Below are positions 1 through 64,000 of a stretch of DNA of 64,000 nucleotides, one piece after another (position 1 is the first letter of the stretch; each line of letters begins with the position of its first letter). The stretch is from NCBI RefSeq assembly GCF_021631985.1, contig NZ_CP070225.1, positions 2,480,001 to 2,544,000 on the forward strand, given 5' to 3'. The notes beneath the pieces are model-generated. The model searched no databases, was not told the DNA's origin, and saw only the letters and a program-made list of their open reading frames with translations. This stretch comes from Sandaracinus amylolyticus (GTDB taxonomy: Bacteria > Myxococcota_A > Polyangia > Polyangiales > Sandaracinaceae). Made by a program: the position numbers and the translations under genes.

Positions 1-804
1 CCAGCGTCGTCGCGTCGCCTCGTTCGCGAGCGCGCTGGACCCGACGAGCTCGAGCCAACCGGGACGCGCCGAGGGCAGGGCGAACCCCGCGCGCTGCGCG
101 CCGAGCAGCGTGCGCGCGTGCCCCGAGATCGCGTGCAGCACGTCGTGCGCGGTCGACGCGCCGGCGATGTCGATGGCGAGCCGTCGCAGCGACTCGAGGC
201 GCGTCGCGTTGCGCTCGGCGGCCTCGCGCGCGCGTCGCTCCTGGAGCTGCGCGCGCGTCGCGCCGATCGCGAGACCGGCGCGGATCGCGACCGCCATCGC
301 GATCTCCACGTGTGCGTCGGAGAGCTCGGATCGCTCGCTGCGCCGGCCGAGCGTGAGCACGCCGAACACTTCGTCGTGGGTGCGCAGCGGCACCGCGAGC
401 ACGGCGCGCGTGCCGATCGCGGCGTGCAGCTGCGCGCTCTCGGGCGTGGTCGCGAGCTCCGCGGGAAGATCATCACGCGCCGACGACCACAGCGGCGCGC
501 CGGTGCGGATCGGCGCCGTGAGCGCGTCGGGCAGCGAGAGCGCGCGGAGCGCGGGCGCGAGCGCGTCGTGCGGCGCTGCGATCGCGGCCGCGTGACGGGT
601 GATGCGCCCCTCGTCGACGAGATCGATGGTCGCGCTGTCCGCGAGCGCGGGCACGACGGTGTCGACCACCGCGCGCAGCGTCGCCTCCACACCGCCCGAG
701 CTCGCGATGCGGCGGCTCAGATCGAGCAGCACCGCGAGCCCGCGATCGAGCGGGCGCGAGTCGTGGACGGCGGGGCTCGCCTTCGTGCCGGCTGCGTCGC
801 TCAT
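1..804 (-). CDS. GAF-domain sensor protein, C-terminus cut by window edge
   Basis: The start ATG is at 804 and the frame is open to base 1, so 268 residues are visible and the C-terminus is missing. Residues about 17-165 read as a GAF domain (LLDLSRRIASSGGVEATL, then AVLAVPLRTHDEVFGVLTLG). A helical linker rich in Arg, Glu and Ala follows (about 170-195), and then the start of a second GAF-like unit (LRRLAIDIAGASTAHDVLHA). GAF domains bind small ligands or mediate dimerisation in signalling proteins. The missing C-terminus probably holds the output module, such as a histidine kinase or cyclase, but that cannot be seen. It is the last of three minus-strand genes, 46 nt after the BtpA-family gene. 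Confidence 0.75.
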   Translation of the reverse strand, partial: MSDAAGTKASPAVHDSRPLDRGLAVLLDLSRRIASSGGVEATLRAVVDTVVPALADSATIDLVDEGRITRHAAAIAAPHDALAPALRALSLPDALTAPIRTGAPLWSSARDDLPAELATTPESAQLHAAIGTRAVLAVPLRTHDEVFGVLTLGRRSERSELSDAHVEIAMAVAIRAGLAIGATRAQLQERRAREAAERNATRLESLRRLAIDIAGASTAHDVLHAISGHARTLLGAQRAGFALPSARPGWLELVGSSALANEATRRRW

Positions 805-809
805 GCGGT

Positions 810-843
810 GAGGCCGAAGGGGTCACCCTCGCGCTTCGGGCTC
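810..843 (-). terminator. Hairpin between BtpA-family and GAF genes
   Basis: An imperfect inverted repeat pairs GAGGCCGAAG (810-819) with CTTCGGGCTC (834-843) with one mismatch, and a smaller GGGTCACCC hairpin sits in the loop. It lies just after the BtpA-family stop and before the GAF start. It could be a terminator or attenuator. It has no U tract, so the call is weak. Confidence 0.3.
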
Positions 844-850
844 CTCCGCG

Positions 851-1663
851 TCAAGCGCTGCGGAACCGACCGGCACACACCTGCACGAGGGTGCGCACGC
901 GCGACGAATCGACCGGTGCGCGCACGTCACCGCCGGCCTTCACCCACGTGCCCACGATCGCACCGTCCGCATATCGGAGCAGGTGCTCCGCATCGTCGGG
1001 CGTGAGCCCCGATCCGAGCAGCACGGCGCGCGTGCCCGCCGCGGCGCGCACACGCTCGAGCGTCGCGAGATCGACGGGCGCGCCGGTCGCGGTACCGGTC
1101 ACGACGACCGCGTCGGCCATCCCGCGATCGAGCGTGTCCTTGGTCGCCTGCGTCGCGTCGATCGGCGCGAGGGGCGTCGCGTGCTTCACCAGCACGTCGG
1201 CACAGATCGCGACGTCGTGCGCACCGAGCGCGTGGCGGTAGCGCAGCGAGCGCGCAGCCTCGCCCTCGATCACGCCCTGGTCGGTCACGTACGCGCCGAC
1301 GTGCACGTTCACGCGCACGAACGACGCGCCGGTCGCGGCCGCGATCCCGAGCGCCGCGACGACGTCGTTGCGCAGGCAGTTCACGCCGACGCGCGCGAAG
1401 CGATCTCGCAGCGCGCGCGCGACGACCGTGATCGCCGCGACCTGGTGCGGCGGAAGCGGGTCGCGCGCATCGCCCTTCACGAAGGGACGCGATCCGAAGT
1501 TCTCGACGACGACGTTCTCGATGCCGCCCGCGGCGAGCGCGTCGGCGTCGCGCATCGCGTGCGCGTAGACCGCCTCGAAGCCACCGCCCGCGTGCCCGGG
1601 ATCACCGGGCATCGCGGGCAGATGGATCACCCCGACGAGGCCGCGCGGAGCGCTTGCGCTCAT
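851..1663 (-). CDS. BtpA/SgcQ-family protein
   Basis: This 270-residue protein starts at ATG 1663, which overlaps the stop of the acyl-CoA dehydrogenase gene by 4 nt (ATGA), so translational coupling is likely. The sequence is a TIM-barrel-like BtpA family member: GLVGVIHLPAMPGDPGH at the N-terminus, then VVENFGSRPFVKG, GVNCLRNDVVAALGIA, FVRVNVHVGAYVTDQG, and near the C-terminus LLGSGLTPDDAEHLLRYADG and GTWVKAGG. Cyanobacterial BtpA is needed for photosystem I accumulation. Homologues in non-photosynthetic bacteria, such as SgcQ, have no settled reaction. The length is normal for the family. Pairing with an acyl-CoA dehydrogenase gives no clear pathway. Confidence 0.85.
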   Translation of the reverse strand: MSASAPRGLVGVIHLPAMPGDPGHAGGGFEAVYAHAMRDADALAAGGIENVVVENFGSRPFVKGDARDPLPPHQVAAITVVARALRDRFARVGVNCLRNDVVAALGIAAATGASFVRVNVHVGAYVTDQGVIEGEAARSLRYRHALGAHDVAICADVLVKHATPLAPIDATQATKDTLDRGMADAVVVTGTATGAPVDLATLERVRAAAGTRAVLLGSGLTPDDAEHLLRYADGAIVGTWVKAGGDVRAPVDSSRVRTLVQVCAGRFRSA

Positions 1664-2820
1664 GCGTGCCGGCGCGCGCGCACGAGGTCCTTCGTCATGT
1701 TCTTCTGGTGCGCCTCGAGCGTGCCGCCGCCGATCTCGATCAGCTTCGCGTCGCGCCACAGGCGCTCGACCGGGTACTCGCGGCAGTAGCCCGCGCCGCC
1801 CATCACCTGGATCGCGTAGTCCGCGCACATCTTGCCGACCGGCGCCGCGAAGAGCTTCGCCGCGTCGGAGCCGATGCGGTTGCGGCTCTCGGCCGAGACG
1901 TCGCGCGCGACGTTGTAGACGAGGGCCTTCGCGGCCTCCATCGCGGCGTAGCCGTCCGCGATGTAGCGCTGGATCTGCCCGTACTCCGAGATCGGCTTGC
2001 CGAACGTCCGACGCTCGTTCGAGTAGTCGATCATGATCTCGACGCAGCGCTCCGCGATGCCGACGCTCATCGCCGCGAGCGTGAGGCGTTCGATCTCGAG
2101 GTTCCGCATCATGTGCGTGACGCCTCCGCCGATCTCGCCGAGCAGGTTCTTCGCGGGCACGCGGCAGTTGTCGAAGATGAGCTCCGACATCGTCGAGCCG
2201 CGCATGCCGAGCTTGTCGATGTGGTTCGACGTCGAGAACCCGGGGCAGTCCCGATCCACGACGAACGCGGTGACGCGGCCGTCGACCTTCGCGTACACGA
2301 GGAAGCAGTACCCCTCGACGCCGTTCGTGATGTACGTCTTCGTGCCGTTCATCACCCAGTGATCGCCGTCGAGGCGCGCGGTGGTCTTCATACCGAGCAC
2401 GTCGGTGCCGGCGCCGGGCTCGGTCATGCCCATGCCCGCGATCCACTCGCCGCTGATCACCTTCGCGAGGTAGCGCTTGCGCTGCTCGGCGTTGGAGCAG
2501 TGGTAGAAGTTGTTCACGAACAACATCGAGTGCGCGAGGTACGCGAGCGTGAAGCCCGGGTCGTACTTCGCGAGCTCGTGGTGGACGATCACCGCGGCGA
2601 CCGTGTCCATGCCCGCGCCGCCGTCCTCGCCCGGCACGGTGATCCCGAGCAGACCCAGCTCGCCCACCTTGCGGAAGAGCGGCTTGTTGAGCTCGCCGCT
2701 CGCGTCGTGCTCGGCGGCCTGCGGATCGACCTCGCGACGGGCGAAGTCCGCGACGGTCTGCCGCAGCATCCGGTGCTCGTCGGTGGGGTTGAAGAGGAGG
2801 TCGGAGGCGGGGGTCTGCAT
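1660..2820 (-). CDS. Acyl-CoA dehydrogenase, isovaleryl-CoA dehydrogenase-like
   Basis: The 386-residue flavoprotein would oxidise an acyl-CoA to the trans-2-enoyl-CoA and pass electrons to electron-transfer flavoprotein. The usual domain order is visible: an N-terminal helical domain, a middle beta domain with GMTEPGAGTDVLGMKTTA (about 130-150) and WVMNGTKTYITNG, and a C-terminal helical domain ending GAGYCREYPVERLWRDAKL. The usual catalytic Glu of the YEGT motif is absent (EIGGGTLEA). A Glu is present in NLEIERLTLAA, where isovaleryl-CoA dehydrogenases carry theirs, so a branched-chain substrate is plausible. No other leucine-catabolism gene is nearby, so the substrate is inferred from motifs only. 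It is the first gene of the minus-strand group. Confidence 0.85.
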   Translation of the reverse strand: MQTPASDLLFNPTDEHRMLRQTVADFARREVDPQAAEHDASGELNKPLFRKVGELGLLGITVPGEDGGAGMDTVAAVIVHHELAKYDPGFTLAYLAHSMLFVNNFYHCSNAEQRKRYLAKVISGEWIAGMGMTEPGAGTDVLGMKTTARLDGDHWVMNGTKTYITNGVEGYCFLVYAKVDGRVTAFVVDRDCPGFSTSNHIDKLGMRGSTMSELIFDNCRVPAKNLLGEIGGGVTHMMRNLEIERLTLAAMSVGIAERCVEIMIDYSNERRTFGKPISEYGQIQRYIADGYAAMEAAKALVYNVARDVSAESRNRIGSDAAKLFAAPVGKMCADYAIQVMGGAGYCREYPVERLWRDAKLIEIGGGTLEAHQKNMTKDLVRARRHA

Positions 2821-2943
2821 GTGCGCTTTACCTACGCCCTAGATACCGTGACCAACCTGTCGCAGGCCACCCGGCGCTCGTGCGGAACCTCAAGCGTATC
2901 GCGCGAGTGGACGCGAATCGGTGCGCGTGCGACCTTCGCGCCC

Positions 2944-3834
2944 GTGCCTGGGAGCGGTGCACGTCGATCGGTTCTCGCGGCGGTGGTGATCGCGTGCGCG
3001 GCGGCCCTGCCAGCGCGTGCGTCGGCGGCCGACGCGATCGTGCTCTCGATCGGCGGTGACGCCCCCGAGGCGACGGCGCGCGAGGCGCGTGACGCGGTCA
3101 CCTCGGCGCTGAGCGCGGACGGCGTCGCGGTGGTGCCCGAGGCGGAGATCGCGCTACGGGTGCCGCCCGCGCGGCTGCGCGCGATGACGTCGCTCTCGGA
3201 TGCGCGTGCGCTCGCGTTCGAGCTCGAGGCGCGGGTCATCGTCGGGGTCGCGGTGTGGATGCGCGCCGAGGGCGAGGCGTCGGTCGCGGACTCGGTGGTG
3301 GTCTCGGCGCTCGCGGGATCGCGCAGCTACTCGGCCACGCGATCGATCGGTGAGGCCGGGCTCGCCGCCGCGGCGACCGAGGCGACGCGCGACGTGCGGC
3401 AGCAGCAGACGCGCGCCGTGCTGATCGAGGGGGCGGGGCTCGATGGGGCTTCGTCGACTCCGACGTCGACGAGCACGAGCACGAGCACGGACGAGGATGC
3501 GGTGGTCGGGCCGGTCGGCGGGAACGTTCGCGGCGACACCACGCCGGGGTTCGACTTCATCGGGCCCACGATGCTCGCGGCCTTCGGTGCGGCCGGGATC
3601 GGGCTCGGGGTGTACGCGCTGCTCGACGGGACCTGCGAGAACCGCGCGCCCTCGGGGACGTGCCTGCGCGGCGAGGATCCGAACGTGCCGGTCGGGGTCA
3701 CGCTGACCGTCGCGGGGATCCTCGCGCTCGGCGGCGGCATCGTGTGGTTCGTGACCGGTGCGTTCGTCGCGGACACCGCGCGCATCGACTTGGTGCTCGG
3801 GCCCGGGAACGTCGGCTTGCGAGGGCAGTTCTGA
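2944..3834 (+). CDS. Exported/membrane protein of unknown function
   Basis: GTG 2944 gives 296 residues with a signal-like N-terminus (RRSVLAAVVIACAAALPARASA). The frame is open far upstream, but no ATG or GTG lies shortly before this one. After the signal comes a mixed alpha/beta region of about 130 residues, a low-complexity Ser/Thr linker (a TSTSTSTST run at about 3466-3490), and two hydrophobic segments near the C-terminus (PTMLAAFGAAGIGLGVYALL and VTLTVAGILALGGGIVWF) that flank a loop with two Cys. I recognise no family. It overlaps the lipoprotein start by one base (TGATG), which suggests the two are co-translated. Confidence 0.65.
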   Translation: MPGSGARRSVLAAVVIACAAALPARASAADAIVLSIGGDAPEATAREARDAVTSALSADGVAVVPEAEIALRVPPARLRAMTSLSDARALAFELEARVIVGVAVWMRAEGEASVADSVVVSALAGSRSYSATRSIGEAGLAAAATEATRDVRQQQTRAVLIEGAGLDGASSTPTSTSTSTSTDEDAVVGPVGGNVRGDTTPGFDFIGPTMLAAFGAAGIGLGVYALLDGTCENRAPSGTCLRGEDPNVPVGVTLTVAGILALGGGIVWFVTGAFVADTARIDLVLGPGNVGLRGQF

Positions 3835-4109
3835 TGCGCGCGCGGGTGGGGCTCGTGGCCGTGCTGGCGCTCGCGATCGCGGGCTCGAGCGCGGGGTGTC
3901 TGCGGAACGAGTACGATCTCTGCGATCGCGCGGATCCGCATCCGGAGTGCGATGCGGGGCCGCCCGGGCAGGACGCGAGCACGACCGACGCGGGCGGGGC
4001 CGACGCCGGCCAGGACGCCGCGATCCCCGCCGAAGACGCGGGAAATCCGATGGATTCGGGGGCCGCGGAGAACACGGACGCAGCCGCGGACGAGGACGCA
4101 GGCGGCTGA
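3834..4109 (+). CDS. Small Asp/Ala-rich lipoprotein
   Basis: This 91-residue product starts with MRARVGLVAVLALAIAGSSAGC, a signal peptide with a lipobox ending in Cys 22. The mature part has a short Cys-containing segment (RNEYDLCDRADPHPEC) and then a disordered tail rich in Asp, Ala and Gly (repeats of TDAGG, ADAGQDA, EDAG). Such acidic tails are common in myxobacterial surface lipoproteins. No function can be assigned. The ATG shares a base with the upstream stop codon. Confidence 0.65.
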   Translation: MRARVGLVAVLALAIAGSSAGCLRNEYDLCDRADPHPECDAGPPGQDASTTDAGGADAGQDAAIPAEDAGNPMDSGAAENTDAAADEDAGG

Positions 4110-4198
4110 GCCGTCACATTGTCTCCGCCCGATCGTGCGACTCGGAACGAGCGGTCGCCCGCGCGTCGAGTAAGCTCTGAGGTCTCCGCGAGACCAGC

Positions 4199-4888
4199 AT
4201 GGGCACTCACACCAGCCGCGCGTACGAGCAGGAGCTCCGCGATCTCAAGGCGCGTCTCCTCGCGATGGGAGCGCGCTGCGAGAGCCTGATCCACATGGCG
4301 AGCCGCGCGTTCGAGAACCTCGACAGCGCGCTCGCCCACGAGGTCGAGGAGAGCGATCGCACCCTCAACATCGAGGAGATGGCGATCGACCAGATGACGG
4401 TGCGCATCCTCGCGCTGCGCCAGCCCGTCGGGCGCGACCTGCGCTTCCTCGTCACCGCGCTGAAGGTCGTCACGGACCTCGAGCGCATCGGCGACGAGGC
4501 GGTGAACGTGGCCGAGCGCACCGTCGAGCTCGCGGCGCACCCGCCGATCGCGAACCTCCAGCCGAAGCTCGCGGAGATGGCGGACGCGGCGTCGCGGATG
4601 GTGCGCATGGCGCTCGACTCGTTCGTCGAGGAGGACGCGAGCATGGCGCGTCACGTCCTGAGCGAGGACGACGCGGTCGACGCGCTCTACGGCGAGCTCC
4701 TGCGGATGAGCATGCAGTTCATCCGGAGCCAGCCCGAGCGCGTCGAGGACGGGATGCGCATCGCGAGCTGCGCGAAGTACCTCGAGCGCATCGCGGATCA
4801 CGCGACGAACATCGCGGAGATGGTGATCTACATGGTCTCCGGCGACGACGTGCGGCACTTCGTCTCGCGCTCGTCGTCCTCCGGCTGA
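4199..4888 (+). CDS. phoU: Phosphate signalling regulator PhoU
   Basis: PhoU links the Pst phosphate transporter to the PhoR/PhoB two-component system and keeps the Pho regulon off when phosphate is plentiful. The 229-residue, all-helical product has the two PhoU repeats: the first around LLAMGARCESLIHMA and LRQPVGRDLRFLVTALKVVTDLERIGDEAVNVAE (split here across positions 75-110), the second ending YLERIADHATNIAEMVIYM. The acidic metal-site pattern E/DRIGDEAVN and ERIADHATN is intact. Length is normal. No pst, phoB or phoR gene is in the window, so this copy stands apart from its usual partners. Confidence 0.93.
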   Translation: MGTHTSRAYEQELRDLKARLLAMGARCESLIHMASRAFENLDSALAHEVEESDRTLNIEEMAIDQMTVRILALRQPVGRDLRFLVTALKVVTDLERIGDEAVNVAERTVELAAHPPIANLQPKLAEMADAASRMVRMALDSFVEEDASMARHVLSEDDAVDALYGELLRMSMQFIRSQPERVEDGMRIASCAKYLERIADHATNIAEMVIYMVSGDDVRHFVSRSSSSG

Positions 4889-4905
4889 CTCGAGGACCGT
4901 CGCAG

Positions 4906-5143
4906 CATCGGCTCGCCCGCCGTCCCGTCCGGGACCAGCACTCCTGCTGAGACTCGGTCGAAACATCGGCTCGCCCGCCGGTCCCTACCGTCCGCGCGCT
5001 TGGCGCGCTCCCGTGCGGGACCCGCGGGACGAGCACTCCTGCTGAGACTCGGTCGAACCATCGGCTCGCCCGCCGGTCCCTACCGTCCGCGCGCTTCGCG
5101 CGCTTCCGTGCGGGACCCGCGGGACGAGCACTCCTGCAAAGAC
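4906..5143. repeat. Tandem hairpin repeat, three copies, between converging stop codons
   Basis: Three head-to-tail units start at 4906, 4964 and 5059. Each begins CATCGGCTCGCCCGCC and carries CGAGCACTCCTGC near its end; the first is a 58-bp deletion form (CCAGCACTCC) lacking the apical stem, the second is 95 bp, and the third runs to the next gene's stop codon. The full units fold into a hairpin: outer arms GGTCCC/GGGACC, an internal loop, and a perfect apical stem GCGCGC with a 3-nt loop (TTG in copy 2, TTC in copy 3). The block fills the gap between the phoU stop and the antiporter stop. A fourth, diverged copy lies at 43294-43379. A role as bidirectional terminator or REP-like element is inferred. 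Confidence 0.85.
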
Positions 5144-6922
5144 TCAGCTCGCCTCGCGGGTGGGGCTCGAGCGCGCGTCGTCGTCGAAGATGCGCTCGAG
5201 CTCCTTGCCGTAGACCTTCGCGCTCTCGATCAGCTTCTTCTCGTCCTCGCGGTGCACGAACATCTCGCGCACCATGCGCTCGTCGTACTCGGCGAAGCGA
5301 CGTACCGCGCGCTTGGCGTCGGAGTGCGCGAGGCCGAGCTCCTCGAGCGTGTGGCGCGCGGCCTCGACGCTGCCCGCGAACGTCTCGCGGATCACGGTGT
5401 CGACGCCCGCGCCGAGGAGCGCGTACGCGTGCTGGCGGTTGCGCGCGCGCGCGATGACCTTGAGGTGCGGGAAGTGCTCCTTCACCAGGTGGAGCGTGCG
5501 CATCGAGGCCTCGACGTCGTCGATCGCGAGGACCAGCACCTTCGCGCTGTCCGCCCGCGCGGCGCGCAGCAGATCGAGGCGTGACGCGTCGCCGTAGTGG
5601 ATCTTGTTGCCGAAGCGGCGGAGGAAGTCGACGTGCTCGGGGCTCACGTCGAGCGCGGTGAACGGGATGCGCCGCAGGCGCAGCACGCGCCCGACGATCT
5701 GTCCGAAGCGGCCGAAGCCCGCGATGATGACCTGGCTCTCGTCGCCCTCGATCTCGTCGAACGCGCGGTTCTCGCTCGCGCGCTCGAGGCGCTGCTGCAG
5801 GCGATCGCGCGCGAGGAAGAGCAGCGGCGTGATCGCCATCGAGAGCGTCACCACCATGACGAGCACCTGGACGAGCTCGGTGCTCATCACCGACGACTGC
5901 GTCGCGACGCCGAAGATCACGAACGCGAACTCGCCGCCCTGCGAGATCGCGATGCCGAGGCTGGCGCTCGACTCGGTCGAGTGACCGCTGGCGCGCGCGA
6001 GGAGCACGAGCACCGCGAGCTTCACGGCGACCAGCGCGAGCGCGAGCCCGACGATCAGCAGCGGCTGCGCGAGGAGCACGCCGAGGTTCGCCGACATTCC
6101 GACCGCCATGAAGAAGAGCCCGAGCAGGAGGCCCTTGAACGGCTCGATGTTCGCCTCGAGCTCGTGGCGGTACTCGGAGTCCGCGAGGAGCACGCCCGCG
6201 ATGAACGCGCCCAGCGCCATCGAGAGACCGACGTGCTCCATCAGGATCGCGGTCGCGATCACGACGAGCAGCGCCGACGCGACCGAGAGCTCGTGGCTGC
6301 GCACCTGCGCGATCAGCCGGAACATCGGGCGCAGCAGCAGGCGTCCGCCGAAGACGAGCGCGGCGATCACCGCGGCCGCGATGCCGAAGCGGAGCCACGG
6401 CGAGCCGCTCTCCGCGGGCGCCGCGCCGAGCATCGGGACGATCGCGAGCAGCGGGATCGCGGCGACGTCCTGGAAGAGCAGGACGCCGAACGCGGCGCGC
6501 CCGTGTGTCGTGCCCATCTCGTGCTTCTCGCCGAGCATCTGGGTCGCGAGCGCGGTGGACGACATCGCGAGCGCGAGGCCCGCGACGAGCGCGCCGCGCC
6601 AGTCGATCCCGAACGCGATGGCGAAGCCCGCGACGACCGCGGCGGTGACGAGCACCTGCGCGCCGCCCAGGCCGAACACCGCGCCGCGCATCCGCCAGAG
6701 GCGCGCGGGCTGGAGCTCGAGCCCGATGATGAAGAGCAGCAGCACCACGCCGAACTCGGCGAAGTGCAGCGTCGAGTGGACGTCCTCGACCAGCCCGAGC
6801 CCCGAGGGCCCGATGATCGCGCCGCCCACGAGATATCCGAGCACCGAGCCGAGCCCGAGCCGTTTGAACACGGGCACGGCGACGACGGCCGCTGCGAGGA
6901 AGATCGCCGTGAGCGCGAGCAT
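5144..6922 (-). CDS. CPA2 cation:proton antiporter with RCK-N domain (KefB/KefC-like)
   Basis: The 592-residue membrane protein has about twelve hydrophobic segments (residues 1-390), including the family signatures HGRAAFGVLLFQDVAAIP and FFMAVGMSANLG, followed by a cytosolic RCK-N/TrkA-N domain with the nucleotide-binding loop IIAGFGRFGQIVGRVLR (about 405-420). KefB/KefC proteins exchange K+ for H+ and are gated by glutathione adducts through the RCK domain; glutathione gating here is unproven. The tail is charged and helical and no RCK-C domain is seen. It lies 49 nt after a second CPA2 gene, so the two are probably co-transcribed. Confidence 0.9.
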   Translation of the reverse strand: MLALTAIFLAAAVVAVPVFKRLGLGSVLGYLVGGAIIGPSGLGLVEDVHSTLHFAEFGVVLLLFIIGLELQPARLWRMRGAVFGLGGAQVLVTAAVVAGFAIAFGIDWRGALVAGLALAMSSTALATQMLGEKHEMGTTHGRAAFGVLLFQDVAAIPLLAIVPMLGAAPAESGSPWLRFGIAAAVIAALVFGGRLLLRPMFRLIAQVRSHELSVASALLVVIATAILMEHVGLSMALGAFIAGVLLADSEYRHELEANIEPFKGLLLGLFFMAVGMSANLGVLLAQPLLIVGLALALVAVKLAVLVLLARASGHSTESSASLGIAISQGGEFAFVIFGVATQSSVMSTELVQVLVMVVTLSMAITPLLFLARDRLQQRLERASENRAFDEIEGDESQVIIAGFGRFGQIVGRVLRLRRIPFTALDVSPEHVDFLRRFGNKIHYGDASRLDLLRAARADSAKVLVLAIDDVEASMRTLHLVKEHFPHLKVIARARNRQHAYALLGAGVDTVIRETFAGSVEAARHTLEELGLAHSDAKRAVRRFAEYDERMVREMFVHREDEKKLIESAKVYGKELERIFDDDARSSPTREAS

Positions 6923-6971
6923 GCTGGACCGCAGGCATGGGGATGCGCGGGCCGACGTCCAGTGCCGCCGA

Positions 6972-8978
6972 TCAGGCCTCGCTCGCGCCGGCCGGCGGAT
7001 GCAGCTCGCTGAGCCAGCGGATCGCGGCGTCGATCTGCGCGCGCGCGCCGATCACGGCGATGCTGTCCTCGGCGCGGAGGCGCGTCGAAGGGCTCGGGTT
7101 CGGCAGCAAGTCCTCGTCGCGCGCGATCGCGACCGCGGAGACACCGGTGCGCGTGCGCAGCTGCGCCTCGGCGAGCGTGCGACCGACCACCTCGCTCTCG
7201 GGCTGCACTCGCACCCACGCGACCTCGAGGCCCGGCGCGCCGCGCAGGACCTCGTCGACCACGCGCGCCCGCTCGCTGCTGCGCCGCTGCTCGCGCACGC
7301 GGAGCACGTCGGCCTCGCGCTGCGCGACCGCGATCGGCACGTGCAGCGACACGAGGAGGCGACGGACGAGCTCGAGCCCGCCCTCGAGCTGCGGATCGAC
7401 GCTCTCGGTCGCGCCTCGCGTGATCACGTCCTCGGCGTGCGCGCGCGACGCGGCGCGCGCGAGGATGTGCAGCGACGGCGCCGCCTCGCGGACGCGGCTC
7501 ACCACGAGATCGGTCGCCGCGCTGCTCGAGAGCGCGACGACGAGCGCTCGCGCGCGATCGAGCGCGCAACGGTCGAGGACCTCGGGGCTCGACGCGTCGC
7601 CGAAGAGCGTCGCCGCGCAGCCGCGCTTCGTGATCGCGTCGAAGCGCTCGGTGTCGTTCTCGACGACGAGCATCGGGATGCGCAGCGCGTCGAGCACGTC
7701 GACGACGTGCGCGCCGACCCGGCCGTACCCGACGATCACGACGTGGCCGTCGAGCGCCGCGGTGTCGGCGGAGGTCGGGTGCTTCGCTCGTGCGCGCGCT
7801 CGCGCGAGCCGTGTGCCGGCGAGCGCGGCTTCGAGCCGCTCCACGACGCGGAACACCAGCGGGTTCAACGTGATCGACACGATCGCGACCGCGAGGATCA
7901 GCGAGTACTGCTCGCCCTCGAGGATCCCGAGGCGCACGCCGGCCTGGCCCACGATGAACGAGAACTCGCCGATCTGCGCGAGCCCCGCGCCGACGACGAG
8001 CGCGGTGCGGAGCGGGCTGCCCAGCGCGAGCACGATCGCCCCGGCGATCACGAGCTTGCCCACGACCACGATCGCCGTGAGCGCGACCACCTCGAGCGCG
8101 TGCGCGGCGAGATACGCAGGCTCGACCAGCATCCCGATCGACACGAAGAAGAGCACCGCGAACGCATCGCGGAAGGGCACGAGATCGGCGCTCACCTGAT
8201 GCCCGAAGCGCGACTCGCCCACGATCACGCCGGCGACGAAGGCGCCGAGCGCGAGCGAGACCCCGAAGAAGTGCGCGGACGCGAGGGCGGTCCCCAGCGC
8301 GAGCGTGAGCGCGGCGAGCACGAAGAGCTCGTGCGATCGGGTGCGCGCGACCGCGCGCAGCACCGCGGACACGATGCGCCCGCCGATCGTCATCATCAGC
8401 ACGACGAACGCGATCGCCTTGCCCACCGCCCACGCGACGTCCTCCACGCCCACGTCGCGGTGCCCGAAGATCGCGGGCAGCATCACGAGGAGCACGACGG
8501 TCGCGAGATCCTCGAGCACCAGCCATCCGACCGCGACGCGGCCGTGCGCGGTGTCGATGAGGCCACGCTCCATCAGCGCGCGCAGCAGCACGACCGTGCT
8601 CGCGATCGACACGGCGATCCCGAGCAGGATGCTCGAGCCCGGGCTCCAACCCCACGCGCGCGCGATGCCGTAGGCGAGCGCGGTCGAGGCGAGCATCTGC
8701 ACGATCGCGCCCGGCACCGCGACGCTGCGCACCCGCCACAGGTCGCGGAACGAGAAGTGCGCGCCGACCCCGAACATCAAGAGGACGACGCCGAGCTCCG
8801 CGAGCTGCGCCATCGTGTCGGTGTCCCCCACGAAGCCCGGCGTGCGCGGCGCGATCGCGATCCCCGCGAGCATGTAGCCGACGATCGAGGGCAGCCCGAT
8901 GCGTCGCGCGACGAGCCCGCCGACGAGCGCGGTCAGCAGGGCGACGCCGGTCGTGGTGAGGAGCGGGAGCTCGTGCAC
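6972..8978 (-). CDS. CPA2 antiporter with RCK-N and RCK-C domains (YbaL-like)
   Basis: This 668-residue protein has an N-terminal Na+/H+ exchanger domain of about twelve membrane spans (LPSIVGYMLAGIAIAP, HGRVAVGWLVLEDLATVV, FFVSIGMLVEPAYL), then an RCK-N domain (VVIVGYGRVGAHVVDVL, about 425) and a C-terminal RCK-C domain (VVGRTLAEAQLRTRTGVSAV, about 590-655). The layout matches YbaL/RosB-type transporters. The downstream KefB-like gene lacks an RCK-C domain, so the pair may differ in ligand control. The substrate, K+ or Na+, cannot be told from sequence alone. The start is 60 nt from the divergent GNAT gene. Confidence 0.9.
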   Translation of the reverse strand: MHELPLLTTTGVALLTALVGGLVARRIGLPSIVGYMLAGIAIAPRTPGFVGDTDTMAQLAELGVVLLMFGVGAHFSFRDLWRVRSVAVPGAIVQMLASTALAYGIARAWGWSPGSSILLGIAVSIASTVVLLRALMERGLIDTAHGRVAVGWLVLEDLATVVLLVMLPAIFGHRDVGVEDVAWAVGKAIAFVVLMMTIGGRIVSAVLRAVARTRSHELFVLAALTLALGTALASAHFFGVSLALGAFVAGVIVGESRFGHQVSADLVPFRDAFAVLFFVSIGMLVEPAYLAAHALEVVALTAIVVVGKLVIAGAIVLALGSPLRTALVVGAGLAQIGEFSFIVGQAGVRLGILEGEQYSLILAVAIVSITLNPLVFRVVERLEAALAGTRLARARARAKHPTSADTAALDGHVVIVGYGRVGAHVVDVLDALRIPMLVVENDTERFDAITKRGCAATLFGDASSPEVLDRCALDRARALVVALSSSAATDLVVSRVREAAPSLHILARAASRAHAEDVITRGATESVDPQLEGGLELVRRLLVSLHVPIAVAQREADVLRVREQRRSSERARVVDEVLRGAPGLEVAWVRVQPESEVVGRTLAEAQLRTRTGVSAVAIARDEDLLPNPSPSTRLRAEDSIAVIGARAQIDAAIRWLSELHPPAGASEA

Positions 8979-9038
8979 GCATCCTCGATGTAGGCACGAG
9001 GTGCTCGCGTCTCTCGCGGGCCGTGGTAACGCGGCGAC

Positions 9039-9500
9039 GTGGACCTCGCGATCGAGCCGGTCGCCACCGACGACGTGCGGCTACGGCGACTGCTGCAGCT
9101 CTACATCCACGAGTGGAGCGCGCGTGTCCCCGTTCCGATCGGGCCCGACGCGCTCTACGCGTACCCCGGCCTCTCCGAGCTCGACGCGTGGCTCTTCGTG
9201 CGGGGCGCACCGATCGGCTTCGCGCTCACCCGGGTCGACGAGCACGGGGTGCAGCACGTGAAGGAGATGTTCGTGATCGCCGGGGCGCGCCGGGGCGGGC
9301 TCGGAGGGCGCGCGATGCACGCGATCTTCGCGGCGCGGCCGGGGCGCTGGACGCTCACGGTGCGCCCCGAGAACCCGGACGGGCTCGCGTTCTGGCGCCG
9401 CACCGTCGTCGATCTCGAGCACGTGATCGAGGAGGAGGAGACCGGGCGCGACGGCATCGTGCGCACGCGCATCTCGTTCGTGGTGGCCGCGGACCGGTAG
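9039..9500 (+). CDS. GNAT-family N-acetyltransferase
   Basis: The 153-residue product starts at GTG 9039. It has the GNAT fold signature: an N-terminal recognition segment, VKEMFVIAGARRGGLGGRAMHAIF holding the acetyl-CoA pyrophosphate-binding RRGGLGG loop (about 85-92), and the C-terminal LTVRPENPDGLAFWRRTVVD with the usual Asn and Phe-W/Y region. The acceptor is unknown. It ends 9 nt before the PLP-enzyme start, so the two genes are likely one transcript. Confidence 0.8.
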   Translation: MDLAIEPVATDDVRLRRLLQLYIHEWSARVPVPIGPDALYAYPGLSELDAWLFVRGAPIGFALTRVDEHGVQHVKEMFVIAGARRGGLGGRAMHAIFAARPGRWTLTVRPENPDGLAFWRRTVVDLEHVIEEEETGRDGIVRTRISFVVAADR

Positions 9501-9509
9501 GATGCGCGC

Positions 9510-10715
9510 ATGGACTGGGACGACTTCCGCCGCGCGCTCGCGTTCGAGCGCCTTCCTTGCGCGCTCGTCGATCTCGACGCGCTCGAGCGCAACGTCGATC
9601 GGGTTCGCGCGCGGATCGCGGGCACCGGGCGCACGGTGCGCGTCGCGTCGAAGTCGGTGCGCCATCGAGGCGTGCTGCGTCGTGTGCTCGATCGCGGCGG
9701 CGACGCGTTCCGCGGGCTGCTCTGCTATTCGGCCGACGAGGCCGCGTGGCTCGCGTCGCACGGGTTCGACGATCTCCTGATCGCGTACCCCACGGTGCAG
9801 CGCGCGGCGCTCGATGCGGTCGCCCAGAAAGTGGCACTGGGTGCCACGATCCGATGCATCGTGGACTCGAGCGATCATCTCGAGGCGCTCGGTGCGGCCG
9901 CGCGCCGTGCTTCGATCTCGCTCGACGCGGTGCTCGATCTCGACGTGTCGTACCGGCCGCTCGGCGGGCGCGCGCACCTCGGCGTGCGGCGCAGCCCGCT
10001 GCGGAGCGCGGAGGACGTCGGTGCGCTGGCGCGCGCGGCGAAGTCGGTCCCCGGCGTGCGTGTGGTCGGGCTCATGGCGTACGAGGCGCACGTGGCCGGG
10101 CTCCCCGACGCGTCGGCGAGCGCGGGCGCGGCGAAGAACGCGGCGGTGCGCGCGCTGAAGTCGCTCGCGATCCCCGCGGTGCGCGCGCTGCGCGGCGCCG
10201 CCGTGAGCGCGATGCGCGCGGAGTGGCCGGATGCCACGCTCGTCAACGGCGGCGGCACCGGCAGCATCGAGGTCACGGCCGCGGATCCCGCGGTCACCGA
10301 GGTCGCGGTGGGCTCGGGCTTCCTCTGCTCGCACCTCTTCGACGGATACGCGGGGCTCGACCTCGAGCCCGCGCAGTTCTTCGCGCTCGAGGTCGCGCGC
10401 GTGCCCGATCGCGACCACGTGACCTGCGCGTACGGCGGCTACGTCGCGTCGGGCACGCCGGGGATCGATCGACTCCCGATGCCGTGGTCGCCGCGCGGTC
10501 TCGCGTGGGTCGGGCTCGAGGGCGCGGGCGAGGTGCAGTCACCGCTGCGCGTCGATCGTGCGGAGCGCCGGCCGCGCATCGGCGATCCCGTGATCTTCCG
10601 CCACGCGAAGGCGGGCGAGATGGCGGAGCGCTTCCGCGAGTACCTCATGGTGCGCGGCGACGCGATCGAAGCGCGAGAGCCGACGTATCGAGGGGAGGGG
10701 ACGTGCTTCGGGTGA
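9510..10715 (+). CDS. Fold-type III PLP enzyme, D-threonine aldolase/amino acid deaminase-like
   Basis: The 401-residue protein has an alanine-racemase N-terminal barrel with the likely PLP lysine K48 in VRVASKSVRHRGVL. Further motifs are AYPTVQRAALDAV, LDLDVSYRPLGGRAHLGVRR, VNGGGTGSIE (phosphate-binding) and a C-terminal domain around RIGDPVIFRHAKAGEMAERF. This matches the D-threonine aldolase and amino acid deaminase/aldolase group, whose members cleave D-3-hydroxy amino acids or deaminate amino acids using PLP and often a divalent metal. The exact substrate is unknown. The downstream lipoprotein start lies inside its last codons. Confidence 0.83.
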   Translation: MDWDDFRRALAFERLPCALVDLDALERNVDRVRARIAGTGRTVRVASKSVRHRGVLRRVLDRGGDAFRGLLCYSADEAAWLASHGFDDLLIAYPTVQRAALDAVAQKVALGATIRCIVDSSDHLEALGAAARRASISLDAVLDLDVSYRPLGGRAHLGVRRSPLRSAEDVGALARAAKSVPGVRVVGLMAYEAHVAGLPDASASAGAAKNAAVRALKSLAIPAVRALRGAAVSAMRAEWPDATLVNGGGTGSIEVTAADPAVTEVAVGSGFLCSHLFDGYAGLDLEPAQFFALEVARVPDRDHVTCAYGGYVASGTPGIDRLPMPWSPRGLAWVGLEGAGEVQSPLRVDRAERRPRIGDPVIFRHAKAGEMAERFREYLMVRGDAIEAREPTYRGEGTCFG

Positions 10716-11137
10716 TCGTCGCGCTCGCCGCGTTGCTGCTCGGGTGCGCGGAGCCGGTGCTGCCCGAGCGCGCCGTGATCATCGTGGACGTGCCGCGCGC
10801 GCGGCTCGGGCTGCCAGGCGCGAGCTGGACTCCGAGCCCTGCGGACGTGCTCGCGCTCGAGCGAGGGCTCGAGGCATATCTCACGTCGCGCGGTGAGCTC
10901 GGGCTCGCGGGTCGCTGGCCTCGCGACTGGAGGCAGTACACCGGGATCGAGACCGAAGGCGGCTCGCGCCTCGTGATCGGCAGCTTCGCGTGCCGTCTCG
11001 ACGGTCCGCCCGAGCTCCAGCGCGCGTTCCGCGAGCACTGGATCAGCGTGAACGACGGCGGCGACTGCTTCTTCACCGTTCACTGGGACGCGACGCGCGA
11101 GACCTTCACCGCGCTCACGAAGAACGGCGACGCGTGA
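10703..11137 (+). CDS. Small lipoprotein of unknown function
   Basis: GTG 10703 overlaps the preceding gene by 13 nt and is preceded by a strong purine-rich site (GGGGAGGGG at 10692-10700). The 144-residue product begins MLRVIVALAALLLGC, a lipoprotein signal with the lipid Cys at residue 15. The mature part (RAVIIVDVPRARLGL, LERGLEAYLTSRGEL, LVIGSFACRLDG, GGDCFFTVHWDATRETF) looks like a compact alpha/beta domain with two Cys. I do not recognise a family. Confidence 0.7.
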   Translation: MLRVIVALAALLLGCAEPVLPERAVIIVDVPRARLGLPGASWTPSPADVLALERGLEAYLTSRGELGLAGRWPRDWRQYTGIETEGGSRLVIGSFACRLDGPPELQRAFREHWISVNDGGDCFFTVHWDATRETFTALTKNGDA

Positions 11138-12733
11138 TCAGAGCGCGCCGCACGCGAAGCGCGGCGCGCGCACGTCGGCGAGCGCCGCGATCGTGCCCGC
11201 GACGCGGCACTGCGGAGCCACCTCGGTGATCTCCTCGCGCGTCACGTGCGGACCGACGACGATCACCGGCACGTCGCGATCGTAGAGCCACGCCGATCCG
11301 TGCGAGGTGCCGACGCCCTCGGGCATGTCCTCCATCGCGACCGATCGCTCGGCGGGCATCACGTAGATGTCGCCCGGCGGATCACGAGGGATCGCCCGCG
11401 CGATCAGCGCGTCGAGAGACTCGCCCTCCGGCACCGGCGCCGCCGCGACCGCGCGCGCGTCGACCGCGGCGCCGATCCCCGGCTGGGCGCGCAGCCACGC
11501 GAGCGCGGCCTCGATCACGCGCGGCTCGTGCGCGCCGAGATAGACGTAGGGCTGCACCCATCCCTTCGCCCACGCGTCCACGCCCTCCGGCGGCGGCCCG
11601 AGCGTCTCGCGCAGGTGGGCCTGCAGGCGCGGCAGCGACGACTCGCTGGTGAACCGCAACGCGTCCTCGTGCCCGCTCGCGTGGGTGCGCTCCACGAGCT
11701 CCGCCGCGCCGTGGTCCGACGTGATCACGAGCGCGATCGGTCCGACGCGCGCCTCGAGCTCGCGCACGAAGTCGCCGAGCGCGCGATCGACGCGCACCAG
11801 CGCGTCCGCGTACTCCCACGACGAAGGGCCGAACGCGTGACCGACGTAGTCGGTCGTCGCGATCGAGAGCGCGAGGAGATCGGGCTCGTCGTCGTCGCCC
11901 ACCTCGAGCCGCGTCACGATCTCGCGCGCGAGCGCGAGCATGTGATCGGTGCTCGCGGGCAACGAGCGGAACGCGTCTTCGTCCTCGAGCCCGCGCGCGT
12001 CGTGAGGGAAGCTCGCATCGAACCCGTACGCGCCCTCGCCGGGCTGCGTGTCGGGGCCGAAGCGGGCCTCGAGCGACGCGGGATCGCGCGGCGTCCACGG
12101 CGGATCCATCACCGCCTCGAAGGGCTCGCGCCCGCGCCACGACGCGAGCCACTCCGGCATCGCGGCCCCGTACCAGGCCGAGCTGGTGAACCCGCCGGCC
12201 TCGGGATCGAACCACAGACAGAGATCGGGGTGCTGCCCGCCGGGCATGATCGCCGCGCGATCCTTCAGCGCCAGCGAGACGACGACCGACGCGGGACGCT
12301 CGCTCTGGATCACGTCGCCCACCGTCTCGGCGTGCAGCCGGAACGGGCTCGCCGACGCGTCCTCGCGCCCCCACACGAGGTGCGTTCCGTCGGCCATCGC
12401 GCTCACGCGACCTCGGCCCGGCACGAACACGCGATTGCTCCCGATGCCGCTGTCGCGCGGCGACGCGCCGGTGTGGATCGCGGCGTGACCGGGCGCGGTG
12501 AACGTCGCGCTCGACGCGAAGCGCGCGCGGCGCACGTAGCGACCGCGCGCGATCGCGCCGCGGATCGCGCCCTCGGGATCGAGGTGCGGCAGGTGCGCGG
12601 CGAGCACGTCACTGCCGAGCTGATCGTAGACCGCGACCACCACCACGCGCGGCCGCGCGCTCGGGGCGCTCGTCCGTGGCGCAGCGCTCCCGCACCCGAC
12701 GAGCAGCGCGCAGAGCACGAGCGCGCGGCGCAT
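11138..12733 (-). CDS. Alkaline phosphatase-superfamily lipoprotein (PafA-like)
   Basis: The 531-residue product starts MRRALVLCALLVGC (lipobox Cys 14), so it should be an outer-envelope lipoprotein. Features of the phosphatase/phosphodiesterase superfamily are present: first metal ligand in VVVAVYDQLGSDVL, nucleophile Thr in SATFTAPGHAAIHTG, ligands in SIATTDYVGHAFGP and VITSDHGAAEL, and a late His in GTSHGSAWLYDRDVPVIVV. A Thr nucleophile in this context resembles PafA phosphatases. The substrate is unknown. The ATG shares a base with the stop of the upstream oxidoreductase (TGATG), so the two are coupled. Confidence 0.85.
   Translation of the reverse strand: MRRALVLCALLVGCGSAAPRTSAPSARPRVVVVAVYDQLGSDVLAAHLPHLDPEGAIRGAIARGRYVRRARFASSATFTAPGHAAIHTGASPRDSGIGSNRVFVPGRGRVSAMADGTHLVWGREDASASPFRLHAETVGDVIQSERPASVVVSLALKDRAAIMPGGQHPDLCLWFDPEAGGFTSSAWYGAAMPEWLASWRGREPFEAVMDPPWTPRDPASLEARFGPDTQPGEGAYGFDASFPHDARGLEDEDAFRSLPASTDHMLALAREIVTRLEVGDDDEPDLLALSIATTDYVGHAFGPSSWEYADALVRVDRALGDFVRELEARVGPIALVITSDHGAAELVERTHASGHEDALRFTSESSLPRLQAHLRETLGPPPEGVDAWAKGWVQPYVYLGAHEPRVIEAALAWLRAQPGIGAAVDARAVAAAPVPEGESLDALIARAIPRDPPGDIYVMPAERSVAMEDMPEGVGTSHGSAWLYDRDVPVIVVGPHVTREEITEVAPQCRVAGTIAALADVRAPRFACGAL
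11143..11169 (+). terminator. Hairpin after the 10703-11137 lipoprotein gene
   Basis: A perfect 9-bp inverted repeat, GCGCGCCGC/GCGGCGCGC with a 9-nt loop, starts 5 nt after the plus-strand stop codon. It lies inside the last codons of the converging phosphatase gene. There is no U tract. It is probably a terminator for the plus-strand transcript. Confidence 0.45.
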
Positions 12734-14052
12734 CACTCCGCCGCCATCGCGTGGGCGCGGTCGATCGGACCGAGCACGCGATCGAGGAAGCGGTTCTGCA
12801 CCGTGCCGCGCGGATCGAGCTCGCGACGCAGCGCGAGGAACGCCGGCGCCATCGGGTACGCGGCGCGCACGCGCTCGCCGGGCATCGAGAATTCCTTGCC
12901 CCAGTGGGGCCGCGCGTCGTACCGCGCGCCGATCTCCTCGACGCACGCGAAGTACCGCGCGAGGTGCGGGCTCTCCGCCTGATAGAAGCCGATCTGGCAG
13001 GTGTCGCGGCCGTACGCCGGGCTCATCCACGCATCGTCGCCCGCGACGAAGCGCACCTCGCACGGGAAGTTCACGACGAGCGCGTCCTCGCGGATCGCCT
13101 CGTCGACCTCGGAGAGCAGCCCGCCCGCGTCGTCGAGCTCGAGCGCGAGCTCGGTCTCCCGGTGGATCGGCGGCATCGCGAGGTTGAAGCAGCGATCGCT
13201 GCGATCGACGCGCGAGCCCCCGCGGAAGTACGCGCCCATCACGATCGAGTTCACGTGCTTCGTGAGCGACGGATATCGACCCGCGGCGCGCAGCGCGAGC
13301 TCGAAGAGGGTCTGGTTGACGATCTTCTCGTCGACGAAGCGCGCGATCGGACGTCGCACCGCGCGACGCGGCGTGCGCGCATACCGGAAGATCAGCGCGT
13401 CGCGCTGGGTCGGCAGCCACCAGACCTTCACGTACTCCGCGCTCTGCGCGATCGCGCGCAGCTCGTGCGCGACGCGCTCGACCGGGCGCGTCTCGAGCGT
13501 CTCCTCGAGGCGGAACGCGGGCGTCGTGGAGAGCGTGACCTCGGTGACGATCCCGAGCGCGCCGAGCGACACGCGCGCCGCGGGCAGCCACGGATGCTCG
13601 GGCCCGAGCTCCGCGATCTCGCCGCGCGGCGTCACCAGGCGCAGCCCGACGACCAGGCTCGCGAGGTTGCCGTGGCGCAGCGAGCTCCCGTGGGTGCCGG
13701 TCGCGATCGCGCCCGCGATCGTCTGCTTCGCGATCGATCCGAGGATCGGCAGCGCCATGCCGACGCGATCGAGCGCCTCGGTGATCTCCTCGAGCCGGAT
13801 GCCGGCCTGCACACGGAGCGTGCGCGCCGCGGCGTCGATCGCGAGGATGCGACGCATGCGACGGAGATCGACGCAGACGTCGTCGGGCAGCGCGATGTCG
13901 GACCACGAGTGCCCCGAGCCGATCACCTTCACGCGACGGCCCGCACGATCGGCCTCGCGCAGCAGCGCGGCGATCTCGGCCTCCGAGCCGGGCGTCGCCC
14001 AGCGCGCGGGGATCGTCGTGTGATAGCCGGACCAGGTCCGGAAGCTCCGCAT
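12733..14052 (-). CDS. FAD-linked oxidoreductase, L-gulono/D-arabinono-1,4-lactone oxidase family
   Basis: I chose ATG 14052 (439 residues, MRSFRTWSGYHTTIPARW); an in-frame start at 14136 adds an Arg-rich extension unlike the family. The N-terminal PP-loop FAD domain has VKVIGSGHSWSDIALPDD, where the His of GSGHS is the residue that carries covalent FAD in L-gulonolactone-type oxidases, plus GTHGSSLRHGNLASLV. The C-terminal substrate domain ends with YDARPHWGKEF, the family's HWGK motif. Such enzymes oxidise sugar-1,4-lactones or alditols. It overlaps the phosphatase gene at the stop codon. Confidence 0.88.
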   Translation of the reverse strand: MRSFRTWSGYHTTIPARWATPGSEAEIAALLREADRAGRRVKVIGSGHSWSDIALPDDVCVDLRRMRRILAIDAAARTLRVQAGIRLEEITEALDRVGMALPILGSIAKQTIAGAIATGTHGSSLRHGNLASLVVGLRLVTPRGEIAELGPEHPWLPAARVSLGALGIVTEVTLSTTPAFRLEETLETRPVERVAHELRAIAQSAEYVKVWWLPTQRDALIFRYARTPRRAVRRPIARFVDEKIVNQTLFELALRAAGRYPSLTKHVNSIVMGAYFRGGSRVDRSDRCFNLAMPPIHRETELALELDDAGGLLSEVDEAIREDALVVNFPCEVRFVAGDDAWMSPAYGRDTCQIGFYQAESPHLARYFACVEEIGARYDARPHWGKEFSMPGERVRAAYPMAPAFLALRRELDPRGTVQNRFLDRVLGPIDRAHAMAAE

Positions 14053-14165
14053 CACGGCGCGACCATAGCGCGAAACCCGCGCCCGGCTCGGGCACGCGTC
14101 GGCGACGGAATCGTGAGCGGGACGGGCACGTGACATCGATCGCTGTTACAGTGTTCGCAAGAATG

Positions 14166-14197
14166 GTTCGCGCGCCTGATAGAGTCCGCGCGCGAAC
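14166..14197 (+). promoter_or_regulatory. Perfect inverted repeat enclosing a candidate -10 box
   Basis: GTTCGCGCGC (14166-14175) and GCGCGCGAAC (14188-14197) form a perfect 10-bp inverted repeat with a 12-nt spacer that contains TAGAGT, a plausible -10 element. A strong ribosome site GGAGG (14200-14204) and ATG 14213 follow at once. It could be an operator that would block the promoter, or a leader hairpin if transcription starts upstream. Confidence 0.4.
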
Positions 14198-14212
14198 GAG
14201 GAGGCGGCACGG

Positions 14213-15202
14213 ATGAAGCGCGCGCTGGTCACCGGGGGATGCGGGTTCCTGGGCAGCTGGATGGTGCGTCGGCTGATCGATCGCGGCGTCGCGGTGCGCG
14301 TGCTCGCCGCGAAGGGCGAGCCACGCGACAACATCACCGGCCTGGACGTCGACGTGGTCGAGGGCGACGTGCGCAGCGTCGACGTCTGCAAGCGCGCGGT
14401 CGAGGGGATGGACACCGTCTTCCACGCAGCCGCGATCTACAAGGACTGGGCGCCCGATCCCTGGCCGATGTACGACGTGAACCTGCGCGGCACGTTCCAC
14501 GTGATCGAGGCCGCACGACGCGCCGGCGTGGAGCGCGTGATCTACACCGCGTCGATCGTCTCGGTGGGGCGGCCCAAGCCGGGCACGCTGGGCGACGAGA
14601 CGACGCCCTACGAGGCGTGGGATCTCGACTTCCCGTACTCGCGCAGCAAGCTGCACAGCCGCGAGCTCGCGGAGTACTTCGGGGCGTGGGATCTCGACGT
14701 GCGCGTGGTGTGCCCGGGGATCGTGTTCGGCCCCAACGACATCCGCCCCACGCCGAGCGGCGGGCTGATCGTCGGATCGCTGAAGACGCCGGGGCCCGCG
14801 GTCGCGTACGAGGGCGGCGCGTCGTACGTCGACGTGCGCGACGCCGCCGAGGCGCACGTGCTCGCGGCGGAGAAGGGCCGGAAGGGCGAGCGCTACCTCG
14901 CGACCGCGCACAACCTCACGAACGAAGAGCTGATCCGCGCGATCGATCGCGTGACCGGGCGCAAGCGACCGGTGCTGCGCCTGCCCGTCGCCGCGGCGCG
15001 CGGGATCGCGATCGCGATGGAGGCGCAGGCGGCGCGCACCGGCCAGCCGCCGCTGCTCGCGCGCGACTTCTTCGAGTACTCGCTGAAGCCGTCGTACTAC
15101 TCGAACGCGAAGTCGGTGCGCGAGCTCGGGGCGCGCTATCGGCCGATCGAGGAGACGATCGGCGACGCGGTCGCGTGGTTCCGCGGTCGCGGAATGGTTT
15201 GA
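14213..15202 (+). CDS. Extended SDR NAD(P)-dependent epimerase/reductase (HpnA-like)
   Basis: The 329-residue protein is an extended short-chain dehydrogenase. It has the NAD(P)-binding TGGCGFLGSWMVRRL at the N-terminus, VDVVEGDVRSVD, a catalytic Ser/Thr region (IYTASIVSVG) and YSRSKLHSREL with the YxxxK pair (Y142 region). C-terminal residues include DFFEYSLKPSYYSNAKSVRELG, similar to the hopanoid-associated HpnA and dihydroflavonol-reductase groups. The substrate is probably a nucleotide sugar or a sterol/flavonoid-like ketone but cannot be fixed. No hopanoid genes lie nearby. The start is set by GGAGG 8 nt upstream. Confidence 0.87.
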   Translation: MKRALVTGGCGFLGSWMVRRLIDRGVAVRVLAAKGEPRDNITGLDVDVVEGDVRSVDVCKRAVEGMDTVFHAAAIYKDWAPDPWPMYDVNLRGTFHVIEAARRAGVERVIYTASIVSVGRPKPGTLGDETTPYEAWDLDFPYSRSKLHSRELAEYFGAWDLDVRVVCPGIVFGPNDIRPTPSGGLIVGSLKTPGPAVAYEGGASYVDVRDAAEAHVLAAEKGRKGERYLATAHNLTNEELIRAIDRVTGRKRPVLRLPVAAARGIAIAMEAQAARTGQPPLLARDFFEYSLKPSYYSNAKSVRELGARYRPIEETIGDAVAWFRGRGMV

Positions 15203-15239
15203 GCTCCAACGATCTTCACGGGCGGATGATCTGGAGCTC
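15201..15239. terminator. Bidirectional hairpin at converging stop codons
   Basis: GAGCTCCA (15201-15208) pairs with TGGAGCTC (15232-15239), and inside it GATC (15211-15214) pairs with GATC (15228-15231) across a 2-nt bulge. It overlaps the epimerase stop codon on one strand and the last codons of the lipoprotein on the other, so it could end both transcripts. No U tract is seen. Confidence 0.45.
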
Positions 15240-16157
15240 CTCGAGCTGCGGGCACGAGGCGCGATAGCGCTCGCGCTCGGCGGGCTCCATCTCCCACACC
15301 ATCACGTCGCGCAGCGCGCAGGACGTCACGCCGTCGAGCGCGGGCGCGGTCCACGCGTGCCAGGTCTCGAAGCGCGCGACGCAGCGCGCGGGCAGCACGT
15401 CGAAGCGCAGGCCCGGCTGGTTCGCCTCGAGCGCGTCGAGGTGCCGCAGCGCGGGGTGATCGCAGAGCGCGAACGCAGCGCGCACGTCGATCGCATCGAG
15501 GGCTCGACCGCGGATCGTGAGGCGCTCGAGCCGCGAGAACGCCGGCAGGAGCGCCCACGACGATTGCTCACCGAAGCCGATCGCGAGCCCGCGGATCTTC
15601 GTGCGGAGCTCGGGCGACGAGGCGAGCAGCGCGAGCACGGCATCGCCGTCGGGGCACACGTCGACGAGCGGGAGCGCGCCGTCGTGAGGGCACGCGCTGA
15701 CGTAGAGATCCTCCACCGGAAGGTGAGCGAGGCAGTCGCGCTGGGCTTCGTCGAGCCCGCCGCGCAGGTGCACGAGCAGTCGATCGGGGCGCAGCTCGGT
15801 GACCGCGCGGAGGAGGCTCGGATGGCAGAGCTCCTCGGGCCTCGCGATCAGCGGCTTGTCGCGCAGTGGGCGACCACCGCTCGTGCGGGCGAGCGCCACG
15901 AAGATCTCGGGGTTCTCGAGCAGCGAGTGCTCGAGCACGAGGTACGTGCCCTCGGGCCTTCGCGCGGTCACTTCGCCCGGCGCGAATTGCAGCGGCGGCT
16001 CCCAGCCGACGTGCGAGTCCCACGAGAGCGCGGTCTCGAGCGCGACGGGCTCGCTCTCGGCGTGCTGCACGGGTGCGGGCTGGGCCGGTGGGCGCGCTTC
16101 ACCGCCGCCGCACGCAGCGCACAGCGCGAGCACGAGGATCGCGAGCTTCTCGTTCAT
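15216..16157 (-). CDS. Lipoprotein with leucine-rich-like pattern, unknown function
   Basis: ATG 16157 overlaps the upstream stop by 4 nt (ATGA). The 313-residue product begins MNEKLAILVLALCAAC, a lipoprotein signal with the lipid Cys at residue 16. The mature part has a recurring leucine spacing (LRAVTELRPDRLLVHLRGGLD, LAHLPVEDLYVSACP, FSRLERLTIRGRALDAID, CDHPALRHLDALEANQPGL) that resembles an irregular leucine-rich repeat solenoid, with five or more Cys. No named family was recognised. It sits at the end of a minus-strand run behind an RNA-modification enzyme. Confidence 0.65.
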   Translation of the reverse strand: MNEKLAILVLALCAACGGGEARPPAQPAPVQHAESEPVALETALSWDSHVGWEPPLQFAPGEVTARRPEGTYLVLEHSLLENPEIFVALARTSGGRPLRDKPLIARPEELCHPSLLRAVTELRPDRLLVHLRGGLDEAQRDCLAHLPVEDLYVSACPHDGALPLVDVCPDGDAVLALLASSPELRTKIRGLAIGFGEQSSWALLPAFSRLERLTIRGRALDAIDVRAAFALCDHPALRHLDALEANQPGLRFDVLPARCVARFETWHAWTAPALDGVTSCALRDVMVWEMEPAERERYRASCPQLEELQIIRP

Positions 16158-17860
16158 GAGGCGCGCACACCGAGTACGCCCTTCAGGTGCGGGCCTTCCT
16201 CGGGCGCGAACGGGAAGTCCTCGGGCGGCCCGAGATCGCGCAGCGACGCGAGCTCGATGCCGGCGTCGCGTGCGCCCTCGTGCACCTCGGCGCGCAGCGC
16301 GCGCTGGGTCATGCGCCGATCGTTCGAGGTCGCGAGGAGCGTCCCGCCCGGCGCGAGCACGCGCAGACACGCCGCGGCGAGGGCGCGCCACTGCTTGCCC
16401 GACGACCAGCGCTGGGTCTTCCCGGTGCGCCCCTTCGCCGTGGAGTACGTCGGCGGATCGCAGCACACGAGATCGAACTGCTCGCCGCGCTTCGCGGCAC
16501 GCGCGAGCCACTCGAAGACGTCGGCGCGCACCGTCCGATGCGCCGCGCGATCCGCGCCCGCGAGATTGAGGTTCGCGCGACCGCGATCGAGCGCGACCCC
16601 GCTCGCGTCGACGCTGGTGCTCGACACCGCACCGCCCGCGACCGCGGCGACCGTGAACCCGCACGTGTACGAGAAGAGGTTCAGCACGCGCGCGCCCGCG
16701 CTCGCCGCGCGCACCCGCGCGCGGTGCTCGCGCTGGTCGAGGAAGAGCCCGGTCGACATGCCGTCGCCGAGCCGCACGAGGAAGCGCATCCCGTGCTCGC
16801 GCACCACGAATTCCTCGGGCGCGGCCGCGCCGATCACCGGCTCGTGCGGCGCGAATTCCGTGCGCGCGACGTCGTCCATCACGTTCGCCTGTCGCGGCCG
16901 GCGCTTCACGTACACGCCGCGCACCCCGAGCCCGTCGAGCGCGCGCGCGACCGCGCCTTCGTCGATCGACTCGTCGTAGGTGTGGAGCAGCGCCCAGTCC
17001 GCGTAGAGATCGATCGCGACTCCCGGCGCACCGTCGCCCGCCTCGTTCATCAGTCGGAACGCGGTGGTGCGCGCGTCGGGATCACGAAGCGCCGCACGCC
17101 CCAGCGCGAAGCGTCGCTGCACCGCCATCTCGAGCGCGTCGTCGAACGCGATCGCGCGGCCGTCCATCCACGCGTCGAGCGCGCGCGGCGGCGGCGCGCT
17201 CACGCCGAAGGGCCGCTCCCAGCGCGGATGCACGAGCTCGAGCCGCGACGCGTGCAGCATCAAGCGCGGCGCCGGCGCCCCCGCGTACACACGATCTCCC
17301 GCGATCGGCGAGCCGTGGTGTGCGAGCTGCGCGCGGATCTGGTGGGTGCGCCCGGTCTCGATCGTGATCTCGAGGAGCGCGCGCGATCCCCTCCGCTCGA
17401 TCACGCTCGCGTGGGTGATCGCGTGCTTGCCGCCGGTCTTCACGATCTCGACGCGGCCGCCGCGCAGCGGACCGATCTGATCGCGGAACGTCGCGCGCGC
17501 GCCGTGGCGCCAGCCGTCGACGCACGCGAGATAGATCTTCCGCACCGTGTGCTGCGTGAATTGCGGCGCGAGCTCGCCGTTCGCCGCGCGCGACTTCGCG
17601 TAGAGCACGACGCCCGACGTGTCCTTGTCGAGCCGCTGGTGGATCCCGACGTACGCCTCGTCGACTCCGTCGCGCTGCTCGAGGAAGCGCGCCAGACGCG
17701 TCGGCAGATCGTCCGCCGCGCCCTCGCGCGCCTCTTGGGTGGGCACGCCCGAGGGCTTGTCGATCGCGACGACGTCCTCGTCCTCGTGGACGATCCACCG
17801 CGGATCGAGCCACGCGAAGACGCGCTCCCGGAGCGCGCGATCGAGCGGCTCGACGCTCAT
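16154..17860 (-). CDS. Fusion of RluA-type pseudouridine synthase and RlmI-like methyltransferase
   Basis: The 568-residue product joins two RNA-modifying enzymes. Residues about 20-235 are an RluA-family pseudouridine synthase: VVAIDKPSGVPTQ, the catalytic motif HQRLDKDTSGVVLY (Asp after RL) and GRTHQIRAQLAHHGSPIAGD. No S4 RNA-binding domain precedes it. Residues about 245-568 are a class I SAM methyltransferase like RlmI/RlmK (23S rRNA cytosine-5 type): GLFLDQREHRARV, VLNLFSYTCGFTVAA for SAM, and CCDPPTYS. The PUA domain usual for RlmI is not visible. The fusion suggests both act on nearby rRNA sites, which is inferred. The gene overlaps the next one by 4 nt. Confidence 0.88.
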   Translation of the reverse strand: MSVEPLDRALRERVFAWLDPRWIVHEDEDVVAIDKPSGVPTQEAREGAADDLPTRLARFLEQRDGVDEAYVGIHQRLDKDTSGVVLYAKSRAANGELAPQFTQHTVRKIYLACVDGWRHGARATFRDQIGPLRGGRVEIVKTGGKHAITHASVIERRGSRALLEITIETGRTHQIRAQLAHHGSPIAGDRVYAGAPAPRLMLHASRLELVHPRWERPFGVSAPPPRALDAWMDGRAIAFDDALEMAVQRRFALGRAALRDPDARTTAFRLMNEAGDGAPGVAIDLYADWALLHTYDESIDEGAVARALDGLGVRGVYVKRRPRQANVMDDVARTEFAPHEPVIGAAAPEEFVVREHGMRFLVRLGDGMSTGLFLDQREHRARVRAASAGARVLNLFSYTCGFTVAAVAGGAVSSTSVDASGVALDRGRANLNLAGADRAAHRTVRADVFEWLARAAKRGEQFDLVCCDPPTYSTAKGRTGKTQRWSSGKQWRALAAACLRVLAPGGTLLATSNDRRMTQRALRAEVHEGARDAGIELASLRDLGPPEDFPFAPEEGPHLKGVLGVRAS

Positions 17861-17869
17861 CGAAGCACT

Positions 17870-20521
17870 TCAGTAAGCGCGATCGCGCAGCGACTGGGGC
17901 AGGAGCGGCGAGGGCTCGCCGCTGCACGTCACCCAGAGCTGGTGGGCCGCGCGCGTCGCCGCGATGTGCAGCAGGTGCCGTGCCTCGTCGCTGTTGCCGT
18001 ACGACGCGCGCGAGACCTCGAGCAGCACCACGTAGTCGAACTCGAGGCCCTTCACCTGGCGCACGTCGGTGACGTCGATGCCCGGCTTGAACGGGAAGTC
18101 CTGCTCCGCGATGCGGCGCAGGTGCGGCACCTCGGCGTTCACGAGCCCGCGGTGGTAGAGGTCCGCCTGCTCGGGATAACGGGCGATCAGCGCGACCGAC
18201 GCGCGCGGCTCGCTCTGCATCAGCTCGCGCAGCGCCTCGCCGAGGAACGCGACCGCCTCGCCGTTGTGCGCGAAGCGGAAGAGCTCGACCGGCGCGCCGC
18301 TGCGGATCGCGTGGCCACCCTGGGGATCCGCGAGCGGACCGAGCACGTCCTGCGCGAACTCGATGATCTGGTGCGTCGAGCGGTACTGCACCTTGAGCGG
18401 CTCGACCGTGAGCGGCTCCACCGCGGCCGGCTCACCCGCACGACGCGGCCGGATCGCGTCGAGCAGCTCGGGCCAGCCCTTGAACCCGTTGTCCATGTGG
18501 AGCCGCTGCGCGACGTCGCCCGCCATCGTGACGCTGCGCTGCTTGGTCGACGTGCCCATCACGACCGCGAGCTCGACCGGCGAGAGATCCTGCGCCTCGT
18601 CGATCAGGATGTGCTCGTAGCGCAGGCGCTCGCGGCCCTTCACCAGCGGACCGCGCAGGCGCTGCACGAGGCGCAGCAGCAGCGCGTCGTCCTCGCGATC
18701 GAGCTTCGGCGGCTCGGTCTCGATCGCGCCGTCGATGCCGACCGTGCGATCGTCCTCGCCGTCGTCGCCGTCGTCGTCCTCGTCGTCGTCACCGCCGCCA
18801 CGCTTGCGCGCGACGAGCTTCGGCTGCGGGACCTCCTCGTCGATCGCGCGCTGGACGTCGTCGGCGGGCGCCTTGCTCTCGCGCTTCTCCTTCGCGCGGT
18901 CGCCCTCGTCGCGGCGCACCTCGAGCTCGCCCATCACGGTGCCGCAGCGCTCGATGCACCAGTTCACCGCGGTGCGCAGATCGTCGGGCTCGATCTCGCC
19001 CGGGGCGTGCTTCGCGAACGCCGCGCTCAGCGCGCTCGCATCGGTGAGCATCTCGGCCCATGCCGCGCTCACGTCGAGCAGCTCGCGGCGCGCGCGCTGC
19101 ACGGTGCGCTCGACCGCATGGCGGATCGCGACCGATTTCGGGGCGGGACGCTTGCTCGGCTCACCCGACGCCTCGGCCGCCGCCTCGAGCGCCGCGTCCT
19201 CTTCGTTCATCTCCTCGGGCGCGACCCAGCGCGACAGGCGCATGAGCCGCACCGCGAGCGGCGCGCGCTCCTGGTCGCGGAAGAACGCGAGCACCTCGTC
19301 CTTGCCCTCGACCTTCTCGAGCGCCTGCTCGAGCCACACCTCGAACCTCGCCGATGCGCGCGCGACGATGTCGTCGATCATCCGCAGCATCACCGGGTGC
19401 TTCTTGAGGCGCGTGACCGCGCCCGGCGTGTCCTCGGTGTACTCCTCGGGCAGCCCGCGCAGGTGCCCGATGCGCTGCTTCGCGGCCCAGCGCTCGTACG
19501 TCGTGACCGGCGTGCCCGTCGCGCCTGCCTGGGGGAGACCCAGCGAGGGGAGCACCTTCGAGATGTATCGGACGAGCGCGTCGTTGTAGACGATCACCAG
19601 CATCCGGTCGGGCCGGAAGCGCTTGGGATCCTGGAACGCGAGGTACGCGAGGCGGTGCAGGCCGATCGTCGTCTTGCCCGAGCCCGCGCCGCCCTGGATG
19701 ACGACGAGCCCCGCGTCGCTCTTCGTGATCAGCTCGAACTGGCGCGGATCGATCAGCGCGGTGATCTCGGGGAGGAAACGATCCTCGCGCCCCTCGAGCC
19801 CCATGCCGAGCTTGCCGCGCGACGCGCCGGTCCCGTCCGCCGGCGAGTGGTGCCCCTCGGGCCGCATCGCCGCGCCCTGACCACCCTTGAGACGGCTCGC
19901 GGACTCACCCGCGCGACGCCAGCTGCCGTCCATCGCGCGCACGAACACGCCCTGCGGCGAGCCGATGCGGCGCAGCACGGTGCTCGAGATCGCGAGGCTG
20001 CGGCGGGTGACGACCTCGCCATGCACGTCGCGCCCGCCGAAGTTCTCCTCGTACGCGTCGCCCTCTTCGTAGCGGTAGTAGACGCGGCTCACCGGCGCGT
20101 CGCGCCAGTCGACGATGCGCACGCCGGTGCGCGGATCGAGGTACGTGCTGCGGCCGATCAGCACCTCACGGCGCCGATCGCCCTCTTCGAGCACGAGGCG
20201 TCCGAAGTACGGCGAGTCGGGATCGACCGCGCCCTCGACGACCTTCGCGCGGCGCGCCGCGACCTCGCTCAGGCGCTCCATCTCCTCGATCAGCGGAGGC
20301 ACGTCCTCGAGGCGCGCCTCGTTGATCTGATCGCGCAGCGAGAGCAGCTCGGCGTCGTAGTCGATCCCGTCCGTCGAGACGCGCATCTTGCGCGCGGCGA
20401 GGTGCTTGTGGACGCGCGCGAGCACGCGTTCCTCCTCGGCGACGATGCGGGTCTTCTCCTCGTCGGAGTCGGGCTCGCTCCGGTCCACGGGACCGGGCTC
20501 GATCAAGTCGGTGCTGCGCAT
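17870..20521 (-). CDS. helD: HelD-like UvrD/Rep-family ATPase
   Basis: ATG 20521 gives 883 residues; a TTG at 20530 adds three. The order is a charged N-terminal coiled-coil arm (residues about 20-110), a region with VDWRDAPVSRVYYRYEEGD, the SF1 motor with Walker A GGAGSGKTTIGLHRLAYLA (about 280), motif II DEAQDLSPVELAVVMG (about 640), and the C-terminal motif QVKGLEFDYVVLLEVSRASY. This is the HelD layout, a motor that binds RNA polymerase and releases stalled complexes. A long insertion (about 430-600) is acidic and includes a GGGDDDEDDDGDDGEDD run. The start is 22 nt after the thioesterase stop. Confidence 0.85.
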   Translation of the reverse strand: MRSTDLIEPGPVDRSEPDSDEEKTRIVAEEERVLARVHKHLAARKMRVSTDGIDYDAELLSLRDQINEARLEDVPPLIEEMERLSEVAARRAKVVEGAVDPDSPYFGRLVLEEGDRRREVLIGRSTYLDPRTGVRIVDWRDAPVSRVYYRYEEGDAYEENFGGRDVHGEVVTRRSLAISSTVLRRIGSPQGVFVRAMDGSWRRAGESASRLKGGQGAAMRPEGHHSPADGTGASRGKLGMGLEGREDRFLPEITALIDPRQFELITKSDAGLVVIQGGAGSGKTTIGLHRLAYLAFQDPKRFRPDRMLVIVYNDALVRYISKVLPSLGLPQAGATGTPVTTYERWAAKQRIGHLRGLPEEYTEDTPGAVTRLKKHPVMLRMIDDIVARASARFEVWLEQALEKVEGKDEVLAFFRDQERAPLAVRLMRLSRWVAPEEMNEEDAALEAAAEASGEPSKRPAPKSVAIRHAVERTVQRARRELLDVSAAWAEMLTDASALSAAFAKHAPGEIEPDDLRTAVNWCIERCGTVMGELEVRRDEGDRAKEKRESKAPADDVQRAIDEEVPQPKLVARKRGGGDDDEDDDGDDGEDDRTVGIDGAIETEPPKLDREDDALLLRLVQRLRGPLVKGRERLRYEHILIDEAQDLSPVELAVVMGTSTKQRSVTMAGDVAQRLHMDNGFKGWPELLDAIRPRRAGEPAAVEPLTVEPLKVQYRSTHQIIEFAQDVLGPLADPQGGHAIRSGAPVELFRFAHNGEAVAFLGEALRELMQSEPRASVALIARYPEQADLYHRGLVNAEVPHLRRIAEQDFPFKPGIDVTDVRQVKGLEFDYVVLLEVSRASYGNSDEARHLLHIAATRAAHQLWVTCSGEPSPLLPQSLRDRAY

Positions 20522-20543
20522 GCCAACCAATCCCGCGCCGGGC

Positions 20544-20993
20544 TCAATCGCCCGCGCGCTTCACGGAATAGACGCCCTTCGCCTCGGCGATCGGCTCGTC
20601 GGGGGCGCTCGGGTGGACGAGGATGACGTTCGCGACGCCGACCCTGTTCCCCACCCGGAGCACGCTCGCGATCGCGTGGAAGGGCTCGAGCCGACCCGGG
20701 CGCAGGTAGTCCACGCGCAGGTCGATCGTCGACACACGATCGCTCTCGCCGACCGTCGTCCAGACCGCGCAGCCACCCGCGGTGTCGGCGACCGCGGAGA
20801 GCACGCCGCCGTGCAGCGCGGGCCGATCGGGATCCCCGATCAGCTCCGGCTTGTACGGCACCTCGAACACCGCGCGCCCACGGGTGAGCTCACGGACGCG
20901 CAGGCCGAGGACGCGACTGAACGGGATCGCCTCGTCCATCAGGCGGCGGACGAACGCGAGTCGGCGCTCCAGCTCGTCGGGGCTCGTCGGCAT
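20544..20993 (-). CDS. PaaI-like hotdog-fold thioesterase
   Basis: ATG 20993 gives a 149-residue protein of normal size for the family. It has the hotdog-fold PaaI/YdiI signature: GLRVRELTRGRAVFEVPYKPEL, the catalytic helix region PALHGGVLSAVADTAGGCAV, and TIDLRVDYLRPGRLEPFHA. Such enzymes hydrolyse acyl-CoA or aryl-CoA thioesters. The substrate is unknown. It reads into helD with a 22-nt gap, so they may be co-transcribed. The promoter would lie in the 113-bp divergent region shared with argJ. Confidence 0.85.
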   Translation of the reverse strand: MPTSPDELERRLAFVRRLMDEAIPFSRVLGLRVRELTRGRAVFEVPYKPELIGDPDRPALHGGVLSAVADTAGGCAVWTTVGESDRVSTIDLRVDYLRPGRLEPFHAIASVLRVGNRVGVANVILVHPSAPDEPIAEAKGVYSVKRAGD

Positions 20994-21091
20994 GCGCAAA
21001 AGCGGTGTGGGGTAGCACGCTTCCCTCCGTCGGCAACGCGTGAAACGTGGCGATTTGTCGCGTTCTCGCTGCATCGGAGAGCGCGAGCCGT

Positions 21092-21097
21092 TAGAGT
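21092..21097 (+). promoter_or_regulatory. Candidate -10 box of argJ, very short leader
   Basis: TAGAGT lies 9 nt before the argJ ATG at 21107. If it is the -10 box, transcription would begin about two bases before the start codon, giving a leaderless mRNA. No Shine-Dalgarno sequence is present, which fits. No good -35 match was seen. Confidence 0.35.
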
Positions 21098-21106
21098 CCG
21101 CGCCCC

Positions 21107-22339
21107 ATGGCGACCACCCGACGCACACCCGCTCCGATCTCGATCGACGTGACCGACCGCCCGCTGCCCGTGCCCGGGTTCCGCCTCGCGGGGATCAGCG
21201 CGGGGATCAAGGCGAACGACCGTCCCGACCTCGCGTTGATCGTCGCGGACGAGCCGGTGAGCGTCGCGGGCGTGTTCACGAAGAACCGGGTGCAGGCCGC
21301 GCCGGTGCGCGTCGCGAAGGAGCGCGCGAAGGCCGGCAAGGCGCGCGCGGTGCTGGTCAACAGCGGCAACGCGAACGCGTGCACCGGCAAGGCAGGGCTG
21401 GACGCGACGAAGCGCACGACCGAAGCGGTCGCGGAGCGCCTCGGCGTCTCGGCGAAGGCGGTGCTGCCCGCCTCGACCGGCGTGATCGGCGCGGTGCTCC
21501 CGGCCGAGACGATCGTGCGCGCGAGCGATCGCCTGATCGAGGCGCTCTCGATCGACGGCGGCGCGGACTTCGCGCGCGCGATCATGACGACCGATCAGTG
21601 GCCGAAGGTCGCGTGCGCGCAGGTCCGGCTCGGACGTGAGACCGCGACCGTGCTCGGGATCGCGAAGGGCGCAGGGATGATCCATCCCGACATGGCCACG
21701 ACGCTCGGCTTCGTGATCAGCGACGCGGGCGCGAGCCCGGCGCTGCTCAAGAAGCTGCTCAAGGCCGCGATCGATCCGACGTTCAACGCGGTGAGCGTCG
21801 ACGGTGATACCAGTACGAACGACACGGTGCTGCTCATGGCGTCGGGCAAGGCGGGCTCGGTGCGCCCGGGCTCGAAGGAGGCCGCGACGCTCCAGGCCGC
21901 GCTGACCGAGGTGCTCGGCGCGCTCGCGAAGAGCATCGTGCGCGACGGCGAAGGCGCGCGACACGTGGCGCGCATCGAGGTCGAAGGTCTCGCGAACGAT
22001 CGCGCGGCGCGCACGGTCGCGCGCACGATCGCGACCTCTCCGCTGGTGAAGACCGCGCTGCACGGGCGCGATGCGAACTGGGGGCGCATCCTCGCGGCGG
22101 CGGGCCGCGCGGGTGTCGCGTTCGATCCGGATCGCGCGGAGATCCGGATCGGAGACGAGACCATCGTGCGCGGCGGGATGCCGGTCGGGAAGGACGCCGA
22201 GGCGCGCGCCGCGACGATCCTTCAGGGCGCCGAGTACACGATCCGCGTGACGCTCGGGAAGGGCCGCGGGCGCGCGCACTACCTCACGTGCGACCTCGGG
22301 CCCGACTACGTCGCGGTGAACGCGAACTACCGGAGCTGA
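21107..22339 (+). CDS. argJ: Bifunctional glutamate N-acetyltransferase/ornithine acetyltransferase
   Basis: ArgJ makes N-acetylglutamate and recycles the acetyl group from N-acetylornithine in arginine synthesis. The 410-residue protein has the family motifs FTKNRVQAAPV, LVNSGNANACTG, KAVLPASTGVIG, and the self-cleavage region GIAKGAGMIHPDMATTLGFV, where the Thr following MA becomes the N-terminal nucleophile of the beta chain. SVDGDTSTNDTVLLMASG and the C-terminal GRDANWGRILAAAGRAGV also match. Length is normal and the catalytic pieces are complete. No other arg gene is in the window. The gene's last 13 bases overlap the converging kinase gene. Confidence 0.95.
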   Translation: MATTRRTPAPISIDVTDRPLPVPGFRLAGISAGIKANDRPDLALIVADEPVSVAGVFTKNRVQAAPVRVAKERAKAGKARAVLVNSGNANACTGKAGLDATKRTTEAVAERLGVSAKAVLPASTGVIGAVLPAETIVRASDRLIEALSIDGGADFARAIMTTDQWPKVACAQVRLGRETATVLGIAKGAGMIHPDMATTLGFVISDAGASPALLKKLLKAAIDPTFNAVSVDGDTSTNDTVLLMASGKAGSVRPGSKEAATLQAALTEVLGALAKSIVRDGEGARHVARIEVEGLANDRAARTVARTIATSPLVKTALHGRDANWGRILAAAGRAGVAFDPDRAEIRIGDETIVRGGMPVGKDAEARAATILQGAEYTIRVTLGKGRGRAHYLTCDLGPDYVAVNANYRS

Positions 22340-24252
22340 CCGCGACGCCCGCCGCGCCGGATCGGTGCGGCGGGCGCGCGCGTGGCGGTCGTCGTCGTGC
22401 CCGCGTCGACCTCGGCCGCGCCCGCGTCGTAGGCGAGCGGCGTGAGGACGAAGCGTGCCTCGCCGATCGTGGTCGATACCTGCCGCGTCTGCGGTGCGTA
22501 TCCCTCGAGCGACACGTGCAGGAACACCGCGGGGAGCCGGGGATCCGCGGAGAGCACCGCGGGCGTGCGCGCCTGCACGTCGACGCCGTCGACCACGACG
22601 TGCGCGCCGGGCGGCTCCGAGATCACGTGGAGCGCACGCGCCGACGAGCTCCCCGCGTCGATCGTCGCGAGCTCGGTCGGCGTCGCCTCGGGCCCGACCG
22701 GCGGGACCACGGCCGATGCCTCGGGCGGCGGCGTGCCTCCCGCGAGCACACGCGCCGCGAGGAAGGCGAGGGTGCCCGCCGCGATCAGCCCGAACGCGCC
22801 GAGCAGCGGCGGGATCGTGCGCGCCGCGGGCCGGAGCCGCATCGTGGTCTCGACCGCGCGATCGAAGGGCGGCGGGGGGAGCGCCGGCACCGGCACGCGC
22901 GGCGGGACCGCCTGGGTCGGCTCCTCCGGCTCGATCGGCGGGCGCTTGCCCGCGGGCACCGTGGGCTCGTCGAGCTCGGTGCTGATCGTCGCGGGCGAGG
23001 GGCCACGACGCGGCGGACGGGTCGCGGCGTCGTGGGAGATCGACTCGTCGATCCTCGGGTGCGGCGTGGGCTCGACCGCGCCGGGCGCGGGCGGCGGCGA
23101 CGAGCTGCGCGGCGGCAGGCCGACCTTCCGCGTGCCGTCGAGCGAGCGCGGAGGCGTCGCGTCGGGGCGCAGCAGCGGCATCGCGCGTCGCGTGGGCTCG
23201 TCCTCGGGCGGCGGGGCGGAGCTCGACACCTTGCGCGTCCCGCCGTCGCGCGCTTCGCCGCGCGGGAAGACCGGGCGCGGCTTCACCGAGGTCGGCCGGC
23301 GCAGGGGCTGCGGGCCTTCTTCGTCGGGCACGAGGTCGCGCGCGAGCGCCGCGAGATCGACCTGCGTCGGCACGATGCCGCGCTCGCTCATGTGCGCCGC
23401 GAGCTCGTCGATGAGCTTCTGCACCGACTCGGGCCGGCCCTCGGGGTGCGGCGCGAGGCAGCGCGCGATCAGACGATCGAGCGCGCCGGGGATCGAGGGG
23501 CGCACGTCGCGCGGCCGCTTGTAGCGAGCCTCGAGGATGCGATCGAGCAGGTTCGGCTCGTCGCTGACGTCGAACGGATGCTTCCCGACGAGCATCTCGT
23601 AGAGGAGGATCCCGAGCGCGAACACGTCGGCGCGACGATCGACGGGCGCGGTGCCCGTGAGCGCCTCGGGCGCGATGTACCCGTAGGTGCCTTTGATGAC
23701 GCCGGTGCGCGTCTCGTAGACCTTCGTCGCCGCCTTCGCGATGCCGAAGTCGATCAGCTTCACCGAGCCGTCGTACGAGACGACGACGTTCGCGGGGTTG
23801 AGATCGCGGTGCACGATCCCGAGCGGTCGGCCCAGGTCGTCTCGGCGCTCGTGGACGTAGTGCAGCGCCTCCGCGACGCGCAGCGCGATCCCGAGCGCGG
23901 GCTTCTCCGGCAGCCCCGGCATCGACGCCCGCTGGGCCGCGCCGAGGATCTGGTGCAGCGTCGGCCCGCGCACGTACTCCATGACGAGGTAGTGCGTGTC
24001 GTCGACCTTCCCGAGGTCGAACACCTGCGCGATGTTCGGATGCGAGAGCGCGGCCATGAGCCGCGCCTCGTCGAGGAACATCGTGACGAACTCCTCGTTC
24101 TGCTCGTGCTTCTCGAGGATCTGCTTGAGCACGACCGTGCGCTCGAGCCCCTCGATCCCGCGCTGTCGCGCGAGATAGATCTCCGCCATCCCACCGACCG
24201 CGATCTTGCGGACGATGCGATAAGGTCCGAGCTCTTCCCTGGGGCCGGCCAC
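22327..24252 (-). CDS. Ser/Thr protein kinase with transmembrane segment and PEGA-like tail
   Basis: The 641-residue protein starts with a kinase domain (about 10-275): Gly loop KIAVGGMAEIYLAR, VAIK-type lysine in TVVLKQILEKH, catalytic HRDLNPANVV, DFG in LIDFGIAKAA, and APE as YIAPEALTG. A Pro-rich, disordered stretch of about 200 residues carries two similar GTRKV motifs. It leads to one membrane helix (about 470-495) and an extracytoplasmic PEGA-like domain (about 540-605, VISEPPGAHVVVDGVDVQ). The kinase would face the cytoplasm. It is divergent from an FHA gene 59 bp away, so the FHA protein is a plausible phospho-partner, an inference. Confidence 0.9.
   Translation of the reverse strand: MAGPREELGPYRIVRKIAVGGMAEIYLARQRGIEGLERTVVLKQILEKHEQNEEFVTMFLDEARLMAALSHPNIAQVFDLGKVDDTHYLVMEYVRGPTLHQILGAAQRASMPGLPEKPALGIALRVAEALHYVHERRDDLGRPLGIVHRDLNPANVVVSYDGSVKLIDFGIAKAATKVYETRTGVIKGTYGYIAPEALTGTAPVDRRADVFALGILLYEMLVGKHPFDVSDEPNLLDRILEARYKRPRDVRPSIPGALDRLIARCLAPHPEGRPESVQKLIDELAAHMSERGIVPTQVDLAALARDLVPDEEGPQPLRRPTSVKPRPVFPRGEARDGGTRKVSSSAPPPEDEPTRRAMPLLRPDATPPRSLDGTRKVGLPPRSSSPPPAPGAVEPTPHPRIDESISHDAATRPPRRGPSPATISTELDEPTVPAGKRPPIEPEEPTQAVPPRVPVPALPPPPFDRAVETTMRLRPAARTIPPLLGAFGLIAAGTLAFLAARVLAGGTPPPEASAVVPPVGPEATPTELATIDAGSSSARALHVISEPPGAHVVVDGVDVQARTPAVLSADPRLPAVFLHVSLEGYAPQTRQVSTTIGEARFVLTPLAYDAGAAEVDAGTTTTATRAPAAPIRRGGRRGQLR
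22346..22376 (+). terminator. Hairpin just after argJ
   Basis: CGCCCGCCGC (22346-22355) and GCGGCGGGCG (22367-22376) form a perfect 10-bp stem with an 11-nt loop, 6 nt after the argJ stop. It lies inside the C-terminal codons of the converging kinase gene, where it encodes an Arg/Gly-rich segment. No U tract follows. Confidence 0.45.
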
Positions 24253-24311
24253 GAGGCGCGCGAGTCTACCACCCGGATCCAGGGCTGCATGATAGGCTGT
24301 TGACGTTCTCC

Positions 24312-26198
24312 ATGAGCGGGTCCACGCGCGCGCCCGGTTCGCCGATGGGCGATGCCTCGCACGGCGAGCCCCATGCCGGGCCTCGTCGAGGGGATGCGTT
24401 CGTCGATCGACTCGCAGATCGCCTCACCGCGGCGCATCCGCCGCCGCCCCTCGATCCCTCGGCCGCGGACGACGGGCGGGCGATCGAGACGATCCCGCCA
24501 CGCTCGCGGATCGCGGTCGAGGCGAGCGACGTGCGGCGCATGCCCGACGATCGCGACGACGCGATCGACTTCCCTCCGGCCGGTCCCTCGCAGCCGCCCG
24601 ACGCGTTCTCCGAGTTCGAGGAGGACGATCTCGTCAACGAGCACACCGCGATCGACGATCGCGACGGGCTGCTCAGCGAGAGCACGCAGATCTACGACGA
24701 GGCGCCGCCGATGCCGGTGCTCTTCGTCGAGTCGGGGCGCGATCAGGGCCGCGAGTACGTGCTGGTCGAGGGCGAGACGACGGTCGGTCGCGGGATCGAC
24801 AACGAGGTGATCCTCGCCGACGTCTCGGTGTCGCGCCGACACCTCAAGGTCGTGCGCGAGAGCAACGTGCTGGTGCTGCGCGACATGGGCAGCGGCAACG
24901 GCACGATGGTCAACGGCCGTCGCGTGAGCTCGGTGACGCTCTCGGAGGGCGATCGCATCGAGCTCGGCGAGACCGTGCTGGTGGTGCGGGTGCCGGGCGC
25001 GGAGCTCGCGCCGGCGAGCACGTCCGAGCCCGAGGTGGTGCGCCCGCCCGAGCACACGACCGACGAGATCATGCGCTCGGCGGGCCCGTCGTTCGAGATG
25101 CCGCTCTCGACGCACAGCGAGTGGGGATCGCTGCCGCCCGTCGCGGGCGGGCCTTCGATCCCTCCTCCTCCACCGTCGTCGACTGCGTGGGTCGGCTCGA
25201 ACGAGCGCACGGGGAGCGTGGTGCTCGACCGGCGCACGCTGCTGATCTCGGCGGCGGGGATCGCGGTCGGCGCCGCGGTGCTCGGTGCGCTGGTGGTCGC
25301 GGTCGTCATGCGCGGCGGCGGGACGCAGCCCCAGCCGGTCGCGTCGACGCTGCCCGTCGAGACCGCGCCCGTCGCGGTCCCCGCGTACGTGCCGCCGGTG
25401 GCGACGATCCCGACGGTCGCGGTGCAGCCGGTCGCACCGCCGCCGCCGGTCGCGCCGATCCCGGCCGTGAATCCGGTGGTCGCGGCCGAGCCGGTCGTCG
25501 AAGCGGCCGTGGAGCCCGAGCCCGCGGCAGAAGAGGAAGCGGAGCCCGCGCCGCGACTGCGCGGAGCCCGTCCCGTGCGTGCCCGACCGACGCGCAGCAC
25601 CGCGCGCGTCGAGCCTGCGCGGTCCGCGCCTGCGCGCGGAGCGCGGGGTGGCGACACCGTGCTCTCGGCGTACCGCAGCGGCGACTTCGCGAGCGCATCG
25701 CGCGCCGCGCGCGCCGGCGGGCAGGGCGCGCTCGCGACGCAGATCGATCAGTTCGCGACTCACTATCGCGCCGCACAGGGCGCATCGCGCGGCTCGGCCC
25801 AGGCGATCTCCGCGCTCGAGCGTGCGATCGCGATCGACAACCAGATCGTGCGCGGCGGTCACTACGGCGCGCGACTGAGGCCTCAGCTCGTCGCCGCGTA
25901 CCTCGACTCGGCGCAGTCCGCGATCGGATCGCGCCCTCAGGACGCGTGCCGCCGCGTCCAGCTCGCGCTGCGTCTCGACGACGGTGCGCGCGCCACGTCG
26001 CTCGGCCGGCAGTGCGAGCAGCGCGCGCAGTCGCTCCTCGGCGAGGCCCAGGGCGTCGAGCGCAACGACGCGAGCCGCGCGATCGCGCTCTACCGTGCGA
26101 TCTTGCCGATGGTCCCCTCGAGCAGCGCGACCTACACGCGCGCGCGCCAGCGCATCGACGCGCTCTCGCGCACCCGCTCCGTCGACGAAGACGAGTAG
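24312..26198 (+). CDS. FHA-domain transmembrane protein
   Basis: ATG 24312 gives 628 residues; a TTG at 24300 would add four. An acidic, disordered N-terminal region (1-130) precedes an FHA domain (about 135-230): GETTVGRGIDNEVILADVSV, SRRHLKVV and GSGNGTMVNGRRV, with the phosphothreonine-binding Arg, Ser, His and Asn in place. A single membrane segment follows (about 310-335, LLISAAGIAVGAAVLGALVV), then a Pro/Val/Ala-rich linker, and a C-terminal helical region (about 440-625) with TPR-like repeats. FHA domains bind phosphothreonine, so the protein is probably read out by a neighbouring kinase. Confidence 0.85.
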   Translation: MSGSTRAPGSPMGDASHGEPHAGPRRGDAFVDRLADRLTAAHPPPPLDPSAADDGRAIETIPPRSRIAVEASDVRRMPDDRDDAIDFPPAGPSQPPDAFSEFEEDDLVNEHTAIDDRDGLLSESTQIYDEAPPMPVLFVESGRDQGREYVLVEGETTVGRGIDNEVILADVSVSRRHLKVVRESNVLVLRDMGSGNGTMVNGRRVSSVTLSEGDRIELGETVLVVRVPGAELAPASTSEPEVVRPPEHTTDEIMRSAGPSFEMPLSTHSEWGSLPPVAGGPSIPPPPPSSTAWVGSNERTGSVVLDRRTLLISAAGIAVGAAVLGALVVAVVMRGGGTQPQPVASTLPVETAPVAVPAYVPPVATIPTVAVQPVAPPPPVAPIPAVNPVVAAEPVVEAAVEPEPAAEEEAEPAPRLRGARPVRARPTRSTARVEPARSAPARGARGGDTVLSAYRSGDFASASRAARAGGQGALATQIDQFATHYRAAQGASRGSAQAISALERAIAIDNQIVRGGHYGARLRPQLVAAYLDSAQSAIGSRPQDACRRVQLALRLDDGARATSLGRQCEQRAQSLLGEAQGVERNDASRAIALYRAILPMVPSSSATYTRARQRIDALSRTRSVDEDE

Positions 26199-26202
26199 CC
26201 CG

Positions 26203-28551
26203 TCACGGGCACCAGGGGCGCGCGAGGTACACGCCCGCCGGGTCGCTGAACGCGAGCCCGATGTCGCTCTCGCTCGCGGACCAGATGGGCCGCGCGTCGG
26301 GAAGCGAGTAGACGAAGCGCTGCGAGAGATCGTCCGCGCGCATCGCCACGATCGCGGGGCCCGGCGTGTCCGGCGTTCCGAACGGGAGCTGCGCGTACGC
26401 GACCCGCCCGTCGAACCGTAGGAACGCGAGCGGCGCGCCTCGGTCGAGCCGCGAGGTCGGCGGCGTCGTCCAGCTGGCACGGCTGAGCTCCACGAGCTCG
26501 TCGCCTCGGCGCTCGAGCGTGACGAGCACGACGTCGAGGATCGTGCTCGTCGTGCCCGAGGACGCAGGGCTCGGGTGCCATCCCATCACGGCGATCCGAT
26601 CACCGCGCACTGCGAGCGCCTGGATCCCGAAGTCGAGCTGCAGCGGGCCGACCACCTGCTCGCTCCCGCCCAGCTCGACCCAGTAGACGTCGGCGAGCTC
26701 GTCCGCCGGCGTCGTCGCGAACGCGAGCGCGCGATCGTCGTGCACCCGCGAGACCACGCCGACGAGCTCGCCCGACGGCACCTCGATCGCCTGCTCGAGC
26801 CCCGTGACGAGCGCACGGGGGTGGAGGAACTGCTCCCCGGTCCACCGCCGCACATGCAACCGCGTCGACGAGGTGTCGCGCTCGATCGCATACACGTTGC
26901 GGTACGTGGCATCGACGTGCAGAGGCTGGCCGTCGAGCGTGTGCGAAGCGTGGTCGGTCGGTCGCTCCTCGGCGTCGAACGAACGCCCGATCACGTCGAC
27001 CTGGGCCCACCACCCGACCGTCTCGACGGAGCCCGGGACACTTCCGCTCGCCCATCGCGCGCCGTACAGGCCGATCGGGCCCTCGGCGGGGACCTCGACG
27101 ATGACGCCGCCCGGCATCCCGTGGTGCTGGCCACCCGCGACGGCGCGCGGAGCCGCCGGATCGCTCGCGTCGAGCGCCACCGCAGCGGCGTCGTCGCGCA
27201 GGTGCAGTGTCGTGCCGGAGGCCCGCACCCATCCCGGCCAGAACCGCTCGACCTCGCCGATCTCTTCGAGGTACGGCGCGCTCGATCGAAGCCGGAACAA
27301 GCGTAGATCGTCCGACATCATGTCGTCGTGGCTCGCCCACGGAATCGCGGCGGGCAGAATCCGCTCCGGGCCGAGCACTTCCTCGGAGAGCGTGACGAGC
27401 GGGTCGGCTGCGCCGGGGCGGACCTCCAGCACCATGAACACACGCTCGGCCGGGCCGCGCACACGGTTCGCGACGACCTCCAGGCCGCGCCGCGTGTGCC
27501 GCGCCGCGATCACCGGGATCTCGAGATGGGCGACCTCGACGAGATCCGACTCGCGCAGCAGGTGGACCCCGCGGCTCGTCGCGAGCGTCACGTAACCGGC
27601 CCCGACGTGCACGGACTCCGAGGGGATCTCGAGCGTGCCGTCGGGCGCCATGACCTGCGTTCGGAAATGGTCCGCGACGAACGCCTGGTGTCGATCGCTC
27701 GACGCGGCGACCGCTTCGCACCCACCCGCGAGGAGCACTCTCCTGCGTTCGACCGGCGCGTCGCGATCGCTCGCGTCGATCACGTGCAGGTCGCTGGGAG
27801 CGCCGTAGAGATCCATCGAGCAGAGGAGCAGGCTCGTGTCGAGCGCCGCGGCATGGATCACGCGCCGCACGTCGTCGCCGAGCTCCAACGTTCCGCGTGC
27901 GACCAGCTCGTCTCCGCGGATCTCGAGCAGCCCGACGCGACGTCCTGAGGACGCGACGAGCTCGGCTCCCGAGTACGCGACGAGCCCGTCGCCGAGCCAC
28001 CAGTTCATCCCGACGGGCATCTCGAGCATCAGCTCGTCGAGGACCTCGAGGAGCCCGTCGACGACGTGCACCAGGACGACCCGAGTCCCCGACCCCGCGC
28101 GCTGGAAGAACAGCAGATGGTCGGGGCCGACTCCCAGCCCGGGCCCAGGAAACGGCGCCGATGCGGTCGAGCGCAACGCCGCGGCGCCCGTCGAGGGCTC
28201 ACCGCTGGTGCAGACCCCGGAGACGCATCGATCGCCGGCGGTGCAAGCGTCGCCGTCGTCGCAGAGCGTACCGTCGGGCGCGGGCGTCGAGACACAAGCG
28301 TCGCCCACCAGCGCGTCGCGCGTACATGGGTCGAGATCGTCGCACCTCGGATCGACCGGCACCCACGCGTCCGGCGGCACCCACGCGTCGGGCCCGGCGT
28401 CGTCGAAGTGGCCGGAGTCTTCGAAGTGGCCGGCGTCGTGCCGACCTGCGTCGAGCGCCCCCGCGTCGACCTGCTCGCGCGTGCCACCGCATCCGACGGA
28501 AGCGGCGACCAGCGTCAACGCGAGGGCTTCCCACCCGAGATGTGTGTGCAT
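26203..28551 (-). CDS. Large secreted lipoprotein with Cys-rich stalk and beta-propeller-like body
   Basis: The 782-residue product begins with a signal ending AASVGC (lipobox). A disordered Asp/Ala/Gly/His-rich segment follows (GRHDAGHFEDSGHFDDAG), then a Cys-rich motif DPCTRDALVGDACV and CDDGDACTAGDRCVSGVC, a pattern frequent in myxobacterial secreted proteins. The remaining 650 residues consist of repeated beta-strand-rich units with phrases such as LHVIDASDRDAPVERR, VALDASDPAAPRAVAGG and GVHLLRESDLVEVAHLEIP, resembling the beta-propeller DUF in which each blade tracks a value. A surface location is likely; function is unknown. Confidence 0.75.
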   Translation of the reverse strand: MHTHLGWEALALTLVAASVGCGGTREQVDAGALDAGRHDAGHFEDSGHFDDAGPDAWVPPDAWVPVDPRCDDLDPCTRDALVGDACVSTPAPDGTLCDDGDACTAGDRCVSGVCTSGEPSTGAAALRSTASAPFPGPGLGVGPDHLLFFQRAGSGTRVVLVHVVDGLLEVLDELMLEMPVGMNWWLGDGLVAYSGAELVASSGRRVGLLEIRGDELVARGTLELGDDVRRVIHAAALDTSLLLCSMDLYGAPSDLHVIDASDRDAPVERRRVLLAGGCEAVAASSDRHQAFVADHFRTQVMAPDGTLEIPSESVHVGAGYVTLATSRGVHLLRESDLVEVAHLEIPVIAARHTRRGLEVVANRVRGPAERVFMVLEVRPGAADPLVTLSEEVLGPERILPAAIPWASHDDMMSDDLRLFRLRSSAPYLEEIGEVERFWPGWVRASGTTLHLRDDAAAVALDASDPAAPRAVAGGQHHGMPGGVIVEVPAEGPIGLYGARWASGSVPGSVETVGWWAQVDVIGRSFDAEERPTDHASHTLDGQPLHVDATYRNVYAIERDTSSTRLHVRRWTGEQFLHPRALVTGLEQAIEVPSGELVGVVSRVHDDRALAFATTPADELADVYWVELGGSEQVVGPLQLDFGIQALAVRGDRIAVMGWHPSPASSGTTSTILDVVLVTLERRGDELVELSRASWTTPPTSRLDRGAPLAFLRFDGRVAYAQLPFGTPDTPGPAIVAMRADDLSQRFVYSLPDARPIWSASESDIGLAFSDPAGVYLARPWCP

Positions 28552-28587
28552 CGCGCTCTGGATGGCGCGACCACCGACGATCCGTCA

Positions 28588-28609
28588 AGCGCGCGCTGCT
28601 GCGCGCGCT
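28588..28609 (-). terminator. Hairpin downstream of the response regulator
   Basis: A perfect 9-bp inverted repeat AGCGCGCGC/GCGCGCGCT with a 4-nt loop (TGCT) lies 3 nt after the stop of the minus-strand receiver gene and before the next minus-strand start region. It is a likely terminator, without a clear U tract. Confidence 0.45.
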
Positions 28610-28612
28610 CGC

Positions 28613-29011
28613 TCAGGGATGGCCCTTCTTCTGCAGCACGCTCGCGACGCGCTTGTCGAGCTCGTCGAAGTCGAACGGCTTGTCGAGGTGATCGTCGGCC
28701 CCGTAGAGCGGCGACGTCATCTCGTTGAGGCGCTCACCGATGCCGGTGAGCATGATGACGCCGGTGCCCTCGAGCGACGCGTCCTCGCGGATCGCGCGGC
28801 ACACTTCCCAGCCGCTCATGCCCGGCATCATCACGTCGAGCACGACGAGATCGGGCTTCTCGCGACGCGCGACCTTCAGCGCCTCCTCGCCATCCGACGC
28901 CTCGAGGATGGTCGCGTCCATGCGACGCAGATGTCGCGTCACGAGCGCGAGGATCTCGATGTCGTCGTCGGCGACCAGGATGGTCGGCTTCTGCCTGCTC
29001 TTGTCGGCCAT
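28613..29011 (-). CDS. Single-domain response regulator (CheY-like)
   Basis: ATG 29011 gives 132 residues, a stand-alone receiver. The acidic pocket is DDD at residues 15-17, the phospho-acceptor is D59 in LVVLDVMMPGMSGWEV, the switch Thr is in VIMLTGIGERL, and the conserved Lys is in DHLDKPFDFDELD. All key residues are present, so it should be phosphorylated by a histidine kinase, and none is adjacent. No DNA-binding or enzymatic output domain is fused, so it probably acts by protein contact. The gene is divergent from a cytochrome c lipoprotein 166 bp away. Confidence 0.88.
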   Translation of the reverse strand: MADKSRQKPTILVADDDIEILALVTRHLRRMDATILEASDGEEALKVARREKPDLVVLDVMMPGMSGWEVCRAIREDASLEGTGVIMLTGIGERLNEMTSPLYGADDHLDKPFDFDELDKRVASVLQKKGHP

Positions 29012-29177
29012 CGGGGAGCGAAACCTCCGAGCGGCCCGCATCCTCTGCGGGCACGGCTCGCCTGTCAATGGCTTCGCGAGGCGCCTGCCTTCGGGAACTT
29101 TCGCGTGAAGCTACCCACGCTTGACCGACCTCGTTCCCGCAGAGCACGCTCCGACGCACACCCGGAGGAACCCCCGA

Positions 29178-30176
29178 ATGAGGATTCGCCTCGCGCTCGC
29201 ATCGCTCCTCGCGCTGTCCATCGGCACCGGCTGCTCGCCGACCGTCGGTGACGCCTGTGACGACGCGCTGGCGCGGACTCCTTACTACGACCGGAATGGT
29301 TCCCCGCTCTACCCGGGGCAGGCCTACATCGTCGAGCAGTGCGCGAGCTGCCACGGCGAGGACGCCGCCCTCGGCGCCCCGGAAGGCCTGAATTTCCCGG
29401 TCGGTCTCGTGAGCGGCACGGGTGAGCAGGCGATTTCGGGCGGTCGGCGGCTCCTGTGGGCCCAGGCGAACGTCCACCGCCAGCGCGACCTCATCTACTC
29501 GCAGGTCGTCAACGGTGCGATGCCACCCCGCGGGTTCGTGCCGGCGGGTGAGTCGGCCTACCGCGACGCCGAGGACAACGTGCTGCCCAGCCTGCGCACC
29601 GCCGAGGGCCAGGAAGCGCTCCGGAACTGGCTCGCCTGCGGGTCGCCGGTGATCGAGCGGACCACCCCGCTCGCGCAGCCCTGCACGGCGCCCGGCGATT
29701 GTCCGGTCACGAACTTCTGCGTGCTCGAGGATCCCGATCCCACCGACGAGATCGATCCCCGGAACCAGTGCCTGAACGTCGGCGACATCGTCCCGGCGGC
29801 GGGCGGCGGGATCGACTGCGAGGGTGAGCCGCAGGCGACGTGGTCGTGGATCTACACCTGCCTCTTCGCGGCGGATCAGACGTGCACCAGCGCGGCGTGT
29901 CACGGCGGCGGCGCGATGGGCGGCGGGCTCGCGATGCCCGATGCCGCGACCGGCCACGCGAACCTGGTCGGCGTCGACTCGGAGCCCGCGGGCGACTGCA
30001 TGGGCCGCGTGCGCGTCGTCGCGGGCGATCCCGACGCGTCGCTGCTGATCCACAAGATCGAGATGGGGAACCCGATGTCGTGCGAGACGCCGATGCCGAT
30101 CGGCCCGCCGCCGCTCTCGGAGGAAGAGGTCGCGATCATCCGCCAGTGGATCACCGACGGCGCGATGAACAACTGA
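29178..30176 (+). CDS. c-type cytochrome lipoprotein with two heme motifs
   Basis: ATG 29178 is preceded by GGAGG (29164-29168). The 332-residue product begins MRIRLALASLLALSIGTGC, a lipoprotein signal. The first heme motif is classical, IVEQCASCHGEDAALG (CxxCH), with Met ligands possible in NGAMPPRGF. A second motif, TCTSAACHGGGAMGG, has four residues between the cysteines (CX4CH) and a later methionine, MSCETPMPIG. It would carry electrons on the outer face of a membrane. No oxidase or dehydrogenase partner is adjacent. It is monocistronic, with a strong terminator at 30202-30231. Confidence 0.83.
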   Translation: MRIRLALASLLALSIGTGCSPTVGDACDDALARTPYYDRNGSPLYPGQAYIVEQCASCHGEDAALGAPEGLNFPVGLVSGTGEQAISGGRRLLWAQANVHRQRDLIYSQVVNGAMPPRGFVPAGESAYRDAEDNVLPSLRTAEGQEALRNWLACGSPVIERTTPLAQPCTAPGDCPVTNFCVLEDPDPTDEIDPRNQCLNVGDIVPAAGGGIDCEGEPQATWSWIYTCLFAADQTCTSAACHGGGAMGGGLAMPDAATGHANLVGVDSEPAGDCMGRVRVVAGDPDASLLIHKIEMGNPMSCETPMPIGPPPLSEEEVAIIRQWITDGAMNN

Positions 30177-30201
30177 GCGCGCCCGGCGCGTGATCACGAC
30201 G

Positions 30202-30231
30202 GCGGCCGGTGTCCTTCGGGGCACCGGCCGC
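30202..30231 (+). terminator. Stable hairpin with UUCG tetraloop after the cytochrome gene
   Basis: GCGGCCGGTG (30202-30211) pairs with CACCGGCCGC (30222-30231). The loop itself closes as TCC-TTCG-GGG, so the stem reaches 13 bp (one T-G pair) capped by a C(UUCG)G tetraloop, an exceptionally stable RNA cap. It lies 25 nt after the stop. The U tract is weak (CTCGCGTTCC). Confidence 0.65.
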
Positions 30232-30320
30232 TCGCGTTCCGTCGGCTGGACGCGCCGCGTCATCCGAGGGACAACCGCGATTCTTCGCGGCGGTGGTCCG
30301 CGAACGAGCAAACGAATTCG

Positions 30321-32210
30321 ATGGCTGGCGAACGCGATCTCCTCACTGCTCTCTCGCAGCGTCCCGTGGTGTTCGACGGGGCGATGGGCACGCAGATCTA
30401 CGAGCGCGGCGTGCTCTACACGCAGAACTTCGACCAGCTCTGCGTGACGCGCGCGGATCTCGTGAAGTCGGTGCACGCGGGCTATCTCGCGGCCGGTGCG
30501 GAGGTCCTCCAGACCAACACGTTCGGCGCCAATCGCTATCGCCTCGCGCTGCACAACCTCGAGGGACAGCTCGAGGCGATCAACCGCGCCGGCGTCCGCA
30601 TCGCGCGCGAGGTCGCGGGCGATCAGGCGTGGGTCGCGGGCTCGATCGGGCCGAGCGGGAAGATCCTCAAGAGCGTGCGCGCCGGTGAGCTCGACGAGCT
30701 GCGCGAGGCGTTCCGCGATCAGGCCGCGGTGCTGCTCGACGAGGGCGTCGACGCGCTGATCCTCGAGACGTTCCGCCAGCCCGAGGAGGTGCGTCTCGCG
30801 ATCGAGGGCGCGAAGCTCGCGCTCGACGCGACCGCCGAGGACAAGCGCTGCCCGATCATCGCGAGCGTGTCGTTCGACTCGTTCGGCACGATGGCCGACG
30901 GCACCGGCCCCGAGGAGATGGCGCAGCGGCTGGTCGCGTGGGGCGCCGACGTGATCGGCGTGAACTGCGCCGACGGCCCTGCGGGCGTCTACGAGACCGC
31001 GACCAAGATGCTCGGCGCGGGCCGGCCGATCGTCGCGCAGCCCAACGCCGGCCTTCCGCGCCGCGTCGAGGGGCGCTTCGCGTACATGGCGACGCCCGAC
31101 TACTTCCTCGTGTTCGCGCGCCGGATGCTCAAGGCGGGCGTGCGCGGCATCGGCGGTTGTTGCGGCACCACGCCCGAGCACGTGCGGCAGATGGCGGCCG
31201 CGGCGCGCATGGTCGGCGCGACGGGCGAGGTCGGCGGGCCCGAGATCGTCTCGCTCGCGGGCGCGCACGAGCTGCGCGAGGCGACGCCCCAGGTCGCGCC
31301 CGGCGTGACGCGGATCTCGCTCGCCGAGAAGGGCCCGCTCGGCGCGAAGATCGGCAAGAAGTTCGTGGTGTCGGTCGAGGTGAACCCGCCCGCGGGGCTC
31401 TCGCCGCAGAAGGCGCTCGATGCGGCTCGCATGCTGCGCGACGGGGGCGTCGACGTGATCAACGTCGCCGACGGCGCGCGCGCGACGGCGCGCATGGGCA
31501 ACTTCGCGCTCTGTCACCGCATCCAGGACGAGCTCGGGATGCCGGCGATCATGCACGTGACGACGCGCGACCGGAACCTGCTCGGGCTCGTCGCGCACCT
31601 GCTCGGCTGTCACGAGCTCGGCCTCACGAACCTCGTCGTGATCACCGGCGATCCCCCGAAGATGGGCGATTTTCCCGATGCGACGCCGGTCTACGACGTG
31701 GACTCGGTCGGCCTGCTGCGGCTGATCGACGGCATGAACCGCGGGTTCGATCCCGGCGGCAAGCCGCTCGGGGGCGCGACGCGATTCCTGCTCGCGACCG
31801 GCGCCGAGCCGGCGGCGAAGGACTACCAGCGCGAGCTCGATCGCCTGAAGAAGAAGCGCGAGGCGGGCGCCGAGATCGTGATGACGCAGCCGGTCTACGA
31901 TCCGGACGTGCTCGATCGCTTCCTGAACGACGTCGCGTCGCTCGAGATGCCGGTGCTCGTCGGGCTGCTGCCGCTCGCGAGCTATCGGAACGCGGAATTC
32001 CTGCACAACGAGGTGCCGGGGATGAGCGTGCCGCACGAGATCCGCGAGCGGATGCGCAAGGCGGGCGCGGGCGAGGAAGCGCGTCGCGAGGGCGTCGCGA
32101 TCGCGCGCGAGATGCTGCTCGCCGTGAAGTCGCGCGTGGCCGGCGCGTACATCATGCCGCCGCTCGGGCGCTACGAGCTCGCGCTGCGCGTGATCGACGG
32201 CGTGGTGTGA
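30321..32210 (+). CDS. Fused homocysteine S-methyltransferase / 5,10-methylenetetrahydrofolate reductase
   Basis: The 629-residue protein combines two steps of methionine synthesis. The N-terminal half (about 1-295) is a homocysteine methyltransferase barrel: VVFDGAMGTQIYERG, QTNTFGANRYRL, and zinc ligands in GVNCADGP and GGCCGTTPEHVRQM. The C-terminal half (about 340-625) is a MetF-type flavoprotein: VSVEVNPPAGLSPQ, HVTTRDRN, LVVITGDPPKMGDF and IVMTQPVYDPDVLDRF. MetF reduces methylene-THF to methyl-THF. The two-domain arrangement is known (YitJ-like). The methyl donor used by the first half is not fixed by sequence. Confidence 0.93.
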   Translation: MAGERDLLTALSQRPVVFDGAMGTQIYERGVLYTQNFDQLCVTRADLVKSVHAGYLAAGAEVLQTNTFGANRYRLALHNLEGQLEAINRAGVRIAREVAGDQAWVAGSIGPSGKILKSVRAGELDELREAFRDQAAVLLDEGVDALILETFRQPEEVRLAIEGAKLALDATAEDKRCPIIASVSFDSFGTMADGTGPEEMAQRLVAWGADVIGVNCADGPAGVYETATKMLGAGRPIVAQPNAGLPRRVEGRFAYMATPDYFLVFARRMLKAGVRGIGGCCGTTPEHVRQMAAAARMVGATGEVGGPEIVSLAGAHELREATPQVAPGVTRISLAEKGPLGAKIGKKFVVSVEVNPPAGLSPQKALDAARMLRDGGVDVINVADGARATARMGNFALCHRIQDELGMPAIMHVTTRDRNLLGLVAHLLGCHELGLTNLVVITGDPPKMGDFPDATPVYDVDSVGLLRLIDGMNRGFDPGGKPLGGATRFLLATGAEPAAKDYQRELDRLKKKREAGAEIVMTQPVYDPDVLDRFLNDVASLEMPVLVGLLPLASYRNAEFLHNEVPGMSVPHEIRERMRKAGAGEEARREGVAIAREMLLAVKSRVAGAYIMPPLGRYELALRVIDGVV

Positions 32211-32253
32211 TCGAGGTGGCGGGCGCGGGGCTCCGGCCTCATGCGTCCGCTCG

Positions 32254-33042
32254 ATGAGCGAGCTCCACGTCTCGACGGTCGGCGACGGTGATCCCGTCGT
32301 CCTGCTCCACAGCGGCGGGATGTCGTCGCGTCAGTGGCGGAAGGTCTCGGAGCGCCTCGCGCCTTCGTACCGCGTGATCGCGCCGGATTTCCTGGGGTCG
32401 GGCGAGAGCCCGCCGCACCACGAGCCCTTCGATCACGTGCAGGACGTCGAGGCGGTCGAGCGCGTGATCGATCGCGCCGGTGCGCCGGTGCACCTCGTGG
32501 GGCACTCGTACGGCGGGCTCGTCGCGCTCACGATCGCGCGGCGTCGCCCGGGCACGATCCTCTCGCTCGCGGTCTACGATCCGGTCGCGTTCGAGCTGGT
32601 GCGCGAGGCGAACGACGCGGAGGCGCTCGCCGATCTCGATCGGGCGGCGCGCGATCCGATCTTCACCGACGACGCGCGCGGCGGCAGCGCGGAGTGGTAC
32701 CGCGCGTTCGTCGAGTTCTGGAACGGGAAGGGCGCGTGGGACGCGCTGCCCGAGGAGCGACGCGCGTCGTTCCTGCGCGTGGGCGCGAAGGTGTACCTCG
32801 AGGTGCGATCACTGATGCGCGACGCGACGCGCGCGGACGCGTACCGCGCGATCAGCGCGCCCACGCTGCTGATGCACGGTCAGCGATCGCCGATCGTCGC
32901 GCATCGCATCGTCGCGATCCTCGGGCGCACGATCGCGCGTGCCTCGGTGCGTGCGATCGAGGGCGCCGGGCACATGGGGCCGATCACGCACGGCGACGTG
33001 GTGGAGCGCGCGATCGCGGAGCATCTGTCGGGGGCGACGTGA
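32254..33042 (+). CDS. Alpha/beta hydrolase
   Basis: The 262-residue protein has the alpha/beta hydrolase core: oxyanion-region VVLLHSGGMSSRQW, VIAPDFLGSGESPPH, the nucleophile elbow HLVGHSYGGLVAL (Ser in GHSYG), an acid in the loop after LLMHGQRSP, and His in IEGAGHMGPITHG. A lid of about 90 residues lies between strands 6 and 7. Substrate is unknown. Its stop overlaps the start of a second hydrolase (GTGA), and a third overlapping gene follows, so the three form an operon. Confidence 0.85.
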   Translation: MSELHVSTVGDGDPVVLLHSGGMSSRQWRKVSERLAPSYRVIAPDFLGSGESPPHHEPFDHVQDVEAVERVIDRAGAPVHLVGHSYGGLVALTIARRRPGTILSLAVYDPVAFELVREANDAEALADLDRAARDPIFTDDARGGSAEWYRAFVEFWNGKGAWDALPEERRASFLRVGAKVYLEVRSLMRDATRADAYRAISAPTLLMHGQRSPIVAHRIVAILGRTIARASVRAIEGAGHMGPITHGDVVERAIAEHLSGAT

Positions 33043-34046
33043 GGCGCGCGATCGTCGCGCTGACGGTGTTGCTCGCGTCGTGTGCAGGGGCCCCGTCGGT
33101 GCAGCCGAGCCCGCGCGGTCTCGACGCGCAGCTCACGACGTTCCCCTATCCGCACGAGGTGCGGATGCATCCGATCGTGATGCAGGGGCATGCGCTCGAG
33201 ATGGCGTACATGGACGTCGCGCCCTCGGGGCCGGCGCGCGGAACGGTCGTGCTCCTGCACGGGAAGAACTTCTCGGGCGCGTACTGGGCGCGCACCATCG
33301 ATGCGCTCGTCGCGCTCGGCTTCCGCGTGATCGCGCCGGATCAGATCGGGTTCGGTCGATCGAGCAAGCCGATCGACGTGCAGTACTCGCTGCACACGAT
33401 GGCGCGTCACACCCTCGATCTGCTCGACGCGCGCGGCGTGCAGGGCGTCGCGGTGGTCGGGCACTCGATGGGCGGGATGCTCGCGACGCGGATCGCGCTG
33501 GTCGCGCCCGATCGCGTCGAGCGGCTCGCGCTGGTGAGCCCGATCGGGCTCGAGGACTGGCAGCGCGTCGCGCCCTACGCGACCGTCGACGCGCTCTACC
33601 AACAAGAGCGACGGCGCACGCCCGACGACGTGCGCGGCTACATGCGCGACGCGTACTTCGCGGGCCGGTGGGACCCCTCGTACGAGGCGCTCGTCGCGAT
33701 CCAGGTGGGCTGGCTCGAGGGGCCCGACGCCAACGTGATCGCGCGCGTCTCCGCGCTCACCAGCGACATGATCTTCACGCAGCCGGTGGTGCACGAATTC
33801 GGCGATCTGCGCGTGCCGACGTTGCTCGTGATCGGACAGCGCGATCGCACCGCGCTCGGTCGGGATCGTGCGAGCGCCGAGGTCGCGGCGACGCTCGGCG
33901 ACCATCCCGCGCTCGGTCGTCGCGCGGCCGAGGCCATCCCCGGCGCGCGTCTGGTCGAGCTCGACGACGTCGGGCACGTGCCGCACTTCGAGGCGTTCGA
34001 TCGGTTCTTCGAGCCGCTCTCGTCGTTCCTGACGGACGAGCGATGA
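33039..34046 (+). CDS. Lipoprotein alpha/beta hydrolase
   Basis: GTG 33039 overlaps the previous stop (GTGA). The 335-residue product begins MRRAIVALTVLLASC, a lipoprotein signal with the lipid Cys at residue 15, so unlike its neighbour it should be an envelope enzyme. Core motifs: VVLLHGKNFSGAYWAR, VIAPDQIGFGRSSKP, GVAVVGHSMGGMLATR (nucleophile Ser), LLVIGQRDRTALGRDR (acid), VELDDVGHVPHFE (His). The Ser-Asp-His set is complete. Activity may be toward esters or lactones. The next gene starts within its stop codon. Confidence 0.88.
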   Translation: MRRAIVALTVLLASCAGAPSVQPSPRGLDAQLTTFPYPHEVRMHPIVMQGHALEMAYMDVAPSGPARGTVVLLHGKNFSGAYWARTIDALVALGFRVIAPDQIGFGRSSKPIDVQYSLHTMARHTLDLLDARGVQGVAVVGHSMGGMLATRIALVAPDRVERLALVSPIGLEDWQRVAPYATVDALYQQERRRTPDDVRGYMRDAYFAGRWDPSYEALVAIQVGWLEGPDANVIARVSALTSDMIFTQPVVHEFGDLRVPTLLVIGQRDRTALGRDRASAEVAATLGDHPALGRRAAEAIPGARLVELDDVGHVPHFEAFDRFFEPLSSFLTDER

Positions 34047-35076
34047 AGCGCGTCGTGATCGATCGGCCGGGCGGCTACGAGCGGCTGCGCGTGGAGGAGG
34101 CGCGCGACCCCGAGCCCGCTCTCGACGAGGTGCGCGTGCGGGTGCGCGCGAGCGGCGTGAACTACGCGGACTGCGTGATCCGCATGGGGCTCTACGAGTC
34201 CGCGAAGCACTACGTCGGGTATCCGATCACGCCGGGCTTCGAGGTCGCGGGCACGGTCGACGCGGTGGGCGCGCTCGCGCGCGACGTCGCGATCGGGACC
34301 GAGGTGATCGCGGTCACGCGCTTCGGCGGGTACGCGTCGCACGTCGTCGTGCCGCGCGCGCAGATCTTCGCGAAGCCGCGCGCGCTCTCGTTCGACGAGG
34401 CGGCGAGCATTCCTGCCAATTTCCTGACAGCGCACTGGGCGCTGCTCGGGCTCGCGAAGGTGCGCGCGGGCGAGACGATCCTCGTGCACTCGGCGGCGGG
34501 TGGCGTCGGCGGCGCGCTCGCGCAGCTCGGTCGTCGCGCGGGGGCGCGCGTGATCGGCGTCGTCGGTCGTCGCGAGAAGATCGACGTCGCGCGCGGGCTC
34601 GGGTGCGACGTGGTGATCGACGCGTCGAGCGAGGACTGGGTCGCGCGGGCGCGGGTGCTCTCGCCGCGCGGATACGAGATCGTGCTCGATGCGAACGGCG
34701 CGTCGACGCTGCGCGCGAGCTTCGAGCTCCTCGGCACGCCGGGGCGGCTCGTGATCTACGGCTTCCACTCGATGCTGCCGCGGGGGCGGGGGCGTCCTTC
34801 GCTGACGCAGCTCGCGCGGACCTGGCTCGCGACCCCGCGCTTCGATCCCCTCGCGATGACCGGCACGACCGCAGCGTGCTCGCGCTCAACCTCAGCTATT
34901 TGTTCGAGGAGCGCGCGATCCTCCACGAGGGCATGCGCGATCTGCTCGATGCCTTCGCGCGCGGGGAGCTCGTCGCGCCGCCGATCACGCGCTTCGCGCT
35001 CGACGACGTGGCGGACGCGCATCGCGCGATCGAGACGGGGACGACCGTCGGCAAGCTCGTGCTCGTGCCGTCGTGA
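34043..35076 (+). pseudogene. Zinc-free quinone/medium-chain oxidoreductase, broken by a one-base frameshift
   Basis: ATG 34043 overlaps the preceding stop (ATGA). The reading frame gives a medium-chain dehydrogenase of the quinone oxidoreductase type: RVRASGVNYADCVIRMGLY, VGYPITPGFEVAGTVDAVG, ILVHSAAGGVGGALAQLGRRAG (NADPH loop) and GTPGRLVIYGFHSMLP. Near 34863 the sense continues in the next frame as RSVLALNLSYLFEERAILHE and ends TTVGKLVLVPS at 35076. Homologues read MTG-x-(D/N)RSVL here, so one base appears to be missing near 34860-34866. Without it the frame runs past the gene to 35404. It may be a true mutation or a sequencing error; the codon pattern downstream is still intact. Confidence 0.75.
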
Positions 35077-35094
35077 GCGCGGTACGCTCGTGAC

Positions 35095-35454
35095 GTGGTG
35101 GACTGGGAGCGGGTCCAGCGCGAGCGGGAGGAGCGCGAGCTTCGCGCCGCGGCGCGTGCGCGAGAGGAGCGCGAGCGCGGCAAGAAGGGGCTCGTCGCGA
35201 TCGCGTCGCTCGCGATCGCCGCGCTCACCGGCGCGCTGGGGTGGGCGATCGACCGGCGCGCGCTCTTCGTCGCTTCGCTGCAGGCCGCGGGCGTCGGGCT
35301 CGCGGTGCTGCTGGTCTACGTGGTGGAGCAGACGAGCGGGCGCGGGATCGAGGAGCTCGATCCCGCGCCACGCAGCGTGGTGCGCGGTCTCGCGTTGTTG
35401 CTGATGGTCGCGCCCGCGCTCGCGTTCTTCGCGTGGGCGGCGCAGCAGCTCTGA
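35095..35454 (+). CDS. Small membrane protein with charged N-terminal helix
   Basis: GTG 35095 gives 119 residues. Residues 1-32 are a charged, probably helical segment (EREERELRAAARAREERER). Three hydrophobic segments follow: LVAIASLAIAALTGALGWAI, LFVASLQAAGVGLAVLLVYVV and VVRGLALLLMVAPALAFFAW. The N-terminal part would face the cytoplasm. I recognise no family. It starts 18 nt after the frameshifted oxidoreductase, with TACGCT 7 nt before the start as a possible promoter box. Confidence 0.65.
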   Translation: MVDWERVQREREERELRAAARAREERERGKKGLVAIASLAIAALTGALGWAIDRRALFVASLQAAGVGLAVLLVYVVEQTSGRGIEELDPAPRSVVRGLALLLMVAPALAFFAWAAQQL

Positions 35455-35461
35455 CTCATTA

Positions 35462-36673
35462 TCAGTGCGACCAGTCCGCGTGCGATGCGGCGTGCTCCGC
35501 GATCGCGCAGGGGACGCGGTGGTTGCCGCCGATGTCGGCGAAACGGATCGCGCCCGCGAAGTCGCGGCCGTCGTGCTCCTGCACGAAGCTCACCGGCGTC
35601 GCCTGGCAGAGCCCGCTGGGGAAGCGCGCGATCGCGACGCCGCCCATCGCGCGCCGCAGGATGATGCCGGTGTGGCGGTGCCGGATCGTCTCCCAGTCGC
35701 TCGACGTGAGGCGCAGCGCGAGGAACGTCTCGGGCCAGCGGCGGCCCGCCGCGCCCTCCTGGAGCGCGCGGAACGCGGTGTCGCGGAGCGCGCGCTGGTT
35801 CATCGCGTCGGAGTGCGAGGTCAGCAGGCCGCGCACGATCCCGTCGAGGTACGCGTCCGCGGTGAGCGGCTCGGCGTGCAGCACGCGACGATCGGGGGCG
35901 TCGCTCTCGGGCGCGCTCTCCGCGAGCGCGATCGTGCCCGCTCGGAGCGTGCCGATGTACGCGGTCCCCGGCTGCGTGAGTGAGGGGTTCGGCCCGCCGA
36001 AGACCACGCGCCCGTCGCAGCCGATCGCCCAGAGGTGCGTGAGCTCGGTCTGCACCGCGAACGTCCCGCTCGCGCCCGGCGCGATCTCCACGCGCGTGTC
36101 GCCGTAGCCCTGACCGTCGTTCGTCTCGATGCGACAGATCGCGCTCGACGTCTGGTTCTCGAGCGTGACCTCGCCGCGATGCGGACCGCTCGGCTGCGCG
36201 GGCGCGGCGACCTCGGTGAAGCGCAGCTCGAAGGGCGCGCTCGTGCCCGCGCGGTAGGTGCCGACCCAGACCTGGTGCGCGCCCTCGGCGAACGCGCCCG
36301 CGACGCGTGGATTGCGCGAGCCGCCCGAGTCGTCGTCGCAGGCGAAGGTGCCGTCGGGGTGCTGCACCACGAGCGTCGTGTCGGCGCTCGAGGTGACGCG
36401 CAGCTCGAGGCCGTCGAAGGGCGCGCTCGCGTGGAGCACGAGGGTGGGCTCGTCGCCGATCGCACCGACGCACTCGCTCGAGAGCGCGTTCGCGGCGCGC
36501 GCGCCGCTCGCGGTGCCGGTGATCACGTTCGCGTCGGTCGAGAAGCCGCGATCGAGCGTGAGCTCGGTGCTCGCGGTCGAAGTGGTCGGCTCGGCGGCAC
36601 GGCCGCGGCCGAGCAGCGAGCACCCGGTGAGCGAGACGAGCGCGAGCGCGATCACGATCGAGCGATGGTTCAT
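35462..36673 (-). CDS. Lipoprotein with PPC-like beta domain, putative target of the adjacent regulator
   Basis: ATG 36673 has a strong ribosome site (AGGAGG on the minus strand, 36689-36684). The 403-residue product begins MNHRSIVIALALVSLTGC, a lipobox. The region about 45-155 resembles a pre-peptidase C-terminal (PPC) beta-sandwich: FDGLELRVTSSADTTLVV, GTFACDDDSGGSRNPRV and GAHQVWVGTYRAGTSAPFEL. A second beta-rich unit (GEVTLENQTSSAICRIET) and a mixed C-terminal region of about 150 residues follow. It is divergent from the pseudokinase regulator, and a CTTAC direct repeat lies midway between them (36731-36746). Confidence 0.75.
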   Translation of the reverse strand: MNHRSIVIALALVSLTGCSLLGRGRAAEPTTSTASTELTLDRGFSTDANVITGTASGARAANALSSECVGAIGDEPTLVLHASAPFDGLELRVTSSADTTLVVQHPDGTFACDDDSGGSRNPRVAGAFAEGAHQVWVGTYRAGTSAPFELRFTEVAAPAQPSGPHRGEVTLENQTSSAICRIETNDGQGYGDTRVEIAPGASGTFAVQTELTHLWAIGCDGRVVFGGPNPSLTQPGTAYIGTLRAGTIALAESAPESDAPDRRVLHAEPLTADAYLDGIVRGLLTSHSDAMNQRALRDTAFRALQEGAAGRRWPETFLALRLTSSDWETIRHRHTGIILRRAMGGVAIARFPSGLCQATPVSFVQEHDGRDFAGAIRFADIGGNHRVPCAIAEHAASHADWSH

Positions 36674-36697
36674 CGTGCGTGTTCCTCCTGGCTGCGT

Positions 36698-36703
36698 CGT
36701 ATC
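36698..36703 (-). promoter_or_regulatory. Candidate -10 box of the 35462-36673 lipoprotein gene
   Basis: On the minus strand, GATACG matches the -10 consensus loosely. It is centred 38 bp from the centre of the CTTAC direct repeat, the same distance as the divergent -10 box at 36774. The ribosome site and ATG follow 9 and 25 nt later. Confidence 0.35.
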
Positions 36704-36730
36704 GCGCCGGACCGCAGCGGCGCGCGGCGC

Positions 36731-36746
36731 GTAAGGAGTCGTAAGG
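36731..36746. promoter_or_regulatory. Putative operator: two CCTTAC half-sites, 10-bp spacing
   Basis: On the plus strand GTAAGG occurs at 36731-36736 and again at 36741-36746, one helical turn apart. Read on the minus strand this is CCTTAC-n4-CCTTAC. Direct repeats at 10 or 11 bp are the usual binding pattern of paired OmpR/PhoB-type domains. The same pattern occurs at 38003-38018. It sits midway between the two divergent -10 candidates (38 bp to each centre). Confidence 0.6.
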
Positions 36747-36773
36747 AGGGGCGCAACGCGCGGGCGCGGTCCG

Positions 36774-36779
36774 TATACT
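36774..36779 (+). promoter_or_regulatory. -10 box of the pseudokinase regulator gene
   Basis: TATACT, close to the TATAAT consensus and rare in this GC-rich DNA, ends 11 nt before ATG 36791. No -35 match is found at the expected position, which fits activation from the upstream direct repeat. The mRNA would have a leader of about five bases and no ribosome site. Confidence 0.5.
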
Positions 36780-36790
36780 CGGCGCGCTGG

Positions 36791-37999
36791 ATGCTCACGG
36801 AGAACGCGCTCCACCGGGCCTACCGCGACATCACGCTGCTGCGCGCGAACCTCGGGTTCCGCTTGCTCGCGGCGCGCCGTGTCGGGGATGGCCGCGCGTG
36901 TGTGCTCGTCGCGCCGAACCGCCTGCGCGATCCCGCGCGATCCCGCGCTGCGCTCGAGCGGGCGGCGGCGGCGCACGCGCGGATCGAGCACCCCGCGGTG
37001 CCGCGTACGACGCGGCTGCACGAGGTCGAAGGGCGACCCGTGCTCGAGCTCGAGTGCCACGCGATCGCCGATGGGCTCGAGCTGCTCCGGCGGCTCTCGG
37101 CGAGCGGCACGTTGATCCCGTACACGGCGGCCGACGGGTTCATCGTCGGGCTGCGCGTCGCGCTCCAGGCCGCGCACCGCGTCGGGCTCTGCCTCGGGCG
37201 GATCTCCAATGCGAACGTGCTCTTCGGGCCCGACGGACGCCTTCATCTCGTCGGCTTCGGCCACAATTTCGCGCTCGAGGACGAGAACGGGCTGCCCGAG
37301 CCGAGCATCCCGCAATTCGCCGCGCCCGAGCTCGCGATGGGCGGCGCCGCGAGCCCCTCGGGCGACTACGTCGCGCTGCTCGCGCTGATGCGCGCCGGCA
37401 TCCCGATGGTCGACACCACCGGCGCGATGCGGCGTGTCCTCGGAGCGATCGCGACCCGCACCGACGCGGCGCTGCTCGAGCTGGTGCTCTGGGTCGAGCG
37501 GCGCGTGATGTCGGCGATGCCCGACGCGCGCGCGAGCATCGACGAATCGGTGGCGACCGCCGATCGCATCCGCGCGCTGCTCGGTGTCGAGCCGGACCAC
37601 GCGGGGTTCGCCGCGCTCGCGGCGCGCACGCTGCGCGATCCCGCGATGGGCGAGGCGCTCGTCGCGCGCGGACCGAGCGGGCAGCCCTCGCTCGTCGTCG
37701 GGCCCGACGCCGAGTGGATCCAGTGGGACGAGGAGCGACGGCGGCTGCGTGGTCCGATGCGCCGCGTGCTGCTCGTGCTCGTCGAGAAACAGCAGCTCGG
37801 CTCGCCCGAGCCGGTGCGCACGGTGGATCTCGCGGAGGTCGGCTGGCCCGACGAGCAGGCGGAGCACGAGTCCGCGCTGAACCGCGTCTACGTGACGATG
37901 AACCGGCTGCGCAAGGTGCTGCCCGAGGGCAGCGTCGAGCGGTTCGACGACGGCTATCGACTGCGGCCCGAGGTCGCGGTGCATCGCGTCGGCGTCTGA
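36791..37999 (+). CDS. Pseudokinase fused to OmpR-type winged-helix DNA-binding domain
   Basis: The 402-residue protein has an N-terminal region with the shape of a Ser/Thr kinase fold (about 10-290), but the catalytic motifs are lost: LGRISNANVLFGPDG stands where HRDxKPxN belongs, GFGHNF replaces DFG, and no VAIK lysine is seen. FAAPELAMGG still matches the APE region. Residues about 318-395 are a winged helix of the Trans_reg_C type: VLLVLVEKQQLGSPE, ESALNRVYVTMNRLRKVLPE (recognition helix) and the wing ERFDDGYRLRPEV. It should be a DNA-binding regulator whose pseudokinase part senses or binds something. Both flanking intergenic regions carry the same operator-like repeat. Confidence 0.8.
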   Translation: MLTENALHRAYRDITLLRANLGFRLLAARRVGDGRACVLVAPNRLRDPARSRAALERAAAAHARIEHPAVPRTTRLHEVEGRPVLELECHAIADGLELLRRLSASGTLIPYTAADGFIVGLRVALQAAHRVGLCLGRISNANVLFGPDGRLHLVGFGHNFALEDENGLPEPSIPQFAAPELAMGGAASPSGDYVALLALMRAGIPMVDTTGAMRRVLGAIATRTDAALLELVLWVERRVMSAMPDARASIDESVATADRIRALLGVEPDHAGFAALAARTLRDPAMGEALVARGPSGQPSLVVGPDAEWIQWDEERRRLRGPMRRVLLVLVEKQQLGSPEPVRTVDLAEVGWPDEQAEHESALNRVYVTMNRLRKVLPEGSVERFDDGYRLRPEVAVHRVGV

Positions 38000-38002
38000 T
38001 CG

Positions 38003-38018
38003 CCTTACACGCTCTTAC
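38003..38018 (+). promoter_or_regulatory. Second CTTAC direct repeat, upstream of the 38093 lipoprotein
   Basis: CCTTAC (38003-38008) and TCTTAC (38013-38018) form the same 10-bp-spaced direct repeat as at 36731-36746, in the same orientation relative to the downstream gene as the first site has to the 36673 gene. It is centred 40 bp upstream of TAGGGT (38048-38053), a weak -10 candidate. It begins 3 nt after the regulator stop codon. Confidence 0.6.
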
Positions 38019-38092
38019 GACGCGCGTCGTGCGCGCGCGCCGGCTCGTAGGGTGGCTCGTCTCCCACGTTCGTGGAGAAGGAGGGACGAGAC

Positions 38093-39091
38093 TTGAGAGC
38101 ATCGACGATCGCGCTCGGCATCGTGCTCGCGCTGGCGGGGTGTGGGGCCGAGAGCGCGCCGCCCGCGCAGACCGAGATCGCCGCGGCGCCCGCGCCGGCG
38201 CAGCCCAGCGTCGCGCCCGCGGCGGCCCCGAGCGGTACGCCGGAGGAGCGCTGCGAGGCGGTGGTGGAGCGGCACTGGACCGAGGCGCGCGCGATCCTGG
38301 AGGCGCTCGGCGCCACGGATGCGAGCGGGACCCGTGAGGCGTACCTCGCGCTGATGCCGCGCTACGCGAGCCGGTGCGCGGCGCTCGCGCCCGAGCGGCT
38401 CGACTGTCTGGAGCGCGCGGAGCGCACGCTCGACGGCATCGGTGCGTGCGCGGTGAACGAAGGGCTCTCGCTCGGCGATCAGCTGCGCCCGCCGCAGCTC
38501 CCGTGGCTCGTACCGAGCGCGATCCGCCCCGAGACGTTCTCGGGCGAAGGGCTCGCCGCCGATCGCGCGTCTGCGCTCTTCGCGTCGCTCGCGGGTACCT
38601 GGGAGCTGGGCGCGGAGCGCCTCTCGTTCGCGGCGGACGGCACGATCCGCGTGGAAGGTCGTCAGCCGGCCGAGCTGCGCGGGCGTGTGTTCGACGAGCG
38701 CGCGATCCGCGGTGAGCCGGTGGGCGAGGGGCGCGCGCGCAACCTCGTCGTGCTGCGCGCGGGCGACGAGCTCTTCGTGTCGAGCATCTACACGAGCCAG
38801 CCCTCGCCGATCGACGCGAGCGGGAGCGCGATGCTGATCCACGGCGACGAGGTGTTCGCGGCGCGCGGTCTGCGAGGCACGCCCGAGTGCAGCGGATGGA
38901 CCGAGCACGGCGCGCAGCTCGCCGAGGTGCACTGCGCGATCGAGAGCGAGCGTCTCGTGGTGCGCTATCGCGTGGGACGACAGGTCGACGGCACCGAGGC
39001 GACGAGCGAGCAGCGCATCTCGTTCCGCGTGCTCGAGCATCACGTCGCGCCCGACGAGGCGCGCCTCTGGTACCGGCGCGCTCAGCCGTAG
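38093..39091 (+). CDS. Lipoprotein of unknown function, putative target of the regulator
   Basis: TTG 38093 is preferred because AGGAGGG (38079-38085) lies 7 nt before it and it gives a clean lipoprotein signal, [20 protein letters not shown] 38072 is an alternative. The 332-residue product has an Ala/Pro-rich linker, a helical region with four Cys ([36 protein letters not shown]) and a beta-rich half around [20 protein letters not shown] that resembles a lipocalin-like barrel only loosely. No family recognised. The CTTAC repeat upstream links it to the regulator. Its last 10 bases overlap the converging gene. Confidence 0.7.
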
Positions 39092-39096
39092 CGCGC
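39076..39096. terminator. Hairpin overlapping both converging stop codons
   Basis: GCGCGCT (39076-39082) and AGCGCGC (39090-39096) form a perfect 7-bp stem with a 7-nt loop. The stop codons of both converging genes (TAG 39089-39091, and TCA 39082-39084 on the other strand) lie inside it. A bidirectional terminator is plausible. Confidence 0.4.
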
Positions 39097-39750
39097 GATC
39101 AGATGGAACGCGCGGCCCGCGGCGCCGGGCGCTGCGTCGAGGTCCGGCTCCGCGATGTCCCAGTCGCACGCGCTCGCGAGCAGCGCACCGTGCACGACGT
39201 CGCGGTGCGGGCGCTCGCGCATGTCGGCGCCGCGCACCCGCGTGAGCCCGGGCGGCGGCGTCGCGAGCGCGGCCGCGATCACGCCGTGCGCGAGGTGCAC
39301 CGACGCGATCGGTCCGTACGGGACGAGCAGCGCGCGCGTGGGCTGGGCGCGCAGCGCGAGCGCATCGTGCGCGCCGAGCGTCGCGGCGAGCACGTTCACG
39401 GTGTGCGCGTCGAGCGAGCGTGTCGCGCGCTCGCGCGCGCGAGTGATCGCAGCCGCGTCGAAGGGCGGGGAGGGACCTTCGTCCGCGCTCGCCGTCGCGA
39501 CCTCGACGCCCACCACGACCCGGAAGCAACCGTCGAAGCCGCGGTACTCCTCGAAGCGCGAGAGATCGTGGGCGGGGACCAGCGCGAGATCGCCGGGGAC
39601 GATCGTCTGCCAGCGATCCCACGTCGCGAGGAACGCGTCGCCGAGGCCACGGAAGAGGAGCACGCGGCCGAAGAGCAGCGCACCGCCGGTCGCGTCGAGG
39701 AACGCGGGGGCCGGGCGGGCGGGGTCGGCGAACGTGGACGTGGCGCGCAT
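39082..39750 (-). CDS. Protein of unknown function
   Basis: ATG 39750 with an upstream GGAG gives 222 residues with no signal peptide or membrane segment. The frame is open further upstream, but the added sequence is Arg/Ser-rich and unlike a protein. Segments include [55 protein letters not shown] and [20 protein letters not shown], which suggest a mixed alpha/beta cytosolic domain. I recognise no family and the neighbours give no clue. Codon usage matches the region, so the gene is probably real. Confidence 0.6.
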
Positions 39751-39841
39751 CGCGATCTCCACGGAGCCATGTACGCGGTGAGTGGATGCTTCTACCCGCG
39801 CACGTTTGCTCCGTGCGGGCTGCGCGCCTAACCATTCGCGC

Positions 39842-40678
39842 GTGAAGACACGCTCCATCGTGCTCGGGTGGATGGGGGCCGCGCTCGCGCTCCCGCTCGT
39901 GGGATGCCCCGGTGGCGTCTGCCCCGCGGTGCGCTTCGAGGATCCAGCGACCGCCATCGCCTCGTATCAGCAGTCGCGCGAGCCGCTGCGCGTGATGCGG
40001 GCCGAGGCGCGCGTCGATCGTCGCGACGAGGAGGGACGCATCCGCGGCACCGTGATGATGTTCCTCGAGCGCCCCGATCGCGTGCGCTTCGATGCGATGA
40101 CGCAGATGGGCCCGGCCGCGATCCTCACGAGCGACGGGACCACGTTCGAGCTCACCGATCTGCGCGAGGATCGCTTCTACGTGGGCCCGACGTGCCCCTC
40201 GAACATCGAGCGCCTCCTGGGGATCCCGCTCGCGGGCGACGAGGTCGCGCTGCTGCTCACGGGCCAGACCCCGCGGATCGAGGCGACCCGATCCGAGATG
40301 CGCTGCGATGGCGGCACCTACCACGTGACGCTGCACGGGAGCGACGGGCGCACGCAGACCCTCGCGCTCGAGGTGCGCCCCGAGGATCGCGAGCAGCCGC
40401 CGGACCAGCAGCAGATGCGCCTGCGCGAGTCGCGGGTGAACGCGGCGAACGGCGCGCTCGAGTGGCGCGTGAGCTGGGACGACTACCGCGCGGTGCAGGA
40501 CCCGAGCGGCGGCGCCGCGGTGACGATGCCGTTCCGCATCCAGTTCGAGCAGCCCTCGCGCGGCATCGACACGCTGGTGCGCTTCGAGTCGATCGATCTG
40601 AACGCGGAGGTGCCGGCCGATGCGTTCGTGCAGGAGGCCCGCCCGGGCTTGCAGGTCGAGACGGTCCAGTGCGAATGA
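39842..40678 (+). CDS. LolA/LolB-like lipoprotein (DUF4292-type)
   Basis: GTG 39842 gives 278 residues with a lipoprotein signal, [22 protein letters not shown]. The mature part has the pattern of an outer-membrane lipoprotein carrier fold: [63 protein letters not shown], and a C-terminal [27 protein letters not shown]. Such half-barrels bind lipid or lipoprotein acyl chains. Two Cys lie near the N-terminus (GCPGGVCPA). A role in envelope biogenesis is inferred. The following ABC gene is only 21 nt away. Confidence 0.75.
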
Positions 40679-40683
40679 CGTGG

Positions 40684-40689
40684 TAGATT
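40684..40689 (+). promoter_or_regulatory. Candidate -10 box of the OppD gene
   Basis: TAGATT lies 10 nt before ATG 40700 and 5 nt after the previous stop. If used, the mRNA would be leaderless, since no ribosome site is present. Confidence 0.3.
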
Positions 40690-40699
40690 CGCGCGCCTG

Positions 40700-41746
40700 A
40701 TGGCCGAACCGCTCCTCGTCGTCGAGGACCTCGTGACGGTGTTCGAGACCGACGAGGGCCCGCTGCGCGCGGTCGACGGCGTCTCGTTCGAAGTGCCGAA
40801 GGGCGGCACGCTCGCGCTGGTCGGCGAGAGCGGCTGCGGCAAGAGCGTGACGTCGCTCTCGATCATGGGGCTCGTGCCCGAGCCGGGGCACGTCGCGAGC
40901 GGGCGCATCCTCTTCGGCGGGCGCGATCTCGCGAAGATGGACGAGCGCGCGCTGCGCGCGCTGCGCGGCCGGCGCATCTCGATGATCTTCCAGGATCCCT
41001 CGAGCTCGCTGAACCCGGTGTACACGGTGGGCCGGCAGATCGAGGAGACGCTGCGCGCGCACCTCGGGATGAGCGCGAGGGCCGCGCGGGCCCGCGCGAT
41101 CGAGCTGCTCGCGAAGGTCGGCATCCCCGCGCCCGCCGAGCGCGTCGATGCGTACCCGCACCAGCTCTCGGGCGGCATGCGGCAGCGCGTGATGATCGCG
41201 ATCGCGCTCGCGTGCGAGCCCGAGCTCTTGATCGCCGACGAGCCGACGACCGCGCTCGACGTGACGATCCAGGCGCAGATCCTCGAGCTCCTGGGCACGC
41301 TGCAGCGCGAGACCGGCACCAGCGTGATCCTGATCACCCACGACCTCGGCGTGGTCGCGGAGCTCGCCGACGAGGTGGTCGTGATGTACGCGGGGCGCGT
41401 CGTGGAGCGCGCCGAGCGGAGCGCGCTCTTCGCGTCGCCGCGTCATCCGTACACGCGCGGCCTCTTGCGCAGCGTCCCGTCGAACGCCGCGGTGTCGCGC
41501 GCGGCGCGCCTTCCCACGATCCGCGGCGTGGTGCCCGATCTGCGCGCGCTGCCCGCGGGGTGTCGCTTCCAGGATCGCTGCGAGCACGCAGCGCCCGCGT
41601 GTCGCGAAGCGGATCCCGCGCTCGTCGCGCTCACGATGGGCGCCGCCCCGGGCGCGCTCACGAGCCATCGGGTGGCGTGCGTGCGCTCGAGCGAGCTCGC
41701 GTCGGGTGGGCTCGCCGCGCAGTCGCAGGAGACCGGCGTTGTCTGA
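40700..41746 (+). CDS. oppD: Peptide/nickel-type ABC transporter ATPase (OppD/DppD-like)
   Basis: The 348-residue ATPase drives uptake of peptides or related solutes with a partner ATPase. It has Walker [19 protein letters not shown] (about 35-52), the Q loop in [15 protein letters not shown], signature [12 protein letters not shown], Walker [19 protein letters not shown], and the H loop [12 protein letters not shown]. The C-terminal oligopeptide-transporter extension with the Cys pattern [20 protein letters not shown], as in OppD-type iron-sulfur or Cys sites, is present. Its stop overlaps the OppF start by 8 nt. No permease or substrate-binding gene is in the window. Confidence 0.92.
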
Positions 41747-42740
41747 GATCGCCGCCGAGAGCACGCAGCGCGCGCCGCTGGTCGCGGTCGAGCGCCTGAC
41801 CAAGCACTTCGCGCAGCGACGCGGGCTCTTCGATCGCGGCTCGCGCGTGGTGCGTGCGGTCGACGGAGTCGATCTCGAGGTCGGGCCGCGCGAGACGCTC
41901 GGGCTCGTGGGCGAGTCGGGCTGCGGCAAGAGCACGCTCGGCCGCCTGGTGCTGCGGCTGATCGAGCCGACGTCGGGCCACATCCGCTTCGAGGGCCGCG
42001 AGATCACGACGCTCTCGCACGATCAGATGCGCCCGCTGCGGCGGCGCATGCAGATCGTGTTTCAGGATCCGTACGGGGCGCTCGATCCGCGCCTCACGAT
42101 CCAGAGCGCGATCGGCGAGGCGCTGCGCGTGCACGGCCTCGCGCGCGACGTGCACGAAGAGCGCGGCCGGGTCGCGGAGCTGCTCGAGAAGGTCGGCCTC
42201 CGCGCCGATCACATGCGCCGCTATCCCCACGAATTCTCGGGCGGTCAGCGCCAGCGCATCGTCATCGCGCGCGCGCTCGCGGTCGATCCGCGCTTCGTCG
42301 TCGCCGACGAGCCGGTGAGCGCGCTCGACGTCTCGATCCAGGCGCAGATCGTCAACCTGCTGAAGGACCTGCAGGACGAGCTCGGGCTCTCGTACCTGTT
42401 CGTCGCGCACGACCTCGCGGTCGTGCGCTGGATGAGCCATCGCGTCGCCGTGATGTACCTCGGGCGCATCGTCGAGATCGCGTCGTCGGAGGCGATCTGG
42501 GAGACGCCGAAGCACCCCTACACCAAGGCGCTGCTGAGCGCGGTGCCCACGCTCGATCCCGAGTCGCGCCGCGCGCGCATCGTGCTCGAGGGCGACGTGC
42601 CGAGCCCGCTCGCGCCGCCCTCGGGGTGTCACTTCCATCCGCGCTGCCCGATCGCGAAGAAGGGGCTCTGCGACGTCCGCGATCCCGCGCTCGAGGAGAA
42701 GCGTCCGGGGCATCGCGTCGCGTGCCACCTCGCGGAGTGA
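41739..42740 (+). CDS. oppF: Peptide/nickel-type ABC transporter ATPase (OppF/DppF-like)
   Basis: TTG 41739 is preferred: a CAGGAG ribosome site lies 7 nt before it and the product begins [13 protein letters not shown] 41706 in the same frame is an alternative. The 333-residue protein has Walker [20 protein letters not shown] loop [15 protein letters not shown], signature [17 protein letters not shown], Walker [19 protein letters not shown] and H loop [12 protein letters not shown], then the C-terminal zone [18 protein letters not shown]. It pairs with the upstream ATPase. The lack of permease genes suggests those are elsewhere or that this pair serves several systems. Confidence 0.92.
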
Positions 42741-42758
42741 TCGATTGCCTCTTGTGGC

Positions 42759-42794
42759 GCCCCCGCGCGTGCCCACGTACGGGCCTTCTGGGGC
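42759..42794 (+). terminator. Possible terminator after oppF
   Basis: GCCCC (42759-42763) can pair with GGGGC (42790-42794), and inside it GCCC (42771-42774) with GGGC (42781-42784). The stem is interrupted and has no U tract, so the call is weak. It occupies most of the 72-bp gap before the next gene. Confidence 0.25.
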
Positions 42795-42812
42795 AAGCAC
42801 CGAGGGGGGAAC

Positions 42813-43283
42813 GTGGGGGGACCACCGCATGTGGATCGTGGAGGCGTGCTCGTCGCCGTGATCGACGAGGACCCGTGGGCGGTGCGGAGCGTGAACGGCG
42901 TGTTGCGTGACGTCGGCTTCCGTACGCTCGGCTTCAGCTCGCCGCTCGCTGCGCTGGAGATCCTCGTGCCGCGACGCTTCGACGTCGTCATCACCGAGCA
43001 CCGCATGAAGGAGCTCTCGGGCGCGCAGCTGAGCTCGCTCGCGCGCGAGCGCATGGGCGACGAGCGCCCGGGCTTCGTGCTCCTCACGCGGTCGCTGGTG
43101 TCGGTGGAAGGCAACGAGCGCGCGCTCTTCGACGCCTGCCTCGCGAAGCCCTTCCAGGTGATGGATCTGGTCGCCGCGATCGAGGAGTCGGTGAGCGCGC
43201 GGCCGCGGAAGTCCGCGCGCCCGAGGCCCGCGACCGGTGCACGCTGGCTGCACGGCACCCCGAAGGGCAAGACCGCGAGCTGA
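42813..43283 (+). CDS. Degenerate receiver protein with Glu at the phospho-Asp position
   Basis: GTG 42813 follows GAGGGGGGA; GTG codons at 42831 and 42846 are alternatives, and 42846 would remove a poorly conserved N-terminus. The 156-residue product reads as a receiver domain: VAVIDEDPWAVRSVNGVLRD, FRTLGFSSPLAALEIL, and DACLAKPFQVMDLVAAIEE with the conserved Lys. The phospho-acceptor should be the Asp of LxDxxMP, but the sequence is FDVVITEHRMKELSG, so Glu stands there. It may mimic a phosphorylated state or signal without phosphate. The basic tail (about 130-156) could bind a partner. Confidence 0.75.
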   Translation: MGGPPHVDRGGVLVAVIDEDPWAVRSVNGVLRDVGFRTLGFSSPLAALEILVPRRFDVVITEHRMKELSGAQLSSLARERMGDERPGFVLLTRSLVSVEGNERALFDACLAKPFQVMDLVAAIEESVSARPRKSARPRPATGARWLHGTPKGKTAS

Positions 43284-43293
43284 GCGATCCAAA

Positions 43294-43379
43294 ATCGGCT
43301 CGCCGGCGGAGGGGCCTCCCGTCCGCGTGCGCCGCACGCTCCAGTGCGGGCCCTCCGCCAGCGAGCACTCCAGCTCGCG
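43294..43379. repeat. Fourth copy of the hairpin repeat, between converging stop codons
   Basis: It begins ATCGGCTCGCC and ends CGAGCACTCC plus 9 bases, as in the block at 4906-5143. The outer arms are GGCGGAGGG-like and CCCTCCGCC in place of GGTCCC/GGGACC, and the apical stem is GCGTGC/GCACGC in place of GCGCGC/GCGCGC. Both stems keep pairing although the bases changed. The internal loops (CCCGTCCGCG and CTCCAGTGCGGG) are conserved. It fills the gap between the receiver stop and the next gene's stop. Confidence 0.8.
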
Positions 43380-43772
43380 TCAGCGCACCGCGGCGACGAC
43401 CTCGCGCGCCGGGGGCCGCGAGGTGAGGGCGTGCTCGAGCTCGCGCAGCGAGAGCGCCCAGCTCACGTCGGCCTCGGAGCCGGGCGCGGCGCGGGTGAGG
43501 ACGCGCGCGTCGTAGCAGTCACAGGTGCGAACGATCGCCTCGCGGAGCATGTCCCTCGTGTCGAGCCCGTCGGCGAGCCGCTCGAGGTCGCGAACGCAGC
43601 GCGCGATCTCGCGACGCAGCTCGTGCTCGTAGGTGCGCAGCGGGCGGAGGCCTGCGGGCGTCGTCAGCGCTTCGAGGTCGAGCCGGAACTCGAGGTCGAG
43701 CAGCTGTCGCGCGACGTGGCGGGCGCGACCTCGAGCGAACGAGAGGACCATCGCCGTCTGCCCGAACCGCAT
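43380..43772 (-). CDS. Small helical protein of unknown function
   Basis: ATG 43772 has a GGAGG ribosome site upstream. The 130-residue product, MRFGQTAMVLSFARGRARHV and onward, is rich in Arg, Leu, Ala and Glu and predicted largely helical (HELRREIARCVRDLERLADGL, MLREAIVRTCDCYDARVLTR, SLRELEHALTSRPPAREVV). It has no signal or membrane segment. I do not recognise a family. The frame is open far upstream, but no better start is seen. Confidence 0.55.
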   Translation of the reverse strand: MRFGQTAMVLSFARGRARHVARQLLDLEFRLDLEALTTPAGLRPLRTYEHELRREIARCVRDLERLADGLDTRDMLREAIVRTCDCYDARVLTRAAPGSEADVSWALSLRELEHALTSRPPAREVVAAVR

Positions 43773-43858
43773 CGCAGAACCTCCGCGACGGGACGGGTGC
43801 AGTGTATGTGCCGCGCTCCGATCTCGACGTGTGCTCTCCGAGCGAGGATGGGGCGCGA

Positions 43859-44761
43859 TCACCAATCGTTGCCGGCCGGCGTGCGCGCGAGCTGTCCTCG
43901 CGGCAGCACCTCGCGCGCGCCGACGTCGTCGCTCGCGAGCTCGAGCGGGAGCTCGGCGACGACGTCCTGGGTGATGCGCCGCCACGTCGCCCAGTCGTGC
44001 CTTCCCTCGACGACGATCCGGTGATCGGGAGCGACCTCGCCCGCGAGCAGGCGCTGCGCGACCGCGAACCGATCGTCGCGGCCGAACGCGAGCCAGAGCG
44101 GCGGCATGCGCTCGGGGTGCGAGCCGTAGCCGGCGAGCCATCGCCAGACCGGTCGCGGATCGTGGAGCACTCGCGAGATGCGACAGGGGCGATCCGGTGT
44201 CGCACGTGCCCACGCGACCAGGCCACCGTGCCTCGCGAGCTCGCGCTCGAAGCGCGCCGCGAACCCGGGCGTGCCGAGGTACGGAGAGACGAGCACGAGA
44301 CCGTCGATGTCCTCGGGATGCTCGCGCGCGGTGAGCACGGCCGCGAGCGCGCCCATCGAGATCCCGACGAGCCACACCTGCCGGTACCCGCGACGTCGCG
44401 CTTCGAGCACCACGTCTTCGTGCACGCGATCGACGACCGACTCGTCGCGGTAGTCGTAGAGATGCAGCGACATCGCGACGACGTCGCAGGTCGGTCTCGC
44501 GCGATGGACCTGATCGACGACACCCTCTCGCTCGAACGCATCGGGATCGTCGAAGAACCCCGGCAGCAGCACGAGCAGGCACGACGCCCGCGCCTCGGCG
44601 CTGCCCCAGTGGTAGTGCAGCGCGGGCACCGGACGCGAGGGCGAGCGCAGGAGGTACCCGCAGCCCGACATCGAGGTCGCGAGCGCGAGGACCAGCGCGA
44701 GGTGAGTCGCTCGACGCGCGGCCGCGCGAGCGGACGAGGCGGATCGCGTGGTCGCTCGCAC
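43859..44761 (-). CDS. Alpha/beta hydrolase lipoprotein
   Basis: GTG 44761 gives about 300 residues with a basic N-terminus leading to a lipoprotein signal, LALVLALATSMSGC. Longer in-frame starts exist to 44920 but add only Arg/Ala/Pro-rich sequence. The mature enzyme has LLVLLPGFFDDPDAFERE, a nucleophile elbow WLVGISMGALAAVLTA (Ser in GISMG), VSPYLGTPGFAARFE, the acidic region AFGRDDRFAVAQRLLAG and the His in VVEGRHDWATWRRI, so the triad is complete. Substrate unknown. It is divergent from a TPR protein with a 167-bp shared promoter region. Confidence 0.75.
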   Translation of the reverse strand: MRATTRSASSARAAARRATHLALVLALATSMSGCGYLLRSPSRPVPALHYHWGSAEARASCLLVLLPGFFDDPDAFEREGVVDQVHRARPTCDVVAMSLHLYDYRDESVVDRVHEDVVLEARRRGYRQVWLVGISMGALAAVLTAREHPEDIDGLVLVSPYLGTPGFAARFERELARHGGLVAWARATPDRPCRISRVLHDPRPVWRWLAGYGSHPERMPPLWLAFGRDDRFAVAQRLLAGEVAPDHRIVVEGRHDWATWRRITQDVVAELPLELASDDVGAREVLPRGQLARTPAGNDW

Positions 44762-44928
44762 GGCGCGCGGCGGTGCATGCGAGGTGCCGTGGGGCGCGCG
44801 AGGTCGCGCGTGTGGCGACGATGCGCGGGCGTGGCGAATCGCTCCATCTGCGCGCGACCGCCACGTCGGAAAATAGCGGGTTCCTGAGGCGGAATGCACG
44901 TTGCTTTGGCACTTCGCCACGAGGAGCC

Positions 44929-45735
44929 ATGCCGCACCCGAAGCGAGTCGTCGCGATGTGCACGATCGTCCTCGCGACGATCACCGCGTGGGAGGTCCCA
45001 GCGCACGCCCAGGACGGCGACGCGACGCGTCTCTTCGAGGAGGGCGTCGCGCTGCGCGAGGCGGGTGACAGCGCGGGCGCGGTCGAACGATTGCGTCGCG
45101 CGCACGCGCTCGATCCCGGCGATCGCACTGCGTACAACCTCGCTGCGGCCCTCGTCGATCGCGGCGATCTCGTCGAGGCGCAGCGCCTCCTGCGCCGCGT
45201 CGTGGCGAGGCAGCGCGACCTCCTCGTCGCCGACGCCGCGCGCGAGCTGCTCTCGCGCATCGAGGAGCGGATCGCGTCGGTGCAGCTGCGCATCGCGAGC
45301 ATCCAGCCGACGCACGCCCTCTACGTCGACGGCGCGGCCACCGATGCCGGCGCGGGCGCGCGCGAGATCTCGCTCGATCCGGGGCGCCACCGGCTCGAGG
45401 TACGCGACGATCGCGGCGTGGTGCTCGCGCGCAGCGAGGTCGAGCTGCGCGAGGGAGAGCGACGCGCGGTGGTGCTGCATCCGGTCGCGCCGGCGCCCAC
45501 GTCGTCGGCGGCGCGTGACGGCGCGAACGGCGCGCGGGATCAACACGGCGTGCTCACCACCCAGGTCGAGTCGGGCGGCGACGACGCGTGGATCTGGCTC
45601 GGCGTCGGCGCGGGGATCGCCGCGGCCGTCGCGATCGGCGTCGTGATCGCGGTGCTCGCGCTCGGCGGGCAGGGTGGGGGCACGCCGCAGCCGGGCGATC
45701 TGCCGCCCGTGATCGTGCGAGGTCGCGATGGCTGA
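44929..45735 (+). CDS. TPR and PEGA-like exported protein
   Basis: ATG 44929 gives 268 residues; GAGGAG sits unusually close before it, and ATG 44956 is a possible alternative. A signal peptide (MCTIVLATITAWEVPAHAQ within the N-terminus) is followed by two TPR-like units (ATRLFEEGVALREAGDSAGAVERLRRAHALDP and TAYNLAAALVDRGDLVEAQRLLRR, each quoted in part), a PEGA-like beta unit (ALYVDGAATDAGAGAREISL, PGRHRLEVRDDRG) and one membrane segment near the C-terminus (LGVGAGIAAAVAIGVVIAVL). The combination is common in myxobacterial envelope proteins. It overlaps the next lipoprotein gene by 8 nt. Confidence 0.75.
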   Translation: MPHPKRVVAMCTIVLATITAWEVPAHAQDGDATRLFEEGVALREAGDSAGAVERLRRAHALDPGDRTAYNLAAALVDRGDLVEAQRLLRRVVARQRDLLVADAARELLSRIEERIASVQLRIASIQPTHALYVDGAATDAGAGAREISLDPGRHRLEVRDDRGVVLARSEVELREGERRAVVLHPVAPAPTSSAARDGANGARDQHGVLTTQVESGGDDAWIWLGVGAGIAAAVAIGVVIAVLALGGQGGGTPQPGDLPPVIVRGRDG

Positions 45736-46708
45736 TCGGCGCGCGTGGTGGGGGATCGCGATCGTGATCCTCGCCGGGTGCAGCAACGATCCCACGCGCA
45801 TCGTCGTGATCGCCGACACCGATCTCGCGGTGCCCGCGTCGATCGACTCCGTGCGCTTCGTGGTCGACGCGCGTGCGATCGGCGGTGACGTGGTCACGCG
45901 CGAGGTCGACGTGAGCGCGACCCCGCTGCCTCTCGTGCTGCCGGTGGTTCACGACGGCGGGCCGCTCGGACCGATCACGATCGAGGCCGAGGCGCGCAAG
46001 GGCGCCGCGGTGGTGGTCGCGCGCTCGGCGCGCCTCGCGTTCGTGCCCTCGCGATCGATCGCGCTGCACCTCGTGCTCGCGTCGTCGTGCGTGATGCGCC
46101 AGTGCGACGGAAACGACTCGTGCGTCGACGGCGCGTGCGCGTCGATCGACGTCGACGCGAGCTCGCTGCCCGAGTGGACCGGTCGACAGGGGCTGATGCC
46201 GGTCGTGATGGGCGAGCCGATCGATCCCGGAGGCGACGCGGGCGCGCCGCGCGCCGACGCGCAGACGCCGCAGAGCGATGCGGGCCAGTGCGCTCCCGGG
46301 TGCGCGTGCCGCCAGTCGTGCGAGTCCGCGTGCACGTGCAGCGCGGGCTGCGAGTGCACGTTCTCGTGCCCAGCGAACGGCACCTGCGAAGACATGAGGT
46401 GCGACGGTGGCGACTGCCGCTACGAGGTGCGCGGCGCGTCGAACGTGAAAGGACGCTGCGAGCACGGCGCGCAGTGCCTCGTCGACGCGGTGGGCACGTC
46501 GAACGTGATGCCCTTCGAGTGCCGCGACTCGTCGAGCTGCGAGCTCGACTGCACCGGCACGTCGAATTGCGAGCTGCGCTGCGAGAGCTCCTCGTCGTGC
46601 CTGCTGCGCTGCGACGGCGTGTGGGGCGGAGACTGCGTGCTCCAGTGCAGCGGCACCCAGACGCGGTGCGCGGACGATCTCGTCGTCTGCAATCGCGCGT
46701 GTCCGTGA
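45728..46708 (+). CDS. Cys-rich lipoprotein with repetitive disulfide tail
   Basis: The 326-residue product begins MADRRAWWGIAIVILAGC, a lipoprotein signal. Residues about 20-130 are beta-rich (IVVIADTDLAVPASIDSVRF). From about 185 the sequence is Cys-rich, first as CAPGCACRQSCESACTCSAG and then as a short repeat of the kind SSCELDC-TSNCELRC-SSSCLLRC, spaced by about 10 residues. That spacing suggests a small parallel, disulfide-linked solenoid. More than 25 Cys lie in the last 140 residues. Export through the Sec pathway and oxidation in the periplasm are implied. No family recognised. Confidence 0.72.
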   Translation: MADRRAWWGIAIVILAGCSNDPTRIVVIADTDLAVPASIDSVRFVVDARAIGGDVVTREVDVSATPLPLVLPVVHDGGPLGPITIEAEARKGAAVVVARSARLAFVPSRSIALHLVLASSCVMRQCDGNDSCVDGACASIDVDASSLPEWTGRQGLMPVVMGEPIDPGGDAGAPRADAQTPQSDAGQCAPGCACRQSCESACTCSAGCECTFSCPANGTCEDMRCDGGDCRYEVRGASNVKGRCEHGAQCLVDAVGTSNVMPFECRDSSSCELDCTGTSNCELRCESSSSCLLRCDGVWGGDCVLQCSGTQTRCADDLVVCNRACP

Positions 46709-46836
46709 GCGGCGCGTGGCGCGCTCTCGCGCACACGAGGTGAGCTGCCACGCCCACGGTCGCGTGCACGCCCTCGCTTCCTGGGCGAGACGAGGCATTC
46801 GGGCTCGGTACGCAGACTGCAATGTGCGCGACCGGG

Positions 46837-46868
46837 GCACGACGACGCGGGGGGGACGGTCGTCGTGC
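46837..46868 (+). promoter_or_regulatory. Perfect inverted repeat in the leader of the kinase gene
   Basis: GCACGACGAC (46837-46846) and GTCGTCGTGC (46859-46868) form a perfect 10-bp repeat with a 12-nt G-rich spacer. The ribosome site GGGGAGG and ATG 46888 follow at once. It could be an operator or a leader hairpin. The geometry (10-12-10) is the same as at 14166-14197, but the sequence is unrelated. Confidence 0.35.
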
Positions 46869-46887
46869 TTCGGGGAGGCTCGGAGTC

Positions 46888-48663
46888 ATGGAGCAGGCGG
46901 AGACCGCATCGGAGGAGATCGCACGGTCGGACGAGGGCTCGCTCGTCGCGTCCGGCGAGCGCCCGACCGCGGACGCACCCGATCGAGATGCACGGCCGTC
47001 GTGGCAGGAGGTGCCGGCATCGCCGGCTCCACGCGTCTCGCACGATCAGGAGCCCATCGTGCCCGGCACCGTGCTCGCGGGTCGCTTCCGCGTGGGTCGC
47101 GCGCTCGGGCGTGGCGGCCACGGCACCGTCTACCAGGCGGAGCACGTCTCGCTCGGCTATCCGGTCGCGGTGAAGGTGCTGCACGCGGGCTTCGGGCTCG
47201 ACGCGCGCCGGCGCGCGCGCTTCCGCCGCGAGGCGCTGCTCGGGGCGCGGCTTCGTCACCGCAACGTCGTCTCGATCCTCGACGCGGGCGAGCTCGAGGA
47301 CGGCGCGCCGTTCCTCGTGATGGAGCACGTCGACGGCGCGGACCTCGAGAGCGTGATCGAGCGCTCGCGCCTCGATGCCGCCGCGACGATCGAGATCGGC
47401 GTGCAGCTCCTCGCGGGGCTCACCGCGCTCGGCGAGCGCGGCGTGATCCACCGCGACATCAAGCCGAGCAACGTGATGCTGCAGCGCTGCGTCGACGGCT
47501 ACGTCGAGGTGAAGCTGCTCGACTTCGGCATCTCGAAGGCGATGCGCAGCGAGATCGCGCTCGAGACGCTCACCGCGGACGACTGCGTGCTCGGCACGCC
47601 GCAGTACATGCCGCCCGAGCAGGTGCGCGGAGAGGCGCTCGACGTGCGCGCCGATCTCTACTCGGTCGGCTGCGTGCTCTACGAGTGCCTCGTCGGCGAG
47701 CCACCGTTCGACGCGGACACGCCGGGGGGCGTGCTCGCGCGCGTGCTCACCGAGCGCGCCAAGCCGGTGCGCGAGGTGCGCCCCGACGTGCCCGCGGTGC
47801 TCGCGGTGGTGATCGATCGCGCGCTCGCGCGCGATGCCGGCGACCGCTGGCGTCATCCCGCGGAGATGTCCGAGGCGCTGCGCGGTGCGGCGCAGGAGCT
47901 CGGCCTCGCGCTCGGCATCGACGCGTGGAGCGGCGTGCAGCGCGATGCCTCGCCGCTGCTCGGCACGATGCCGATCGCGCTCGTGCAGCGCGCGTCCTCG
48001 CCGCCTCCGCGGGCCGCCGCGCCGCGCCCCGCGCCGATCACCGGCACCTCCGCGGCATGGGCGCGCTTCGGGCTCGCGCCGGCGCGCTCGCATGCGCGTC
48101 GCTGGCGTCGCGTGATCGCGGGTGCCGTCGCGATGCCGGTCGCGCTCGGGATCGCCGCGGCGACGTGGGGCGGCGACGCAGGGAGCAGCGCGCCCGCGGC
48201 CGAGATCCGCACGGCTGCGGCCGCGCCGCGCGCGGGCGAGATGGCACCGAGCAAGCCCGCGCACGCGCCGCTCGTCGCGGCCGAGGCGCCTCCCGAGGAG
48301 CCCGCGCTCGAGGCGCCGGTCGCGGCCGAGCCCGACGTGGAAGAGGAGATGGAGGAGGCACCCGAGCGCGGTCGCGAGCGAGGACGTTCGCGCCGGCACC
48401 GCGACGTCGACGTCGCCGCGCTGGAGACCCGCGCGCTGCAGGCGTTCGTCGCGGGCCGCGAGCGCGAAGCGCTCGGCGTGTACGAGCGTGCGACCGAGCT
48501 CGCCCCCGATCGCGCGAGCGCGTGGCGCGGCTTCGGCCTCGCGGCGGCGGCGGTCGGTGATCGCGGCACCGCATCGCGCGCGCTGCGTCGCTACCTCGAT
48601 CTCGCGCCCGGCTCGCGCGATCGCGTGATCATCGAGCAGCGCCTCGCGCTGCTCGCGCACTGA
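46888..48663 (+). CDS. Ser/Thr protein kinase with TPR-like C-terminus
   Basis: ATG 46888 follows GGGGAGG and gives 591 residues. The kinase domain (about 58-330) is complete: Gly loop RALGRGGHGTVYQAE, VAIK-type VAVKVLHAG, HRDIKPSNVML, DFG in LLDFGISKAM, and APE as YMPPEQVRG. A basic patch and a hydrophobic segment (about 410-425, VIAGAVAMPVALGIAAATW) suggest one membrane span. An acidic, Ala/Pro-rich linker ends in a TPR-like region (about 510-590, ALQAFVAGREREALGVYERA). It ends 4 nt from the stop of a converging kinase gene. Confidence 0.9.
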   Translation: MEQAETASEEIARSDEGSLVASGERPTADAPDRDARPSWQEVPASPAPRVSHDQEPIVPGTVLAGRFRVGRALGRGGHGTVYQAEHVSLGYPVAVKVLHAGFGLDARRRARFRREALLGARLRHRNVVSILDAGELEDGAPFLVMEHVDGADLESVIERSRLDAAATIEIGVQLLAGLTALGERGVIHRDIKPSNVMLQRCVDGYVEVKLLDFGISKAMRSEIALETLTADDCVLGTPQYMPPEQVRGEALDVRADLYSVGCVLYECLVGEPPFDADTPGGVLARVLTERAKPVREVRPDVPAVLAVVIDRALARDAGDRWRHPAEMSEALRGAAQELGLALGIDAWSGVQRDASPLLGTMPIALVQRASSPPPRAAAPRPAPITGTSAAWARFGLAPARSHARRWRRVIAGAVAMPVALGIAAATWGGDAGSSAPAAEIRTAAAAPRAGEMAPSKPAHAPLVAAEAPPEEPALEAPVAAEPDVEEEMEEAPERGRERGRSRRHRDVDVAALETRALQAFVAGREREALGVYERATELAPDRASAWRGFGLAAAAVGDRGTASRALRRYLDLAPGSRDRVIIEQRLALLAH

Positions 48664-48667
48664 CCGA

Positions 48668-49627
48668 TCAGCGCTCGGGAAAACACGACGCGAGGAGCTC
48701 GGCGAGATCCTCCGCGCCGAACCCGGGCTCCATGCGGTGGAGCGCGGTGCGCGTGATCCGCGCGAGCTCGCGCGCGCTCGCGAGCCGGGAGTCCGCGTTG
48801 GGCCGCAGCGCGCGCGCGACCACGTCGTCGATCTCCGCGGGCACGTCGGGCCGGATGCGCGAGGGCGCCTCGAACACGCCGGCCTTGATCATCATCGCGG
48901 CCTGCAGCACGTCGCCGGGCACCATCCGCCGCTGCGCGAGGCACTCCCAGAGCACGGTGCCGAGCGCCCAGACGTCGGTGCGCGCGTCGACCCACACGCC
49001 GTCGAGCTGCTCGGGCGACATGTACGCGATCTTCCCGAGGCGCGTGCCGATCGTCGTCATCATCTCGTGATCGGCGCTCTTCGCGAGGCCGAAGTCGCTG
49101 ACCTTCACCTCGCCGTCCCACGAGAGCAGGACGTTCTGCGGGGACACGTCGCGATGCACGATCCCGAGCGGCTGGCCCGCGTCGTCGGTGCGCCGATGCA
49201 CGTAGTCGAGCGCGGCCGCGCACTGCGAGACGATCGCGAGGGCGTGCGCGACCGGCATGCGATCGCGCAGCTCGCCGAGGCGCGTCAGCAGCTGCGCGAG
49301 CGTGATGCCCTCGACGAGCTCCATCGCGAGGTAGCGCTCGCCGCCCTCGGGCGTCGCGACGGTGCCGAAGTCGAGCACCTGCACGAGGTTCGGGTGCACC
49401 AGCCGCGCGTTGGTCCGCGCCTCCGCGACGAAGCGCGCCTCGAGCCGCGTGTCCTGGCGGAAGCGCGGGTGCATGCGCTTGAGCGCGACGACCTTGCGGA
49501 AGCCCTGCTCACCGATGCGCTCGGCACGGTACACCGACGCCATCCCGCCGGTGCCGAGCGGGGCGATCACGCGGTACGGGCCGATCTGCTCGGGCTGGCT
49601 CGAGAGCCGCAACGTGGGAGCGAGCAT
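48668..49627 (-). CDS. Soluble Ser/Thr protein kinase
   Basis: The 319-residue protein is nearly all kinase domain: Gly loop PLGTGGMASVYRAERIG, VAIK as KVVALKRMHPRF, catalytic HRDVSPQNVLL, DFG in VSDFGLAKSADH, and YMSPEQLDG at the APE position. HRDVSPQN is common among myxobacterial kinases. No membrane span or sensory tail follows, so it is likely cytosolic. It is divergent from the moxR/bat operon start by 109 bp, which may couple their regulation. Confidence 0.92.
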   Translation of the reverse strand: MLAPTLRLSSQPEQIGPYRVIAPLGTGGMASVYRAERIGEQGFRKVVALKRMHPRFRQDTRLEARFVAEARTNARLVHPNLVQVLDFGTVATPEGGERYLAMELVEGITLAQLLTRLGELRDRMPVAHALAIVSQCAAALDYVHRRTDDAGQPLGIVHRDVSPQNVLLSWDGEVKVSDFGLAKSADHEMMTTIGTRLGKIAYMSPEQLDGVWVDARTDVWALGTVLWECLAQRRMVPGDVLQAAMMIKAGVFEAPSRIRPDVPAEIDDVVARALRPNADSRLASARELARITRTALHRMEPGFGAEDLAELLASCFPER

Positions 49628-49682
49628 CGAGGCTCGCGCCCGGGGAGGTCAAGCGCCTTGGAAGATCCCGGGTTTCCGAGTG

Positions 49683-49709
49683 TTGCAAGCGCCGCGAGCT
49701 GCGTGTAAC
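49683..49709 (+). promoter_or_regulatory. Candidate promoter of the moxR/bat operon
   Basis: TTGCAA (49683-49688) and TGTAAC (49704-49709) are spaced 15 bp and lie 27 bp before ATG 49737. The match is partial. It lies in the 109-bp divergent region shared with the minus-strand kinase. Confidence 0.3.
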
Positions 49710-49736
49710 CCCCGGGGCCGAAGGCAGACGAGGCGC

Positions 49737-50768
49737 ATGTACACCGACGTCCGAGCGATCAACGAGATGGTCCAGCGCGAGAGCGCGTTCGTCGAACCGA
49801 TCCTGCACGAGGTCAGGAAGGTCATCGTCGGGCAGGACGAGATGATCGAGCGGATCCTGATCGGGCTGCTCACCGGCGGTCACGTGCTGCTCGAGGGCGT
49901 CCCCGGCCTGGCCAAGACGCTGACCGTCAAGACGGTCTGCGACACGATCAGCGCGCACTTCCAGCGCATCCAGTTCACGCCCGACATGCTGCCCGCCGAC
50001 GTCGTCGGCACCGTCATCTACAACCAGCAGAAGGGCGAGTTCACCGCGAAGCGGGGCCCGATCTTCGCGAACCTCGTGCTCGCGGACGAGATCAACCGCG
50101 CCCCCGCGAAGGTGCAGAGCGCGCTGCTCGAGGCGATGCAGGAGCAGCAGGTCACGATCGGCGACACGACGTTCCCGCTCGATCAGCCGTTCATGGTCAT
50201 GGCGACCCAGAACCCGGTGGAGCAGGAGGGCACGTACCCGCTCCCCGAGGCGCAGGTCGATCGCTTCATGCTCCACGTGAAGGTCGGCTATCCGACGCGC
50301 GACGAGGAGAAGAAGATCATGTCGCGCATGGCGCAGGCGGCGCTGGGGCCGAAGCGCAAGCGCGGGGAGCCCGCGGTGAACGATCCGCTCGCGGTCGCGG
50401 CGGTGGCGACGCCCGAGCAGGTGCTCCGGGCGCGCGAGGTGATCGGCCACATCATCGTGGACGAGAAGATCAACGACTACATCGTCGACGTCGTGATCGC
50501 GACGCGCGAGCCGAAGAAGGCGGGGCTCAAGGATCTGGTCGGGATGATCGCGCACGGCGCCTCGCCGCGCGCGTCGATCGCGCTGAACCTCGCGGCGCGT
50601 GCCCACGCGTTCGTGCGGCACCGCGGCTACGTGACGCCCGAGGACGTGAAGGCGGTCGGCCCCGACGTGCTGCGCCACCGCATCATCCTCACCTACGAGG
50701 CGGAGGCCGAGGAGCTCACGAGCGAGCAGGTCGTGCGCCGCATCTTCGACACCGTCGAAGTTCCTTGA
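49737..50768 (+). CDS. moxR: MoxR-family AAA ATPase
   Basis: The 343-residue protein is a MoxR chaperone-like ATPase: Walker A VLLEGVPGLAKTLTVKTV (about 55-70), FTPDMLPADVVGT, Walker B ANLVLADEINRAPAKVQSAL, sensor VMATQNPVEQEGTYPLPE and Arg-finger region AQVDRFMLHVKVGYP. MoxR proteins work with DUF58 and VWA-domain partners to assemble or activate envelope complexes. It is the first gene of an eight-gene run of the moxR/bat type ending at 59222. Confidence 0.93.
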   Translation: MYTDVRAINEMVQRESAFVEPILHEVRKVIVGQDEMIERILIGLLTGGHVLLEGVPGLAKTLTVKTVCDTISAHFQRIQFTPDMLPADVVGTVIYNQQKGEFTAKRGPIFANLVLADEINRAPAKVQSALLEAMQEQQVTIGDTTFPLDQPFMVMATQNPVEQEGTYPLPEAQVDRFMLHVKVGYPTRDEEKKIMSRMAQAALGPKRKRGEPAVNDPLAVAAVATPEQVLRAREVIGHIIVDEKINDYIVDVVIATREPKKAGLKDLVGMIAHGASPRASIALNLAARAHAFVRHRGYVTPEDVKAVGPDVLRHRIILTYEAEAEELTSEQVVRRIFDTVEVP

Positions 50769-50792
50769 ACGATCGTTCATGAACTCGTCGCG

Positions 50793-51680
50793 ATGATCCC
50801 TCGGGAGCTCATCAAGAAGCTGCGGACGATCGAGATCCGCACGTCCCGGCTGGCGAACGAACAGCTCGCGGGCGGCTATCACTCGGTCTTCAAGGGCCGC
50901 GGGATGGCGTTCAGCGAGGTGCGCCAGTACCAGCCGGGCGACGACGTGCGCTTCATCGACTGGAACGTCAGCGCGCGCATGAACGAGGTCTACGTCAAGG
51001 TCTTCTCCGAAGAGCGCGAGATGACCGTGATGCTCCTCGTCGATCTCTCGGAGAGCGAGCGCTTCGGGAGCGTCGCGCGGCCGAAGGTCGAGACCGTCGC
51101 CGAGGTCGCGGCGCTGCTCGCGTTCAGCGCGATCAAGAACAACGATCGCGTCGGGCTGATCCTCTTCACCGATCGCGTCGAGCGCTACGTGCCGCCCAAG
51201 AAGGGCAAGGGGCACGTGATGCGCGTGGTGACCGAGATCCTGAACGCGAAGCCGAAGGGGAAGGGCACCGATCTTCGCGTCGCGCTCGATCTGCTCGGCG
51301 GCGTGCAGCGACGTCGCGCGGTGGCGTTCCTGGTGAGCGATCTGATCGCGAAGGACTGGGAGCGCAGCCTGCGCATCGCGTCGGCGCGCCACGATCTCAT
51401 CCCGGTGCAGGTGGTCGATCCGCGCGAGGAAGAGCTGCCCGACGTGGGCTGGGCGCTGATCGAGGATCTCGAGAGCGGCGAGCTGTTGGAGATCGACACC
51501 AGCGATCCCGGAGTGCGCCGGGCGTACGCGTCGCGCGTCGCGAAGGAGCGCGCGATCCGCGAGCAGCTCTTCGGTCGGCTCGGCGTGGATCACGTCACGG
51601 TGCGCACCGATCGTCCGTACGTGCCCGCGCTGGCCGAGCTCTTCCGGCGCCGCGAGAAGCGCATGAAGGGGTACGGATGA
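50793..51680 (+). CDS. DUF58 protein
   Basis: The 295-residue product is the usual partner of MoxR. It has the family core GRGMAFSEVRQYQPGDDVRF, IDWNVSARMNEVYVKVF, and a VWA-like fold with LLVDLSESERFGS carrying DxSxS, then VGLILFTDRVERYVPP. No membrane segment is present, so it should be cytoplasmic. The start is 24 nt after moxR, and the stop overlaps the next gene (ATGA). Confidence 0.9.
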   Translation: MIPRELIKKLRTIEIRTSRLANEQLAGGYHSVFKGRGMAFSEVRQYQPGDDVRFIDWNVSARMNEVYVKVFSEEREMTVMLLVDLSESERFGSVARPKVETVAEVAALLAFSAIKNNDRVGLILFTDRVERYVPPKKGKGHVMRVVTEILNAKPKGKGTDLRVALDLLGGVQRRRAVAFLVSDLIAKDWERSLRIASARHDLIPVQVVDPREEELPDVGWALIEDLESGELLEIDTSDPGVRRAYASRVAKERAIREQLFGRLGVDHVTVRTDRPYVPALAELFRRREKRMKGYG

Positions 51681-53395
51681 GCACGCGGGTCTCGCTGCTC
51701 GCTCTGTCGTTGTTGCTGATCGCGGGCTCGGCGCGCGCGCAGGACGCGGGCTCGCGCGCGCCGGACGCGGGCGCGGGGAGCGACGCGGGCGTCGTGCAAC
51801 CGATCGACGACACGATCGAGGCCGACGTCGATCTCGAGCGCGAGCTGCCGGAGGGACATCGCCCCGACGTGTCGCTGGCGATCGAGCCGCGCGAGGGGCT
51901 CGTCACCGGCGACGTGGTGCACGTGGTGATCACGGTGCGCCTGCCCGAGGGCGACGACGTCGCGGTGCCGCGCCAGCCCTTCGGGCCCTTCGAGCTGCAC
52001 GCGCAGGATCATCGTGATCGTCCGATCGACGGCGGGCGTCGCGAGTACGTGTTCGAGATCGATCTGCTCGCGCTCGAGCCCGGCGAGCACGAGCTGCCGG
52101 CGCTGCGGCTGCGCGTCGTGACCGCGGACGGGACGGTCGGCGCGGTGCGCACCGAGCCGCAGCGCGTGGTGATCGGATCGCTGATCGCGAACGAGCCCGA
52201 TGCGCAGCCGAGGCCGCCGACGCCGCCCGTCGCGGTGATGCAGGACGACTACACGCTCGCGTGGGTGCTCGGGATCCTCGGCGCGATGCTGCTGACGGCG
52301 CTCGCGACGTGGCTGATCGCGCGGTGGTGGAGCCGTCGTCCGAAGAAGGCCGCGCCGCCCCCGCCGCCGAAGCCGGCGTGGGAGACCGCGCTCGCGAAGC
52401 TCGACGCGCTGCGGAAGAAGAGCGCGACGATGCTGGAGAACGGCGAGCACGTCGCGCTCGTCGACGGGATCAGCGACGCGCTGCGCGAGTACCTCGGCGC
52501 GCGGTTCGACTTCAACGGCCTCGAGAGCACGACGGATGAGGTGATCGCGCGGATGCGCGCGGCGCGGCCGGCGGGGTCGACGGTGCAGGAAGTGACCGCG
52601 CTGCTCGGCGACTGCGATCTCGTGAAGTTCGCGAAGGCGGTCCCCTCGCAGGACGAGTGCGAGCGGATGATCGACGGCGCGGTGCGGATCGTGCGGACGA
52701 CGATGTCGACCGTGGCGCCGGCGATCACGCCGCCGGCGGCGGCGGCGGGTGCGGTTCCGACTGCGCCTGCGGCTCCGAGCGCGCCTGCTCCGAGCGCGCC
52801 TGCGGTCGTCGAAGCGCCGACGGTCGTCGAAGCGCCGGCGGTCGTCGAGCCGACCGAGCCGACTCCCGTCGAGTCTCCGCCGATCGTCGTCGCGCCCGAC
52901 GTGTCGATCATCGCGCCCGAGCTGATCGCGCGACCGATTCCCGTCACGCGCGAGTCGCCTGCGGTCACCTCGCTCTCCGCGCCGCCGCCCGAGCCTGCGC
53001 GCGGCGCGCCGATCACGCTGCCGCTCGTCGTCGCGTCGCCCGACGCGCTCTCGCCGGTGCTCACCGCGTCGGTGCTCGGCGCGGTCGAGTCGCGGGCGCT
53101 CGATCCCGACTTCGACGGGACCGTGATCGTCACGCTGAGCCCGTCGCTGCCCGACGAGCACGCGGCGCGTCAGGCGCTGCGCAGCGTGCACGCCGAGCTC
53201 ACCTCCGCCCTCGCGACGCGACGCACGGCGAACGGTGCGCGCGTGCGGCTCGTCATCGAGCACCTGCACGAGTCGGCGCGCGAGGCCGTGCTCGAAGGCC
53301 GCGAGCCGCGCAAGACGATCTACGACGCGCCCTCGCCGCACTCGACGCTCACCGGGAACGCGTTCGATCGCGGCGGCGGGGAGGGCTCGTCGTGA
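51677..53395 (+). CDS. Bat-operon membrane protein, DUF4381-like, with extra C-terminal domain
   Basis: The 572-residue product has a signal peptide (LLALSLLLIAGSARA), an exported beta-rich part (about 40-175), one membrane helix (about 195-215, LAWVLGILGAMLLTALATWL), and a cytoplasmic helical domain (about 235-345) of the type found between DUF58 and the VWA genes. After that comes a Pro/Ala/Val-rich linker with repeated VVEAP units and a C-terminal domain of about 100 residues (FDGTVIVTLSPSLPDEHAAR, LHESAREAVLEGREPRKTIY). That last domain is not usual for the family and I do not recognise it. Confidence 0.8.
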   Translation: MSTRVSLLALSLLLIAGSARAQDAGSRAPDAGAGSDAGVVQPIDDTIEADVDLERELPEGHRPDVSLAIEPREGLVTGDVVHVVITVRLPEGDDVAVPRQPFGPFELHAQDHRDRPIDGGRREYVFEIDLLALEPGEHELPALRLRVVTADGTVGAVRTEPQRVVIGSLIANEPDAQPRPPTPPVAVMQDDYTLAWVLGILGAMLLTALATWLIARWWSRRPKKAAPPPPPKPAWETALAKLDALRKKSATMLENGEHVALVDGISDALREYLGARFDFNGLESTTDEVIARMRAARPAGSTVQEVTALLGDCDLVKFAKAVPSQDECERMIDGAVRIVRTTMSTVAPAITPPAAAAGAVPTAPAAPSAPAPSAPAVVEAPTVVEAPAVVEPTEPTPVESPPIVVAPDVSIIAPELIARPIPVTRESPAVTSLSAPPPEPARGAPITLPLVVASPDALSPVLTASVLGAVESRALDPDFDGTVIVTLSPSLPDEHAARQALRSVHAELTSALATRRTANGARVRLVIEHLHESAREAVLEGREPRKTIYDAPSPHSTLTGNAFDRGGGEGSS

Positions 53396-54510
53396 AGCCC
53401 TGGGTCCGCATCCTCGCGACGATCGGGTGGACCTTCGCGTTCCTCGTGCCGGTCGCGTACGTCTGCGCGTGGGCGATCGAGGGGCACTACGAGGTGCCGC
53501 TCGAGGCGGGCTCGTTCCGCTTCGAGCGACCGTGGGCCGCGCTGCTCCTCGTCGCGGCGCCGCTCGTGTGGCTCGCCCGCGCGTGGCTCCATCACGACCA
53601 CGCGCCGCGCATCCTGCTCTCGCGCACCGGCGATCTCGCGAAGGTCGCGCGCGGTGGGCTGCGCCTGTGGGCCGCGCCCGCGCTCGTCGGGATGCGCGTC
53701 GTCGCGGTGCTGCTGCTCGTGCTCGGGCTCATGGGGCCGCAGTCGATCCACGCGCGCGACTCCGCGGAGATCGAGGGCATCGACATGGTGCTCACGCTCG
53801 ACGTCTCGCTCTCCATGCAGGCCGGCGACATCCAGCCGAACCGCTTCGAGGCGATGCAGGACGTCGTCGACGACTTCATCCGCCGTCGCCCCAACGATCG
53901 CATGGGCGCCGTCGTGTTCGGGCGCGACGCCTACACGCTGCTGCCGCTGACGACCGACAAGGAAGCGCTGCGCGGGATGATCGCGGAGCTCGAGCTCGGC
54001 ATGGTCGACGGGCGCGGCACCGCGATCGGCAATGCGCTCGGCACCGCGCTCAATCGACTGCGTCGCTCCGAGGCCGAGAGCCGCGTCGTCATCCTGCTCA
54101 CCGACGGCGACTCGAACAGCGGCAACGTCTCGCCCGATCAGGCGGCCGAGTTCGCGCGAACGATGGGCGTGCGCGTCTACACCATCCTGATGGGCCAGGA
54201 CGAGTCGGCGCGGGTGCAGGCGGGCACCGACGTGTTCGGTCGTCCGCTCTGGGATCGCGGCAACTTCCCGATCAACCCCGAGCTCATGCAGCGCCTCGCG
54301 GAGCGCACCGGCGGCGAGTCGTTCGTCGCGTCGGATCGTCGCGGGCTCGAGCAGAGCTTCCACTCGATCCTCGATCGCCTCGAGCGCAGCGAGATCGAGG
54401 ACACCGGGCGCGTCTACGGAGAGCTCTTCCCGGCGCTCGTCGTGCCCGCGCTCGCGCTGATGGTGCTCGAGCTGCTGCTCGCGTCGCTCTGGCTGCGGAG
54501 GTGGCCGTGA
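53392..54510 (+). CDS. batA: BatA-like VWA-domain membrane protein
   Basis: GTG 53392 overlaps the preceding stop. The 372-residue protein has two N-terminal membrane segments, a loop with PRILLSRTGDLAKVARGG, a third (LVGMRVVAVLLLVLGLMGP), then a VWA domain with an intact metal site, MVLTLDVSLSMQAGDI (DxSxS), PLTTDKEALRGM and ILLTDGDSNSGN, and a C-terminal membrane segment (ALVVPALALMVLELLLASLW). This is the BatA layout. It would present its VWA domain in the periplasm with BatB. Confidence 0.88.
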   Translation: MKPWVRILATIGWTFAFLVPVAYVCAWAIEGHYEVPLEAGSFRFERPWAALLLVAAPLVWLARAWLHHDHAPRILLSRTGDLAKVARGGLRLWAAPALVGMRVVAVLLLVLGLMGPQSIHARDSAEIEGIDMVLTLDVSLSMQAGDIQPNRFEAMQDVVDDFIRRRPNDRMGAVVFGRDAYTLLPLTTDKEALRGMIAELELGMVDGRGTAIGNALGTALNRLRRSEAESRVVILLTDGDSNSGNVSPDQAAEFARTMGVRVYTILMGQDESARVQAGTDVFGRPLWDRGNFPINPELMQRLAERTGGESFVASDRRGLEQSFHSILDRLERSEIEDTGRVYGELFPALVVPALALMVLELLLASLWLRRWP

Positions 54511-55592
54511 GCTGGCGCGACTCCGATCTGCTCTGGCTGCTCGCGATGGTGCCGCTCCTCGCGGGGCTGCCGATCTTCGCGTGGTGGCGTCGGCGTCGCG
54601 CGACGGAGCGCTTCGGCGACGAGGGCACGGTGCGGTCGTTGGTCGCGGGTCGCTCGGGGCCGTGGCGCGCGACGCGTGCGGTGCTCTGGGTGCTCGCGAT
54701 CGCGCTGACGATCGTCGCGCTCGCGGGGCCGCAGTGGGGCAGTCGCACGCGCGTGCTGCGCAAGCGCGGCATCGACGTCGTGATCGCGCTCGACTTCAGC
54801 AAGAGCATGCTCGCGCGCGACGTGCGGCCGAGCCGCATCGATCGCGCGAAGGCCGAGGTGGTTCGTTTCGTCGAGGAGCTCGACGGAGATCGGGTCGGCG
54901 TCGTCGCGTTCGCGGGCGAGACGATGGAGTTCCCGATGACCACGGACTACGCGGCGCTCGCGTTGTTCCTGCAGGATCTCGGGCCCTACGACATGCCGGT
55001 CGGCGGCACGGCGATCGCGCGCGCGCTGACCGCGGCGGAGCGCCTGCTCGATCGTGCGGGGCGTCGTGGTGGGGGCGCGGCGGAGGCTCCGCCCGAAGAG
55101 GGCACGCAGCGCTCGCGCGTCGTGATCCTCATGACCGACGGCGAGGATCACGAGGGCAATCCGGTCGAGGTCGCGCAGCGTCTCGGCGAGAGCGGCGTGC
55201 GCGTGTACGTGGTCGGCATCGGATCGCGGACCGGCGAGCCGATCCCGACGTACGCGCCCGACGGAACGTGGACCGGCTATCTGCGCGACGAGCAGGGACA
55301 GCTCGTGCAGACCGCGCTCACCGAGGACAACGAGCGACAGCTGCGTGAGATCGCGGAGGCGACCGGCGGTCGCTACTTCGCGGCAGGGCGCGGCGGCGTG
55401 GGCGTGGATCAGATCCGCGCCGAGATGCGGCAGATGCACCAGGACGAGCAGCGGACGCGTCGGGTGACGGTGCAGGAGGATCGCTACGCGCTCCTGCTCT
55501 TCCCGGCGTTCCTGCTCTTCGTGCTCGAGGCGTTGCTGCCCGACGCGTGGACGGGACGCTGGCGACGGCGCAGGACGGAGGCGGGACGATGA
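54507..55592 (+). CDS. batB: BatB-like VWA-domain membrane protein
   Basis: GTG 54507 overlaps the batA stop. The 361-residue product shows the same plan as BatA: two N-terminal hydrophobic segments, a VWA domain with VVIALDFSKSMLARDVRPS (DxSxS), MTTDYAALALFL and VILMTDGEDHEGNPVEVA, and a C-terminal hydrophobic segment (LLLFPAFLLFVLEALLP). It carries a longer loop after GTAIARALTAAERL. BatA and BatB are predicted to form a complex. Confidence 0.9.
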   Translation: MSWRDSDLLWLLAMVPLLAGLPIFAWWRRRRATERFGDEGTVRSLVAGRSGPWRATRAVLWVLAIALTIVALAGPQWGSRTRVLRKRGIDVVIALDFSKSMLARDVRPSRIDRAKAEVVRFVEELDGDRVGVVAFAGETMEFPMTTDYAALALFLQDLGPYDMPVGGTAIARALTAAERLLDRAGRRGGGAAEAPPEEGTQRSRVVILMTDGEDHEGNPVEVAQRLGESGVRVYVVGIGSRTGEPIPTYAPDGTWTGYLRDEQGQLVQTALTEDNERQLREIAEATGGRYFAAGRGGVGVDQIRAEMRQMHQDEQRTRRVTVQEDRYALLLFPAFLLFVLEALLPDAWTGRWRRRRTEAGR

Positions 55593-56575
55593 CGACGCGC
55601 ACCGTGCTCTTCTCGATCGGGCTCGCGATGATGGCGGCGATGCCGGCGCGCGCGTCGGCGTGGGAGCTCTTCCGGAGCGAGAACGGCGACGTGCGCGAGG
55701 GCAACGAGCGGCTCGCGGCGGGAGACCACGCGGGCGCGCTCGCGGCGTACGACCGCGCGGCGCGGGTGCTGCCGGGCGAGGCGGGCGTCCACCTGGATCG
55801 AGGGCTGGCGCTGCTCGCGGCGGGGCAGCTCGATCCGGCGCGCGAGGCGCTGCGGCTCGCGACCGAGCCTCCCGCGAGCCGCGAGATCCGCGCGGCGGCG
55901 CACTACAACCTGGGCCTCGCGTTCTACCAGCAGGCCGACGCGGCCGCGGGCGAGGAGAACCACGAGGAAGCGCAGCGCCTGTTCCGCGAGGCCGCGGACG
56001 CGTTCCGCAGCTCGCTGCGTCAGGTGCCGGGCAACCGCGATGCCGGCTGGAACCTCGAGCTCGCGCTGCGGCGCATCCGCGAGCAAGAGGAGCAGCAGCA
56101 ACAGCAGGAAGAGCAAGAGCAGCAGGACCAGCAGGACCAAGAGCAGCAGGACCAGCAGGATCAGCAGCAGGACCAGCAGGACCAGCAGCAACAGGACCAG
56201 CAGGACCAGCAGGACCAGCAGCAACAGGACCAGCAGGATCAGCAGCAGGACCAGCAGGATCAGCAGCAGGACCAGCAGGACTCGCAGCAGCAGGATCAGC
56301 AGGACGAGTCGTCCGACTCGGGCGAGCGCGACGATCAGCAGCAGCAGGACCAGCAGGACTCGCAGCAGCAGCCGGGTGAGAGCCCCGAGGGACAACGCGA
56401 GGATCAGCCGAGCGGCGAGAGCGAGTCGGAGGCCTCGGGCGCCCAGGAGCGCTCGCTGCCGCCCGACATGGAGCGCGTGCTCGATGCGCTGCAGGACGGC
56501 GAGGAGAACCTCGAGCGCTCGATGGCGCGGGCGCGCGGACAGCGCGAGCAGCGGCGCGTGGAGCGCGACTGGTGA
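55589..56575 (+). CDS. batC: BatC-like TPR protein with long Gln/Asp repeat
   Basis: ATG 55589 overlaps the batB stop (ATGA). The 328-residue product has a signal peptide (SIGLAMMAAMPARASA), two to three TPR units (REGNERLAAGDHAGALAAYD, YNLGLAFYQQADAAAGEENH), and then a very low-complexity run made mostly of DQQ/QQD units (nucleotides about 56085-56375), followed by an acidic tail. The Gln/Asp tract is encoded by GACCAGCAG repeats. Such tracts can expand or shrink in whole codons. Antisense to it lies a Leu-rich open frame that is not a gene. Confidence 0.82.
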   Translation: MTTRTVLFSIGLAMMAAMPARASAWELFRSENGDVREGNERLAAGDHAGALAAYDRAARVLPGEAGVHLDRGLALLAAGQLDPAREALRLATEPPASREIRAAAHYNLGLAFYQQADAAAGEENHEEAQRLFREAADAFRSSLRQVPGNRDAGWNLELALRRIREQEEQQQQQEEQEQQDQQDQEQQDQQDQQQDQQDQQQQDQQDQQDQQQQDQQDQQQDQQDQQQDQQDSQQQDQQDESSDSGERDDQQQQDQQDSQQQPGESPEGQREDQPSGESESEASGAQERSLPPDMERVLDALQDGEENLERSMARARGQREQRRVERDW

Positions 56576-58443
56576 CGATGCGCCGCGCGCTCTCGTCGTT
56601 CGCCGCTGCGTGCTTCGCGATCGCGCTCGCGCCGGCGGTCGTGCGCGCGCAGTCCGCGAACGTGACGATGAGCGCCGACCGCACGCAGGTGAACGTCGGC
56701 GACTCGTTCCGGCTGCAAGTTCGCGTCGACGTGAGCAACGCGCAGGCGCCCCAGCCCGAGCTGCCCGATCTCTCCGCGTTCGACGTGCTGAGCCAGCAGG
56801 TCTCGCGGCCCATGCAGTTCAGCTTCGGGTTCGGCTCGCAGACGCAGGTCGTGCAGTCGACCGCGGTCTATCTGTTCGTGCTCCGCGCGAACCAACCGGG
56901 GCGCTTCGATCTGCGCGCGCCGCGGGTGACGATCCAGGGCCGCGAGTACGTCGGCAACGCGCTGACGATCGTGGTCGGTGGCGCGGGCTCGCCGCAGGCG
57001 CAGCAACAACCGCAGCCGCAGCAACAACAGCCCTCGTCGGCGCCGCCCACCGGCACGCTCGACGGCGCGATCTACGACGATCAGGCGTTCCTGCGCACGG
57101 TGGTCGATCGCTCGGAGGCCCGTCCCGGCGAGCAGATCACGGTCACGCTCTATCTGTACGTGCGCGGCGCGCTGCGCGGCTCGCCGACGATCACGCGCGA
57201 GGCGACGACCGACGGGTTCTGGGTGCACGATCTCCTGCCGCCGGCGCGCACGCTCGATGCGACCACGCAGGTCGTCGGCTCGGTGCCGTTCCGCGTCTAC
57301 GTGCTGCGTCGCTTCGCGGCGTTCCCGCTGCGCGAGGGGGAGCTCACGATCGGCGCGCCGACCGTGACGATCCCGATGGGCAGTGTGTTCGACATCTTCG
57401 CGGGCGGACCGCAGCCGGACGCCGAGCGCACCGGTGTGCCGCTGACCGTGCAGGTGCGCGCGCTGCCCGCGGAAGGGCGCCCCGCGGGTGAGGTGCACGT
57501 CGGTCAGCTGGGCCTCGATGCGACGCTCGATCGCACGCAGGTGCCGACCGGCGACGCGGTGACGCTCACGCTGCGCGCGACCGGCAGCGGTCACGTGCAG
57601 GCGCTGCGCATCGAGGGCCCGCAGCTCGACGGCCTGCGCGTCCTCGCGCCGCAGACGCGCGACGAGATCAGCGCGCCCGGCGATCTCGTGGCGGGCACGC
57701 GCACGTTCGAGTGGCTGATCGTGCCGGAGCGCGAGGGCACGTACACGATCCCGCCGTTCCGCGTCGCGACGTTCGATCCTGCGAGCGGCGCGTACCGCGT
57801 CGTGGAGAGCGCGCCGATCACGCTGACCGCCGCGGGCAATCCCGTCGGCGGCGCGGTGCCGAGCGCGCAGGGCGACGAGGTGAGGCCGCAGGCGCCCGAC
57901 GCGGAGCACGTCGCGCAGCTCGGTCCGGTGCGCACGCGCAGCGCGCTCGCGCGGGGCGACACCGCGCTCGCCGATCGCGCGTGGTACCCGTGGGCGCTCG
58001 CGTCGTTCCCGCTCGCGTGGCTCGGGCTCGTGATCGGCATCGCAGCGCGTCGTCGCGCGGCGGCGCGCGGCGCGCAGAGCTCGCCGCAGAAGGTCACGAA
58101 GGAGGCGCGCAAGCGGCTCGCGGTCGCGGAGTCGCACGCGGAGAAGGGCGATGCGCGCGCGTTCTACGCATCGCTCACGCTCGCGCTGCGCTCGGTGATC
58201 GAGGGCCGGCTCGGCGAGTCGGTGGGCAGTGTCACGCATCGACAGCTCGAGCGCCGGCTCGCGGAGCGCGGCATGAGCGACGCGCTCGCGAAGCGCGTGG
58301 TCGAGGAGCTCGAGGCCTACGAGATGGCGCGCTTCAGCGCGAGCGCGGCGGAGCGAGACGAGATGCAGAGCGCGCTCGCGCGAGCGCGCGAGCTGATCGG
58401 CGAGCTCGACCGCTTCGTGCCGACCGCGGAGGACGAGCGATGA
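56572..58443 (+). CDS. batD: BatD-like protein
   Basis: GTG 56572 overlaps the batC stop; ATG 56578 is a nearby alternative. The 623-residue protein has a signal peptide (FAAACFAIALAPAVVRAQ), several beta-sandwich modules (VTMSADRTQVNVGDSFRLQV, and GLDATLDRTQVPTGDAVTLT near 310), one Gln/Pro-rich linker (about 140-160), a membrane segment near 480 (WALASFPLAWLGLVIGIA), and a cytoplasmic helical tail. The module order is that of BatD, an exported accessory with Ig-like domains. It would act in the periplasm with BatA/BatB. Confidence 0.88.
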   Translation: MTMRRALSSFAAACFAIALAPAVVRAQSANVTMSADRTQVNVGDSFRLQVRVDVSNAQAPQPELPDLSAFDVLSQQVSRPMQFSFGFGSQTQVVQSTAVYLFVLRANQPGRFDLRAPRVTIQGREYVGNALTIVVGGAGSPQAQQQPQPQQQQPSSAPPTGTLDGAIYDDQAFLRTVVDRSEARPGEQITVTLYLYVRGALRGSPTITREATTDGFWVHDLLPPARTLDATTQVVGSVPFRVYVLRRFAAFPLREGELTIGAPTVTIPMGSVFDIFAGGPQPDAERTGVPLTVQVRALPAEGRPAGEVHVGQLGLDATLDRTQVPTGDAVTLTLRATGSGHVQALRIEGPQLDGLRVLAPQTRDEISAPGDLVAGTRTFEWLIVPEREGTYTIPPFRVATFDPASGAYRVVESAPITLTAAGNPVGGAVPSAQGDEVRPQAPDAEHVAQLGPVRTRSALARGDTALADRAWYPWALASFPLAWLGLVIGIAARRRAAARGAQSSPQKVTKEARKRLAVAESHAEKGDARAFYASLTLALRSVIEGRLGESVGSVTHRQLERRLAERGMSDALAKRVVEELEAYEMARFSASAAERDEMQSALARARELIGELDRFVPTAEDER

Positions 58444-59222
58444 AGCGCGCGCTCGTGACCTCGGCGATCGCGCTCGCAGCCGTCGCGCTGGCGAGCTCGA
58501 GCGCGCGCGCCGAGACGCTCGACGATCTCTTCCGCGCCGGCAACGAGGCGTACTTCCGCGGCGCGTACGACGATGCCTCGTCGCGCTACGAGGAGCTCGT
58601 GGAGCTCGGCGTGCGCGACGCCGACGTCTTCTACAACCTCGGCACCGCGTACGCGCGGCAGGGCCGTCATGGCCGCGCGATCGCGGCGTACGAGCGCGCG
58701 CTCCGGGTGCGGCCCTCCGATGCCGAGGCCGCGACCGCGCTCCGGCATGCGCGCGATGCGCTCGCGTCGCGTCGCGCCGATCGCGAGGGCGAGGCGACGA
58801 TGGCGAGCGACGAAGGGCTCGCCCACGCGGTGTTCGGGCGCCTCTCGCGCGACGCGCTCGCGAGCGCGGTGCTGGTGCTCGACGCGCTCTTCTTCGCGGT
58901 GCTCGCGGCGTTCCTCTTCGTGCGGCGGGAGACGGCGCGGCTGGCGCTGGGCATCGGTGCGCCCTTGCTCGGTCTCGCGCTCGGCGCCGCGTCGCTCGGT
59001 CTCGCGATCCGCTCGGGCGCGTTCGACGAGGGCGTGGCCGCGGTCGTGGTGGCCGATCGCGTCCCGCTGCGCGAGGGGCCGCACGAGGACGCGCAGGAGC
59101 GTGCGCGCGTGCGGGAAGGCGAGCGCGCGTGGATCGTCGGCGAGGACGGCGCGTGGGTCCACGTGCGGGCCGGCGGGCGCGAAGGCTGGGTCGAGGGCGC
59201 GCAGGTCGTGCGCATCGACTGA
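58440..59222 (+). CDS. batE: BatE-like TPR and SH3-domain protein
   Basis: ATG 58440 overlaps the batD stop. The 260-residue product has a signal peptide (SAIALAAVALASSSARAE), TPR units (LFRAGNEAYFRGAYDDASSR, YNLGTAYARQGRHGRAIAAY), two hydrophobic segments in the middle (LASAVLVLDALFFAVLAAFL and LALGIGAPLLGLALGAASLG), and a C-terminal bacterial SH3-like domain (VVVADRVPLREGPHEDAQER). The plan is that of BatE and closes the operon. It ends 64 nt from a converging TPR gene. Confidence 0.85.
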   Translation: MKRALVTSAIALAAVALASSSARAETLDDLFRAGNEAYFRGAYDDASSRYEELVELGVRDADVFYNLGTAYARQGRHGRAIAAYERALRVRPSDAEAATALRHARDALASRRADREGEATMASDEGLAHAVFGRLSRDALASAVLVLDALFFAVLAAFLFVRRETARLALGIGAPLLGLALGAASLGLAIRSGAFDEGVAAVVVADRVPLREGPHEDAQERARVREGERAWIVGEDGAWVHVRAGGREGWVEGAQVVRID

Positions 59223-59286
59223 TTTGCCCGGGCCCTGTCGACCCCCGAGCTGCGCGCTCGGCGCGTCTGGTCAGCCTTCGACCGCG

Positions 59287-60333
59287 CTACGGATTCTGTA
59301 GCGCTCGCAGCGCCTCGGTCGCGCGGGGACTGCCGGGCCTCCGGCGCAGCGCTTCCTCGAACGCGCGTCGCGCTTCGTGTCGCTGGCCCGCGGCGGCGAG
59401 GGCCTGGCCGAGCACGATCGCGGGCTCGGCGTCGTTGGGCGCGGCGAGCTCGAGCGCTTCGCGCGCCGCAGTGATCCCGCCTTCGCGATCGCCCGCCTCG
59501 AGGCGGGCGCGTGCGAGCTCGAGGCGGACCTCGCCGCTCGTCGGGAGCTGACGCGCGACGCTCTCCAGCGTGCGCGCCGCGGCCGGAGCGTCGCCCGCGG
59601 CCATGCGCGCCCCCGCGACGTCGCGCAGCGCATCGAGATCGCCGGGACGGCGCGCGACGACCGCCTCGAAGAGCGTGACCGCTTCGGTCGCGCGGCCCTG
59701 CGCGAGCGCGAGCGCCGCGAGCTCGGCGAGCACCTCGGTGTCCTGCGGCATCGCGCGGCGCGCGGCCTCGAGCGCACGCCGCGCGCCCTCGAGATCGTCG
59801 CGACGGATCGCGAGCGCCGCGAGGCGGCGCAGTACGCTGGCCGCACTCTCGTCCTGCAATCCCGCGTCGCGCGTGATCCCGTCGATCGCCACCGCATGAC
59901 CCTCGGCGATCGCTGCGGCCCACCAGCGCATCGCGCTCGCGCGCCTCTGCGCCGCGGGATCGGTCGGCGCTCCCGCGAGCCACGCTTCGAGCACGCGGCG
60001 CGCCTCGCTCGCATCCCGCTGCATCGCGGCGCCGGGCGCGGCGACCTGCTCGTCCACCTGATCGGGCAGGAGCAGCTCCGCGAGCCGGAGCGGTGCGCGC
60101 GCATCGCTGGGATCGGCCGCGATCGCCCGCCGCAACGGCCCGAGCGCACGCGCCGGCCGCCCTGCGCTCACCGCGCGCTCCGCCTGCGCGAGCAGCGCCT
60201 CCACGCGCGCCGTGCGGGCCCTCTCTCGCGCGCCCTGGGCCGCGGCGGGAGCGCTGGACACCCACAGCAACATCCCTAGAACTAGCGCCCCCGCCCGGAG
60301 CGACGCTCCGGCCCACCGTCGGCGAAGAGCCAC
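59287..60333 (-). CDS. Exported TPR protein
   Basis: GTG 60333 is preferred; GTG 60369 in frame would overlap the start of the divergent uvrA. The 348-residue product has a signal peptide (LRAGALVLGMLLWVSSAPAA) and about eight TPR-like helical pairs, for example VEALLAQAERAVSAGRPARA, RRDDLEGARRALEAARRAMP and AGDREGGITAAREALELAAP. It probably scaffolds a complex in the periplasm or at the outer membrane. Its partner is unknown. It converges on the bat operon and is divergent from uvrA, with 23 bp between starts. Confidence 0.75.
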   Translation of the reverse strand: MALRRRWAGASLRAGALVLGMLLWVSSAPAAAQGARERARTARVEALLAQAERAVSAGRPARALGPLRRAIAADPSDARAPLRLAELLLPDQVDEQVAAPGAAMQRDASEARRVLEAWLAGAPTDPAAQRRASAMRWWAAAIAEGHAVAIDGITRDAGLQDESAASVLRRLAALAIRRDDLEGARRALEAARRAMPQDTEVLAELAALALAQGRATEAVTLFEAVVARRPGDLDALRDVAGARMAAGDAPAAARTLESVARQLPTSGEVRLELARARLEAGDREGGITAAREALELAAPNDAEPAIVLGQALAAAGQRHEARRAFEEALRRRPGSPRATEALRALQNP

Positions 60334-60356
60334 GCGAAACGAGATAGCAGCCCCCG

Positions 60357-63300
60357 ATGCGCTCGACACGTCTCCGCGGCGCTCGCACCCACAACCTGCG
60401 CGCGCTCGATCTCGACCTCGAGCCCGGCACGCTCGTCGCCATCGCGGGCCCGTCGGGCGCCGGCAAGTCCTCGCTCGCGTTCGGCACGCTCTACGCCGAG
60501 GGCCAGCGTCGCTACGTCGAGAGCTTCAGCGCGTACGCGCGACAGTTCCTCGAGCGCCTCGCGCGCCCGCCGGTCGATCGCCTCGAGCCGGTCGCGGCGG
60601 GCATCGCGGTGGATCGCCAGGCGCCGGTGCGCACCAGTCGCTCGACCGTCGGCACGATGACCGAGGTCGCCGACTACGCGAAGAGCCTGTGGGCGCGCGC
60701 GGCGCAGCTGCACTGTCGTCAGTGCGGCGAGCGCGTGATCCGCGACGAGCCCGAAGCGATCGCCGACGCGCTGCTCGCGTCGCACGCGGGCGCGAAGCTG
60801 CTCGTCACGTACCCGGTGCCGGTGCGCGACGCCGAGGGCTTCCTCGGCGTGCGCGAGATGCTCGCGGGCGCGGGCTATCGGCGCGTGCTGATCGACGGCG
60901 CGGTGCGCGATCTCGACGAGGTGCGCCCGAGCGACGTGCTCGGCGACGAGGTGATCGCGGCCGCGCCGAAGAAGAAGGTCGCGAAGAAGAAGGCGACCAA
61001 GAAGAAGGCCGCCCCCGAGCCGGAGCCCGCGCTGCGCACGGTGGAGGTCGTCGCGGATCGCACCGTGCTGCGCGAGGAAGAGCGCGGCCGCATCGTCGAG
61101 GCGCTCGAGGCCGCGATGACGCGCGGGCATGGTCGCGCCGCAGCGGTGATCGGCAGCGAGGTGCATCGCTACTCGCGCGCGCTGCACTGTGCGCGCTGTG
61201 ACATCGGGTATCGCGACGCGACGCCGGGGCTCTTCTCGTTCAACAGCGCGGTCGGCGCGTGCGAGTCGTGTCGCGGCTTCGGCCGCGTGATCGGCGTCGA
61301 TTGGGCGAAGGTCCTGCCCGATCCGAAGAAGACGCTCGGCGGTGGTGCGATCGCGCCGTGGGGCGGCAAGTCGACGGCGTGGGAGCGCCGCGCCCTCGCG
61401 AAGCACGCGGTCGCGGCCGGCGTGCCGCTCGACGTGCCGATCGCGCAGCTCACCGAGGCGCAGCGCGAGTGGCTCATGGAGGGCGACGAGCTCGGCTATC
61501 CGCGTGGCTGGTTCGGCCTGCGCGGGTGGTTCGGATGGCTCGAGTCGCGCGCCTACAAGATGCACGTGCGCGTGCTGCTCTCGCGCTACCGCAGCTACGA
61601 GGACTGCACCGCGTGCGGCGGCGCGCGCCTCAAGCCCGACGCGCTGCTCTGGAAGATCGACGGGCGGTCGATCGCGGAGATGTTCGCGATGCCCGCTTCG
61701 GACGCGCGGGTGTTCCTCGATCGCGTCGAGCCGGTGATCGAGGTCGACGCGGCGACGCTCCTGCTCCTGCGCGAGTGTCGTGATCGACTGCGCACGCTCG
61801 AGGACGTCGGGCTCGGCTATCTGCAGCTCGATCGCGCGTCGCGCACGCTGAGCGGCGGTGAGTCGCAGCGCGTGTCGCTGACGAGCGCGCTCTCGGCGTC
61901 GCTCACCGGCGCGATGTTCGTGCTCGACGAGCCGACGGTCGGTCTGCATCCGAGCGACGTCCGCAAGCTCTCGCGCGTCGTCGAGCGGCTCGCGGAGGAC
62001 GACAACCTCGTGCTCGTCGTGGAGCACGATCCCGACGTGATCCGCGCCGCGGATCGCGTCATCGAGCTCGGCCCCGGCGCGGGCGAGCACGGCGGTGCGA
62101 TCGTGTTCGACGGAACGCCCGACCTGCTCGCGCAGGGCGACACCGCGACCGCGCACGCGCTGCGCGAGGACGCGCGCGTCGTTCGTGATCGACGCATCAC
62201 GCCGAGCTGGCTCGTGCTGCGCGGCGCGCGCGGCCACAACCTCCAGCAGGTCGAGCTGCGCATCCCGGTCGGCGCGATGACGTGCGTCACCGGGCCGAGC
62301 GGCTCGGGCAAGAGCAGCTTGGTGCTCGAGACGCTCGTGCCCGCGGTGCAGCGCGCGCTCGGCGTGCCCGGCGTGCACCAGCCGCTCGAACACGACGCGC
62401 TCGAGGGCGCGGCGCTGGTCTCGAGCGTCGTGCACGTCGATCAGTCCCCGCTCGGTCGCACCTCGCGCGGCAACGCGGCGACGTACCTCGGCGCGTGGGA
62501 CGTGATCCGGAAGCGGTTCGCGCGCGAGCCGATTGCGAAGGAGCGCGGCTACACCGACGGGTTCTTCTCGTTCAACGTCGAAGGCGGACGCTGCGAGACC
62601 TGCCGCGGCGACGGCGCCGAGACCGTGGAGATGCAGTTCCTCGCGGACGTGACGTTCTCGTGCCCCGACTGCAGCGGACGTCGCTTCGTGGGGCCGGTGC
62701 TCGACGTCGTGCATCGCGGCATGACGGTCGCGGACGTGCTCGAGCTCACCGCGAACGAAGCGGCGGAGCGCTTCGCGGGCGACGCGTCGGTGAGCGAGCG
62801 GCTGCGTCCCATGATCGACGTCGGGCTCGGCTATCTGAAGCTCGGCCAGTCGCTCAACACGCTGAGCGGCGGCGAGGCGCAGCGCCTGAAGCTCGCGCTC
62901 GCGCTCGCGGAGACCCCGCCGGGCGCGCTCGTGGTGCTCGACGAGCCGACCGCGGGATTGCACGCGAAGGACGTCGAGCCGCTGATGCAGGTGCTCGATC
63001 GCCTGGTCGCGCGCGGCGACACGGTGGTGGTCGTCGAGCACGACATGCGCGTCGCGGCGCGCGCCGATCGTGTGATCGATCTCGGCCCCGGCGCGGGCAA
63101 CGAGGGCGGTCGCATCGTGGCCGCGGGCACGCCCGAGGAGGTCGCCAACGTCGAGGGATCGCGCACCGCGGAGTTCCTCGCGCGCGCCCTGGGGCGCGGC
63201 GCTCCCGAGAAGGTCTCGAGGACGCGCACCACCAAGAGCACGAGCACCGACGCGCGAGTCATCGAGGTGGTGAACGCGCACGAGCACAACCTGCGCAACG

Positions 63301-64000
63301 TCTCGGTGCGCTTCCCGCGCGAGAAGCTGGTCGCGGTCACCGGGCCGAGCGGCTCGGGCAAGTCGACGCTCGCGTTCGACGTGGTGTTCGCGGAAGGGCA
63401 GCGGCGTTATCTCGAGACGCTCTCGCCCTACGCGCGTCAGTACCTGCCGCAGCTCCCGCGGCCCGCGGTCGATCGCGTCGTCGGCGTGCCGCCGACGGTC
63501 TCGGTCGAGCAGCGCATCACCCGCGGCGGCGCGAACTCGACGGTCGCGACGGTCACCGAGGTCGCGCACTACCTGCGCCTGCTCTGGGCCCGCGCCGGGC
63601 TGCTGCACTGCACCGAGTGCGAGGTGCCGATCGCGGCGCGCGCGCCCGGTCTCCTCACCGAGGACGTGCTCGCGCGCTTCGGCGCGAAGGCCGAGATCAC
63701 CGTGCTCGCGCCGATCGTGCGCGGCCGCAAGGGCCATCACCGCGAGCTGCTCGGTCAGATGCGCGACAAGGGCTTCACCGAGGCGCGCATCGATGGAGTC
63801 CTCCGTACGCTCGAGCCCGGCCTCTCGCTCGCGCGCTTCGTCGAGCACGAGGTCGACGTCGTCGTCGATCGTGCGAAGGGCGATCGCGCGAAGCTCGAGG
63901 CCGCGCTGCGTCGCGCCGCGGAGCTCGGCGAGGGCAGCGTGCGCGTGCTCGCGGCGGGCGAGGATCTGCTGCTCTCGACGAAGCGCGCCTGTCCGAGCTG
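60357..64000 (+). CDS. uvrA: Tandem-duplicated UvrA (fused dimer), C-terminus beyond window
   Basis: ATG 60357 opens a frame that reaches the window end (1,214 codons visible). The first UvrA unit has Walker [14 protein letters not shown] (about 31), a zinc Cys pair [26 protein letters not shown], signature [12 protein letters not shown] (about 497), second Walker [13 protein letters not shown] (about 645), [26 protein letters not shown] and signature [13 protein letters not shown] (about 835). After a Ser/Thr-rich linker a third ATPase begins: [15 protein letters not shown], Walker [14 protein letters not shown] (about 995) and [19 protein letters not shown], repeating the start of the first unit. 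So two UvrA chains are joined. A Lys-rich insertion (about 203-216, [11 protein letters not shown]) is also unusual. Confidence 0.85.

Follow-up and report, generated by a model that had tools for sequence, protein, structure and literature searches.

Organization of the Locus and CTTAC Repeats

The analyzed window (the whole stretch of DNA under study, 64 kb in length) contains the gene of a putative regulator that is flanked on each side by a lipoprotein gene and by a pair of CTTAC words with 10-bp spacing. The locus raises the question of whether these repeats are the sites through which the regulator acts on its neighbors. Comparison of sequences indicates that the repeat is very probably a DNA switch by which the regulator controls the neighboring surface-lipoprotein genes, since rare matching repeats recur beside relatives of the regulator in other families. 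The features of the locus are as follows:

35462–36673, minus strand: lipoprotein A, 403 aa; signal peptide ending LTGC, read by eye
36731–36746, minus strand: candidate operator 1, CCTTACGACTCCTTAC; intergenic, between lipoprotein A and the regulator
36791–37999, plus strand: regulator, 402 aa; predicted pseudokinase domain and C-terminal OmpR/PhoB-type winged helix
37676–37999, plus strand: DNA-binding domain as modelled alone, residues 296–402
37865–37918 of the window, plus strand: recognition helix, about residues 359–376, from the domain model
38003–38018, plus strand: candidate operator 2, CCTTACACGCTCTTAC; intergenic, between the regulator stop codon and lipoprotein B
38093–39091, plus strand: lipoprotein B, 332 aa, TTG start; signal peptide ending LAGC, read by eye

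An earlier note had read the two repeats at 36731–36746 (minus strand) and 38003–38018, one between the regulator and a divergent lipoprotein and the other before the next lipoprotein. Both were found there, and the placement was reproduced from the coordinates. The CTTAC-N5-CTTAC pattern gave two matches in the 64-kb window versus a maximum of zero in 100 dinucleotide shuffles. In addition, among the 5-mers of the window with at least three A/T residues, only CTTAC (or its complement) forms repeated pairs at 10-bp spacing; the note had stated that the window holds no other pair with this spacing.

The genome-wide search that the note had proposed showed that the motif is not frequent: the whole genome (10,963,797 bases) contains exactly two copies, located 1.3 kb apart and both flanking the regulator gene. 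A reversed control pattern gave no exact copies in the 10.96-Mb genome. When one mismatch was allowed, 7 further places were found genome-wide versus 71 in total for the reversed pattern, so there is no halo of near-matches around CTTAC-N5-CTTAC. The chance expectation calculated from these 7 places over 30 possible one-letter changes is about 0.2 exact copies versus the 2 found. A Shine–Dalgarno artefact was also considered, because the plus strand of operator 1 carries AAGGAGG. Inspection by eye found no start codon after it at ribosome-binding distance, and this explanation was rejected.

Domain Structure of the Regulator

Pfam scanning of the regulator gave no family at the cut-off, the kinase match being sub-threshold (E 0.36). 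The N-terminal part was related to protein kinases by a sequence match to StkP (E 2.1e-7), and the best solved neighbors of the full-length model (six-sequence alignment; mean pLDDT 82.6) were also protein kinases, including the kinase domain of PknI (E 1.9e-8, TM 0.64 by target). Analysis of 19 aligned members, the window protein included, revealed that the beta-3 (VAIK) lysine, the HRD aspartate and the DFG aspartate are present in none of them, and the window regulator reads VLVAP, LGR and GFG where the VAIK lysine, HRD and DFG are expected. The residues that mark an active Hanks-type kinase are thus missing. Other positions are kept, namely the glycine after the HRD-like position (19/19), the arginine next to it (17/19), N or D at the position of a later kinase-motif asparagine (17/19) and A-x-E of the APE motif. 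By sequence and model, the N-terminal domain is a predicted pseudokinase with a kinase fold and lost catalytic residues.

The C-terminal domain modelled alone (pLDDT 93.1) was similar to CovR (Z 12.0 over 90 residues, 2.5 Å), PmrA (Z 11.0), KdpE (Z 10.5) and PhoB (1qqi; Z 10.2 over 88 residues, 2.1 Å). With its N-terminal strands, three helices and C-terminal hairpin, together with these matches to solved members, it has the OmpR/PhoB effector fold, and the "pseudokinase-winged-helix" label of the earlier note proved right for both halves of the protein. The Pfam family PF00486 (Trans_reg_C) gave no match to the window protein at E ≤ 0.1; the best value, seen in a search in which 2 of the 19 members matched, was E 0.071, and the gathering score was not reached. 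Comparison of a 15-member profile of the DNA-binding domain with solved structures gave CarR (E 0.0053) and, as the second match, AfsR (E 0.013), and AfsR was also found at Foldseek rank 3 (E 1.1e-3). A receiver domain with a phospho-acceptor aspartate was not found, the N-terminal part matching protein kinases by both sequence and fold. Because this domain is missing, the regulator is not a response regulator.

Repeats beside Related Regulators

Matches to the regulator at E ≤ 1e-35 were found in 22 of 183 genomes of the order, and a profile search at E ≤ 1e-25 gave matches in 21 of 377 genomes drawn from the phylum, some of them covering part of the protein only. A search of both same-genus genomes (G012 and G030) revealed no close orthologue. 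The comparison in relatives proposed in the earlier note was possible in other families, where the repeat is kept beside related regulators with different neighboring genes.

Exact CTTAC repeats within 250 bp of the regulator were found, outside the window genome, in G041 and G127. In G041 (47% identical) the site CCTTACATGCCCTTAC is located between the regulator homologue and a divergent 92-aa secreted protein. In G127 (44%) the site CCTTACAAGATCTTAC is located between the regulator 3′ end and a downstream 555-aa lipoprotein, in the same layout as operator 2. The G127 homologue itself (L055, 6108–7343) has an in-frame TGA in the winged helix, after which the frame is stop-free into the lipoprotein; this is a pseudogene or an assembly error.

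Three genomes, G107, G106 and G116 (44–45%), contain CTTACAGGNCCTTTC at 273–286 bp from the regulator, upstream of an ORF of 65 to 67 aa. This sequence is the sole CTTACN4YCTTWC match genome-wide in G107 and in G116 and one of four in G106. The regulator in these genomes is divergent from, or near, a group of genes that we take to be VgrG/PAAR/FHA-like. The small ORFs at these loci (L056, L057, L058) contain paired cysteines and were missed by the gene caller.

In G033, one of the two CTTACN4YCTTWC matches in the genome, CTTACCAGTTCTTTC, lies between the regulator and a homologue of lipoprotein A. At the second regulator homologue of G041, CTGACACTTCCTGAC precedes the lipoprotein-A homologue of that locus and is 615 bp away from the regulator. 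The first homologue of G166 has CTGAAATGATCTGAC at the regulator start, and the one exact copy in the 16 Mb of this genome is located 4.7 kb from the second homologue (G166-C2). In some relatives the site is found at the other end of the regulator gene. As a separate observation, CTTAC, CTTTC, CTGTT and CTTTC follow each other at exact 10-bp steps upstream of the lipoprotein-A homologue of G033 (L060, 5779–5813), which suggests a longer array of four half-site-like words.

The CTTACN4YCTTWC pattern was matched in all 12 genomes searched. One match each was found in G107, G116, G127 and G166, two in the window genome (G000) and in G033, four in G106 and five in G041, and all of these genomes except G166 have at least one match no more than 300 bp from the regulator. 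Matches away from the regulator were found in G005 (1), G012 (1), G045 (2) and G002 (3).

The search was also performed with CTKAC-N5-CTKAC, with at most one mismatch. A site within 700 bp was found at 9 of 11 near homologue loci (window included; operators 1 and 2 taken together as one locus). The 700-bp flanks of the 11 loci (15.8 kb) contain 10 such sites, 5 of them exact, while the gene bodies (12.9 kb) contain none and the sequence beyond 1.5 kb (144.6 kb) contains two, one of which is the G166 site. Gaps other than 5 between the half-sites gave 0–3 sites. With CTTAC alone (one mismatch), there were 8 flank sites, 6 of them outside the window genome and in four lineages, G106, G107 and G116 being counted as one. 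Among 60 permuted half-sites, CTKAC ranked second with its 10 sites after CCKTA with 12; six of the latter are CTKAC sites shifted by one base, and the other six, which include one exact copy, are separate. Four choices were made after looking at the data, namely the CTGAC form, the near/far split, the nine core sites and the TAGNNT element described below.

No CTKAC-N5-CTKAC site was found in the 18.7 kb of flanks of 13 more distant homologue loci. Two distant homologues have a one-mismatch match farther out, within a gene at 1,239 bp for L084 and in intergenic DNA at 1,048 bp for L088. Both distances lie between the 700-bp flank and the 1.5-kb limit, so these matches enter neither count. Three later relatives gave no further support, in that G349 and G428 have no site near the regulator homologue and G231 has a one-mismatch site about 980 bp upstream. 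The G005 regulator locus has no CTKAC-N5-CTKAC site (at most one mismatch) within 700 bp. A repeat of another half-site, CAACG-N5-CAACG, was seen there by eye 33 bp upstream of the homologue (L059, 5637–5651, minus strand).

In the tree of 24 homologues, the "site" label (10 rows, G166-C2 included) needs 4 changes versus a shuffled mean of 8.0, and 1 of 500 shuffles was as low, near-copies helping this result. The site-bearing homologues are thus clustered in the tree but need not form one clade. The recognition-helix letters VYVT (G000, G041-C14, G127, G166-C2 and G033) were considered as a tracker of CTTAC. They are not a rule, because G107, G106 and G116 have VYVAL with CTTAC/CTTTC.

A search of 138 genomes for CCTTACN5CTTAC gave 43 places, spread over 30 genomes with no more than 3 in any of them except G041, which has 5; the reversed control gave about 115. 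Exact sites on contigs other than that of the regulator homologue, or about 31 kb away (G176), are present in G002, G024, G036, G045, G005, G133, G176, G154 and G021. The core set of 9 sites does not include them, and 12 of them served as a non-core comparison. Of those viewed with wide flanks, one locus in G024 and one in G002 have mraZ-like neighbors.

Lipoproteins and Neighboring Genes

Two regulator homologues have a lipoprotein-A homologue next to them: in G033 the match is 35% over 252 aa, and at the second locus of G041 it is 35.6% over 149 aa. For lipoprotein B, no homologue was found at E ≤ 0.001 among the called genes of the homologue loci examined. Its similarity to the 326-aa lipoprotein of G041 (38%) covers 58 residues of the N-terminal part only, and homology is not claimed. 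The 555-aa lipoprotein is found next to the regulator in G127 and again in G166 (54%); a more distant relative of it adjoins the regulator in G154 (32% over 441 aa). A Pfam scan of nine neighboring secreted or lipoprotein products gave no family above the cut-off. The targets vary, and a neighboring secreted or lipoprotein gene is a recurring feature, its place being taken in G107, G106 and G116 by the VgrG/PAAR/FHA-like group.

Promoter Spacing

Candidate −10 elements of the three window genes were read as follows:

36774–36779, plus strand: candidate −10 of the regulator, TATACT, 11 nt before ATG; read from the sequence
36696–36703, minus strand: candidate −10 of lipoprotein A, GATACG (36698–36703) or TACGAC (36696–36701)
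38048–38053, plus strand: candidate −10 of lipoprotein B, TAGGGT, at offset 29 beyond the repeat

The distances from the repeat were 38 bp for TATACT, 38 bp for GATACG and 40 bp for TAGGGT, the same values as in the earlier note, and no recognizable −35 hexamer was found for the regulator or lipoprotein B.

One of the five exact sites of G041 lies upstream of the 92-aa secreted protein, and the other four each precede a lipoprotein gene (about 207, 978, 1312 and 326 aa); the lipoboxes and the longer start of the 207-aa lipoprotein were read by eye. At four of the five sites, in the GTAAG orientation, a TAGNNT element starts exactly 33 nt beyond the repeat, i.e., at 4 of the 9 core sites. The element was noticed by eye before the shuffle test, in which four TAGNNT at one offset over nine core sites occurred in none of 20,000 mononucleotide shuffles. 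A search of 20 genomes for the repeat, offset and TAGNNT with one mismatch allowed revealed four places in G041, all mismatch-free, and none in the other 19 genomes; the reversed control gave three in all across the 20 genomes.

In the CTTAC orientation, TAGGGT of lipoprotein B, TACGAC of lipoprotein A and TACGCT of the 978-aa lipoprotein of G041 share offset 29. Three TA at one offset, as at +29, occurred in 122 of 20,000 shuffles and two TANNNT in 118 of 20,000; TAG alone was no better than chance in this orientation (14,828 of 20,000). Offsets of this size would fit an activator bound over the −35 region or just upstream of it. No TA element was found at +29 or +33 at the G127 and G166 sites, and none of the 12 non-core CTTAC sites has TANNNT at these offsets.

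The TATACT of the regulator lies at offset 28, half a helical turn from the 33 that four G041 promoters share in the same orientation. That the regulator activates its own gene with this geometry is therefore doubtful. The earlier note had placed all candidate promoters on about the same helical face. This does not extend to the relatives, given the offsets of 28 and 33. A side observation concerns the 1312-aa lipoprotein of G041 (L052, 2077–6015), whose TAGGGT ends 7 nt before ATG, so that its transcript may be nearly leaderless.

Comparison with Known Systems

The regulator shares the winged-helix effector fold with OmpR/PhoB response regulators (CovR, PhoB, KdpE and CenR). It differs from them in having no receiver and, as the putative input module, a kinase fold without catalytic residues. 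Its candidate sites resemble those of CenR and KdpE in being direct-repeat half-sites about one turn apart and upstream of the promoter. CenR is reported to bind TGA-N8-TGA; the authors put the starts of the half-sites 10 bp apart and regard this as in line with other response regulators (PMC9275681). Counting the letters of this site gives a period of 11. The KdpE site is reported to be a pair of 6-bp direct repeats separated by 5 bp (PMC3264566).

The full-length model matches kinase folds first, which is a likeness to Hanks-type kinases (PknI, PknB, StkP) and pseudokinases. Unlike the Hanks-type kinases, the regulator is fused to a DNA-binding domain and has lost the beta-3 lysine and the HRD and DFG aspartates. 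SARP/AfsR activators have an N-terminal winged helix followed by a BTAD domain. The presence of AfsR among the matches of the DNA-binding domain, by both profile (E 0.013) and Foldseek (E 1.1e-3), is a likeness to this group, whereas the winged helix of the regulator is its last domain (residues 296–402). Among titles and abstract openings from a collection with few subscription journals, none described the fusion of a pseudokinase with an OmpR-type domain.

MraZ operators are 10-bp-spaced repeats, and the likeness of the CTTAC sites to them consists in direct repeats at one-turn spacing. They differ in the gene and protein involved, and the window genome has no exact copy outside the regulator locus. 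Pairs of CTTAC-N5-CTTAC were found in G024 (L067, about 6013) and G002 (L068, about 6072), 38–58 bp upstream of genes that we presume to be mraZ-like, and inside a longer 10-bp-phased repeat. Here almost the same word may have another use, as an operator for MraZ.

Proposed Mechanism and Alternatives

We consider it highly likely that the 402-aa protein is a one-component regulator that binds the CTTAC repeat as a head-to-tail pair, most likely activating both lipoproteins and probably affecting its own gene. From the fold and the spacing, the C-terminal winged helix would bind CCTTAC-N4-YCTTAC head to tail, one subunit per CTTAC and on one helix face. The two sites are about 48–50 bp upstream of the likely transcription starts of lipoproteins A and B, so the regulator would most likely activate both, and via operator 1 it would probably also affect its own gene. 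The N-terminal dead kinase fold may serve as the input module in place of a receiver domain, and its input may be a bound ligand, a partner protein or a modification that other kinases make. Of the earlier proposal that the regulator controls both lipoproteins and itself, the lipoprotein part is supported by analogy with the G041 sites; control of its own gene is less sure, in view of the sites at the other gene end and of the offset of 28 rather than 33.

The same repeats would also be the regulator's operator if the protein, bound near −48, blocked the lipoprotein promoters and limited its own gene. We regard repression of this kind as unlikely. In its favor, the regulator's own −10 is half a turn off the spacing of the four G041 promoters, and this shift might suit a different effect there. 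In the usual layout of OmpR-family activation, sites lie upstream of the −10 at a near-constant distance and no −35 is recognizable; the window sites, upstream of candidate −10s at near-constant distances and with no recognizable −35 for the regulator and lipoprotein B, have this layout, and the identical offset of the four G041 promoters also argues against repression.

It is still less probable that the repeats bind another factor, for instance MraZ or the product of a response-regulator gene at some other locus, and are near the regulator gene only by position. The 10-bp CTTAC repeats upstream of the mraZ-like genes in G002 and G024 mean that other proteins may use such repeats, and background copies exist in genomes without close regulator homologues. 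On the other hand, the regulator and the site stay together while the neighboring genes differ between genomes, and both copies in the window genome flank the regulator gene. The repeats might also have arisen by chance in GC-rich DNA, and 0–3 of them are found in many genomes of the order. This explanation was rejected as having very little probability, given the absence of matches in 100 window shuffles, the location of both genomic copies within 1.3 kb, the recurrence of the repeat beside regulator homologues and the fixed promoter offset in G041.

The DNA recognition would be of a known kind and the pseudokinase input is what is new; the regulator probably activates small lipoprotein regulons. 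Regulator, operator, promoter spacing and targets form a complete testable unit for a pseudokinase that apparently controls transcription directly. We give about even chances to a broader proposal, namely an undescribed family of one-component regulators in myxobacteria and their relatives, in which a pseudokinase replaces the OmpR-type receiver and each copy runs a very small surface-lipoprotein regulon, with a phased repeat specific to that copy (CTTAC, CTGAC and variants) as its mark. The dead kinase would take its input by binding a ligand, a nucleotide or a partner, or by being modified. With so few sites (two in the window genome, five in G041), finding out what a bacterial pseudokinase senses would be inexpensive. 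Half-sites of the CTTAC, CTTTC or CTGAC form beside different homologues also provide a natural series for following how an OmpR-type recognition helix comes to read another DNA word.
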